Origin: Gammaproteobacteria bacterium | Lineage (GTDB): Bacteria; Pseudomonadota; Gammaproteobacteria; Eutrophobiales; Eutrophobiaceae | Assembly: GCA_030835405.1 (NCBI GenBank) | Contig: JAURPG010000010.1 | Coordinates: 1 to 35,959, forward strand | DNA: 35,959 nucleotides | Direction: 5' to 3' | Shown here: positions 1 through 35,959 of the stretch, piece by piece | Numbering within the stretch: position 1 is the first letter of the stretch | How the letters are laid out: each line of letters opens with the position of its first letter | The notes under the pieces: model-generated | Told to the model about the DNA's origin: nothing | The model's database searches: none | The model's input: the letters and a program-made list of their open reading frames with translations, nothing else | Program-made: the position numbers and the translations under genes

Positions 1-309
1 TAACTGGTCTTCCTGGACCAATTTACCCACAGCAGCAGAGGCCATGGTCTTGGAAACCGATGCCAGCCTGAAGACTGTGTCTGTATTGATCCTGTCATTA
101 CTACCCTCGCGGGAAACACCATATGTGTTGGTCAGGACAGTTTCCCCGTCAATTACCATTGTGATTGCAAAGCCTGGTGTATCCTGGGCCACTTCCGTTT
201 CAAGAAACTCCATGAAAGCCCGTTGAAACTGATCTGCTTGTGAATTTGCTTCGGCAGTAACTGCTAAAACCGGAATAACAGATAAAATAAAAATGAATAT
301 TAAACGCAT
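1..309 (-). CDS. Serine hydrolase of the class C beta-lactamase / penicillin-binding family, N-terminal part
   Basis: Only the first 103 codons are present; the gene runs off the left edge of the window. The ATG at 309 opens with a hydrophobic signal peptide of about 20 residues, so the protein is probably exported. The segment around residues 43-75 has the usual N-terminal strand pattern of this fold (PGFAITMVIDGETV, then NTYGVS). Residues 84-87 read SVSK, the SxxK motif carrying the nucleophilic serine and general-base lysine of class C beta-lactamases, DD-peptidases and related esterases. The later YxN and HxG/KTG motifs are outside the window, so a beta-lactamase, a D-alanyl-D-alanine carboxypeptidase and an esterase cannot be told apart. 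It lies 64 bp beyond the end of the lytic transglycosylase on the same strand. Confidence 0.8.
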   Translation of the reverse strand, partial: MRLIFIFILSVIPVLAVTAEANSQADQFQRAFMEFLETEVAQDTPGFAITMVIDGETVLTNTYGVSREGSNDRINTDTVFRLASVSKTMASAAVGKLVQEDQL

Positions 310-372
310 AATGTCTATTTATATTTGTTTTTAGATTTTCAAGGTGCTGACAGCACCTCACCCCTTATTTTT

Positions 373-981
373 TTATACTTCCTCTTCCCGATATTGTTTA
401 TAAAAATTGATGACCTTGATGACATAGTTTCGAGTCTCTTTATAGGGAGGCACTTTATTACCATATTGCTTCACCGCCCCCTCGCCTGCATTATAGGCCG
501 CCAGGGCAAGTTGCAGGTTATTATCAAACATTACCAGAAGATCACGTAAATATCGCGTCCCACCATCGATATTATCAACCGGGTTTCTACGGTTAACCAC
601 CCCGTAGCGTTTTGCCGTTTCCGGCATGAGTTGCATCAACCCCACGGCGCCGGCCCTAGAGATAGCATTGGTATCGTAGGCTGATTCGGCCGATATCACC
701 GCATGCAGCAGGCTGGGAGGTAAGCCATAGCGTTTTGCTACCCAGTCAATGGTGGATGAATGCACCTGTTGGTTTTTATCAAAATCCTTAAGTGCGATCT
801 GACTCTTGGCCTCTTCCCAGCCTTTCCAGGTTTTCACCAGTTTTTTGTAACTGGAGTTGTCTGGCTTATCTGTGAGTGTGACCCGGCCGTATTTATCAAC
901 ATACTTATAGATATCAGCCAGGGCATTGGGTATGCCGCCAACAAGGACCAAAATAATTATGCAGGACAGTTGTCGCTTCAT
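373..981 (-). CDS. Small lytic transglycosylase with N-terminal DUF4124 domain
   Basis: The 202-residue protein has a signal peptide ending near ALA-D at residues 20-23, so it is probably periplasmic. Residues 23-50 (DIYKYVDKYGRVTLTDKP) match the DUF4124 module often found before SLT domains. Residues 78-195 form a lysozyme-like SLT domain: E99 in ISAESAYD is the expected catalytic acid, followed by SRAGAVGLMQLMPETAKRYG and the AAYNAGEGAVKQYG motif. The family cleaves the beta-1,4 bond between N-acetylmuramic acid and N-acetylglucosamine in peptidoglycan, leaving 1,6-anhydromuramic ends. It follows pgpA on the same strand after 31 bp, so co-transcription is likely. The domain assignment is firm; which SLT subfamily it belongs to is not. 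Confidence 0.9.
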   Translation of the reverse strand: MKRQLSCIIILVLVGGIPNALADIYKYVDKYGRVTLTDKPDNSSYKKLVKTWKGWEEAKSQIALKDFDKNQQVHSSTIDWVAKRYGLPPSLLHAVISAESAYDTNAISRAGAVGLMQLMPETAKRYGVVNRRNPVDNIDGGTRYLRDLLVMFDNNLQLALAAYNAGEGAVKQYGNKVPPYKETRNYVIKVINFYKQYREEEV

Positions 982-1012
982 TTTTAGTTAACCTGGTTTC
1001 TCTAATTTTTGA

Positions 1013-1492
1013 CTATCTATATAAGATATAAGAGATTATCTGCATTATAGCCAAGCTATAAATCCCTGCAATTACATCGTCGAGCATAATGCCTATGCCA
1101 CCTTTCAGCTGTTTATCCGCCAGATTTATCGGCCAGGGCTTTAAAATGTCGAAAATCCTGAACAAAACAAACCCTAGCAGGGGCCACCACCATCCTGCAG
1201 GTGCGTAGCACATAGTAATAAGGTAGCCGACGATTTCATCCCAGACGATGGCAGGATGGTCATCAACCTTCAGGGCATCAGTCGTATAACGGCACATGAA
1301 AATCCCTGTCACAAGAAACCCCAGGGTCATCACCAGGTAATAAACCAGATCAAGATCCTGGACCAGTAAATACACCAGCAACCCTGCCAGGGTGCCCATG
1401 GTTCCGGGGGCCTTTGGACTATAGCCGGTACCAAATCCAAGTGAGCAAAAATGGACGGGGTTAAGTAGTAATTTTACAGGTGGTTTTTTCAT
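1013..1492 (-). CDS. pgpA: Phosphatidylglycerophosphatase A
   Basis: PgpA removes the phosphate from phosphatidylglycerol phosphate to give phosphatidylglycerol in the inner membrane. The 159-residue length fits the family. Conserved blocks are visible: SPKAPGTMG at residues 25-33, WDEIVG at 84-89, FDILKPWP at 114-121 and DDVIAGIY at 138-145. The acidic residues in these blocks are the expected metal-binding positions. Hydrophobic stretches near 36-66, 90-112 and 138-157 agree with an integral membrane protein. In many gammaproteobacteria pgpA follows thiL. Here no thiL is present; the gene instead starts back to back with the divergent thioesterase reading frame, and a lytic transglycosylase lies downstream. 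Confidence 0.93.
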   Translation of the reverse strand: MKKPPVKLLLNPVHFCSLGFGTGYSPKAPGTMGTLAGLLVYLLVQDLDLVYYLVMTLGFLVTGIFMCRYTTDALKVDDHPAIVWDEIVGYLITMCYAPAGWWWPLLGFVLFRIFDILKPWPINLADKQLKGGIGIMLDDVIAGIYSLAIMQIISYILYR

Positions 1493-1590
1493 ACTGGATT
1501 ACACTATCATGTTTCAAACAAGGCCATCAGGAAATGTTACACTTAAATATTGGTAATAAAAAACTATCTAATTATTTTCAGGATATCGAT

Positions 1591-2025
1591 ATGGCCATCT
1601 GGCAGCTTGAACCAGACATTGATCGCATCAACCAAGAACGTAAGGATTCCATGGTGGAAGCCCTGGGTATTGAAGTCATTGAGGTAGGTCAAGATTTTAT
1701 TAAAGGAACAATGCCGGTCGACAGACGTACATTACAACCAGAAGGAAAACTCCACGGTGGGGCGAGCGCGGCCCTGGCCGAAAACCTGGGCAGTATCGGT
1801 TCTACATTATGTATCGATATATAGCGTTACTACTGTGTAGGCATGTCAATCAACTCCAACCATTTACGCCCCGCAACCAACGGCACAGTGACTGGTGTTG
1901 CCACCCCACTGCACCTGGGGTTGACCACTCATATCTGGAATATTGATATTTTTGGCGAACATAAAAAACTCATCTCTGTTTCCAGGTTAACCACTGCCAT
2001 TCTTCAAAGACCGGGACAATCCTGA
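1591..2025 (+). pseudogene. Hotdog-fold acyl-CoA thioesterase (YdiI/MenI-like) interrupted by an in-frame TAG
   Basis: Two open stretches in the same frame, up to 1821 and from 1825, read as one PaaI-type thioesterase like E. coli YdiI, which hydrolyses 1,4-dihydroxy-2-naphthoyl-CoA and other aryl/acyl-CoAs. From the ATG at 1591 (MAIWQLEPD, like the YdiI N terminus) the active-site block is intact: Q49, LHGG at 54-57 and E64 of ALAE. The C-terminal half has the family's INSNHLRPA and SRLTTAIL segments. Codon 78 (1822-1824) is TAG. It falls in a loop after the active-site helix, and similarity resumes at once without a frame change. The upstream frame extends to 1480 but overlaps the pgpA start and does not look like the family. 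Either a recent nonsense mutation, a sequencing error or readthrough; inactivation is my first reading. Confidence 0.75.
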
Positions 2026-2463
2026 GTGTTCTTCGTTATTATAATTAATTGTCTGCTCATCGCGGTTGCAGTGATGATTCACTATGAAGTGCTGATGAAA
2101 TTATCGAAAGTGCTACCTCACCTTAAAATCAAACATCGATTTCGAGTGGCTGTGGGATTAATCGGTGCGCTAATGGCGCATGTTGCAGAGGTATGGCTGT
2201 TCGCCTTTGCTTATTACTTTCTCATCATGCATGAATCTTTTGGAACAATCACAGGCTCTCATGATGGATCATTGATGGACTGCGTCTATTTTTCCTTTGT
2301 CAATTATTCAACATTGGGATATGGAGACATGGTGCCCGAAGGACTGATTCGTTATACCGCTGGGCTGGAGGCCTTGACCGGGCTGGTCCTGCTGGCCATG
2401 ACCTCATCATTTTTATTTGTTCAAATCCAGAAATTCTGGTCTAAACACGACTTACAAGAGTAA
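2026..2463 (+). CDS. Single-pore potassium channel protein (Ion_trans_2 family)
   Basis: The 145-residue membrane protein has hydrophobic segments at about 2-24, 41-67 and 112-135. Between the last two lies the pore loop SFVNYSTLGYGDMVP; residues 96-101 (TLGYGD) are the potassium selectivity filter. It therefore resembles a minimal pore-domain channel with one additional N-terminal helix and no visible RCK or cyclic-nucleotide-binding domain. The assigned GTG start directly abuts the TGA of the broken thioesterase (TGA-GTG at 2023-2028), which implies translational coupling. An ATG at 2074 would remove most of the first helix and is less attractive. The stop codon overlaps the ATG of the next gene by one base. 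Ion choice follows from the filter motif; physiological role is not evident. Confidence 0.8.
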   Translation: MFFVIIINCLLIAVAVMIHYEVLMKLSKVLPHLKIKHRFRVAVGLIGALMAHVAEVWLFAFAYYFLIMHESFGTITGSHDGSLMDCVYFSFVNYSTLGYGDMVPEGLIRYTAGLEALTGLVLLAMTSSFLFVQIQKFWSKHDLQE

Positions 2464-2846
2464 TGAGCGTGATATCTGCCGCAAAATTTTTTCTTGTCAC
2501 AGGTGCATTAAATGCCATGGCTTCCGTCATGCTGGGGGCCTTCGGTGCCCATGGGTTAAAAGACAAATTAAGCTCGCAGGCCATGACAACGTTTCAAACC
2601 GGGGTAGAGTACCATTTCTATCATTCTCTGGGCTTGCTGGTGGTAGGATTAATCATTACACAATTACCTATCTCCGGAATAAAACTTACAGGATGGTTGA
2701 TGATTGCGGGGATCATTTTATTTTCAGGCAGTCTATATCTACTGGCGCTGACGGGTATTCGGCAATTGGGAATGATAACACCGATTGGTGGAATATGTTT
2801 CATTGCGGCCTGGGGTCTGCTGGCCTTTACCCTGTACAGGCAATGA
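2463..2846 (+). CDS. DUF423 (YgdD-like) small inner-membrane protein
   Basis: The 127-residue protein matches the DUF423 family. Family hallmarks visible are the N-terminal helix followed by GAFGAHGLK (residues 26-34), then FQTGVEYHFYHSLGLL at about 44-59, and a C-terminal GMITPIGGICFIAAWGLLAF helix. About four transmembrane helices are predicted by eye (6-28, 53-71, 78-98, 101-123). The biochemical role of the family is not established. It starts at TAATG, overlapping the channel gene's stop by one base, so the thioesterase, channel and DUF423 genes look like one short operon. It ends 5 bp before the convergent batD stop, leaving almost no room for a separate terminator. Confidence 0.88.
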   Translation: MSVISAAKFFLVTGALNAMASVMLGAFGAHGLKDKLSSQAMTTFQTGVEYHFYHSLGLLVVGLIITQLPISGIKLTGWLMIAGIILFSGSLYLLALTGIRQLGMITPIGGICFIAAWGLLAFTLYRQ

Positions 2847-2851
2847 TATAT

Positions 2852-4597
2852 CTATAGCTTATGTAAAGGTTGCAATTGTCCTTCCGGTTCGGGCCTTGAG
2901 TGTTTTTGCTTTAGAACTGCTACCGCGTCACTAAAAACAGATTTAAATTTAGCGCCGTCCCACTCTATCATCTGGCTTGAATATAAAACTCTGTTGAGGT
3001 GATTAATTTGATCACGCATATCTCCACCTGTGCGTGCGGCAATCTCACCCAGACCAACAGGGGCGGAATGAGCCCACTGTGCCCCTGCCCATTCCAGTAA
3101 GGCATTCTTTGCCTTAAGTGGGTCATTGTTCTCACAAGCCGCAATAACATTATTCTCAGCAGGACCAACAGCTATTTTTGCTGCCGATTTATATTGAGTA
3201 TTTTGACTGTGTTTAGCACCGGTAGATTTTTTCCACCAGACAACCAGGGTGATAACCCAGACAATCGCAATTAGAAGCGTTGACCATTTCCACATATCAG
3301 ACTGGCTTTCATCCGTTACCGGAGGTGATTCTCTTGGCGTGATCTCAACTTCATCTTCAGCAGGGCCATTCAATATGGGTTGTATGGGTGCCACCAGGCT
3401 GGTGATATCCGGTTGTCCGGTGTCAACGCCTGTTGCCGACAGAACCCGAATGGTACGTTCGGGGACGACTGCAATTTCCTGTTGATCGGTTTGGATATTC
3501 CACCATGGGATAGCAATCTCAGGTAATACATAACTTCCAGGTTGGTTTGGAATGATTGCTGCCTGTTCGCGACGGGTGCTATAAACCCCGGCATCTGACA
3601 TTTCATCTTCCAATTGAGGTCGATCTGGATAAAATTTCAGGTCCCCCACTGACCAATCCGGTAATTCCGGCAATTGACTGGAGATAAGCCCACGTGCACT
3701 CATGATCAATGTACGGGTAATGGGTTCTCCAACCCGCAAGGTCATTGGGTCATCGGACCATTCTTCAGCAATAGTCAGATTTTCCGCTGGCAGCCATTGG
3801 TTCCCGGAAAAAGAAGCTGGAATTGGTTGAACATTAAGATTAATTTCCTGGGAACGCCTCACCACGGTACGGGGCGGTGCGCCGAATGGATCCACGCCAA
3901 ACCGGCTGCGGGTGATCTGTCCCATAAAATTAATAGGGGCAATACTCACCTCACCACTGGACTGCGGATAAACTGCATAGTTTCTTTCAATCACGTGGTA
4001 ATTCCTGCCATTGATAGTGGTTTCATAACTCTTATCATCATCAATACGTTCCAGCACCGCATTTCCCGTTGTAATATCAGGTTCTGCCAGACTGGCCTTG
4101 GCAATGGCAACAGAACGATATAATTTTAAGGTATAGATGACCTGCGACTGGACGTAGGGATTAAGCGGCGTTGCCGAAGCCTCTAGAAAAATATCATCCT
4201 GCACCTGGCTGTTTGACGAACCCGTGTTGTTTGGTCTGATGTAAATCGTTTTCACTGGACTTTTGTCCTGACCGAATGCGATTGACGGGATGGTAACGTT
4301 ACCGTCGGTATTCGCCATTGCCGTTATGGTCCAGCGCTTGGAACTGGATATCCGTCCATTAATAACACTGAAGTTACTGCTTTGAACTGTTGATAACACC
4401 TGGAAGTCATTTTCCAGTGGTGAGAAGTCCGGCTCACCATCCAGGTCACCCTCCGCTTCAAAGATAATCTGAAAGGATTCATTTAAAGACACGGGATTTC
4501 GATCGGTCCTGACATTAATGGTTGCTGCCTGTGACGATGAAAAAGTTGCAACCAGGACAAAAAACACATTAATTAATAAGAGTATTCGCATTACCAT
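2852..4597 (-). CDS. batD: BatD-like membrane protein (oxygen tolerance family)
   Basis: The 581-residue protein has a signal peptide (residues 1-25, ending near SQA-A), a long periplasmic region of beta-rich repeats, one transmembrane helix at about 435-454 (WSTLLIAIVWVITLVVWW), and a cytoplasmic tail of about 125 residues. This is the BatD layout. The family is named from Bacteroides aerotolerance operons; its molecular role is unknown, and it is thought to work with the VWA proteins BatA and BatB. It is the last gene of the moxR-bat operon. The ATG at 4597 lies inside the end of the preceding gene; a second ATG at 4591 overlaps the preceding TAA, giving a start two residues shorter. Either choice implies coupled translation. 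Confidence 0.88.
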   Translation of the reverse strand: MVMRILLLINVFFVLVATFSSSQAATINVRTDRNPVSLNESFQIIFEAEGDLDGEPDFSPLENDFQVLSTVQSSNFSVINGRISSSKRWTITAMANTDGNVTIPSIAFGQDKSPVKTIYIRPNNTGSSNSQVQDDIFLEASATPLNPYVQSQVIYTLKLYRSVAIAKASLAEPDITTGNAVLERIDDDKSYETTINGRNYHVIERNYAVYPQSSGEVSIAPINFMGQITRSRFGVDPFGAPPRTVVRRSQEINLNVQPIPASFSGNQWLPAENLTIAEEWSDDPMTLRVGEPITRTLIMSARGLISSQLPELPDWSVGDLKFYPDRPQLEDEMSDAGVYSTRREQAAIIPNQPGSYVLPEIAIPWWNIQTDQQEIAVVPERTIRVLSATGVDTGQPDITSLVAPIQPILNGPAEDEVEITPRESPPVTDESQSDMWKWSTLLIAIVWVITLVVWWKKSTGAKHSQNTQYKSAAKIAVGPAENNVIAACENNDPLKAKNALLEWAGAQWAHSAPVGLGEIAARTGGDMRDQINHLNRVLYSSQMIEWDGAKFKSVFSDAVAVLKQKHSRPEPEGQLQPLHKL

Positions 4598-6360
4598 TGT
4601 TTCTCACCCGGTATTCTTTCCCGTTGTCGTTGCTGATACTGTAATAGAAATTTTCGCCTGAGTAATCCACCGGGATCATCAGGAATACGCCTTAACCATT
4701 GTTCGGTAGCCTGTTCTTCCTCGTCTGGTTGGTCCAGGTTTGCCTGCATGGGGTCCATCTTTCCAGGATCCTGTTGTTCTTCACCCTGCTGCTGTTCAGA
4801 ATTCTCTGCCTGTTGTTCAGTTTCCTGCATTTGCTGTTCCTGATCCTGCCCCTGATCTTGCTGGTCCTGTTGCTGCTGTGCCTGGTCCTGATTTTGCTGG
4901 TCCTGCCCCTGGTCCTGTTGCTGCTGTTCCTGATCTTGCTGCTGTTGGTTCTGATCACTGAATGATTGTTGTGGTTGCTGCTGTTGTTGCTGCTGATTTT
5001 CCAGTTCCTGCTCCAGTAATTCCTTGTTATGCCTGGCATCCTCGTGGTCGGGGTTTGCTTTTAGCACTTCATTATAGAGGGAGATCGCCTGTTCAAACAT
5101 TCCTTTACGTGCCAGGGCGTTACCAAGATTATACTGGTTTTCAATTCCCTCAATGTCTTCCAGTTGGGTGATGGCCTCATCAAAGTTTCCGGCACGGTAA
5201 TTGGCAGCACCTTTCCAGGCAGGGTCTTCGAATAATTTGGCGGCGGACTCAACGTTGCCTTGTTCCATTAATTTCTCTGCGCGTTGATCGGCCCTTAACC
5301 ATAGAGATTCCCATTCAAAGGCCATCGCATCTTGAGGGTAAGGTAAACAGAAAACAAGTAACGCAATCAGTGCCCCCCGTCTGAATGCAGTCAGGACAAA
5401 TGGAACCAGCAGCAATAATAACCAGGGACCTTGTTCGCGCCAGACATCAGTTTCAAAATCTGTCTCTGACAGATCATCATCTGAAAAGTTTGACGAGAAA
5501 TATTCTGATAAACCGATTATATCTTCATCATCTACTGTCATCTTCATATATAAGCCACCACCCGTTGAGGCCAATTGACGCATGGGTTCTTCGTTTAATG
5601 TTGGAACAATAATTAGTCCTGACCGGTCCTTGAAAAAGCTGCCATCCGCCATGGTAATTGGTGCGCCCTGCAAAGTCCCAATACCAAGTATGGACAATCG
5701 ATATCCATCATTTTGAATGGCCTCAGCGAGGACGCGGTTCCTGTCAAAATCCACCTCATCCGTAATCAGCAGGATATCTCCCTGGATGACGCCGGCCTGT
5801 TTTAATAATTCAACTGCCTTGGACATGGCCAGGTCTGTCCTGTTCCCCTGAGCCGGAATGATGTCTGTGGTCAGAGCCATCAGTTGAGACTCAATAGTCG
5901 CCGCATCGTCAGTCAATGGTGTCACGGTAAATGAGTCACCCGCATAAACCAGCAGGGCCGTTTCCCCTTCTGCACGCTGTTGCAGAATATCAGCAACCTT
6001 GAACCTGGCCCGTTCAAGTCGGCTGGGATTCACATCGCTAGCATTCATGGAACGGGACAGATCCATGGCGACGACCAGCGCCGACTGGGTGCTAAATGTC
6101 GGTTGAGGCAGTTTTTCCCAGGTTGGCCCAGCCAGTGAGAGCAGAATAAGTGTCCCCGCCAGCAGGGTAATATAAGCCGAGGTGCGTCTACTCGCAGGCT
6201 CATCACCAATGAGGATATAGGGTAATAACTCCTTGTCACATAAAGATTCCCACTTCTTGTTTCTGAGCCGGTACCGGAACATATACACGACCAGGATGAT
6301 CAATGAAATAAACCCATATAGCCAGTACGGGCGTATAAACTGAAACTCTTCCGGCAACAT
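4591..6360 (-). CDS. BatB-BatC fusion: membrane VWA domain plus TPR and glutamine-rich tail
   Basis: The 589-residue protein joins what are often two genes. Residues 1-335 are BatB-like: hydrophobic helices near 13-29 and 62-78, a von Willebrand A domain with the metal-site motif DLSRS at 100-104, and a closing membrane segment near 312-337. Residues 365-450 are BatC-like, with tetratricopeptide repeats (QYNLGNALARKGMFEQAISL at 409-428). Residues 456-530 are mostly Q with D, E and G, encoded at 4771-4995. A conserved-looking end (EQWLRRIPDDPGGLLRRKF) follows. VWA domains bind protein partners through a metal ion; TPRs also bind proteins. It begins at TAATG shared with batA and overlaps batD at its end. 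Confidence 0.88.
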   Translation of the reverse strand: MLPEEFQFIRPYWLYGFISLIILVVYMFRYRLRNKKWESLCDKELLPYILIGDEPASRRTSAYITLLAGTLILLSLAGPTWEKLPQPTFSTQSALVVAMDLSRSMNASDVNPSRLERARFKVADILQQRAEGETALLVYAGDSFTVTPLTDDAATIESQLMALTTDIIPAQGNRTDLAMSKAVELLKQAGVIQGDILLITDEVDFDRNRVLAEAIQNDGYRLSILGIGTLQGAPITMADGSFFKDRSGLIIVPTLNEEPMRQLASTGGGLYMKMTVDDEDIIGLSEYFSSNFSDDDLSETDFETDVWREQGPWLLLLLVPFVLTAFRRGALIALLVFCLPYPQDAMAFEWESLWLRADQRAEKLMEQGNVESAAKLFEDPAWKGAANYRAGNFDEAITQLEDIEGIENQYNLGNALARKGMFEQAISLYNEVLKANPDHEDARHNKELLEQELENQQQQQQQPQQSFSDQNQQQQDQEQQQQDQGQDQQNQDQAQQQQDQQDQGQDQEQQMQETEQQAENSEQQQGEEQQDPGKMDPMQANLDQPDEEEQATEQWLRRIPDDPGGLLRRKFLLQYQQRQRERIPGEKQW

Positions 6361-7349
6361 TACGATACCCGCCTGAATATTGTAGACAACATAATAAATG
6401 AGGCGATGACCAGGGCTCCTGACAGCAGCCAGTAGTATAATGACTTCCGTGGCCTAAACCGTCTGACATCCCGTTCCACTGGTTCCAGTTCATCCAGGAT
6501 GGTATAGATTTTATTGAGTTCCTGGGTATCACGGGCTCTGAAATACTGCCCGCCTGTCATATCGGCAATGTTCTGCAAGGACTCTTCATCCAGATCAGCC
6601 GAAGGATTAATCTTGCGCGTGCCAAAAAAGAAGTCCACTACCATCTCATCGGCACCAACCCCTATTGTATAAATTTTTAAGCCTTCCCTCGCTGCCAGGC
6701 GCGCCGCTTCTATGGGCTCTACTTCCCCTGCAGAATTTGCGCCGTCTGTCAGCAGGATTAATACCTTGTTTGCATTTTCCCGTTGCCGAATGCGTTTCAC
6801 TGCAAGACCAATGGCATCACCTATGGCCGTGGCCCTGCCAGCAAGGCCAATGGCGGACTCATATAGCAAGGTCTTGACGGTTTCCCTATCCAGGGTCAAT
6901 GGTGCCTGCAGATAGGCCCGCTCACCAAACAGGATCAGACCAATCCGATCGCCAATTCTTCGATCAATAAAATCACCCGCTACATACTTGGTTGCCGTCA
7001 GTCGGTCCACCCTTTGCCCTCTGAGTAGGAAATCTTCTTCCTGCATACTGCCGGACAGGTCAACCGCAACAATAAGGTCACGACCCGAAACCGGGAACTC
7101 GACAAATTCACCCAACCACTGGGGTCGCATAATGGCCAGCACCAATAGCACCCAGGCAATGTAAGCAAGAATAGATAACCACTTACCTGACCTCAGTTCA
7201 GGAACCTTGCCCGCTTCGTCTGTAAATTCGTCTATAAATGGAACACGTAATGCAGCCTCACTTGCGTTGCCCACAGGCGAAGTCATGCGCCTGACCAGAT
7301 AGGGTAATGGAAGTAATAACAGCATCCATGGCCATTCAAAGGTAATCAC
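6360..7349 (-). CDS. batA: BatA-like membrane von Willebrand A domain protein
   Basis: A 329-residue protein with an N-terminal membrane helix (about residues 6-20), a second near 58-74, a VWA domain carrying the MIDAS motif DLSGS at 97-101 and the later LLTDGANS strand, and a C-terminal helix ending IFRRVS. This is the BatA arrangement, with the VWA domain held between membrane anchors. I chose the GTG at 7349 rather than the in-frame ATG at 7391: GTG overlaps the preceding TGA as GTGA, AGGAGA lies about 8 bases upstream, and the protein then begins VITFEWPWML as the family does. The longer version would add 14 residues read from inside the DUF4381 gene. Its stop shares a base with the next start (TAATG). 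Confidence 0.9.
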   Translation of the reverse strand: MITFEWPWMLLLLPLPYLVRRMTSPVGNASEAALRVPFIDEFTDEAGKVPELRSGKWLSILAYIAWVLLVLAIMRPQWLGEFVEFPVSGRDLIVAVDLSGSMQEEDFLLRGQRVDRLTATKYVAGDFIDRRIGDRIGLILFGERAYLQAPLTLDRETVKTLLYESAIGLAGRATAIGDAIGLAVKRIRQRENANKVLILLTDGANSAGEVEPIEAARLAAREGLKIYTIGVGADEMVVDFFFGTRKINPSADLDEESLQNIADMTGGQYFRARDTQELNKIYTILDELEPVERDVRRFRPRKSLYYWLLSGALVIASFIMLSTIFRRVS

Positions 7350-7837
7350 AATTTTTGTCTCCTGGCGACTGCATCTATCCACTGGGAACAATTGCGAACA
7401 ATGGATTCAATATCTTCTGAAACAAACTCCTTTCGATACGGGGCATCCACCAGTATCCTGCCGTCACCCGATGAAAAGGGTTCACCTTCCACCTGTTGAT
7501 CAAGAAATGCTAACCAGCTATCACCAGTCAAATGGGCAACATCAGTACGGGGAAACAGGCTAATGGCCAGGCGCCGGATCAAAATGGATACCTCTCTGAC
7601 CAGTTGTTCCGGATTATTATCCCGACTGAATTTTTCCTGTATTTCTTCAAGTTCTTTTCTGGCAAGGGTAATCGCCGAAAAACGATTTCGTCTGTTTCGG
7701 AAATATAAAAATATGCCTGCCACAATGACAGCCACGAGAATGAATAATAAAATCCACCAACCATAAGCCAGTGGCCAAATACCCACTGACTCAGGTAAAT
7801 GTATATCTCGCAAGGGTAAATCAAGTGGGTCGTTCAT
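7346..7837 (-). CDS. DUF4381 domain membrane protein of the moxR-bat operon
   Basis: The 163-residue protein has a short N-terminal segment with the family's DIHLPE and PLAYGWW features (residues 11-28), one transmembrane helix at about 27-46, and a cytoplasmic-looking region of about 115 residues with RRLAISLFPR and LTGDSWLAFLD. DUF4381 proteins sit between DUF58 and VWA genes in many proteobacterial moxR operons; no activity is known. Its ATG overlaps the stop of the DUF58 gene as ATGA, and its own TGA overlaps the GTG of batA. The chain of overlaps suggests the products are made together, perhaps as one membrane complex. Confidence 0.85.
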   Translation of the reverse strand: MNDPLDLPLRDIHLPESVGIWPLAYGWWILLFILVAVIVAGIFLYFRNRRNRFSAITLARKELEEIQEKFSRDNNPEQLVREVSILIRRLAISLFPRTDVAHLTGDSWLAFLDQQVEGEPFSSGDGRILVDAPYRKEFVSEDIESIVRNCSQWIDAVARRQKL

Positions 7838-8769
7838 AGCCTGCTGGTAGATACCATTTTGGATTGTAAAACCTGTAGTGGGTTATCGATGGTTGAAGAC
7901 GACACCAGATAAATATTCCCCATTCGCGACAGACGATTCAGTCGATCTGTATGTAACTGATGCCTGTCCTGGTGACGACTGGTATAGCGTTTATCATACG
8001 TATCAATAGACATATCCCTGTCTCCGTCACTGATCCGGTATTGCCCGGCAGCAGGAAGGGATTCTTCCAGCGGATCGTATACATAGATCAATACCACATC
8101 ACTATGTTTACTCAGCCGAATGATCTGGTTTTCATCGGACTCACTCATATACCTGAAATCGCTGATGAGAAATATCAGGCTGCCCGGACGGGTCACACGC
8201 CTGAGGCGAATTAACTCCCTGCCCAGGGCCTGGTTATCATCTTTACCTGCATAAGGCGTTTCCCAGGATGGATGTTCAACCAGTTTATTAATAAATCTCA
8301 ACACCCCTATCTTGCCACGATGCGGTTTGAGTTCATTGTGAGTGTATTCTGAAAAGATAACACCACCGATACGATCACCATGATGATTAGCTGCCCAGGC
8401 CAGCAGTGAAGCATAATAGGACGCCATGACAGACTTAAACATACCGCGGGTAGCAAAAAACATGGGTGCCCGAAGATCCACCCAGATGAAGACCGGGCGT
8501 TCACGTTCTTCCCGGAACAACTTGGTATGGGTCTTCCCAGTTCTGGCGGTGACCCGCCAGTCTATATTTCTTATGTCATCTCCCGGCTGATAGAGGCGGG
8601 ACTCATCAAACTCCATGCCCCTGCCTTTAAACGGGGACTGATAATTCCCCGACTGCCGGGCCAGAATTATTCCCGGATGTAACGGAATTAACGAGGAATA
8701 CCGGTTCATCCCCACCATGGCGGGGACAGAGATGCGGACTTTTTCAGTAAATGCGTGGCCGGTTTGCAT
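7834..8769 (-). CDS. DUF58 domain protein partner of MoxR
   Basis: The 311-residue soluble-looking protein carries the DUF58 signature at residues 50-92: a GRGMEFDE-type segment, then YQPGDDIRNIDWRVTARTGK and FREERERPVF. Residues 93-260 resemble a degenerate VWA fold (IWVDLRAPMFF at the first strand), with no complete DxSxS metal site. DUF58 proteins nearly always accompany MoxR ATPases. The accepted idea is that they act with MoxR in protein maturation or complex assembly, but substrates are unknown here. The ATG immediately follows the moxR stop with no spacer, and the end overlaps DUF4381 as ATGA. Confidence 0.9.
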   Translation of the reverse strand: MQTGHAFTEKVRISVPAMVGMNRYSSLIPLHPGIILARQSGNYQSPFKGRGMEFDESRLYQPGDDIRNIDWRVTARTGKTHTKLFREERERPVFIWVDLRAPMFFATRGMFKSVMASYYASLLAWAANHHGDRIGGVIFSEYTHNELKPHRGKIGVLRFINKLVEHPSWETPYAGKDDNQALGRELIRLRRVTRPGSLIFLISDFRYMSESDENQIIRLSKHSDVVLIYVYDPLEESLPAAGQYRISDGDRDMSIDTYDKRYTSRHQDRHQLHTDRLNRLSRMGNIYLVSSSTIDNPLQVLQSKMVSTSRL

Positions 8770-9738
8770 TTAGGGAACGGCGACTCTTGCGATTAGTTCT
8801 GATATGACTTTATTGGTGGTGATACCATCAGCCTCTGCTTCATAATTTAAAATTAACCGGTGCCGCAATACATCATGGGCGATGTTTTGTATATCTTCCG
8901 GTACCACATAGTCCCGACCAGACAGCCAGGCCTGGGCCCGTGCACATCGGTCCAGGGTGATAGTGGCCCTTGGACTGGCACCATATTGAATCCATTCTGC
9001 CAGGTCGTCACCATAAACCGCGGCATCACGGGAGGCCAGTACCAGCTGAATCAAATAACGCTGCAATTCCTCAGACATATAGATATTCAGGACCTCTTCA
9101 CGTGCAGCGAAAATAATGTCCTGGCTGATAGGCGTATAGTCTGTGGCCTCAAACTTATAGTTGTGATGGGCTTCCCTGCGCGAGAGTTTTAGGATCTCCG
9201 CCTCTTCCGATGATTTGGGATAGGTAATACTGACATGCAACAGAAACCTGTCTAACTGGGCCTCAGGCAAGGGATATGTTCCCTCCTGTTCAATAGGATT
9301 CTGGGTCGCCATCACCAGAAATAATTTGGGCAACTGGTAGGTGTCTTTACCCACTGTAATTTGTCGCTCCGCCATGGCCTCCAGTAAGGCCGACTGGACC
9401 TTGGCCGGTGCCCTGTTGATTTCATCAGCCAATACCAGGTTATGGAACAACGGACCCTGTTGAAAATGAAAGGAACCATCCTGAGGTCGATATATTTCTG
9501 TACCGGTGAGATCGGCAGGTAACAGGTCGGGGGTAAATTGGACCCGGTGAAAATCTCCTTCTATACCATCTCCCAGTACCTTGATGGCCCGGGTCTTGGC
9601 CAGACCGGGGGCACCTTCCACCAGCAAATGACCATCAGCCAATAATGCCAGTAATAACCGGTTTATCAGTAGTTCCTGACCGATAATCTGTTGACCGATA
9701 TATGTCTGTAACTTTTGAATTCCTGCAATGACTGACAT
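8770..9738 (-). CDS. MoxR-family AAA+ ATPase
   Basis: The 322-residue protein is a MoxR AAA+ ATPase (AAA_3 plus C-terminal lid). Walker A is GAPGLAKT at residues 42-49 and Walker B is LVLADE at 101-106, followed by INRAPAKVQSALLEAMAERQ. A sensor-like ATQNPIEQEGTYPLPEAQLDRF segment follows. These ATPases act as chaperone-like remodelling factors, often activating metalloenzymes or envelope complexes with VWA partners. It is the first gene of the operon. AAGGAAA lies about 8 bases before the ATG at 9738, a good ribosome binding site. A divergent promoter region is expected in 9739-10033. Confidence 0.94.
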   Translation of the reverse strand: MSVIAGIQKLQTYIGQQIIGQELLINRLLLALLADGHLLVEGAPGLAKTRAIKVLGDGIEGDFHRVQFTPDLLPADLTGTEIYRPQDGSFHFQQGPLFHNLVLADEINRAPAKVQSALLEAMAERQITVGKDTYQLPKLFLVMATQNPIEQEGTYPLPEAQLDRFLLHVSITYPKSSEEAEILKLSRREAHHNYKFEATDYTPISQDIIFAAREEVLNIYMSEELQRYLIQLVLASRDAAVYGDDLAEWIQYGASPRATITLDRCARAQAWLSGRDYVVPEDIQNIAHDVLRHRLILNYEAEADGITTNKVISELIARVAVP

Positions 9739-10033
9739 TTGTCTTTTCCTTTTTTGTTAATGGATTTTCGACATATTAAACAGGGAAAAGATTCATAGTT
9801 TAACTGCATGAATATCCCCTGTTCGATACGTTCAAATCTTTAAAAATCAGTTAACTCGCCCTGTTATACTCGCTATTGTTCTTCATCACTGGACTTCCTT
9901 TTGATGATAAAGCCCTTGACCACCAGCAACAAGCAGGGGCAATATTTGTGGAAACCTAACATAATATATTATTTAGATACCGTAAAAGTCAGTGATTATA
10001 TGCTAAATTCACGATTGAATCCTTAGTTCAGCC
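9739..10033. other. Divergent intergenic region between moxR operon and the coiled-coil protein gene
   Basis: This 295-bp AT-rich spacer must hold the promoter of the moxR-bat operon (leftward) and probably that of the 10034-10704 pair (rightward). I see no tRNA, hairpin with a T run, or convincing small gene. A TGCTAAAT near 10002-10009 could be an extended -10 for the rightward genes, but no matching -35 is evident. A weak inverted pair, AACAGGG near 9780 and CCCTGTT near 9814, resembles a decayed end of the ACAGGAT repeat family found elsewhere in the window. Confidence 0.5.
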
Positions 10034-10390
10034 ATGCCTCCATTAAATCCTGCAACGTTGAATACTATCCTCAATACCGCGCCGATGATAATACAGGGGG
10101 CAGGTAAGTTAATCCGGCTGATTAGAGACAGAGAGAATGAAAACGATACAAATTCCCGGGAGCCCACAACGCTGGATAATCTAAAGGAACAGGTGTCTTC
10201 ATTGGATAAGCGTCTGGCAGAAAATTCAAAATCCGATGTGGAGCAGATTCAGCTAATCGAGGAGCTTGCCAGGCAAAATGAATCATTGGCTGAAACTTTA
10301 AAGCAGACCTTAAAACGGGTCACCGTTTTGAATTACCTGGTTGTCTTCTCGATTATCATCGCCCTGGTAGCGCTGCTACTCAGACAGTGA
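10034..10390 (+). CDS. Hypothetical coiled-coil protein with C-terminal membrane anchor
   Basis: I do not recognise a named family. The 118-residue protein has an uncharged N-terminal third (MPPLNPATLNTILNTAPMII), a charged central part (about 30-95) with regular hydrophobic spacing typical of a coiled coil (LKEQVSSLDKRLAE, then LIEELARQNESLAETLKQTLK), and a single hydrophobic helix at about 98-116 ending in LLLRQ. This predicts a tail-anchored inner-membrane protein with a cytoplasmic coiled coil. Its stop overlaps the GTG start of the DUF2007 gene (GTGA), so the two are probably translated together. It starts about 300 bp from the divergent moxR gene; a link with that operon is only inference. 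Confidence 0.75.
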   Translation: MPPLNPATLNTILNTAPMIIQGAGKLIRLIRDRENENDTNSREPTTLDNLKEQVSSLDKRLAENSKSDVEQIQLIEELARQNESLAETLKQTLKRVTVLNYLVVFSIIIALVALLLRQ

Positions 10391-10704
10391 AAAAGATATA
10401 TACCTCTCCCGAGCAATACCAGCTTGGTCAAATTATTTCCATGCTTGAGGAGGATGGTATTGCACATGTCATTCGTAATGAATTTTTGTCTGGCGCACTG
10501 GGGGAACTACCACCCCATGAATGCTGGCCACAAATCTGGATCGTCCATGAAGAAGATTATGAAAAGGCCAGGGCCATCGTTGATCAGGCGTCAGCTGCCA
10601 TTACCGATTTAGGTCAGTGGCGATGCGATTGTGGCGAAGAGAATGAAGGGACGTTTGGATCGTGCTGGAAGTGCGGGCGAGAAAGAAAAACCGGACAGGA
10701 TTGA
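10387..10704 (+). CDS. DUF2007 domain protein with C-terminal zinc ribbon
   Basis: The 105-residue protein starts at a GTG overlapping the upstream TGA. Residues 1-68 match the DUF2007 (putative signal-transducing) fold: MKKIYTSPEQYQLGQIISMLEEDGI, then an ELPPHECWPQIWIVHEEDYEKARAIV segment. Residues 77-98 form a RanBP2-like zinc ribbon, W-x-C-x-C-x10-C-x2-C, probably binding one zinc. The function of DUF2007 is not established. The last codons and the TGA stop (GGACAGGATTGA) belong to the intergenic ACAGGAT repeat that starts at 10694, so the C terminus GQD is supplied by the repeat. Confidence 0.85.
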   Translation: MKKIYTSPEQYQLGQIISMLEEDGIAHVIRNEFLSGALGELPPHECWPQIWIVHEEDYEKARAIVDQASAAITDLGQWRCDCGEENEGTFGSCWKCGRERKTGQD

Positions 10705-10936
10705 CAGGATTTTTTGGGATAGACAGGATAAGTATATAGCTAGTTAGCGTTTCACAAAAAAAAGCTATTAAGTTAATGAATAACTAATTGCTGGTACTAA
10801 CACAATAAAGATTTGACGGGATTTACAAGATTAACAAGATTTTTAAAGATAGACTGAAATTGAACATTAAAATCTCGTCATTCCTGTCTTTATTTTTTTA
10901 ATCCTGTTAATCCTGAAAAATCCTGTCAATCCTGTC
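10694..10936. repeat. Inverted-repeat element of the ACAGGAT family, copy 1
   Basis: Positions 10694-10714 and 10916-10936 are perfect 21-base inverted arms, each with two GACAGGAT-type units followed by a T run (read outward to inward). Inside each arm are further degenerate units: GATAGACAGGAT at 10718-10729 and the reverse-oriented AATCCTGTTAATCCTG at 10900-10915. A direct-orientation block, TTTACAAGATTAACAAGAT, sits near 10822-10840. The left arm overlaps the end of the DUF2007 gene and the right arm ends 29 bp before the convergent peroxiredoxin stop. The AT-rich interior has no open frame. Function unknown; a transcript could fold into a long stem and serve as a two-way terminator. Confidence 0.85.
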
Positions 10937-10965
10937 TATTCCTTTATATCAACTACTCCCGTGTA

Positions 10966-11448
10966 TCAGAGGTTTTCGAGAATATAGTCTGCGGAACTGA
11001 CCTTAAACTCTCCGGCCTCTTCAACGTGTAACTGGCTGACCACGCCATCATCAACCACAATTGCAAAACGTTGACCTCGGGTACCCATGCCAAAACCACT
11101 GGCATCCAACTCAAGTCCCAGGGCACTGGCATATTCACCATTACCATCTGCCAGCATCAGGACGTTATCTCCTGCACCATTTTGCTCGCCCCAGGCTCCC
11201 ATGACAAAAACGTCATTGACTGCCATACAGGCAATGATATCAACACCCTTGGCCTTGATTTCTCCGGCCTTTTCGACAAAACCAGGTAAGTGCTCTTTTG
11301 AGCAAGTGGGAGTAAAGGCTCCCGGCACGGAAAAAAGTACCACTTTTTTTCCGGAAAATATTTCGCTGGTGCTGACAGCACCAGGGCCGTCTGCTTTCAT
11401 TACTTTAAAAACACCATCAGGCATTTTATCTCCAACACTAATAGTCAC
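10966..11448 (-). CDS. Peroxiredoxin of the Prx5 group (AhpC/TSA superfamily)
   Basis: The 160-residue protein is a thioredoxin-fold peroxidase that reduces hydrogen peroxide and alkyl hydroperoxides. The peroxidatic cysteine is C49 in PGAFTPTCSKEHLPGF, the exact Prx5-type motif. C74 in DIIACMAVND is the only other cysteine, at the place where many bacterial Prx5 proteins also have one. GFGMGTRGQRFAIVVDDG near 117-134 and the VEEAGEFKVSSADYIL end complete the family pattern. The start is a GTG at 11448, preceded by TGGAGGA at good spacing; the nearby ATG runs into TGA at once. Its electron donor (thioredoxin, glutaredoxin or glutathione) cannot be told from the sequence. Confidence 0.93.
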   Translation of the reverse strand: MTISVGDKMPDGVFKVMKADGPGAVSTSEIFSGKKVVLFSVPGAFTPTCSKEHLPGFVEKAGEIKAKGVDIIACMAVNDVFVMGAWGEQNGAGDNVLMLADGNGEYASALGLELDASGFGMGTRGQRFAIVVDDGVVSQLHVEEAGEFKVSSADYILENL

Positions 11449-11524
11449 ATTATCCTCCAGTTGAATTAATCATTATTGTAAGTCGTGGGAAGTATAACGA
11501 ATTCCCGATAATTTGTTTATGGGG

Positions 11525-13021
11525 TTATTTTTTCCAGATTTTTCCTGAAAACAGCAGGTTTAAAGTATAGCGTACTCCAAAGCCGGTGGTATCAGTGGGA
11601 ATATGCCCCAGTCCACCCTTATTACGACTGCTGGACAGATCCATATGGATCCAGGGAATATCATTTTTCACAAAGCGTTTCAGAAACCTTGCAGCGAGAA
11701 TGTGGTCTGCATTGCCTTCCAAGGCACACTGCTTGATATCCGCGATATCACTCTTCAATGCTGTTTCGTAGTCTTCATCCATGGGGAATGGCCAGACACG
11801 TTCGCCACAGGCCTTGCCGTTTTCAATCAGATCTTTAATAAATTTTTCCCGGTTGGTAAACACTCCGCTATAACCCGTCCCCACGGAGTAGACACAGGCT
11901 CCGGTCAGGGTAGCAAAGTCAATAATCAATGAAGGTTTGCGGTCAGATGCCATTATAAGGGTATCTGCCAGCACCATCCTGCCTTCCGCATCGGTATGGA
12001 CAATCTCGATCGTGGTACCATCACTGGCGGTGATCACATCATTGGGCTTATAGGCACGGGGACCGATATGATTGGTTGCCAGCGCTAACCAACACTCAAC
12101 AGGATAATTGACATTAAGACGGGTCAATGCGAGAAAGGTCCCCAGTGCCACGGCACTGCCCTGCATATCCTCGTGCATTCCATACATGTACTTTGCGGGT
12201 TTTAGGTTGACGCCACCAGTGTCATAGCAGATCCCTTTCCCCACCAATGCCAGTTTATTCATTCTAGATACACGGGATGGGTTATACCTCAGGCATACAA
12301 TTCCGGCATCCTTAACCGCACTGGCCTGGGTGACTGCGAGAAATGCCCCGGCTTTTTTGCGCCTTAATGCCGGAATGTCATAAAAATCCAGTTTCCAGTT
12401 ATTTTCTTTACATAATACCTGGAGCTTTTTCAGATAGTCGCCGGGCGTTAAATAATTAGAAGGCAACATGCTCAGATAACGGCTAAGTGCATTTCCCTCT
12501 GCCTCAGCCAGGGTCCGTTTGTAGGAGTCCGGCCTGACTATGCCGTAGATCTGCATTTTATTAAACTTTTTTGAAGATTTTTTGCCGGTTTTATAATCTG
12601 GCATGACAGCTGCCGCAGCCGCAGCTGCGGCAACCATTGCCTCGGTAAAGCGTTGACGTTGTTTATCAGTAAAACCGCAGACATGAACTGACAAGACCTG
12701 CTGCTCTGCAGGTTTGTGTGCTGCCACCAACTTTCGGGCCAGGGTTAATAGATCAAAACTACTTATATCAGAATTAATACAGGCGAAACTCACCCTGCTA
12801 GCCATCTCATTGGGCAGATCCATGACATGGCAATCAGTATCAGACGGCGTATCTGATACCCGACTTCGCCGTGCTAGTAATGTCTCATAATAGGGAAATT
12901 TTCCGGATATCCTTGCCGGAGCCGTTGTTGGGAGCAAAACGACCCAATTTTCCCCCTCATCCACTTCTTTTTGCGTGGGAGGCCTTTTTTTTTGCTGTAA
13001 AGTAAAATCTAAATTAATCAT
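11525..13021 (-). CDS. M17 leucyl aminopeptidase family protein
   Basis: The 498-residue protein has the two-domain layout of cytosolic M17 aminopeptidases, which remove N-terminal residues from peptides using two metal ions. All expected active-site residues are present: K262, D267, K274 and D285 in VGKGICYDTGGVNLKP...HEDMQG, then D344, E346 and R348 in HTDAEGR. The family more usually has NTDAEGR. It differs enough from E. coli PepA (for example MYGMHEDMQGSAVALG) that I would call it a PepA-related subfamily rather than pepA. The N-terminal domain contains a run of eight alanines (131-138). It stands alone on the minus strand between the peroxiredoxin and the divergent aceE. Confidence 0.9.
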   Translation of the reverse strand: MINLDFTLQQKKRPPTQKEVDEGENWVVLLPTTAPARISGKFPYYETLLARRSRVSDTPSDTDCHVMDLPNEMASRVSFACINSDISSFDLLTLARKLVAAHKPAEQQVLSVHVCGFTDKQRQRFTEAMVAAAAAAAAVMPDYKTGKKSSKKFNKMQIYGIVRPDSYKRTLAEAEGNALSRYLSMLPSNYLTPGDYLKKLQVLCKENNWKLDFYDIPALRRKKAGAFLAVTQASAVKDAGIVCLRYNPSRVSRMNKLALVGKGICYDTGGVNLKPAKYMYGMHEDMQGSAVALGTFLALTRLNVNYPVECWLALATNHIGPRAYKPNDVITASDGTTIEIVHTDAEGRMVLADTLIMASDRKPSLIIDFATLTGACVYSVGTGYSGVFTNREKFIKDLIENGKACGERVWPFPMDEDYETALKSDIADIKQCALEGNADHILAARFLKRFVKNDIPWIHMDLSSSRNKGGLGHIPTDTTGFGVRYTLNLLFSGKIWKK

Positions 13022-13049
13022 AAGTTATAAAAACCTGATTTTAATTTTC

Positions 13050-13058
13050 TGGTAAAAT
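13050..13058 (+). promoter_or_regulatory. Candidate extended -10 promoter element for the pyruvate dehydrogenase operon
   Basis: TGGTAAAAT has the extended -10 form TGnTAnAAT, about 108 bp before the aceE ATG. No good -35 lies at the normal distance, which extended -10 promoters tolerate. The implied leader holds two small inverted repeats (ACCAG/CTGGT near 13090 and TTCCC/GGGAA near 13125). No PdhR-type operator was recognised. Confidence 0.35.
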
Positions 13059-13165
13059 GCCACCCTGGATACATAATAAGAATAAGGACCAGGGAGTCTG
13101 GTTTCTTACATAATTCCCGTAACTTTAGGGAAGTTTATCATTAATTATCAGACGATGGTGTAGTC

Positions 13166-15826
13166 ATGGCGCTTAAAGAAGAAGATATCGATGAATTGGA
13201 AACCAGGGAGTGGTTAGAAGCCCTGGATGCGGTCATAACTCATGAAGGAACTGACCGCGCCCATTTTTTACTTGAACAGCTGATAGCCAAGGCGCGTAAG
13301 TCCGGCGCCTATTTACCCTATACAGCAAATACAGCCTATTTAAATACCATTCCACCCAGCAGGGAAGAACACCATAATGGTGATAAGGAAATGGAGAGGC
13401 GGATCCGCTCTCTGATCCGCTGGAACGCCATGGCCATGGTGGTCAAGGCAAACCGGATCAGTACCGAGCTAGGTGGTCATATCGCCAGTTTTTCCTCATC
13501 GGCAACATTATATGATATTGGTTTACAGCATTTCTTCCGTGCCCCCACCAAGGAACAGGGAGGCGACCTGGTATTTTTCCAGGGCCATTCTGCACCGGGA
13601 ATGTATTCCATGGCTTACCTGGATGGCATATTAGATGAAGAACAACTGGGTAATTTTCGCCAGGAAGTGGATGGTAATGGACTGTCTTCCTACCCTCACC
13701 CGTGGTTGATGCCGGAATTCTGGCAATTCCCCACCGTTTCCATGGGGTTGGGACCCATCATGTCTATCTATCAGGCCCGATTTCTGAGATATCTAGAGAA
13801 CCGTGGCCTGACACCGGCCTCAGATCGCAAAGTCTGGGCATTTATGGGTGATGGTGAAATGGATGAACCGGAGTCACTGGGCGCCATTGGAATGGCCGCG
13901 AGAGAAAAACTGGACAATCTGATCTTTGTCATTAACTGTAATTTACAACGCCTTGACGGCCCGGTACGTGGCAACGGCAAGATTATTCAGGAAATGGAAG
14001 CTGTATTTAGAGGTGCGGGCTGGAACGTCATCAAGGTGATTTGGGGCAGTTATTGGGACCCGCTGATTGCCCGGGATACCAAGGGCATCCTTTTGAAACG
14101 CATGGAAGAAGTTGTAGATGGGGAATACCAGGCCTATAAGGCTAACGATGGCGCCTATGTACGTGAAAAGTTCTTTGGAAAATACCCGGAGCTCAAGGAA
14201 ATGGTGGCCAATATGTCTGATGAGGATATCTGGCGCCTGAATCGCGGTGGCCATGACCCCAATAAAGTTTATGCCGCCTATGCATCAGCCATGCAACATA
14301 AAGGTCAACCGACAGTCATTCTTGCAAAAACGGTAAAGGGCTACGGCATGGGTCTCGCCGGCGAAGGCCAAAATATCACCCACCAGCAGAAAAAAATGGG
14401 AGATGATGACATCCGTTATTTCAGGGATAGATTTAATATCCCTATACCAGACGAATCTATTCCTGAGGTACCGTTCTACAAACCTGCAGATGACAGCCCT
14501 GAGCTTAAATACCTCAAGGAACGCAGAAAAGAACTGGGGGGTTCCCTGTTCAAACCCTGGTCTAAAGCAAAGATAACCAATATTCCGGATATTTCCTTAC
14601 ACGAAAAACTCCTGGCCGGATCTGACGGGCGGGAAATCTCAACCACCATGGCATTTGTCAGGGTGTTAAATGGCCTGGTAAAAGACAAGTCTATTGGCAA
14701 AAATATCGTCCCTATCGTGCCTGATGAAGCCAGGACCTTTGGCATGGAAGGCATGTTCCGGCAGTTAGGTATCTATTCCTCTGTGGGGCAATTATATGAT
14801 CCTGTCGACAGCGATCAGGTCATGTACTACCGGGAAGATATCAAAGGGCAGATACTGGAGGAAGGAATTAACGAAGCCGGGGCAATGTCATCTTGGATTG
14901 CGGCTGCTACGGCCTATAGATTCCATGGGGTACAGATGATTCCATTCTATATCTATTACTCCATGTTCGGATTTCAACGGATTGGAGATCTGGCATGGGC
15001 TGCAGGTGATATGCGCTCCAAGGGCTTCTTGATGGGCGGGACTGCAGGACGGACCACCCTCGCAGGTGAAGGACTGCAGCACCAGGATGGCCATAGTCAT
15101 CTGGCAGCAGCGACCATACCTAACTGCGTGGCTTATGACCCAACCTTTGCCTATGAAGTCGCTGTCATTATTCATGGCGGCCTGAAACAAATGTATATTG
15201 ATGATGAAGATGTGTATTACTACATCACCGTAATGAATGAAAACTATGAACATCCCGCCATGCCCAAGGGTGCCGAAGAAGGCATACTGAAAGGTATTTA
15301 TATGTTCAAAAAAGGCGGCAAGAAAAAACTCAAGGTTCAATTAATGGGATCTGGCACCATCTTCAGGGAAGTCATCGCAGCAGCTGATTTACTTAAGGAT
15401 GATTTTGGCGTGGATTCGGATTTGTGGAGCGTAACAAGTTTTAACGAATTACGCCGGGAAGGATTGGACGTGGAACGTTGGAACACAATGCATCCCACCA
15501 AAAAGGCCAGGACAAGTTATATAGAAAAAACCCTGACCCCGCATAGTGGCCCCATTATTGCCGCAACAGACTATATGAAGAGCTACGCAGACCAGATTCG
15601 AAATTTCCTGCCGGAGAGAAATTATGTGACGCTAGGTACCGACGGATTTGGCCGCAGTGATACACGGGCACAATTAAGGAAGCACTTTGAAGTGAACCGC
15701 TATTATGTCGTTATCGCTGCGCTAAAAGCCCTGGCAGATGAGGGACAGATCCCTGGCTCAAAAGTGACAGAGGCCATCAAGAAATATGGCATTAATCCAG
15801 ACAAACCCAACCCGGTCACCGTCTAA
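13166..15826 (+). CDS. aceE: Pyruvate dehydrogenase E1 component (homodimeric type)
   Basis: AceE decarboxylates pyruvate with thiamine diphosphate and transfers the acetyl group to the lipoyl arms of E2, feeding acetyl-CoA into central metabolism. At 886 residues it is the same size as E. coli AceE. The thiamine-diphosphate motif is clear at residues 228-259 (GDGEMDEPESLG ... VINCNL). N-terminal EWLEALDAVI and later MVPNxx-type and HQDGHSHLAAATIPNCVAYDPTFAYE segments fit the single-chain family rather than the alpha/beta type. The stop overlaps the aceF start as TAATG. The lipoamide dehydrogenase gene that normally completes the complex is not in the window. Confidence 0.97.
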   Translation: MALKEEDIDELETREWLEALDAVITHEGTDRAHFLLEQLIAKARKSGAYLPYTANTAYLNTIPPSREEHHNGDKEMERRIRSLIRWNAMAMVVKANRISTELGGHIASFSSSATLYDIGLQHFFRAPTKEQGGDLVFFQGHSAPGMYSMAYLDGILDEEQLGNFRQEVDGNGLSSYPHPWLMPEFWQFPTVSMGLGPIMSIYQARFLRYLENRGLTPASDRKVWAFMGDGEMDEPESLGAIGMAAREKLDNLIFVINCNLQRLDGPVRGNGKIIQEMEAVFRGAGWNVIKVIWGSYWDPLIARDTKGILLKRMEEVVDGEYQAYKANDGAYVREKFFGKYPELKEMVANMSDEDIWRLNRGGHDPNKVYAAYASAMQHKGQPTVILAKTVKGYGMGLAGEGQNITHQQKKMGDDDIRYFRDRFNIPIPDESIPEVPFYKPADDSPELKYLKERRKELGGSLFKPWSKAKITNIPDISLHEKLLAGSDGREISTTMAFVRVLNGLVKDKSIGKNIVPIVPDEARTFGMEGMFRQLGIYSSVGQLYDPVDSDQVMYYREDIKGQILEEGINEAGAMSSWIAAATAYRFHGVQMIPFYIYYSMFGFQRIGDLAWAAGDMRSKGFLMGGTAGRTTLAGEGLQHQDGHSHLAAATIPNCVAYDPTFAYEVAVIIHGGLKQMYIDDEDVYYYITVMNENYEHPAMPKGAEEGILKGIYMFKKGGKKKLKVQLMGSGTIFREVIAAADLLKDDFGVDSDLWSVTSFNELRREGLDVERWNTMHPTKKARTSYIEKTLTPHSGPIIAATDYMKSYADQIRNFLPERNYVTLGTDGFGRSDTRAQLRKHFEVNRYYVVIAALKALADEGQIPGSKVTEAIKKYGINPDKPNPVTV

Positions 15827-17412
15827 TGGCTAATTTGATTGAAGTAAAAGTCCCCGATATAGGTGATTTCAACGAGGTTGAAGTCATTGAAGTTCTGGTG
15901 TCCCCTGGTGATGAGATCCAGCTAGAAGACTCCCTGATCAGCCTTGAAAGTGATAAGGCGACCATGGAAATCCCGGCTACTGCCGCTGGAAAGGTAAAAG
16001 AGATCAAAGTTAATGTAGGCGACAAGGTCTCTGAAGGCACCATCATCTTGACTGTTGAGTCTAAACAGGAAAAAGCGGATAAGAAAGCCGACACTAAACC
16101 AGCAAAAACAAAAAAATCACAACCGGTAGCCAGTGAAAAAGAAATCAAGGTACCTGACATTGGCGATTTTGATGAAGTAGAAATTATCGACGTACTGGTT
16201 AGTGAGGGTGATGTTGTTGAGGTTGAAAGCCCGTTAATATCACTGGAAAGTGACAAGGCGACCATGGACATCCCTTCACCTTACGCAGGTAAAATTCAAA
16301 AACTACTTATCAAAAATGGTGACAAGGTCTCAGAAGGAACAACCATCGCTATCATCCAGGCGACAGAGACGGCGGATGAAAATGAGGAAGCAACACAGGA
16401 TACACAACCCTCAGCAGAACCAGCACCACAACCTGCCAAGCAGGCAGCCAAGCCGGCTTCACCACCACCGGTACCAGCATCAGGACCTGTGTTGTCCGGG
16501 GCAGGAGGAATTCCCCATGCCAGCCCGGCAATACGAAAATTTGCCCGTGAGTTAGGTGTTGATTTAAGTCGAGTATCAGGCTCTGGAAGAAAAGGACGGA
16601 TTGTACGAGATGATGTGACGGCATTTACCCGTGCTGTGATGGCAGGTCAAGGAGGCACAGTCAGTCATTGGGCACTGGATTTATTTGAAAGGTCCGATAT
16701 TGACTTCAATCAATTCGGCGGCACAGAAACTGTTCCACTTAGCAGACTGAATAAGTTATCCAGCAAAAATTTACATAAAAGCTGGGTGAATATTCCGCAC
16801 GTTACCAACTTTGATGAGGCGGATATCACAGAACTTGAAAAATACCGGGTGTCTAAGAAGAAAGAAGCGGAAAAACACGGTACCAAACTGACCATCCTGA
16901 GTTTTCTAATCAAGGCCGCAGTCGCCGTGCTGAAAAAATATCCCAGGTTTAATTCATCACTGACGGCAAACGGTGAAGAACTGGTGATGAAAAAATATTA
17001 TAACATTGGTTTTGCCGTCAATACCGATGCGGGACTCATGGTGCCAGTCATCAAGAATGCCGACAGCAAAGGAATATATGACCTGGCGATAGAGCTTGCC
17101 GAACTGGCACAAAAGGCCCGGGACAAAAAATTACCACCCTCTGATATGCAGGGCGCCTGTTTTACCATTTCCAGTCTAGGGCACATAGGCGGTACCGGGT
17201 TTACTCCTATCATCAATCCGCCGGAAGTGGCCATCATGGGTGTATCCAAGGCCAGTTACAAACCGGTCTATATTGATGAGAAATTTGAGCCCCGGCTTAT
17301 CCTGCCCTTTTCACTTTCCTATGATCACCGTGTCATAGATGGTGTTGCAGCGGCTGAATTCACTCGAACTTTTGGCGAAGCCCTCTCCGATATACGAGAA
17401 ATCATTCTGTAA
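15826..17412 (+). CDS. aceF: Dihydrolipoamide acetyltransferase, E2 of pyruvate dehydrogenase
   Basis: The 528-residue E2 core protein accepts acetyl groups on lipoyl lysines and passes them to CoA. There are two lipoyl domains (about 2-78 and 106-178) with lipoylation sites K44 and K144, both in ESDKATM. A Pro/Ala-rich flexible linker (195-225) leads to a peripheral subunit-binding domain (231-267, HASPAIRKFARELGV). The catalytic domain follows from about 305, with H501 and D505 in DHRVIDG. Two lipoyl domains place it between the three of E. coli and the one of many other bacteria. It is followed directly by a Nudix gene with no spacer (TAA-ATG). Confidence 0.97.
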   Translation: MANLIEVKVPDIGDFNEVEVIEVLVSPGDEIQLEDSLISLESDKATMEIPATAAGKVKEIKVNVGDKVSEGTIILTVESKQEKADKKADTKPAKTKKSQPVASEKEIKVPDIGDFDEVEIIDVLVSEGDVVEVESPLISLESDKATMDIPSPYAGKIQKLLIKNGDKVSEGTTIAIIQATETADENEEATQDTQPSAEPAPQPAKQAAKPASPPPVPASGPVLSGAGGIPHASPAIRKFARELGVDLSRVSGSGRKGRIVRDDVTAFTRAVMAGQGGTVSHWALDLFERSDIDFNQFGGTETVPLSRLNKLSSKNLHKSWVNIPHVTNFDEADITELEKYRVSKKKEAEKHGTKLTILSFLIKAAVAVLKKYPRFNSSLTANGEELVMKKYYNIGFAVNTDAGLMVPVIKNADSKGIYDLAIELAELAQKARDKKLPPSDMQGACFTISSLGHIGGTGFTPIINPPEVAIMGVSKASYKPVYIDEKFEPRLILPFSLSYDHRVIDGVAAAEFTRTFGEALSDIREIIL

Positions 17413-17868
17413 ATGGAAGGCAATTCCAGACCGGAGATTGAAGGCCGGTTTGCAATCAATATCATTGAAAACAGTAAAAATGAGTTGCTGTTATTAAAAC
17501 GCCATTTTCAAACCAAGATTGATCCGGGGCTATGGGGTTTTTCTGCCGGTCATGTTGAGGCGGACGAAACACCTGAACAATGCTCTAAGAGAGAACTCGC
17601 TGAAGAACTGGGCACCGATATACAGCTGGAGTTCATAGGGGAATTTGGTCCGGTCACTGACCGTTTCTATGGTGGCAAATCCCAACTCTATCTATATCAT
17701 TATCGCTTCTCCCATGGGAGCATTGCATTAAACCATGAACATACTGAATACAATTGGGTCACCAGGGAGTGTTATAAAGACCTTGAGGTTTTCGACGGGA
17801 TTGATGAAGATATCTATTACCTGCAAATATGGCCATCGGAATTTCTCAACCAGGATAAACTCCCGTAA
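17413..17868 (+). CDS. Nudix hydrolase
   Basis: The 151-residue protein has a perfect Nudix box at 46-68 (G-x5-E-x7-REL-x-EEL-G, here GHVEADE, then RELAEELGT), which binds magnesium and cleaves substrates of the nucleoside diphosphate-X type. The surrounding fold looks like IDI/YfcD-type Nudix proteins (LLLLKRHFQTKIDPGLWGFSAGHV; EYNWVTREC), so a non-nucleotide diphosphate substrate is possible; I cannot name it. Its ATG follows the aceF TAA directly, and its own TAA is followed directly by the next ATG, so it is likely co-translated with the pyruvate dehydrogenase genes. Why a Nudix enzyme is attached here is not clear. Confidence 0.9.
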   Translation: MEGNSRPEIEGRFAINIIENSKNELLLLKRHFQTKIDPGLWGFSAGHVEADETPEQCSKRELAEELGTDIQLEFIGEFGPVTDRFYGGKSQLYLYHYRFSHGSIALNHEHTEYNWVTRECYKDLEVFDGIDEDIYYLQIWPSEFLNQDKLP

Positions 17869-18645
17869 ATGACAGTTGAGTTAAATTATCAAATCCACGG
17901 TGAAGGTGAACCCGTACTGGTGTTGCATGGCCTGTTTGGATCTGGACGTAATTGGTCCAGCATTGCAAAGCAACTATCATCTCATCATCAGGTTATCACC
18001 GTTGACCTTCGCAATCATGGTAACAGTGGGCATGATGTGAACATGGGTTATCCGGAGATGGCGAATGATGTGATAAACCTGACACAACAGTTGGGGCTCA
18101 ATGAATTTTCACTTATTGGTCACAGTATGGGTGGAAAGACTGCCATGGTGGCTTCACTGTTATACCCGGAGGCAATACACAAGCTTGTGATAGTCGATAT
18201 TGCCCCGGTCAGTTATCTAACCAATCATGATGACCTCATCGCTACTATGCTTTCATTACCTGTGCATGAAATACAAAGCCGAAACCATGCAGACGAGTTA
18301 TTAGCTAAACAAATTGCAGAACCGACTCTAAGAAAATTTCTGCTACAGAACCTGGTTAAGGACGGAAACGACTATACCTGGCGAATCAATCTTCAAGCCA
18401 TCCAGGAAAATCATACAAAGCTGAAACAATTCCCGGAGGATGTGAAGACGTTGTCGCACAATATTCCCACCCTGTTTTTATCAGGTTCCTTGTCTGACTA
18501 TGTCAAACCCGAACATGGGGAAACCATTAGTGACTATTTTCCTCAACATGAACATGTAGTCGTGGACAACGCCAATCATTGGGTACATGCAGACAAGCCT
18601 GGCGAAGTCATCGAGATCATCTCGAACTTCATGGGTAATACCTAA
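17869..18645 (+). CDS. Alpha/beta hydrolase similar to YbfF esterase
   Basis: The 258-residue alpha/beta hydrolase resembles E. coli YbfF, an esterase shown to act on acyl-CoA thioesters and short esters in vitro. Visible features: the oxyanion region VLHGLFGSGRNW (18-29), VDLRNHGNSG (45-54), the nucleophile elbow GHSMGGK with S86, VDIAPVSY shortly after, and the likely catalytic H237 in ANHWVHADKP. No signal peptide is present, so it is cytoplasmic. It begins directly after the Nudix stop (TAA-ATG) and is the last gene of the aceE-aceF-Nudix-hydrolase run; an inverted repeat starts 2 bp after its stop. Confidence 0.87.
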   Translation: MTVELNYQIHGEGEPVLVLHGLFGSGRNWSSIAKQLSSHHQVITVDLRNHGNSGHDVNMGYPEMANDVINLTQQLGLNEFSLIGHSMGGKTAMVASLLYPEAIHKLVIVDIAPVSYLTNHDDLIATMLSLPVHEIQSRNHADELLAKQIAEPTLRKFLLQNLVKDGNDYTWRINLQAIQENHTKLKQFPEDVKTLSHNIPTLFLSGSLSDYVKPEHGETISDYFPQHEHVVVDNANHWVHADKPGEVIEIISNFMGNT

Positions 18646-18647
18646 AC

Positions 18648-18707
18648 GTTGAAAGTAAAAAGCAAACAGCATTTTCCAGGTGTTATCTTTTACTTTTTAC
18701 TTTTAAC
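18648..18707. repeat. AT-rich inverted repeat between the hydrolase and argG
   Basis: GTTGAAAGTAAAAAG at 18648-18662 pairs with CTTTTTACTTTTAAC at 18693-18707 (14 of 15 positions, one G-T-type mismatch), leaving a 30-base loop. It begins 2 bp after the hydrolase stop and ends 38 bp before argG. It may end transcription of the aceE operon, although the stem is AT-rich and weak. GTAAAAAG also occurs at the end of the cupin gene near 21934. Confidence 0.55.
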
Positions 18708-18745
18708 TGATTACAATTGCCCCCTTTTCACCCCTGGGAAACACA

Positions 18746-19963
18746 ATGAGTACAAACACATTTAAAAAAATCGTTCTGGCCTATTCTGGTGGACTGGATA
18801 CATCCGTCATTCTGAAATGGCTTGAGGAACAATACCAGTGTGAAGTGGTGACCTTTACTGCTGACATTGGGCAGGGTGAAGAGCTGGAACCGGCAAGGAC
18901 CAAGGCCCAGGCCATGGGGGTCAAGGAAATCTATATTGAAGATTTACGTGAAGAGTTTGTTAGAGACTATGTCTTTCCCATGTTCAGGAGTAATGCCATC
19001 TATGAAGGTGAATACCTGCTGGGCACATCCATTGCGAGGCCTTTAATTGCAAAACGTCTGGTTGAGATCGCTAATGAAACTGGTGCAGATGCCATATCAC
19101 ACGGCGCCACCGGCAAGGGAAATGACCAGGTCAGGTTTGAACTGGGTGCCTATGCCCTCAATCCTGACATAAAAATAGTTGCCCCCTGGCGGGAATGGGA
19201 CCTGAACTCCAGGGAGAAATTGCTGGATTATGCCGAGGCAAACGGTATCTCTGTGGAAGGTAAACGCAAGGGTGGATCACCTTATTCCATGGATGCGAAC
19301 CTGCTACACATCTCCTACGAAGGTGGCGAACTGGAAGATCCATGGTGTGGGCCGGATGATGCCATGTGGCGATGGACGGTCTCTCCTCAAGCAGCTCCGG
19401 ATGATCCTGAAACCATTGAGATTGAATTTAAAAATGGCGACCCCGTTGCCGTCAACGGTGAACGCCTGACACCTGCCGCGCTACTGCTCAAACTGAATGA
19501 ATTGGGTGGCAGGCATGGAATCGGTCGTGCCGACATCGTGGAGAACCGGTATGTGGGAATGAAATCCAGGGGGTGTTATGAGACACCTGGCGGCACCATC
19601 CTGTTAAAGGCCCATCGGGCCATAGAGTCAATCACCCTGGATCGCGAATCTGCCCATCTGAAAGATGAACTTATGCCCAAGTATGCCAGCCAGATATATA
19701 ACGGCTATTGGTGGAGCCCGGAAAGACTGGCGCTTCAGACCTTGATTGATCAGACCCAGGCACCCGTGAATGGCAGTATCAGATTAAATCTGTATAAAGG
19801 TAATGTTATTGTCTCCGGCAGAAAATCTGAATCCAACAGCTTGTTCGATGCCTCTATTGCCACTTTTGAAGATGATGCCGGTGCGTATGATCAGAAAGAT
19901 GCAGAGGGATTTATCAAGTTGAATGCATTACGTTTGAGAATTTTAAAAAAACGTGAGGGGTGA
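18746..19963 (+). CDS. argG: Argininosuccinate synthase
   Basis: ArgG joins citrulline and aspartate using ATP to form argininosuccinate, the penultimate step of arginine synthesis. At 405 residues it is the short bacterial type, not the 447-residue E. coli type. The ATP-binding P-loop is AYSGGLDTS at residues 12-20. Further conserved blocks are [16 protein letters not shown] (about 113-128), APWREWDL, and [27 protein letters not shown] precedes the ATG, a modest ribosome binding site. The final codons (R-E-G-stop, CGTGAGGGGTGA) are part of the inverted repeat at 19953-20019. Confidence 0.97.
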
Positions 19964-20019
19964 GGAGTTACGTGTTAAGGAATTGATTATAAAATGACGC
20001 CTCACTCCTCACCGCTCAC
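19953..20019. terminator. Candidate two-way terminator hairpin overlapping the end of argG
   Basis: GTGAGGGGTGAGGAGT at 19953-19968 pairs with ACTCCTCACCGCTCAC at 20004-20019 (15 of 16 bases), with a 35-base loop. It lies between convergent argG and the glutamate-synthase-domain gene. The left arm includes the argG stop codon and the right arm ends 2 bp before the other gene's stop. A short T-rich run follows on the plus strand. The position favours transcription termination in both directions; this was not modelled for stability. Confidence 0.6.
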
Positions 20020-20021
20020 CT

Positions 20022-21524
20022 TTAATTCTTTACCACTTCCGGAAACAACTCATCCAATGGAATTGAGTTACCTTTATCCGTAACAATCCGGGCATGTGAC
20101 CTCCGTAACTGTCTCGGTTCCAGCATCCCACAGGAATGGGAAATGATGCCCACTTCCTTTTCCAGGTTTCTTGCATAATGCATTACCCGGACAGACTTGC
20201 TCTCGATATCCAGACCACGTTGCAGGTCCGGGTCATGAGTGGTAATGCCCGTTGGACAGGTGTTCTTGTTACATTGCAATGCTTGGATACAGCCCAGGGA
20301 AAACATGAATCCCCTGGCTGAGGTGACAAAATCTGCACCAATACACAACGCCCAGGCAACGTTAGTGGGTGTAATAAGCTTACCTGAGGCAATCACTTTA
20401 ATTCTTTCCCGAAGTCCATATTCAACAAGTTTATCTACAATTAACGGTAGACTCTCCTGTATGGGCAAACCGACATCGTCCATCAATGGCATAGGGGCTG
20501 CACCGGTACCACCATCAGCACTATCCACGGTAATAAAATCAGGAGCCGATTCCACGCCTCTTTCAAGAATCTCTTTGAATAGTTCATCGATCCAGTTATG
20601 TGATCCAATTACCGATTTAAATCCTACCGGCTTACCTGTCAGATCCCTTATCCGATTTATCATATCCAGCAAGTCAGCATTTGAATCTATGTCCCGATGG
20701 CGATTCGGACTAATGGAATCCTGGCCCACAGGTATGCCTCGTATCGCGGCAATTTCTTCTGTGACCTTGGCACCGGGAAGGATCCCACCCTTACCTGGTT
20801 TTGCCCCCTGGCTTAATTTAATTTCAAACATTTTAACTTCTGGATGTGTTGAAACCTGCTGTAATTTTTCATCACTAAGTTCACCCTTCTCATCCCTCAC
20901 CCCGTATTTGGCGGTACCTATCTGAAATACCAGGTCCGCGCCACCTTCCAGGTGATATGGGGACAAGCCGCCTTCTCCAGTGTTCAACCAACATCCAACC
21001 ATTCGAGCACCTTTGGATAAGGCTATGACAGCAGGTTTGGAGATAGCACCGAAACTCATACCGGAAATATTTATAATGGCATCCGTCTCATAGGGATGTT
21101 CGCAATGGGGACCCACGATAACGGGCACCGGTTCAACGACATCTTCATCCAGGGTAGGATAAGGTGTATTAACAAATAGTATGGTCCCCCTGGGCCTTAA
21201 ATCCCGGGTGGAACCAAAGGCCACGGTATTGTCCAGGTTCTTGGCAGCACGATAACACCATGCCCGTTGAGAACGATTAAATGGAAGTTCCTCCCTATCC
21301 ATGGCAAAAAAATACTGACGAAAAAATTCACCCAGGCGCTCAAACAGGTATCTAAATCTGCCAATGACCGGATAATTTCGCCGAATAGCGTGAGTTTTCT
21401 GTGAGATATCAAGAAAGAACATCACCGCGACGGTAACGGCAATAATTCCAAGGGTAGCAATAAATATCACCGCCATCCATTCAAGTGCATAAAATAAAAA
21501 ATTTTGTAAACGGTCAGTATCCAC
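20022..21524 (-). CDS. Membrane-anchored FMN-binding glutamate synthase domain protein
   Basis: The 500-residue protein contains the FMN/iron-sulfur synthase domain of glutamate synthase large subunit, without the N-terminal glutaminase and C-terminal beta-helix domains. Landmarks are INISGMSFGAISKPAV (151-166), NTGEGGLSPYH (181-191), KPGKGGILPG (242-251), DSADGGTGAAP (334-344), and the [3Fe-4S] cysteines C412, C418 and C423 in the C-x5-C-x4-C pattern. Residues 13-38 are a transmembrane helix, so the enzyme is membrane-tethered. Relatives are annotated only as FMN-binding glutamate synthase family proteins; the real substrate is not known. A second protein with this domain begins at 35214. 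Confidence 0.92.
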   Translation of the reverse strand: MDTDRLQNFLFYALEWMAVIFIATLGIIAVTVAVMFFLDISQKTHAIRRNYPVIGRFRYLFERLGEFFRQYFFAMDREELPFNRSQRAWCYRAAKNLDNTVAFGSTRDLRPRGTILFVNTPYPTLDEDVVEPVPVIVGPHCEHPYETDAIINISGMSFGAISKPAVIALSKGARMVGCWLNTGEGGLSPYHLEGGADLVFQIGTAKYGVRDEKGELSDEKLQQVSTHPEVKMFEIKLSQGAKPGKGGILPGAKVTEEIAAIRGIPVGQDSISPNRHRDIDSNADLLDMINRIRDLTGKPVGFKSVIGSHNWIDELFKEILERGVESAPDFITVDSADGGTGAAPMPLMDDVGLPIQESLPLIVDKLVEYGLRERIKVIASGKLITPTNVAWALCIGADFVTSARGFMFSLGCIQALQCNKNTCPTGITTHDPDLQRGLDIESKSVRVMHYARNLEKEVGIISHSCGMLEPRQLRRSHARIVTDKGNSIPLDELFPEVVKN

Positions 21525-21636
21525 CAGTTTATCCCGGTAAATTTTTTCTTACTGTGTAGGATAAAACATGTATTTGAATTAAGATAGTTCGATTAAATAA
21601 GTATTGTCATAAATTGAATTCTGAGAAAATACCATT

Positions 21637-21945
21637 ATGAATAAATCTACCTTAATAAAAGAATGTATTTCTACGGACAATGCCAGGGTTGCAGAATACC
21701 TGATTCATTCAAACAGCCGGGGTCGCGAACATATACATAATGATGTCTTTGAAGAATTATACTGCCTGTCCGGTTCTATTACTGTGAAGCTGGATGGCCA
21801 GGAGGATGTCGTACTGCAAGGTGGAGATAAGATATTTATTCCTAAAGGTACAAAACATTGTACGAGAAATGATACAGATGAAGATGCCCGGTTCCTGGTG
21901 ATACAGGGTGGCGGGAAGTTTGATCTAGTTACTAGTAAAAAGTAA
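21637..21945 (+). CDS. Small cupin domain protein
   Basis: The 102-residue protein is a single cupin barrel. Motif 1 is HIHNDVFEELYCLSG, which fits HxHx4Ex6G. Motif 2 is GDKIFIPKGTKHCTRN, which fits Gx5PxGx2Hx3N. The three histidines and the glutamate probably bind one metal ion. No further domain is present, so the reaction, if any, is unknown. It is divergent from the glutamate-synthase-domain gene, with 112 bp between starts. The last codons (TSKK-stop, ACTAGTAAAAAGTAA) resemble the GTAAAAAG repeat seen before argG. Confidence 0.85.
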   Translation: MNKSTLIKECISTDNARVAEYLIHSNSRGREHIHNDVFEELYCLSGSITVKLDGQEDVVLQGGDKIFIPKGTKHCTRNDTDEDARFLVIQGGGKFDLVTSKK

Positions 21946-21978
21946 ATATCGTCGCGGCTAAGGCGCATATTATTTTTA

Positions 21979-22006
21979 CTGGATACTGGCTTTCGCCAGT
22001 ATGACG
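21979..22006 (-). repeat. REP-like hairpin, copy 1 (minus orientation)
   Basis: Read on the minus strand: GTC, an 8-base stem ATACTGGC, loop GAAA, stem complement GCCAGTAT, then CCAG. It lies 33 bp after the cupin stop. The same flanks and loop with a different but still paired stem occur at 34547. The rest of the spacer to 22107 is rich in TTAC-containing words (for example ACTTGTTACTTGTAG), of unknown meaning. Confidence 0.8.
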
Positions 22007-22107
22007 AATGGGCTGGTTTTGACTTCTAACTTCTTACATTTTACGTCTTACATCCTTTTTATTTTTTACATATTACTTGAGACTTGTTACTTGTAGCCTG
22101 TAACTAA

Positions 22108-23604
22108 TCATTCCTTTGCCCTCATATGCGGAAACAAGATTACGTCCCGTATGGAAGGTGAATCGGTTAAAAGCATCACCAGGCGATCGATACCTATACC
22201 CTCCCCCGCAGTGGGTGGTAAACCGTATTCCAGAGCGGTAATGTAATCCGCGTCATAATGCATGGCCTCGTTATCTCCGGCCTCCTTGCTTTCTACCTGT
22301 TTTCGGAAACGTTCAGCCTGGTCATCAGGGTCATTAAGTTCAGAAAATCCGTTGGCAATTTCCCTGCCGCCGATAAACAACTCGAAACGATCTGTGAGAA
22401 ATGGGTCATTATCACTACTTCGGGCAAGCGGTGAGACTTCTTTTGGAAAAGCAGTGATAAATGCAGGGCCCTGCAACTTACTCTCAACGATCTTTTCAAA
22501 GATTTCAATCTGGACCTTGCCCAGACCAAAATTATCTTCATATGGCACACCCAGCTTATCAGATGTTTTTCGAATACTGTCAAGGTTGTTGATGTCATCC
22601 GGCGTCAAGTCTGGATTATATTCCAGGATGGAATCAAATACCGTCAGTCTCACAAACGGTTTACTCAGATCATAGTCCTGCTCCTGGTAGGTAAGCTTTG
22701 AATCGCCAAAAAGATGGTTAACCAGTTTCCTCAACAGGTCTTCCGTGAGATCCATGAGGTCATGGTAATCCGCGTAGGCCTGGTAGAACTCCAGCATACT
22801 GAATTCCGGGTTATGCCTTGGAGACAAACCTTCGTTACGAAAACTACGGTTAATCTCATATACTTTCTCAACCCCCCCTACTACCAGGCGTTTTAAATAC
22901 AGCTCCGGGGCAATTCTAAGGTAAAGCTCCATATCCAATGCATTATGGTGGGTCTTGAATGGCCTGGCTGTTGCCCCACCTGGCACAGGATGCATCATGG
23001 GTGTCTCCACTTCCACGAAACCACATCCATCCAGGTAACTACGTATATAGTTAATGGTTTTAGAACGAATGGAAAATACATGACGGGTATCATCATTGGT
23101 CATGAGGTCAAGGTAACGCTGCCGGTACCGTGTCTCCAGGTCAGTTAAACCATGAAATTTCTCTGGCAATGGTCGTAACGATTTTACCAGTATGGTCAAT
23201 TCTTCAACATGAATGGACAGTTCACCCGTCTTGGTGATAAACACCCAGCCTTTGATAGCGATAATGTCGCCAAGGTCAAACTGCTTGAAATCATTGTAGG
23301 TATCCTCACCCACATCGTCCTTTCGCACGAATATCTGAATCTGCCCAGACATGTCCTTAACATGTGCAAATGAGGCCTTGCCCATAATGCGCCGTGACAT
23401 CATTCGACCGGCCACAGCCACCCTTACCTTCTGTTCTTCTAATTCCTCTTTGCTGCTATTACCATGGTTTTCGTGGATATCGGCCGCAAGTGTGTCGCGT
23501 TTGAAGTCATTTCGATACGCCACACCGGCTTCACGTAATTTCTCCAGGTGTTCCCTGCGCTGGGCAATGAGTTCTTCTTCCGTACTGTGATTTTCGTCAG
23601 TCAT
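22108..23604 (-). CDS. lysS: Lysyl-tRNA synthetase, class II
   Basis: LysS charges tRNA-Lys with lysine using ATP. The 498-residue length fits the class II enzyme. The N-terminal anticodon-binding OB fold is visible around 60-145 ([31 protein letters not shown]). The catalytic domain carries motif 2 ([24 protein letters not shown]) and motif 3 near the end ([26 protein letters not shown]). It lies downstream of prfB, as in E. coli, but with a 128-bp spacer that contains an ACAGGAT-family repeat. The upstream sequence has only a weak ribosome binding site. Confidence 0.97.
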
Positions 23605-23650
23605 TTTTATTATTAATTTTTTAGCTTCTTTAGATTTTTGATAAATTTTT

Positions 23651-23717
23651 ATTTGACAGGATTTACAAGATTAACAAGATTTGTTTTTTGCGTTTTGATG
23701 GTCATGAAAATCCTGTC
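23651..23717. repeat. ACAGGAT-family repeat between prfB and lysS, copy 2
   Basis: The block at 23651-23682 (starting ATTTGACAGGATTTACAAG) is identical to 10811-10842 at 31 of 32 positions. An inverted AAAATCCTGTC follows at 23707-23717, pairing with GACAGGAT at 23655-23662, so this is a short version of the element. It lies inside the prfB-lysS spacer. Confidence 0.75.
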
Positions 23718-23732
23718 CCCTCACCTACTTTT

Positions 23733-24831
23733 CTATATCCCCGCCTTCAAGCTGGCCTCCAGGAACTTGTCCAGGTTGCCATCCAGTACTGACTGGGTAT
23801 TAGTCATTTCCACACCAGTCCTAAGGTCCTTGATACGGGACTGATCCAAGACATAAGATCGGATCTGACTACCCCAGCCTATATCCGCCTTACTGTCTTC
23901 TAATTTTTGTTGTTCTGTCATACGTTCCTGTATTTCCATCTCGTATAACTTCGCTCTAAGCTGCTTCATGGCATTGTCCCGGTTTTTATGCTGTGACCTG
24001 TCATTTTGACATTGTACGACAATACCAGAAGGCATATGAGTAATTCTCACGGCAGAATCGGTTTTATTCACATGCTGACCACCAGCGCCGCTGGCCCGAT
24101 AAGTATCAACACGCAAGTCTGCCGGGTTGATATCGATAGAAATGTCATCATCGATTTCGGGTGAGACAAAGACCGAAGCAAACGAGGTATGCCGACGGTT
24201 ACCTGAATCAAATGGTGATTTTCTTACCAGTCTATGGACACCCGTCTCGGTACGTAACCATCCATATGCATATTCACCTGATAATTTCAGTGTCGCACTT
24301 TTGATCCCGGCCACTTCACCCGGTGAGACTTCGATTAATTCCAATTCGAAGTCATGATCTTCACCCCACCTCAGATACATTCTCAAGAGCATTTCCGACC
24401 AGTCCTGGGCCTCGGTCCCACCGGATCCGGACTGGATGTCCAGGAAGGCATTGTTCTCATCCATTTCACCAGAAAACATCCGACGAAATTCAAGTTCTTC
24501 CAGTAATTTTTCCAGGGAATCCAGATCAGTATTAACAGCAGCAACGGTATCAGCATCATTGTCTTCCTTGGCCATGGACAGCAGTTCCCCGGCATCCTCT
24601 ATCCCGGATGACAAATCTTTAATGGTAGTAACGATCTTTTCTAAGCTGGAACGTTCCTTTCCAAGTGCCTGGGCACGGTCGGGTTCGTCCCATATTGAAG
24701 GTTGTTCCAGCTCGCGGGTGACCTCGACCAGGCGCTCGGCCTTTACATCAAAGTCAAAGATACCTCCTGAGGGAGTCGATCCTGTCTTTAATGTCCCGGG
24801 TTCTTGAAATGACAGAGGTTATTTCCAACAT
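23733..24831 (-). CDS. prfB: Peptide chain release factor 2, with programmed +1 frameshift
   Basis: RF2 ends translation at UGA and UAA. The gene is read in two frames: codons 1-25 from the ATG at 24831, then a +1 shift at CTT-TGA (24759-24754), then 340 codons to 23733. The total of 365 residues equals E. coli RF2. The tripeptide anticodon SPF falls at 205-207 and the catalytic GGQ at 250-252, the same numbers as in E. coli. The ATG at 24836 is directly followed by TAA and cannot be used. The frameshift gives autoregulation: when RF2 is scarce, ribosomes pause at UGA and shift, making more RF2. A plain gene caller would start at the internal ATG at 24614 and lose 72 residues. Confidence 0.97.
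24753..24768 (-). promoter_or_regulatory. prfB: prfB programmed frameshift site
   Basis: The minus strand reads AGG-AGG-TAT-CTT-TGA-C. The AGGAGG at 24768-24763 is a Shine-Dalgarno-like element 3 bases before the CTT slip codon, followed by the in-frame UGA (24756-24754) in its poor UGA-C context. This matches the known bacterial prfB recoding signal, with AGGAGG in place of the E. coli AGGGGG. After the slip the next codon is GAC at 24755-24753. Confidence 0.97.
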
Positions 24832-24918
24832 TACATCTTCTCACTTGATAAAAAAGTGGCATCTTACACCAGAGTCGTAGATTGAAACAGACTTGATATT
24901 AAAATATCGAAGAGATTT

Positions 24919-26664
24919 TCAGTCAGATGAAGACTTCGAGATGGGTTCAATATATTCAATAATTAACTGTGCGGTTTTTCTGCCCATGTATTCATTCACA
25001 TCAATTTTATATATCAGGTTTAAATCAGTCACATCTCCAGGCCATGCCCGGTGAGTGGTATTGAATGCAATGGCATCAAATTGACGGTTGTAATCACGGT
25101 CTTTAACTCTTAATTTAAGGTGGTTTTCACCGACAATCTTCTTGTCTATTACCACAAATGTCCCGTCAAATACCGGCTCGGGAAACCCCTGGCCCCAGGG
25201 ACCCGAATTTCGTATTAGCTCTGCGGTCTCCAGGTTAATCACCTCGGCTGGTAAACAACCATCAGTATAAATGTCAGAATCTAGACCATAGGCAATGATA
25301 TGTTCTTTGATTAATTCATTAAATAAAATAGAAAACCGCTCAAGCTCTGTCTCAGCGATGGTCAATCCCGCTGCCATGGCATGACCGCCAAATGTCATTA
25401 TGAGCCCTGGTTCGGTGGTAGCCAGCCTGTCGAGGATGTCCCGGATATGAACGCCCGCGATTGACCTTGCAGAACCTTTTATACTCCCATCTTCATCCCG
25501 GGCAAAGATTATGACCGGTCTTTGTAATTTATCCTTGATTTTGGACGCCAGTATCCCGATAACACCCTGATGCCATTCCGGGTTGAACAGGCAAATACCG
25601 TGTTCTGCACTTTGCTTCTCCAACTTTCCAACTGACGACAAAAACTGTAGTGCCTGCTGATGCATCTCTTCCTGTATGTCTTTGCGTTCCTTATTTAATT
25701 CATCCAGCTCCGCTGCCATACCATGGCAGGTATTCATATCGTTACCAATCAGACATTCAATTCCAAGGCTCATATCTGATAATCTGCCAGCGGCATTTAA
25801 CCTTGGACCGATACTAAACCCCAGGTCACTGGCCACCAGTCCTGCATGCTTTTTACCTGCGACCTTGATCAATGCCTGTATGCCTGGCACTGATTTACCG
25901 GTTCTGATTAATCCAATTCCATAAGAAACCAGTATTCGGTTGTTATAATCCAGTGGAACAACGTCTGCCACAGTTCCCAGCGCCACCAGGTCAAGATAAG
26001 TTGCAAGATTTGGTTCCTTAATCCCCTGCGATTCAAACCAGTTTCGCTCACGCAGCTCAGCGCGTAATGCAGCAAGTAAATAAAACATCACCCCCACACC
26101 GGCAATGGCCTTGCTTGGAAACGTATCTCCGGGTTGATTCGGATTAACAATGGCACTGGCGTCGGGCAATTCATTTCCCGGTAAATGATGGTCAGTAATC
26201 ACCACATCCACACCATGTGCCCTGGCGCGTGCCACGCCTTCAATGCTGGAAATACCATTGTCAACGGTGATAATAATGTCTGGATTCAGGTCCATGGCAA
26301 GGTCAACCACCACTGGACTCAGACCATAACCATGTTTAAAACGATCTGGCACAAGATATTCAACATGCGCCGCCCCCATGGCGGTCAACCCCCTGATACC
26401 CAAGGCGCAGGCTGTAGCACCATCAGCGTCATAATCCGATACGATTAATATATATTTTTGATATTCGATTGCCTCTGCAAGAATCCTGGCTGCTTTATCA
26501 ATGTCCTTTAATGTAGTGAACGGATGTAGTTTTTCCAGTGAATAGCTCAGTTGCTCTGCAGACTCAATACCACGTGAGGCATAAACCCGTTTCAATACTG
26601 GATGGAGATCAGTGGGTAACGATGTGTCATTACCGGCATCCCGCCGTTTAATTCTCCTTTGCAT
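24919..26664 (-). CDS. recJ: Single-stranded-DNA exonuclease RecJ
   Basis: RecJ degrades single-stranded DNA 5' to 3' in recombination and mismatch repair. The 581-residue protein shows the DHH phosphoesterase motifs: D77, D79 and D81 in SDYDADG, VDNG at 134-137, and DHH at 158-160. The DHHA1 part follows (KGSARSIAGVHIRDILD and FGGHAMAAGLTI), then the OB-like C terminus (LKLRVKDRDYNRQFDAIAF). The start MQRRIKRRD matches the E. coli N terminus. It overlaps the end of the upstream COG4255 gene by 17 bp, so translation is probably coupled. An 87-bp gap separates it from prfB. Confidence 0.96.
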   Translation of the reverse strand: MQRRIKRRDAGNDTSLPTDLHPVLKRVYASRGIESAEQLSYSLEKLHPFTTLKDIDKAARILAEAIEYQKYILIVSDYDADGATACALGIRGLTAMGAAHVEYLVPDRFKHGYGLSPVVVDLAMDLNPDIIITVDNGISSIEGVARARAHGVDVVITDHHLPGNELPDASAIVNPNQPGDTFPSKAIAGVGVMFYLLAALRAELRERNWFESQGIKEPNLATYLDLVALGTVADVVPLDYNNRILVSYGIGLIRTGKSVPGIQALIKVAGKKHAGLVASDLGFSIGPRLNAAGRLSDMSLGIECLIGNDMNTCHGMAAELDELNKERKDIQEEMHQQALQFLSSVGKLEKQSAEHGICLFNPEWHQGVIGILASKIKDKLQRPVIIFARDEDGSIKGSARSIAGVHIRDILDRLATTEPGLIMTFGGHAMAAGLTIAETELERFSILFNELIKEHIIAYGLDSDIYTDGCLPAEVINLETAELIRNSGPWGQGFPEPVFDGTFVVIDKKIVGENHLKLRVKDRDYNRQFDAIAFNTTHRAWPGDVTDLNLIYKIDVNEYMGRKTAQLIIEYIEPISKSSSD

Positions 26665-27700
26665 ACTCTGGCATTCTTTTATAATGGATAATCGGGTGTG
26701 GTTTCTTCCAGAATTTGTTTAAGCCAAAACGGCTTAAGTAAAACTCATGCTCATCGGTGATTATACGTAGTTTTTTCAATTTCCCCTGCTGTAAATGTTC
26801 CAGGGCCGGGGCAAACCAGCTACCTTCCAATAGCATCAAGGCCTTTTGCCACAGGTCCAGGTTCTGGTACTGCCTGGGCGCCTGACAATGCATCAGGACC
26901 GCCAGGACTTCGTCCTTCTCGTTACTATGCTCCAACATCCCCAGAAAATGGTTAGGTACAGAATAGGTTGTGATAGATGTCAACCCTGCAAGGCAGCTGG
27001 CAAAGACATCATCGGCAAAGACCATAGAGATATCAGTATCTGAAAGCGTATCGATTTCTCCCATACCCCAAAACCAGATACTGTTAATGGGTAACTCTCC
27101 ACGTGATTCGCGCTGCTGATTAATATCGGAGCTGAATAAGTGCATCTGGAGTTCATTTAACATACTGTGTATTTTTCCAGCCCCTTCCCCCCTGGGAAGA
27201 TAGGCTGCCACTTCACTACCCACAACCGTGCTCAATTCGGTGGTAGTGATTGGCAGATCATTATCCAACTGGATATACCAGCGGTCTTCATAGGGGACTT
27301 CTATGGTAAAACCATAGTCCTGAAGTACCTGGTTGGCCTCGGCAGCAATGGCCAGGGCATCATGCTGGCTGAGATTTAAAATAAATGAATCCATCAAGAT
27401 CAGACCATCTCGATCAGCACTGAGGTGCACGGGGTCTGCCCGCATCCAGGTACCACTGGAATCTCCAGCGTTGTCCTGATAGCGCGTTATAGATGCTACC
27501 GGCACATCCTTTTCTGCCGGAACATCCAGGGCCAGGAGGTTAGCCAGGGTCCGATGGTACTCAGTATTGGTATTCAGGTTAACTTTATGACTGGATTTAG
27601 ATAACAGCAGTTCCAGCGCAGGCAGTGAGGGGACATAATCATCATGGAACCGGGCATCGGGACCTAATAAACCAGGTATGATCAGTGTCAGGGATTGCAT
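26648..27700 (-). CDS. RpfE-like conserved protein (COG4255, phosphoglycerate-mutase-related)
   Basis: The 350-residue cytoplasmic protein looks like the COG4255 / RpfE-type family next to recJ in xanthomonads and other gammaproteobacteria. Features supporting this are the N-terminal LTLIIPGLLGPDARF, a central WYIQLDNDLPITTTEL region with GEGAGKIHSMLNELQMHL, then NSIWFWGMGEI and a C-terminal FWKKPHPII. The family is distantly linked to cofactor-independent phosphoglycerate mutases (alkaline phosphatase fold), but I do not see the complete metal-binding set, so enzymatic activity is doubtful. RpfE is named from the rpf virulence cluster of Xanthomonas; a regulatory role here is not shown. Confidence 0.75.
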   Translation of the reverse strand: MQSLTLIIPGLLGPDARFHDDYVPSLPALELLLSKSSHKVNLNTNTEYHRTLANLLALDVPAEKDVPVASITRYQDNAGDSSGTWMRADPVHLSADRDGLILMDSFILNLSQHDALAIAAEANQVLQDYGFTIEVPYEDRWYIQLDNDLPITTTELSTVVGSEVAAYLPRGEGAGKIHSMLNELQMHLFSSDINQQRESRGELPINSIWFWGMGEIDTLSDTDISMVFADDVFASCLAGLTSITTYSVPNHFLGMLEHSNEKDEVLAVLMHCQAPRQYQNLDLWQKALMLLEGSWFAPALEHLQQGKLKKLRIITDEHEFYLSRFGLNKFWKKPHPIIHYKRMPEYAKEN

Positions 27701-28040
27701 GACTCAAATTTACATGAGAACAGCATAATCGGCCAGTAATATGATTGAATTATTAAAGAAAAAGAAATAGACAGGATTAACAGGATAATATTTAATTTGA
27801 CTTGATGATTTTTAAATATTTATTAATGATTAGAGCATGTTGTTAAGTAAAAAATAATTGGCAGAATTTACAAGATTTTATTAGTGACATATATCAATCA
27901 TGTAAATTTTAAAATTTCTATCCTGATGAATTATTGCTTAATAAAATCAGATACGTTTCGTACAGCTACAATCTGTTTTAAAACACCAAGACATATTAAT
28001 TTTTTCATCCTGTTAATCCTGTCTATTTTTTATTTTTTTC
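27701..28040. other. Gene-free AT-rich spacer between thrC and the rpfE-like gene
   Basis: This 340-bp stretch contains the long inverted-repeat element at 27765-28028 and little else. Neither strand holds a convincing open frame with a ribosome binding site. No tRNA cloverleaf was seen. The promoter for the rpfE-like/recJ/prfB/lysS genes should be in its left end (27701-27764), where I cannot name good hexamers. Confidence 0.6.
27765..28028. repeat. Inverted-repeat element of the ACAGGAT family, copy 3
   Basis: Positions 27765-27786 and 28007-28028 are perfect 22-base inverted arms. The left arm contains AATAGACAGGATTAACAGG. The 220-bp interior is AT-rich, with one degenerate GGCAGAATTTACAAGAT at 27861-27877. 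The structure matches copy 1 in arm sequence and spacing (element lengths 264 and 243 bp), but the interiors do not look alike. It ends 13 bp before the thrC stop. Confidence 0.88.
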
Positions 28041-29171
28041 TCAATCGAGATTATCCATAATCGCCGCCTTGACCTGGTCAAACTCGGGCTCAATCTTGAT
28101 CACCGGTACGGTGCTTTGTTTGATAGCAGTATCCGGGTCTTTCAGGCCATGGCCGGTCAGAGTACATACCACTACACTGCCTTCAGGTATCTTGCCTGAT
28201 CGGATGTCTTTCAGCGCGCCGGCAACAGAGATTGCCGAGGCAGGTTCACAGAAGATCCCTTCCTTTTCTGCCAGTAATTTTTGTGCCGCCAGGATTTCAT
28301 CATCGGTAAATTCATCAAACCAGCCGCCGGATTCCTCGCTGGCGGTCACAGCGTAATCCCACGACTGTGGGTTACCAATACGGATGGCAGTGGCAACGGT
28401 CTCGGGATTATCCACCGGATGGCCACGAAGAAATGGTGCGGCGCCACTGGCCTGGTAGCCACACATCACAGGGGTATTATCTACCACCTTGTCAAGAATG
28501 TAGTCACCCTGCTGGGATTGAAAACTATCCTGATACATGGGTCTACCTGCATACTCACAATAGCCCAGCCAATGTGCGGTAATATTGCCGGCATTTCCCA
28601 CCGGCAGGCAGTGATAATCCGGGGCCCGACCCAGGGCATCGATGATCTCAAAGGCGATGGTCTTTTGCCCATGAATACGATAAGGGTTAATGGAATTAAC
28701 AATACTGACTGCAGTATTTCCCCCCACTTCCTTGACCAGGCGCATACCGTCATCAAAGTTACCCAGGATCTGAATAACAATGGAACCCTTAATCATGGCC
28801 TGGGCAAGTTTTCCCAAAGCAATCTTGCCTTCCGGTATAAGGACAAAACATTTTATCCCTGCGCGACTGGCATAGGCCGCAGCGGCAGCCGAGGTATTTC
28901 CAGTGGAGGCACAGATCAAGGCCTTTGCCCCTTCAGTGACCGATTGGCTCACAGCAACGGTCATGCCACGGTCTTTGAATGACCCGGTGGGATTCAGGCC
29001 TTCAAACTTGGCATGGATCTCAATGTCCTTGCCTACCAGTTTTGGAATGTTGATTAGCGGGATCAAGGGTGTACTCCCTTCATACAGGGAAATCACCGAG
29101 GCATTATCGGCAAGGGGAAGCCGCGACCGGTAACGATCTATGAGTCCTTTATTGGTTCTAAATTCAGTCAT
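28041..29171 (-). CDS. thrC: Threonine synthase
   Basis: ThrC converts O-phospho-L-homoserine to threonine with pyridoxal phosphate. The 376-residue protein belongs to the shorter PLP fold-type II threonine synthases. The lysine that binds PLP is K66 in NPTGSFKDRGM, followed by the CASTGNTSAAAAAYASRAG phosphate loop region and the PVGNAGN motif near 190. It follows hom on the same strand, separated by 198 bp with another ACAGGAT-family repeat whose left arm runs into the thrC leader. The ribosome binding site is weak (AAAGAAATAC before ATG). Confidence 0.96.
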   Translation of the reverse strand: MTEFRTNKGLIDRYRSRLPLADNASVISLYEGSTPLIPLINIPKLVGKDIEIHAKFEGLNPTGSFKDRGMTVAVSQSVTEGAKALICASTGNTSAAAAAYASRAGIKCFVLIPEGKIALGKLAQAMIKGSIVIQILGNFDDGMRLVKEVGGNTAVSIVNSINPYRIHGQKTIAFEIIDALGRAPDYHCLPVGNAGNITAHWLGYCEYAGRPMYQDSFQSQQGDYILDKVVDNTPVMCGYQASGAAPFLRGHPVDNPETVATAIRIGNPQSWDYAVTASEESGGWFDEFTDDEILAAQKLLAEKEGIFCEPASAISVAGALKDIRSGKIPEGSVVVCTLTGHGLKDPDTAIKQSTVPVIKIEPEFDQVKAAIMDNLD

Positions 29172-29180
29172 GTATTTCTT

Positions 29181-29365
29181 TAATAGACAGGATTAACAAG
29201 ATCTATTCAGGGTTAACAGGATATTAAGAAAACTTTAATATGGCCATTTATATCAGTCAAATAAAATACGATTTATTTCCATTGAGCTTGTGCGTTTGGT
29301 AAACAAAAAATTCAATTATTTATTTTATCCTGTTCATCTTTTAACACCCTGTAAATCCTGTCCAA
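29181..29365. repeat. Inverted-repeat element of the ACAGGAT family, copy 4 (degenerate)
   Basis: The left side 29181-29225 holds TAATAGACAGGATTAACAAG and GGGTTAACAGGATAT. The right side 29324-29365 holds inverted units (TTATCCTGTTCATC and CCCTGTAAATCCTGTCC). Arms pair imperfectly. Total length is about 185 bp, filling most of the thrC-hom spacer. The left arm lies just before the thrC start, so it would form part of the thrC 5' leader. Confidence 0.75.
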
Positions 29366-29369
29366 TCTT

Positions 29370-30680
29370 TTATGCCAAAGTTTCCACCCGAATCCGTATC
29401 ACCTTGTCCTTCACGGAATCCAGTGCCTCGATTTTTTCTATGGCCTGGTTCATATGCTTTTCCAGGGTCATCTGGGTAAGAAAGATTACCGGGACGTTGG
29501 GAACATCACCTTCTGGTTCTTTCTGTATGATCGCCTCAATACTGATTTCCAGATCACCTAATATAGAAGTAATATCAGACAATACACCGGGTTTGTCCAC
29601 TGCCAGGACCCTAAGGTAATAACCTGTCTCCACCTCTTCCATGGGCCGGATGGCAATATCGGAAATGGCACTGGGTTGAAACGCCAGGTGCGGCACCCGG
29701 TTTCCAGGGTCGGTGGTCAGCGCCCGTACCACGTCCACCACATCAGCAATCACAGCAGACGCCGTGGGTTCGGAACCCGCACCTGCACCATAATATAATG
29801 TGGGACCTACCGCATCACCCTTCACCAGCACTGCATTCATGACGCCATCAACATTGGCGATCAATCGCCTGTGGGGTATCAAGGTAGGATGTACTCTTAA
29901 CTCCACACCTTGATCCGTCTTACGGGTAATACCCAGGTGCTTGATCTTATAACCCAGTTCAGCCGCATAGGCCACGTCCTGACGTTCAATATTGGTGATT
30001 CCCTCTTTGTATACCTTGTCGAACTGCAATGGGATTCCAAATGCAATTGACGATAGTATCGTCAACTTATGTGCCGCATCGATACCTTCTATATCGAACT
30101 CCGGGTTGGCCTCGGCATAACCCAGGGCCTGTGCCTCGGCAAGGACATCATGAAAGTCCCGGCTCTTTAACAGCATCTCAGACAGGATGTAATTACTGGT
30201 ACCGTTAATAATCCCCGCTGCCCATTCAATCTGATTTGCCGCCAGGCCTTCTCTCACTGACTTGATTATGGGAATACCGCCGGCGACCGCCGCCTCAAAT
30301 GCTACCGTCACGCCCTTGTTCTGGGCAGCCTCAAAAATCTCATTACCATGTAATGCAATCAAGGCCTTGTTGGCCGTTACCACGTGTTTGCCATTTTCAA
30401 TGGCCTTCATCACCAGCTCCAGGGCCGGGGAATAACCACCTATGAGTTCAATGATGATCTCTACTTCTGGGTCTTCCACCACCTTGAAGGCATCGTCAGT
30501 TATTTGAGCAATGCTCTCCAGACCCGGCAAGTCTTGACTGTATTCTTTAGCGGCGGCATGACTGATGGTGATCGCACGTCCTGCCCGTCTTGCGATCTCA
30601 TCGGCATTACGCGACAGCACACTGACAGTACCACCACCGACGGTGCCAAGTCCTAACAATCCTATTTTTACTGGTTTCAT
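29370..30680 (-). CDS. hom: Homoserine dehydrogenase
   Basis: Hom reduces aspartate semialdehyde to homoserine with NAD(P)H, at the branch to threonine and methionine. From the ATG at 30680 the protein has 436 residues and begins MKPVKIGLLGLGTVGGG, the usual Hom N terminus; a TTG at 30689 would add three residues and is less likely. Residues 10-17 (GLGTVGGG) bind the nucleotide. EAAVAGGIPIIK and IEGIDAAHKLTILSSIAFG are in the catalytic domain. A C-terminal ACT domain (about 355-436, YYLRVLAVDKPGVLSDITSIL) suggests feedback control by threonine, as in related enzymes. No aspartokinase is fused. Confidence 0.96.
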   Translation of the reverse strand: MKPVKIGLLGLGTVGGGTVSVLSRNADEIARRAGRAITISHAAAKEYSQDLPGLESIAQITDDAFKVVEDPEVEIIIELIGGYSPALELVMKAIENGKHVVTANKALIALHGNEIFEAAQNKGVTVAFEAAVAGGIPIIKSVREGLAANQIEWAAGIINGTSNYILSEMLLKSRDFHDVLAEAQALGYAEANPEFDIEGIDAAHKLTILSSIAFGIPLQFDKVYKEGITNIERQDVAYAAELGYKIKHLGITRKTDQGVELRVHPTLIPHRRLIANVDGVMNAVLVKGDAVGPTLYYGAGAGSEPTASAVIADVVDVVRALTTDPGNRVPHLAFQPSAISDIAIRPMEEVETGYYLRVLAVDKPGVLSDITSILGDLEISIEAIIQKEPEGDVPNVPVIFLTQMTLEKHMNQAIEKIEALDSVKDKVIRIRVETLA

Positions 30681-30723
30681 AATTTTCAATTTTATTTAGT
30701 TCTTGAAAAAAGCTATTTCCATC

Positions 30724-30763
30724 ATTCCCGCGCAAGCGGGCATCCCCTTCCCATAGGGAAGGT
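30724..30763 (+). repeat. REP-like hairpin, copy 2, with a second small hairpin
   Basis: CATTCCCGC, loop GCAA, then GCGGG-CAT (30724-30743) resembles the REP-like family at 34547, though the outer pairs are decayed. A second hairpin, CCTTCCC-ATA-GGGAAGG, follows at 30746-30762, then a T-rich stretch near 30774-30780. It lies 43 bp before the hom start (hom is on the minus strand), between alaC and hom. The remaining 204-bp spacer (30690-30893) has no gene. Confidence 0.65.
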
Positions 30764-30893
30764 AGGATGGGGTCATTTTTATCCGCCGTAGGCGTTCATT
30801 TTCTTGATTATATCCTTACAACTGTTCAAGTAATTAATTTAAATAAAAACAATATTCTTGCTTCAACCGGAATAACAAATGTTGAATATCTCA

Positions 30894-32099
30894 TTACCCC
30901 TCACTTCTAATCTTCACCACATTGTTGTCCTTCAACATCCCGCGAATGCCTCTGACCGCCTGTCGGGTACGATGTTCATTTTCAATCAGACTGAATCGAA
31001 CAAAATTATCGCCGTATTCACCAAATCCTATCCCCGGGGATACCGCGACTTTTGCCTGCAGCAATAACTGCTTGGAAAACTCCAGTGAACCCAGATGTCT
31101 GAACTGCTCAGGGATGGGCGCCCAGACAAACATGGTGGCCCTGGGTTTCTCCACTGCCCATCCTGCAGAATTTAATCCCTCGCACAAGACATCTCGCCGG
31201 TTTTGATACATCATGCGAATATCATCAATACAATCCTGCGGCCCTTCCAACGCGGTAATAGCAGCCACTTGAATCGGGGTAAACATCCCATAATCCAAAT
31301 AGGACTTCATCCTTGCAAGTGCGTTGACCAGGGATTTATTCCCCACCATAAACCCTACCCGCCAACCGGGCATATTGTAGCTCTTGGACAAGGTATAAAA
31401 TTCCACTGCCACATCCCTCGCCCCCTCCACTTGCATAATAGAAGGTGCCTGGTATCCATCAAACACGATTTCTGCATAGGCGAGATCCTGTATGACCCAG
31501 ATCTCATGCTCTTTGGCGAAGGCAATAACTTTCTCAAAAAATTCCAGATCCACACATTGTGTGGTTGGATTGCTGGGAAAATTCAATAACAGCAGTTTTG
31601 GTTTTGGCCAGCTATTACGAACAGCGTTTTCCAACTCTTCAAAAAAATTGACCTCCGGTCCAATTGGCACATGCCTGACATCCGCTCCAGCAATAATAAA
31701 ACCGTAAGGATGGATAGGATAGGACGGATTGGGAACCATCACCGCATCACCACGATCAACTATAGCCATGGCCAGGTGGGCCAGGCCTTCCTTGGATCCC
31801 AGAGTCACGATGGCCTCGGTCTCAGGATCCAGATCAACATTATACTTGTTCTTGTACCAGCGACAGATGGCGCGGCGAAGACGGGGTATGCCTCTAGAGA
31901 CCGAGTAACGATGTACATCAGAGCGTTGTGATACCTCCACAAGCTTGTCAACGATGTGCCTGGGGGCCGGCTGGTCCGGGTTGCCCATACCAAAATCAAT
32001 AATATCTTCACCGCGATGACGCTCCTGCATCTTCAATTCATTGACGATATTGAAGACATAAGGTGGCAGGCGATCGATTCTTGGAAAATCTTCTTTCAT
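30894..32099 (-). CDS. alaC: Alanine aminotransferase-type class I aminotransferase (AlaC-like)
   Basis: The 401-residue PLP enzyme resembles AlaC, which interconverts alanine and pyruvate with glutamate and 2-oxoglutarate. Fold-type I landmarks: [10 protein letters not shown] (37-46), SNPTTQ (176-181) with the conserved N177, D205, and the PLP lysine K239 in [15 protein letters not shown]. It is first in the alaC-hom-thrC block, an arrangement common in gammaproteobacteria. The exact amino acid is inferred from the family; related proteins were once named methionine aminotransferases. Spacing to hom is about 213 bp, so co-transcription is possible but not certain. Confidence 0.9.
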
Positions 32100-32195
32100 T
32101 TCAGGCTATAAAGTGTTCGTTTTACTAAAAAACATGAAGTATAAGGTAATATCTGCAAAGGTGACAGTTTTGTAAGTAAAATCACGGAGATTTCT

Positions 32196-32211
32196 GGCAA
32201 AGCACTTTGCC
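32196..32211. promoter_or_regulatory. Palindrome directly upstream of the nitrilase gene
   Basis: GGCAAAG-CA-CTTTGCC is a perfect 7-base inverted repeat ending 13 bp before the ATG at 32225. TATACT follows at 32213-32218 and could be a -10 element. If so, transcription would start at or close to the ATG and the palindrome would lie in the promoter spacer, a fit place for a repressor. No protein is known to bind it. Confidence 0.4.
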
Positions 32212-32224
32212 GTATACTGTGGGC

Positions 32225-33037
32225 ATGACAAGAGTTGCCGTTGTTCAAATGGTCTCCGGTAAAGACCTGGAGAAAAACCTGCAGGCCGCGTCTGGTTTAA
32301 TTGCCGATGCCGCCAGACAGCAGGCAGAATTAGTCCTGCTACCGGAATATTTCCCTATTATCAGTGATGATGAAATGGACAAGATCAAAATTAGGGAAGC
32401 ATATGGAAATGGCCCGATACAGACATTCCTGTCGGAACAGTCCCGTCGTCACGGAATATGGCTGATGGGTGGTACCCTGCCTCTGGAAACAGATGATTCC
32501 AACCGGGTGTACAACAGTTGCCTGCTTTATGATCCACAGGGAAACATTACAAATCGATATGACAAGGTCCACCTGTTTGATGTCAATGTGGATGGCAGCG
32601 GTAATGAGTCCTACAATGAATCCAGTTCCATTGTCCCCGGTGATACTATCGTGACCGCGATAACCCCTTTTGCTACCATTGGCATGACAGTATGTTATGA
32701 CCTGAGGTTCCCTGAACTTTACCGGGAGATGATAGACAAACAGGTTAATCTCATTACTGTCCCCTCGGCGTTTACCTATACCACTGGTAAACATCACTGG
32801 GAGACCCTGCTCAAGGCACGTGCCGTTGAAAACCTGTGCTTCGTGATGGCCGCCAACCAGGGGGGTAAAAATACGGACAAGCGCACCACCTGGGGACACA
32901 GTATGATTATTAGCCCATGGGGAGATATACTGGCCGGCATTGATGAGGGACCCGGTGTAGCTGTAGCGGATCTGGATTTTCAGGCGCAGGAAAAACTGAG
33001 AAAATCTTTTCCGACCCTTCAACATCGAAAATTTTAA
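32225..33037 (+). CDS. Carbon-nitrogen hydrolase of the nitrilase superfamily (Nit2/omega-amidase-like)
   Basis: From the ATG at 32225 the protein has 270 residues. The Glu-Lys-Cys triad of the nitrilase superfamily is visible: E41 in LLPEYFP, K114 in RYDKVHLFDV, and C157 in GMTVCYDLRFPELYR. The TYTTGKHHWETLLKARAVEN-like part (TYTTGKHHWE) fits the Nit1/Nit2 branch, which hydrolyses amides such as deaminated glutathione or 2-oxoacid omega-amides. The long frame begins at a TTG at 32207, but MTRVAVVQM is the family start. No ribosome binding site is visible. It lies 19 bp before tldD, a neighbour pairing seen in other gammaproteobacteria. Confidence 0.92.
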   Translation: MTRVAVVQMVSGKDLEKNLQAASGLIADAARQQAELVLLPEYFPIISDDEMDKIKIREAYGNGPIQTFLSEQSRRHGIWLMGGTLPLETDDSNRVYNSCLLYDPQGNITNRYDKVHLFDVNVDGSGNESYNESSSIVPGDTIVTAITPFATIGMTVCYDLRFPELYREMIDKQVNLITVPSAFTYTTGKHHWETLLKARAVENLCFVMAANQGGKNTDKRTTWGHSMIISPWGDILAGIDEGPGVAVADLDFQAQEKLRKSFPTLQHRKF

Positions 33038-33056
33038 CTAATAACAAAGAGGTTAT

Positions 33057-34499
33057 ATGAGCCAGTATCTGGAAATTGCAAAATCACATTTATTATCACC
33101 GGTAGGCATGGAAGTCGTTGACATCGAAAAAACATTGGGTCAGATCATGTCCCATAATATCGACCAGGCAGATTTATATTTTGAATCTTCTCGCGGTGAA
33201 TCCTGGGTACTGGAAGAAGGGATCATCAAAGAAGGGTCACATAACATTCACCAGGGGATGGGGGTCCGCGCCATCAGCGGCGAGAAGACCGGCTTTGCCT
33301 ATTCTGATGAAATCCTCCTCCCGGCATTGACCAATGCCGCCAGTGCAGCAAAGTCCATTGCCAATAGCGGCAGTTCGGGATCCCTGCAGGCCTGGGAAAC
33401 CAGGTTGATCCCTTCACTTTACATGGACAGGGACCCTGTGGATTCCATCACCCCTGATCAGAAAGTCTCATTACTCAAAAAAGTCGACGAAATGGCACGG
33501 AAAAAAGACCCCCGTGTCAAACAGGTCATCGCCACATTGGCGGGTGAACATACAACGGTATTGATAGCGGCAATCGATGGCACCTTTACCGCAGACATCA
33601 GGCCACTGGTCAGGTTAAACGTCAGCGTCATCGTTGAAGCCAACGGCAAACGTGAACGGGGAACTGCCGGTGGCGGGGGCAGATTTGGTTATGAATATTT
33701 TCTCAATGACGAATTACTCCAATCTTATGTAGATGAGGCCATAGACCAGGCGGTCATTAATCTGGATGCCGTCCCCGCACCGGCAGGCAGTACCACTGTG
33801 GTCCTGGGACCAGGCTGGCCTGGCATATTGTTACACGAGGCCATCGGTCATGGTCTGGAAGGGGATTTTAACCGTAAAGGCACCTCAGCATTTTCCAATC
33901 GAATCGGCGAACGCATCGCTACCGAAGAAGTTACCGTGGTGGATGACGGGACGATTGCCAACAGACGAGGCTCTCTGACCGTGGATGATGAAGGCGTCCC
34001 AACCAAGTGCACCACCCTCATCGAAAACGGCATCTTAAAAAATTACATGCAGGACAAACACAATGCCCGGTTGATGGGGATGGAGCCTACCGGAAACGGC
34101 AGGCGTGAATCCTATGCCCACCTGCCCATGCCACGTATGACCAACACCTATATGCTGGCGGGTAAACATGACCCGGAAGAGATCATCAAGTCGGTAGATA
34201 AAGGCGTGTATGCCACACAATTTGGCGGCGGCCAGGTAGATATCACCAACGGTAAGTTTGTGTTTAGTGCCAGCCAGGCCTGGTTGATTGAAAACGGCAA
34301 GATCACGGCACCCATCAAAGGTGCCACCTTGATCGGCAACGGACCGGACGTACTAACACGGGTCTCAATGGTAGGTAATGACCTTGAACTGGACAGCGGC
34401 ATCGGCACCTGTGGCAAGGACGGACAGTCTGTCCCCGTTGGAGTGGGTCAACCTACCATCCGTATCGAAGACCTGACGGTTGGGGGAACAGCATCTTGA
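33057..34499 (+). CDS. tldD: Metalloprotease subunit TldD
   Basis: TldD forms a heterodimeric zinc protease with PmbA/TldE; the complex matures microcin B17 and degrades CcdA in E. coli. The 480-residue protein matches E. coli TldD in length. The HExxxH zinc motif is H260, E261 and H265 in [13 protein letters not shown]. Other family segments include [11 protein letters not shown] (205-215), [18 protein letters not shown] and the ending [21 protein letters not shown] precedes the ATG at good distance. The partner gene pmbA is not in the window. Confidence 0.96.
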
Positions 34500-34546
34500 T
34501 TACTAATACTTGCCTCATTTCCACGAAGGCTAACTACCCCTCTCTC

Positions 34547-34573
34547 GTCATTCCCGCGAAAGCGGGAATCTAG
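34547..34573 (+). repeat. REP-like hairpin, copy 3 (plus orientation)
   Basis: GTC, stem ATTCCCGC (34550-34557), loop GAAA, stem complement GCGGGAAT (34562-34569), then CTAG. It lies 47 bp after the tldD stop. A smaller hairpin, GCCC-GAA-GGGC, follows at 34586-34596. Compared with copy 1, the stem differs on both sides so that pairing is kept. Confidence 0.85.
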
Positions 34574-34611
34574 TAATGAATATCTGCCCGAAGGGCCTCC
34601 CTGTCTAACCA

Positions 34612-35070
34612 ATGAAAATCTGGGTAGACGCCGATGCCTGTCCCGCGGTGATTAAAGACATCCTGTTCAGGGCGGCAGAGCGTACCGGCATACAACTCAT
34701 CATGGTTGCCAACCAGGCTGTTAAAATACCGCCTGCCAAAAATATTTCATCCCTCAGGGTACCATCCGGCTTTGATGTCGCCGATAATGAAATAGTCAAT
34801 CGCGTGGAAGCAGGAGACCTTGTGATTACCAGTGATATCCCTCTGGCTGCTGAGGTGGTGGATAAGGGCGGCCATGCCTTAAACCCGCGTGGCGAACGCT
34901 ATAGTCCAGACACCATTAAAGCGAAACTCGGTATGCGTGACTTTATGGAGACCATGCGGGCCAGCGGCATCCACACCGGCGGCCCCGCTACCTTAAACCA
35001 GGGCGACCGCAAGGCCTTTGCCGACAATCTGGATAAATTAATCACCATTGCGCTAAAAAAAGCGACATAA
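34612..35070 (+). CDS. yaiI: DUF188 / YaiI-YqxD family protein
   Basis: The 152-residue protein matches the YaiI/YqxD family (DUF188), which has a PIN-like acidic centre: [22 protein letters not shown] at the start, [24 protein letters not shown] in the middle (about 80-103), and [20 protein letters not shown] near the end. The aspartates of VDADACP and TSDIPLA suggest metal binding and possible nuclease activity, which has not been proved for the family. It follows tldD after 112 bp, with a REP-like hairpin between. The ribosome binding site is poor. Confidence 0.93.
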
Positions 35071-35213
35071 AAAAAGGGATTTATATCTTGGATTTTGCAT
35101 GATGAGTTACCATGCGTTAGGGTTCGATCTTGCAAATATTTCTAGCTGAAATTATTTCAATCTTACAAGATACTATCTGAAACAGAATTCTAGCAATAAA
35201 ATTAAGGGTAGAG

Positions 35214-35959
35214 ATGACCAATCCAATCATAGCAAACAATAAGCCCGTGAAAGTTTCCCTGAAGGAAAACGAGGATTACTACTTTTGTGTGTGTGGGCAA
35301 TCGGACAACCAGCCCTTTTGTGATGGTTCTCATGCGGGTACAGATTTCAAACCAAAGGCATTCAAGACAAAGGAAACGGGCGATGCGTTCTTATGTCGAT
35401 GTAAGCATACCGGCAATCCACCCTATTGCGATGGTACCCATAATCAATTTAGTGATGACATGGTGGGTAAAAAAGGACCAGGTATAGACAATAACGGTTC
35501 CCACATGCCCACAGCCAGGGCGACTCCCATTGAACCCACGGTAGAATTTATCCATCAACTGGCAAAGGAAGGCCTGTCAGAACTTGGGCACCATGGCCCC
35601 ATGACATCTATGGGGGTCCCCAGGAATGAATTACCTCACTGGGATGACCTGCAGATCATGGTGGCACAGATGGCCACCAAGCCGTTAATGGAAGACATCG
35701 GCGTTAATACTGAACTGGTGATTGGACCTGAAACAAAGAAACCTCTGTCGCTAAAAATCCCCCTGTTTGTATCTGATATGAGTTTCGGTGCATTATCTGA
35801 AGAGGCCAAGGTTGCACTGGCCAGGGGTGCAGAGCTGGCAGGTACCGGGATATGCTCAGGTGAAGGCGGTATGCTACCAGAAGAACAGGCAGTAAATTCC
35901 CGTTACCTTTATGAACTCGCCAGTGCTAAATTCGGTTACAAGGAAGAATTATTAAATAA
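35214..35959 (+). CDS. Twin CDGSH iron-sulfur domains fused to a glutamate synthase domain, 5' part
   Basis: The gene starts at ATG 35214 (AAGGGTAGAG upstream) and runs off the right edge after 248 codons. Residues 25-40 (CVCGQSDNQPFCDGSH) and 61-76 (CRCKHTGNPPYCDGTH) are two complete CDGSH motifs, C-x-C-x2-(S/T)-x3-P-x-CDG(S/T)H; each should bind a [2Fe-2S] cluster with three Cys and one His ligands. After a linker, residues from about 135 match the FMN domain of glutamate synthase (LKIPLFVSDMSFGALSEEA, then GTGICSGEGGML). No glutaminase domain is present. It is probably a soluble redox enzyme of unknown substrate. The rest of the FMN/[3Fe-4S] domain is outside the window. Confidence 0.9.
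   Translation, partial: MTNPIIANNKPVKVSLKENEDYYFCVCGQSDNQPFCDGSHAGTDFKPKAFKTKETGDAFLCRCKHTGNPPYCDGTHNQFSDDMVGKKGPGIDNNGSHMPTARATPIEPTVEFIHQLAKEGLSELGHHGPMTSMGVPRNELPHWDDLQIMVAQMATKPLMEDIGVNTELVIGPETKKPLSLKIPLFVSDMSFGALSEEAKVALARGAELAGTGICSGEGGMLPEEQAVNSRYLYELASAKFGYKEELLN

Follow-up and report, generated by a model that had tools for sequence, protein, structure and literature searches.

The window analysed here, a stretch of 35,959 nucleotides on contig JAURPG010000010.1 of a gammaproteobacterial assembly (GCA_030835405.1), carries a 243-bp element at positions 10694-10936 that sits between two convergent genes. Its first 21 bases (10694-10714) are the reverse complement of its last 21 (10916-10936) at 21/21 positions, and the arms reach 36 nt at 89% identity. 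They consist of stacked 9-nt units of the word ACAGGATTN, and a second, inner pair of arrays gives the element an outer-inner-loop-inner-outer layout. The features of the locus are:

10387-10704, + strand: 105-aa upstream ORF; the element provides its final codons and its stop TGA, and the G002 homologue of this ORF has a different end
10694-10729, + strand: left outer word array of four ACAGGAT-word units, one of them degenerate; the first 21 bases are the perfect arm, and the array holds the stop of the upstream ORF
10730-10900, no strand assigned: AT-rich interior without an ORF, its sequence mostly unrelated to the interiors of other copies
10815-10841 (approximate), + strand: left inner word array (GACGGGATTTACAAGATTAACAAGATT), a 97% copy of window positions 23651-23682
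10872-10888 (approximate), - strand: right inner word array, degenerate
10901-10936, - strand: right outer word array, inverted
10966-11448, - strand: downstream, convergent peroxiredoxin-like gene, whose stop lies about 30 bp from the element

The perfect 21-bp arms and the gene-free interior reported by the first-pass annotation were both confirmed, as no ORF was found inside the element and among perfect inverted pairs less than 300 bp apart, the longest in the window measures 22 bp, compared to at most 14 bp in 60 dinucleotide shuffles. Its description as intergenic holds for the position between two convergent genes but not for the boundary itself, where the stop codon of the upstream ORF lies inside the left arm. 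Rfam gave no match over the whole window, which includes no match to rRNA.

Copies in the genome and in congeners

A search of the whole 2.8-Mb genome that contains the window (G000) with the arm sequence, as had been suggested, returned many further copies: the doubled word GACAGGATTNACAGGAT has 108 matches with at most two mismatches, whereas the same pattern read backwards has one. In the stretches of G000 that were read, we identified 54 word clusters, of which 17 were either shorter than 35 nt or inside ORFs; all of the arrays or elements of at least 35 nt (37/37) lie between ORFs, at a median distance of 18 bp from a gene 3' end. The first bases of an array supply the stop codons of seven flanking genes, and arrays often occur as inward-pointing pairs. 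The window itself contains three more elements of the same word and one of the same layout built from another:

19950-20023, no strand assigned: same-layout element made of the 7-nt word NGTGAGG
23651-23717, no strand assigned: second ACAGGATTN element, with one full and one degenerate array
27755-28038, no strand assigned: third ACAGGATTN element, at gap C
29182-29370, no strand assigned: fourth ACAGGATTN element

Individual copies vary in composition. The ACAGGATTN element at G000:C29:2065-2249 (L231) encloses words of another 9-nt class (CACAGAGGACACAGAT), while G000:C75:3867-4072 (L198) has two letter-identical, directly oriented copies of the left array, 116 bp apart, which amounts to an in-place duplication. 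Elements seem to be clustered in some chromosome regions (G000 C75, C89, C95, C100, C105 and C51; G002:C1:1570000-1613000).

Gene order round the window is kept in all five genomes of the genus, namely G000 and its four congeners G001-G004. The word is abundant only in G000 (66 matches with at most one mismatch) and G002 (32), compared to 0 in G001, 0 in G003 and 1 in G004. The first-pass annotation had held that arms not conserved among strains would speak against its reading; between species the arms do differ in this way, as presence or absence, yet a mobile element would be expected to show just this. None of the congeners was seen to carry the ACAGGATTN element at the corresponding position. 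G002 repeats its layout there in another word, the left side comprising about a dozen GAGGTGT units and the right side CACTTCACTCCTCACGCCTTACTCCTCAC. Gap C (27700-28041) likewise holds ACAGGATTN arrays in G000, the GTAAAGAGTAACG type in G002 and the GTGAAGAGTGAGG type in G003, and no arrays in G001 and G004. One word is thus replaced by another at the same site.

A GxxExxY gene (PF13366) was found in none of the five genomes (0/5), and no PF05635 gene was found in G000. The sole PF05635 gene of the genus belongs to G003; NGTGAGG arrays and CCTCACN arrays enclose it, and it has a gene 3' end on either side. The NGTGAGG word occurs also at the G002 orthologue of the window site and at window positions 19950-20023. 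The encoded protein matches 2gsc, which we take, following PMC4990558, to be the Xanthomonas S23 pentamer, and weakly matches the Avd family.

The word in other phyla and the GxxExxY proteins

The exact 26-mer GACAGGATTNACAGGATTNACAGGAT was found in at least 115 contig stretches. Titles among the matches listed name Verrucomicrobia, Kiritimatiellae, Chloroflexi, Bacteroidetes, Pirellulales, Spirochaetes, Nitrospinota, Proteobacteria and others, and archaea (ANME-2/Methanoperedens) are among the matches listed as well. In the window's own phylum the 26-mer is rare, with two of 398 genomes matching at no more than two mismatches. Many of these loci have two arrays paired as a short hairpin whose loop is below 50 bp, and ACAGGATTN-type ends occur with unrelated interiors in many phyla. 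One contig stretch (L114, 5269-5389) ends in about a dozen identical ACAGGATTC units, and assemblies may break at such word arrays. A single fixed gene as the neighbour of the arrays was considered and not borne out, one of ten ORFs scanned near arrays being PF13366.

At one locus (L089), an ORF for a GxxExxY protein (139 bits to PF13366, 145 bits to TIGR04256) both starts and stops inside convergent ACAGGATTN arrays. PF13366 was present in 47/50 genomes carrying GACAGGATTNACAGGATTNACAGGAT (picked among the first 80 loci of the matches listed, with a single locus for each genome so far as the names allow), in 31/200 genomes of the phylum sample and in 3/14 named controls; the contrast between the first two is only indicative, since the phyla differ and most of the 31 phylum matches come from one family. 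PF13366 is absent from three of the 50 word-bearing genomes, and G065 has two GACAGGATTNACAGGATTNACAGGAT matches yet lacks PF13366. Among 30 PF13366 loci read in word-bearing genomes, ACAGGATTN arrays bracket the ORF in four, are one-sided or near in three and are missing from 23. Most of these 23 have convergent arrays of other words (e.g. CACGAAGNA and CGCAGAGNA), and a second sample gave the same picture, with words mostly of 9 nt.

In an alignment of 17 GxxExxY proteins, D66 and E76-x-K78 are kept, the pattern expected of PD-(D/E)XK nucleases. Sequence searches for a solved structural relative of GxxExxY found none. The second family of interest, S23/IVP (PF05635/TIGR02436), is a four-helix bundle, and 23S rRNA intervening sequences (IVS) belong to S23/IVP elements.

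For both families we scored the local inverted match between the two flanks of the ORF, with flanks cut from the family match and a threshold of at least 20. PF13366 loci reached this score in 20/29 cases in word-bearing genomes (one of 30 omitted because its flank was too short) and in 21/30 in the phylum sample, or 41/59 overall, compared to 10/225 control ORFs. For PF05635 the corresponding counts were 16/30 in the phylum sample and 17/22 in an independent multi-phylum set, in which 8 of 30 loci cut by contig ends were omitted. With flank partners swapped between loci, the threshold was reached in 19/552 (PF13366, word-bearing), 57/579 (PF13366, phylum) and 16/579 (PF05635, phylum) pairings. 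A tandem score was not used as evidence because many control loci had been picked for holding arrays.

The period of the words is tied to the protein family. Periodic flanks of PF05635 have a period of 7 nt in 36/37 and 29/33 cases in the two sets, and those of PF13366 (n=43) have a period of 9 in 27, 8 in 7, 10 in 7, 6 in 2 and 7 in none; control flanks were periodic in 7/77. The word itself follows the protein tree: in a tree of 60 GxxExxY proteins, in which several forks are weakly supported, the word class needs 15 changes over 45 labelled rows (the 15 proteins with no word label were left out), compared to a shuffled mean of 26.2 and with a value as low in 0/200 shuffles. A single branch of 15 rows contains all six ACAGGATT rows, and its other words end in GAT or AAT; one of the six, L258, was labelled by hand, since its ORF extends into the arrays.

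Readings of the element

We read the window element, with a probability of roughly two in three, as the ORF-less, non-autonomous shell of a GxxExxY-type mobile element, belonging to a class that is ended by convergent degenerate-word arrays with a fixed outer boundary. The element shares its ACAGGATTN arrays and their convergent layout with some GxxExxY genes (4/30 loci), it has convergent arrays of the branch's own word and a fixed outer boundary, and it has no PF13366 ORF between the arrays, so that it can be at most an ORF-less derivative. The weakest points of this reading are the lack of a GxxExxY gene, the unrelated interiors and the missing target-site duplication. Unlike the GxxExxY loci, the window's genus has no such gene, and thus no mover is at hand in G000 or its four congeners; moreover, unrelated interiors are not what results when a single master copy transposes in the ordinary way. 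We also count against it the 23/30 PF13366 loci of word-bearing genomes that have other words or none, and the 16/43 periodic PF13366 flanks that depart from period 9.

The first-pass annotation had likened the element to a miniature inverted-repeat transposable element (MITE), and an ordinary MITE, that is, an insertion sequence shortened by deletion and mobilised by an arm-binding transposase, is the foremost alternative, though an unlikely one. The likeness stands insofar as the element is short, non-coding, intergenic, dispersed, inverted-ended and present in many copies, as in MITEs, REPINs and other small mobile repeats, and insofar as copies are present or absent between congeners and share a fixed outer boundary (consensus A-A/t-T-A/G-G directly before ACAGGATT). 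It is a poor fit for the interiors and for the sister species that carry other words at the same sites. The interiors of the G000 copies are AT-rich and mostly unrelated: among 25 compared, matches were mainly the inner arrays (26-42 bp), and three interiors have 56-91 bp in common, so copies are not similar over their whole length. In MITEs and REPINs, both termini and interiors are generally family-specific sequences; in the window element, by contrast, the family mark is the tandem word and interiors differ. A REP/REPIN with its RAYT transposase would be recognised by a RAYT gene together with a palindromic REP and the tetranucleotide of that REP. Target-site duplication, which the first-pass annotation had found no sign of, is absent over 30 elements of G000 as well (a repeat of at least 5 bases in 6/30, with 4.2 expected by permutation). 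The same ends, furthermore, occur with unrelated interiors in many phyla and round GxxExxY ORFs. A separate candidate, that the flanks are an inverted continuation of each other, was rejected (172/360 agreements, 172.2 when permuted).

De novo word addition seems to us quite improbable. After a chromosome break, an enzyme that adds ends from a template or switches templates would extend the two 3' ends with purine-rich words, much like the telomere repeats in a telomere fusion, and the interior would be filler. Such addition would account for the inward-pointing pairs, the mostly unrelated interiors, the different words of sister species at one site and the independence of the arms from each other. 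When mirrored units were compared across 117 convergent pairs at 94 loci, their variable letters matched in 58/164 cases (permuted mean 58.4), and in G000 alone in 5/29, below the 10.1 expected by chance. We accordingly rejected the view that the arms are copies of each other; their likeness reflects the one fixed word that makes up both. The earlier argument that perfect arms imply recent creation or selection for pairing does not survive this count. A host repair enzyme would not be expected to produce words that track the GxxExxY protein tree and periods that track the protein family, and this speaks against word addition.

We give still less weight to a selected RNA structure that evolved in place at gene 3' ends, either as a bidirectional terminator or as an mRNA-protecting stem. 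The fold predicted for positions 10685-10950 is very stable (-85 kcal/mol, z = -9.2 versus shuffles), arrays supply stop codons as described above, and gaps between convergent genes are enriched. With genes called as longest ORFs in the same G000 stretches, the 37 arrays or elements lie in 17 convergent, 18 tandem and 2 divergent gaps, compared to 33, 85 and 40 among all 158 gaps. Tandem gaps are thus used too (18/37), however, and neither a terminator nor a promoter was matched in positions 10600-11050; gap C has no arrays in G001 and G004, and the complementarity of the variable letters is not kept. Simple repeat slippage or chance can be dismissed: although the units are short and tandem and one contig (L114) ends in a long run of identical units, such arms never appeared in shuffles, and the convergent layout, the same word in many phyla and the genome-wide excess (108 versus 1) contradict it.

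Proposed mechanism, related systems and other repeats

In the mechanism that would accompany the shell reading, the class has at least two protein-coding branches, GxxExxY with words of 8-10, mostly 9, nt and S23/IVP with words of 7 nt. GxxExxY (PF13366/TIGR04256) would be a PD-(D/E)XK-type nuclease, and ACAGGATTN would be a word from one of the GxxExxY branches. Recognition of the arrays, and with it insertion, may be due to the encoded protein or to an oligomer of it. In this genus, a protein that has since been lost, or has escaped detection, would have mobilised the gene-less copies in trans; transcripts of the array stem might be tolerated or cut in the manner of the RNase III stem of an IVS.

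Two described systems have features in common with this layout. According to PMC4990558, the 23S rRNA IVS of Coxiella burnetii has three tandem heptamers before its S23 ORF and 28-bp terminal inverted repeats, and is excised by RNase III. The window element resembles such IVS with an S23/IVP ORF in being a small, apparently selfish element of sporadic distribution whose inverted terminal repeats form a stem, and resembles the Coxiella IVS in its tandem short-word repeats, which in the IVS are 7 nt long and next to the ORF (PMC4990558). Unlike IVS, which lie in 23S rRNA genes, it lies between protein genes and has 9-nt words and no ORF; with its 9-nt units, no rRNA match in the window and no PF05635 in G000, it does not belong with the S23/IVS elements. 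In the tRNA-Leu(UAA) intron of Nostoc, PMC4476775 describes heptanucleotide repeats in the P6b stem (class I TDNGATT, class II NNTGAGT), with one heptamer class swapped for another at one site. Degenerate short tandem words in a stem and replacement of a word class at the same site are thus shared with the window element; the Nostoc repeats differ in lying inside a group I intron and in having 7-nt words, and the passages of PMC4476775 that describe them name no linked protein.

We suggest tentatively, at somewhat less than even odds, that an unrecognised class of minimal mobile elements spans the domains of life, with GxxExxY and S23/IVP as two of its branches and each element made of one small protein and two convergent word arrays. 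The protein family would fix the period (about 9 versus 7 nt) and the subfamily the word, which a protein ring or nuclease would read as spaced subunit binding sites. Such a class would encompass, as its various states, the rRNA IVS, the gene-less hairpins of the window and the elements that sister species build from different words at one site. Searches of open-licence PMC texts yielded no description of such elements, which is no proof of absence beyond those texts. The genomes sampled contain scattered arrays of short words at gene ends, which are usually taken for junk. If the period rule holds, such arrays would become assignable to two orphan families, GxxExxY, with no solved relative, and S23, with one (2gsc); both families would gain a testable role, and the long-puzzling rRNA intervening sequences would join a wider class of mobile elements.

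The window contains other repeats as well. At 18655-18717, another convergent short-word pair (GTAAAAAGCAAA / TTTTACTTTTTACTTTTAAC) lies between two genes, and G002 has a similar right part. Two further dispersed repeats lie at 21960-22010 (CTGGATACTGGCTTTCGCCAGTATGACG type, with copies in all five congeners) and at 30716-30779 (TCATTCCCGCGNAAGCGGG type, with further copies in G000 and G002). Within the gene at 4591-6360, a long repeat of glutamine codons occupies positions 4771-5025, in the 3' part.

Follow-up and report, generated by a model that had tools for sequence, protein, structure and literature searches.

The inverted pair at positions 27765-28028 of the window, by which we mean the whole 35,959-nucleotide stretch analysed, probably belongs, as a non-autonomous copy without a gene, to a class of small mobile elements that end in inverted iterons and whose full-length members carry a GxxExxY gene. 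In the proposed mechanism, each end of an element is built from tandem 9-10-bp boxes, here of the ACAGGAT type, with the two ends inverted relative to each other, and a full-length element would hold a single gene between its ends, namely GxxExxY with its PD-(D/E)XK nuclease signature. The GxxExxY protein most likely binds to the boxes of both ends and assists in cutting or moving the unit, and it may act as the recombinase itself or together with one. It would also act in trans, so that the ends persist in copies from which the gene was lost, and the interior of these copies decays or takes in other repeats. Insertion would be tolerated in intergenic gaps, often right at a stop codon. We infer box recognition, movement by GxxExxY and action in trans from the arrangement of arms and genes described below.

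The left arm (27765-27786, plus strand, AAATAGACAGGATTAACAGGAT) and the right arm (28007-28028, minus strand) are exact reverse complements of 22 bp each with an outer span of 264 bp. Direct reverse-complement comparison thus confirmed the perfect inverted ends that a sequence-only reading of this DNA had claimed. The arm is composed of AAATA-GACAGGATT-AACAGGAT, i.e. two boxes 9 bp apart that are flanked by AAATA, and the right arm is its perfect inverted copy. The interior (27787-28006) is AT-rich and non-coding, and no ORF of 80 aa was found in it. The best frame of a possible GxxExxY remnant scored 7.2 bits and was matched by 8 of 1000 shuffles; it was treated as chance because 40 elements were examined and because the stretch overlaps an inner degenerate arm block. 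This block (27853-27876, plus strand, scored with 3 mismatches) resembles one within copy 1 of the arm family (10808-10831), and the earlier statement that the interiors of these two copies show no obvious likeness was therefore not quite right.

Many further copies exist in the window and the genome. The 16-mer ACAGGATTAACAGGAT at up to 3 mismatches was found 14 times in the window, with 0.38 matches expected and 0 of 100 shuffles reaching 14, and the 17-mer GACAGGATTWACAGGAT at up to 2 mismatches gave 97 genome matches compared with 1 for the reversed-pattern control. Four such places make up the window set. Copy 1 (10694-10936) lies between convergent genes and its left arm contains the upstream gene's stop codon, a short and partly degenerate pair (about 23655-23717) sits in the lysS/prfB gap, and the pair at 29186-29362 fills the thrC/hom gap with 11 bp left to one gene and 4 bp to the other; 27765-28028 is the fourth. 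For the 2.8-Mb genome, matches were grouped into 49 clusters and nine weak single ones (six with 3 mismatches, three with 2) were excluded. The remaining loci, about 40, comprise 30 +/- arm pairs, 10 with one orientation only and 0 in the -/+ order. Arms are hence not mostly unpaired, an outcome that would have spoken against maintained ends, and the paired loci (30 of 40) have a uniform order. The spans of multi-match loci with both orientations range from 45 to 330 bp, which makes the similar spacing previously pointed out for copies 1 and 2 (243 and 264 bp) a coincidence.

Fuller ends contain up to four boxes, with ACAGGAT usually occurring two to four times per end. Box spacing is 9 bp in 86 of 124 cases and mainly 10-11 or 19-20 bp in the remainder. 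Box positions are conserved independently in each arm. The two arms of one element match at 488 of 600 positions, compared with 486 ± 5.3 for shuffled pairs, and are thus no more alike than arms taken from different elements. Within-element gene conversion from arm to arm, one of the processes suggested before, is therefore not supported, and hairpin selection between arms was rejected on the same grounds, given also that no covariation was seen. The underlying idea that the ends rather than the content are kept is supported.

Using simple gene calling, 18 of 40 loci were assigned to convergent, 18 to tandem and 3 to divergent gaps, with 1 inside a predicted ORF. Arms often extend to the neighbouring gene, and the loci lie mainly at the 3' ends of genes. 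Judging from the recurring arm-gene distances of -4 and -14, the neighbouring gene stops at the TAG of ATAGACAGG or at the TAA of GATTAACAGG in several loci. Loci are also clustered, with six on one 31-kb contig (0.44 expected) and four on the window contig (0.51 expected). Separately, we observed that elements are concentrated in partly syntenic regions, namely contig C95 of this genome (locus L050) and 1.52-1.61 Mb of contig C1 in the congener G002. Local hopping and an imported segment are candidate causes of this concentration.

The region of the window is syntenic in four congeners (G001-G004), with gene names assigned by order and Pfam. The pair at 27765-28028 lies between thrC and the preceding gene, which we take to be apgM and whose protein has no Pfam match. 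This gap measures 340 bp in this genome (G000) and 32 bp in both G001 and G004; it measures 259 bp with AAGACGTAAAG-type arms in G002 and 159 bp with GTGAGG-type arms in G003. In case of the thrC-hom gap, which is 198 bp long here, the genes overlap in G001 and a different sequence is present in G002-G004. Among seven pair-bearing gaps with an ortholog, a complete pair was found in no relative and single-sided remnants were found in G002 at three. Conversely, two gaps hold a pair in G002 that is absent here, one of them retaining a single left box in this genome. Since the same gap can be empty or occupied by another repeat family in related species, the pairs are inserted units, and so ACAGGAT units come and go. 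We observed neither a target-site duplication nor a circle or movement, and the orthologous gaps are too diverged to fix the exact ends. Element interiors often contain nested repeats from other families. Repeats of the TCATTCCCGCG...GCGGGAATC type, located at 30722-30744 and 34548-34570 of the window, are also nested within ACAGGAT pairs (interiors of L040 and L050) and occur in gaps of the congeners as well. A second arm family of like layout (GTGAGGGGTGAGGAGT / ACTCCTCACCGCTCACC), of the 7-bp type and adjoining gene ends, is located at 19949-20023. In G003, an S23 gene (L211) is flanked by GTGAGG-type arms.

An all-against-all comparison of ORFs from arm-bearing loci yielded a single family recurring between arms, GxxExxY (TIGR04256 / PF13366 PDDEXK_3), a small PD-(D/E)XK-like nuclease. 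Examples of GxxExxY genes flanked by ACAGGAT arms come from Verrucomicrobium (L081), Muproteobacteria (L096) and Edwardsbacteria (L142), and at a further locus (L091) both arms around the gene have the same orientation. Across four ACAGGAT-armed proteins, D67 and E77-x-K79 are invariant, which we take to be the expected nuclease signature. We know of no stand-alone transposase among PD-(D/E)XK proteins of about 130 aa. Structure prediction for GxxExxY was poor (mean pLDDT 51) and a PDB sequence search gave no match. GxxExxY genes of relatives show a like layout with other arm types (ACACGAAG, ACACAGAG, ACGCAAAG, CGCAGATT).

Neither a GxxExxY nor an S23 gene was found in G000 or G002, the two pair-richest of the related genomes, and GxxExxY above cut-off was likewise absent in 5 of 41 arm-bearing genomes among the matches listed, Thiobaca included. 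Like the proposed class, the pair at 27765-28028 ends on both sides in inverted arms made of direct 9-10-bp boxes, and its ACAGGAT arm type surrounds GxxExxY genes in other genomes. With no 80-aa ORF in its interior and GxxExxY found neither there nor in the rest of the genome, it can only be a gene-less member. An S23/IVS element would be recognized by an S23 gene or 7-bp arms; the pair has no such gene and its boxes are spaced at 9 bp. Because GxxExxY is absent from both G000 and G002, we favour the reading that the pairs in this genome are relics of an earlier invasion, which they probably are.

In one genus of this phylum, the presence and absence of GxxExxY could be followed at a single site, where 21 of 23 genomes were comparable, 15 with and 6 without the gene. 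The anchor-to-anchor gap is 473-632 bp with a GxxExxY match in 14 genomes and 15-45 bp without one in six others. At L351, the last of the 21, whose downstream anchor was not found, the same stretch holds a GxxExxY gene together with a short arm pair lacking a gene. Arm types at this site vary by species. At L342, the left flank and the apparent first bases of an arm are retained, as if the unit had been lost. In close species (L248, L251 and L236), one and the same site holds GxxExxY elements whose arms differ in type, which could reflect an exchange of cassettes or fast evolution of the arms. On a Terriglobia chromosome (G379; nine loci read, L292-L300), dispersed copies keep just the last 43 GxxExxY residues between arms of another type, and gene-less copies can therefore be deletion derivatives, in this case with that other arm type. 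These repeats are similar to each other, several hundred bases long and have CCACAAAA / TTTTGTGG arms.

Inverted flanks were scored around GxxExxY and S23/IVP genes using profile-based gene ends. A score of at least 13 was reached at 35 of 41 GxxExxY and 25 of 26 S23/IVP genes, compared with 3 of 46 other genes at the same loci, and the numbers in a second set were 23 of 30 for GxxExxY and 24 of 29 for S23. Mismatched flank pairs scored at least 13 in 101 of 328 cases for GxxExxY loci and 26 of 208 for S23, since arm types recur between loci. A flank test based on crude gene calling, which missed or misplaced several target genes, was weaker (11 of 32 and 12 of 23, with 2 of 15 for control genes). 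The best arm period was 9 or 10 in 46 of 64 GxxExxY arms and 7 or 14 in 43 of 44 S23 arms; corresponding numbers in the second set were 31 of 44 and 41 of 46. Arm period separates the GxxExxY from the S23 class. At one locus (L203, genome G044), TCAGTTATCAGTTGTCAG units flank an S23 gene, and this heptamer type is that of the TAACTGA repeats of Beggiatoaceae.

We further compared arm type with protein lineage. Considering the best 30 GxxExxY genes of arm-bearing genomes, ACAGGAT arms were present at 10 (6 on both sides, inverted) and other arm types at 20. None of 29 S23 genes from arm-bearing genomes and 1 of 37 GxxExxY genes from genomes not selected for the arm had ACAGGAT arms, and 2 of 27 S23 loci of relatives showed a nearby match within 3 mismatches, which we attribute to chance. 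When 64 GxxExxY proteins were placed in a tree, from which one of two identical proteins was excluded, the 13 ACAGGAT-armed ones, which represent six phyla by the names in their database records, were split from the rest by one branch with support 92/72. This split recurred in 91% of bootstrap trees and in 0 of 500 shuffles, and a quick tree agrees with it. The arm type thus travels with the protein lineage. Physical linkage alone would also produce this match, and it therefore speaks for a common unit and not for binding. Genome-level co-occurrence was dropped as specific evidence. GxxExxY is present in 36 of 41 arm-bearing genomes among the matches listed (about one per organism) compared with 56 of 299 genomes in the phylum sample; S23, however, is almost as frequent in those genomes (31 of 41 among the matches listed).

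The exact arm 20-mer occurs in at least 110 stretches outside this genome. Carriers among the matches listed, assigned by the names given in database records, include Proteobacteria, Chloroflexota, Verrucomicrobiota, Spirochaetota, Bacillota, Nitrospirota, Bacteroidota, Planctomycetota and the archaeon Methanoperedens. Counting only foreign arm clusters with a match of at most 1 mismatch, again among the matches listed, 97 of 140 are +/-, 0 are -/+ and 43 are one-sided, with a common length near 90 bp. In the window's own phylum, the exact arm was found in only 2 of 299 sampled genomes. The motif with up to 1 mismatch is present in 11 of 58 relatives, with many copies in two only (G000 and G002). 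This patchy distribution, with the arm present in many phyla yet in so few genomes of its own, speaks for horizontal spread. In the plasmid collection, one record contains the arm at four places (Candidatus Thiodictyon syntrophicum). A viral vehicle was considered and rejected, as the viral collection contained the 20-mer in a single stretch and yielded no GxxExxY relative.

The same distribution bears on an alternative in which a sequence-specific DNA-binding protein, either a regulator or a nucleoid protein, uses the arms as operator-like sites, with selection for binding keeping the pairs and GxxExxY being a passenger. Independent conservation of box positions in each arm would fit such sites, as would the 9-10-bp box spacing, which places boxes on roughly the same helix face. 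However, presence or absence and replacement by other repeat families at orthologous gaps in related species, the location mostly at gene 3' ends with 3 of 40 loci between divergent genes, and the occurrence of the exact arm in only 2 of the 299 genomes sampled from the phylum argue against it, and we consider this explanation unlikely.

Rather improbable, too, is an RNA device, i.e. a long hairpin at the ends of genes that serves for termination or RNase III processing, comparable to 23S rRNA intervening sequences. The stretch 27755-28040 folds far below shuffled sequences (z -5.7), loci lie near stop codons, and RNase III cuts IVS elements with terminal inverted repeats according to the available passages of PMC4990558. 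Against this, any perfect inverted pair folds well, and the strong fold is what the inverted arms alone produce. The arms of one element do not covary, and in the window and 11 loci, Rfam at gathering score returned a tRNA as the only match, so that the pair corresponds to no Rfam family.

Homing, or homologous exchange of gap DNA between strains, with a nuclease cutting element-free gaps and no transposition to new places, would account for different families in one gap of related species and would give the nuclease signature of GxxExxY a role. However, the occupation of some 40 separate gaps in a single genome, and the many phyla involved, require movement to new places, which makes this explanation quite doubtful. 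It is highly improbable that the pair is a REPIN-like unit moved by a RAYT, for although both are extragenic with inverted conserved ends and a variable middle (PMC3116915, available passages), a search for Y1_Tnp gave 0 matches in G000 and a single sub-threshold one in G002, and the arms are direct boxes, not palindromes, and show no compensatory changes.

A small mobile element of the GxxExxY class therefore remains our best reading, and it has partial precedents. MITEs consist of terminal inverted repeats around a non-coding interior. The pair at 27765-28028 resembles them in having terminal inverted repeats and no coding capacity; the parent enzyme, however, would be a PD-(D/E)XK-like protein and no known transposase. 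Similar to REPIN/RAYT systems (Bertels and Rainey 2011, PMC3116915), there are many short extragenic units, which in the available passages of that paper have two conserved inverted ends and a variable middle and are thought to be moved in trans, with compensation reported between the ends. ACAGGAT ends differ in being tandem 9-10-bp boxes, non-palindromic and near-identical across phyla, without arm-arm compensation. As the profile search for Y1_Tnp also provided no RAYT in this genome, the RAYT-like gene proposed by the sequence-only reading found no counterpart. Its more general suggestion that a protein, perhaps in trans, acts on the ends agrees with our best reading, with GxxExxY as the candidate and none of those it had named.

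Intervening sequences of 23S rRNA with an S23 (IVP) gene are, in the available passages of PMC4990558, likewise small, patchy, thought to be selfish and built from terminal inverted repeats around one small gene. Those elements sit in rRNA genes, whereas ACAGGAT units occupy gaps between protein genes, have GxxExxY-bearing relatives and contain 9-10-bp boxes; the S23 genes of relatives have 7-bp boxes. The TAACTGA repeats of Beggiatoaceae and cyanobacterial heptamers (MacGregor 2015, PMC4679880) resemble our units as intergenic tandem short repeats with a patchy spread suggesting horizontal transfer. In the available passages of that paper, the TAACTGA units are 7 bp long, direct and mostly near start codons with one inverted case, no S23 link is made, and the mechanism of horizontal spread is described as not evident. 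We found no description of elements of the present kind in open-licence PubMed Central papers, which is no proof of absence, and papers there that match GxxExxY are, in their available passages, unrelated to such elements. Mobile DNA of the iteron-ended GxxExxY kind is widespread and apparently undescribed.

We regard it as evenly balanced whether a superfamily exists across Bacteria and Archaea in which the protein fixes the ends (GxxExxY with 9-10-bp and the four-helix S23/IVP with 7-bp inverted arms) and whose gene-less remains make up much unexplained intergenic short tandem repeat. The repeats ACAGGATTA, CACAGAGG, CGCAAAGA, GTGAGGA, TAACTGA and similar ones would, with the same even chance, be such remains. 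This reading suggests a PD-(D/E)XK protein as trans mover of non-coding DNA and offers a mechanism for repeats such as TAACTGA. GxxExxY and S23/IVP outside rRNA are two abundant gene families of unclear role, and together with several patchy intergenic short-repeat families they would gain one common explanation that can be tested at the bench.
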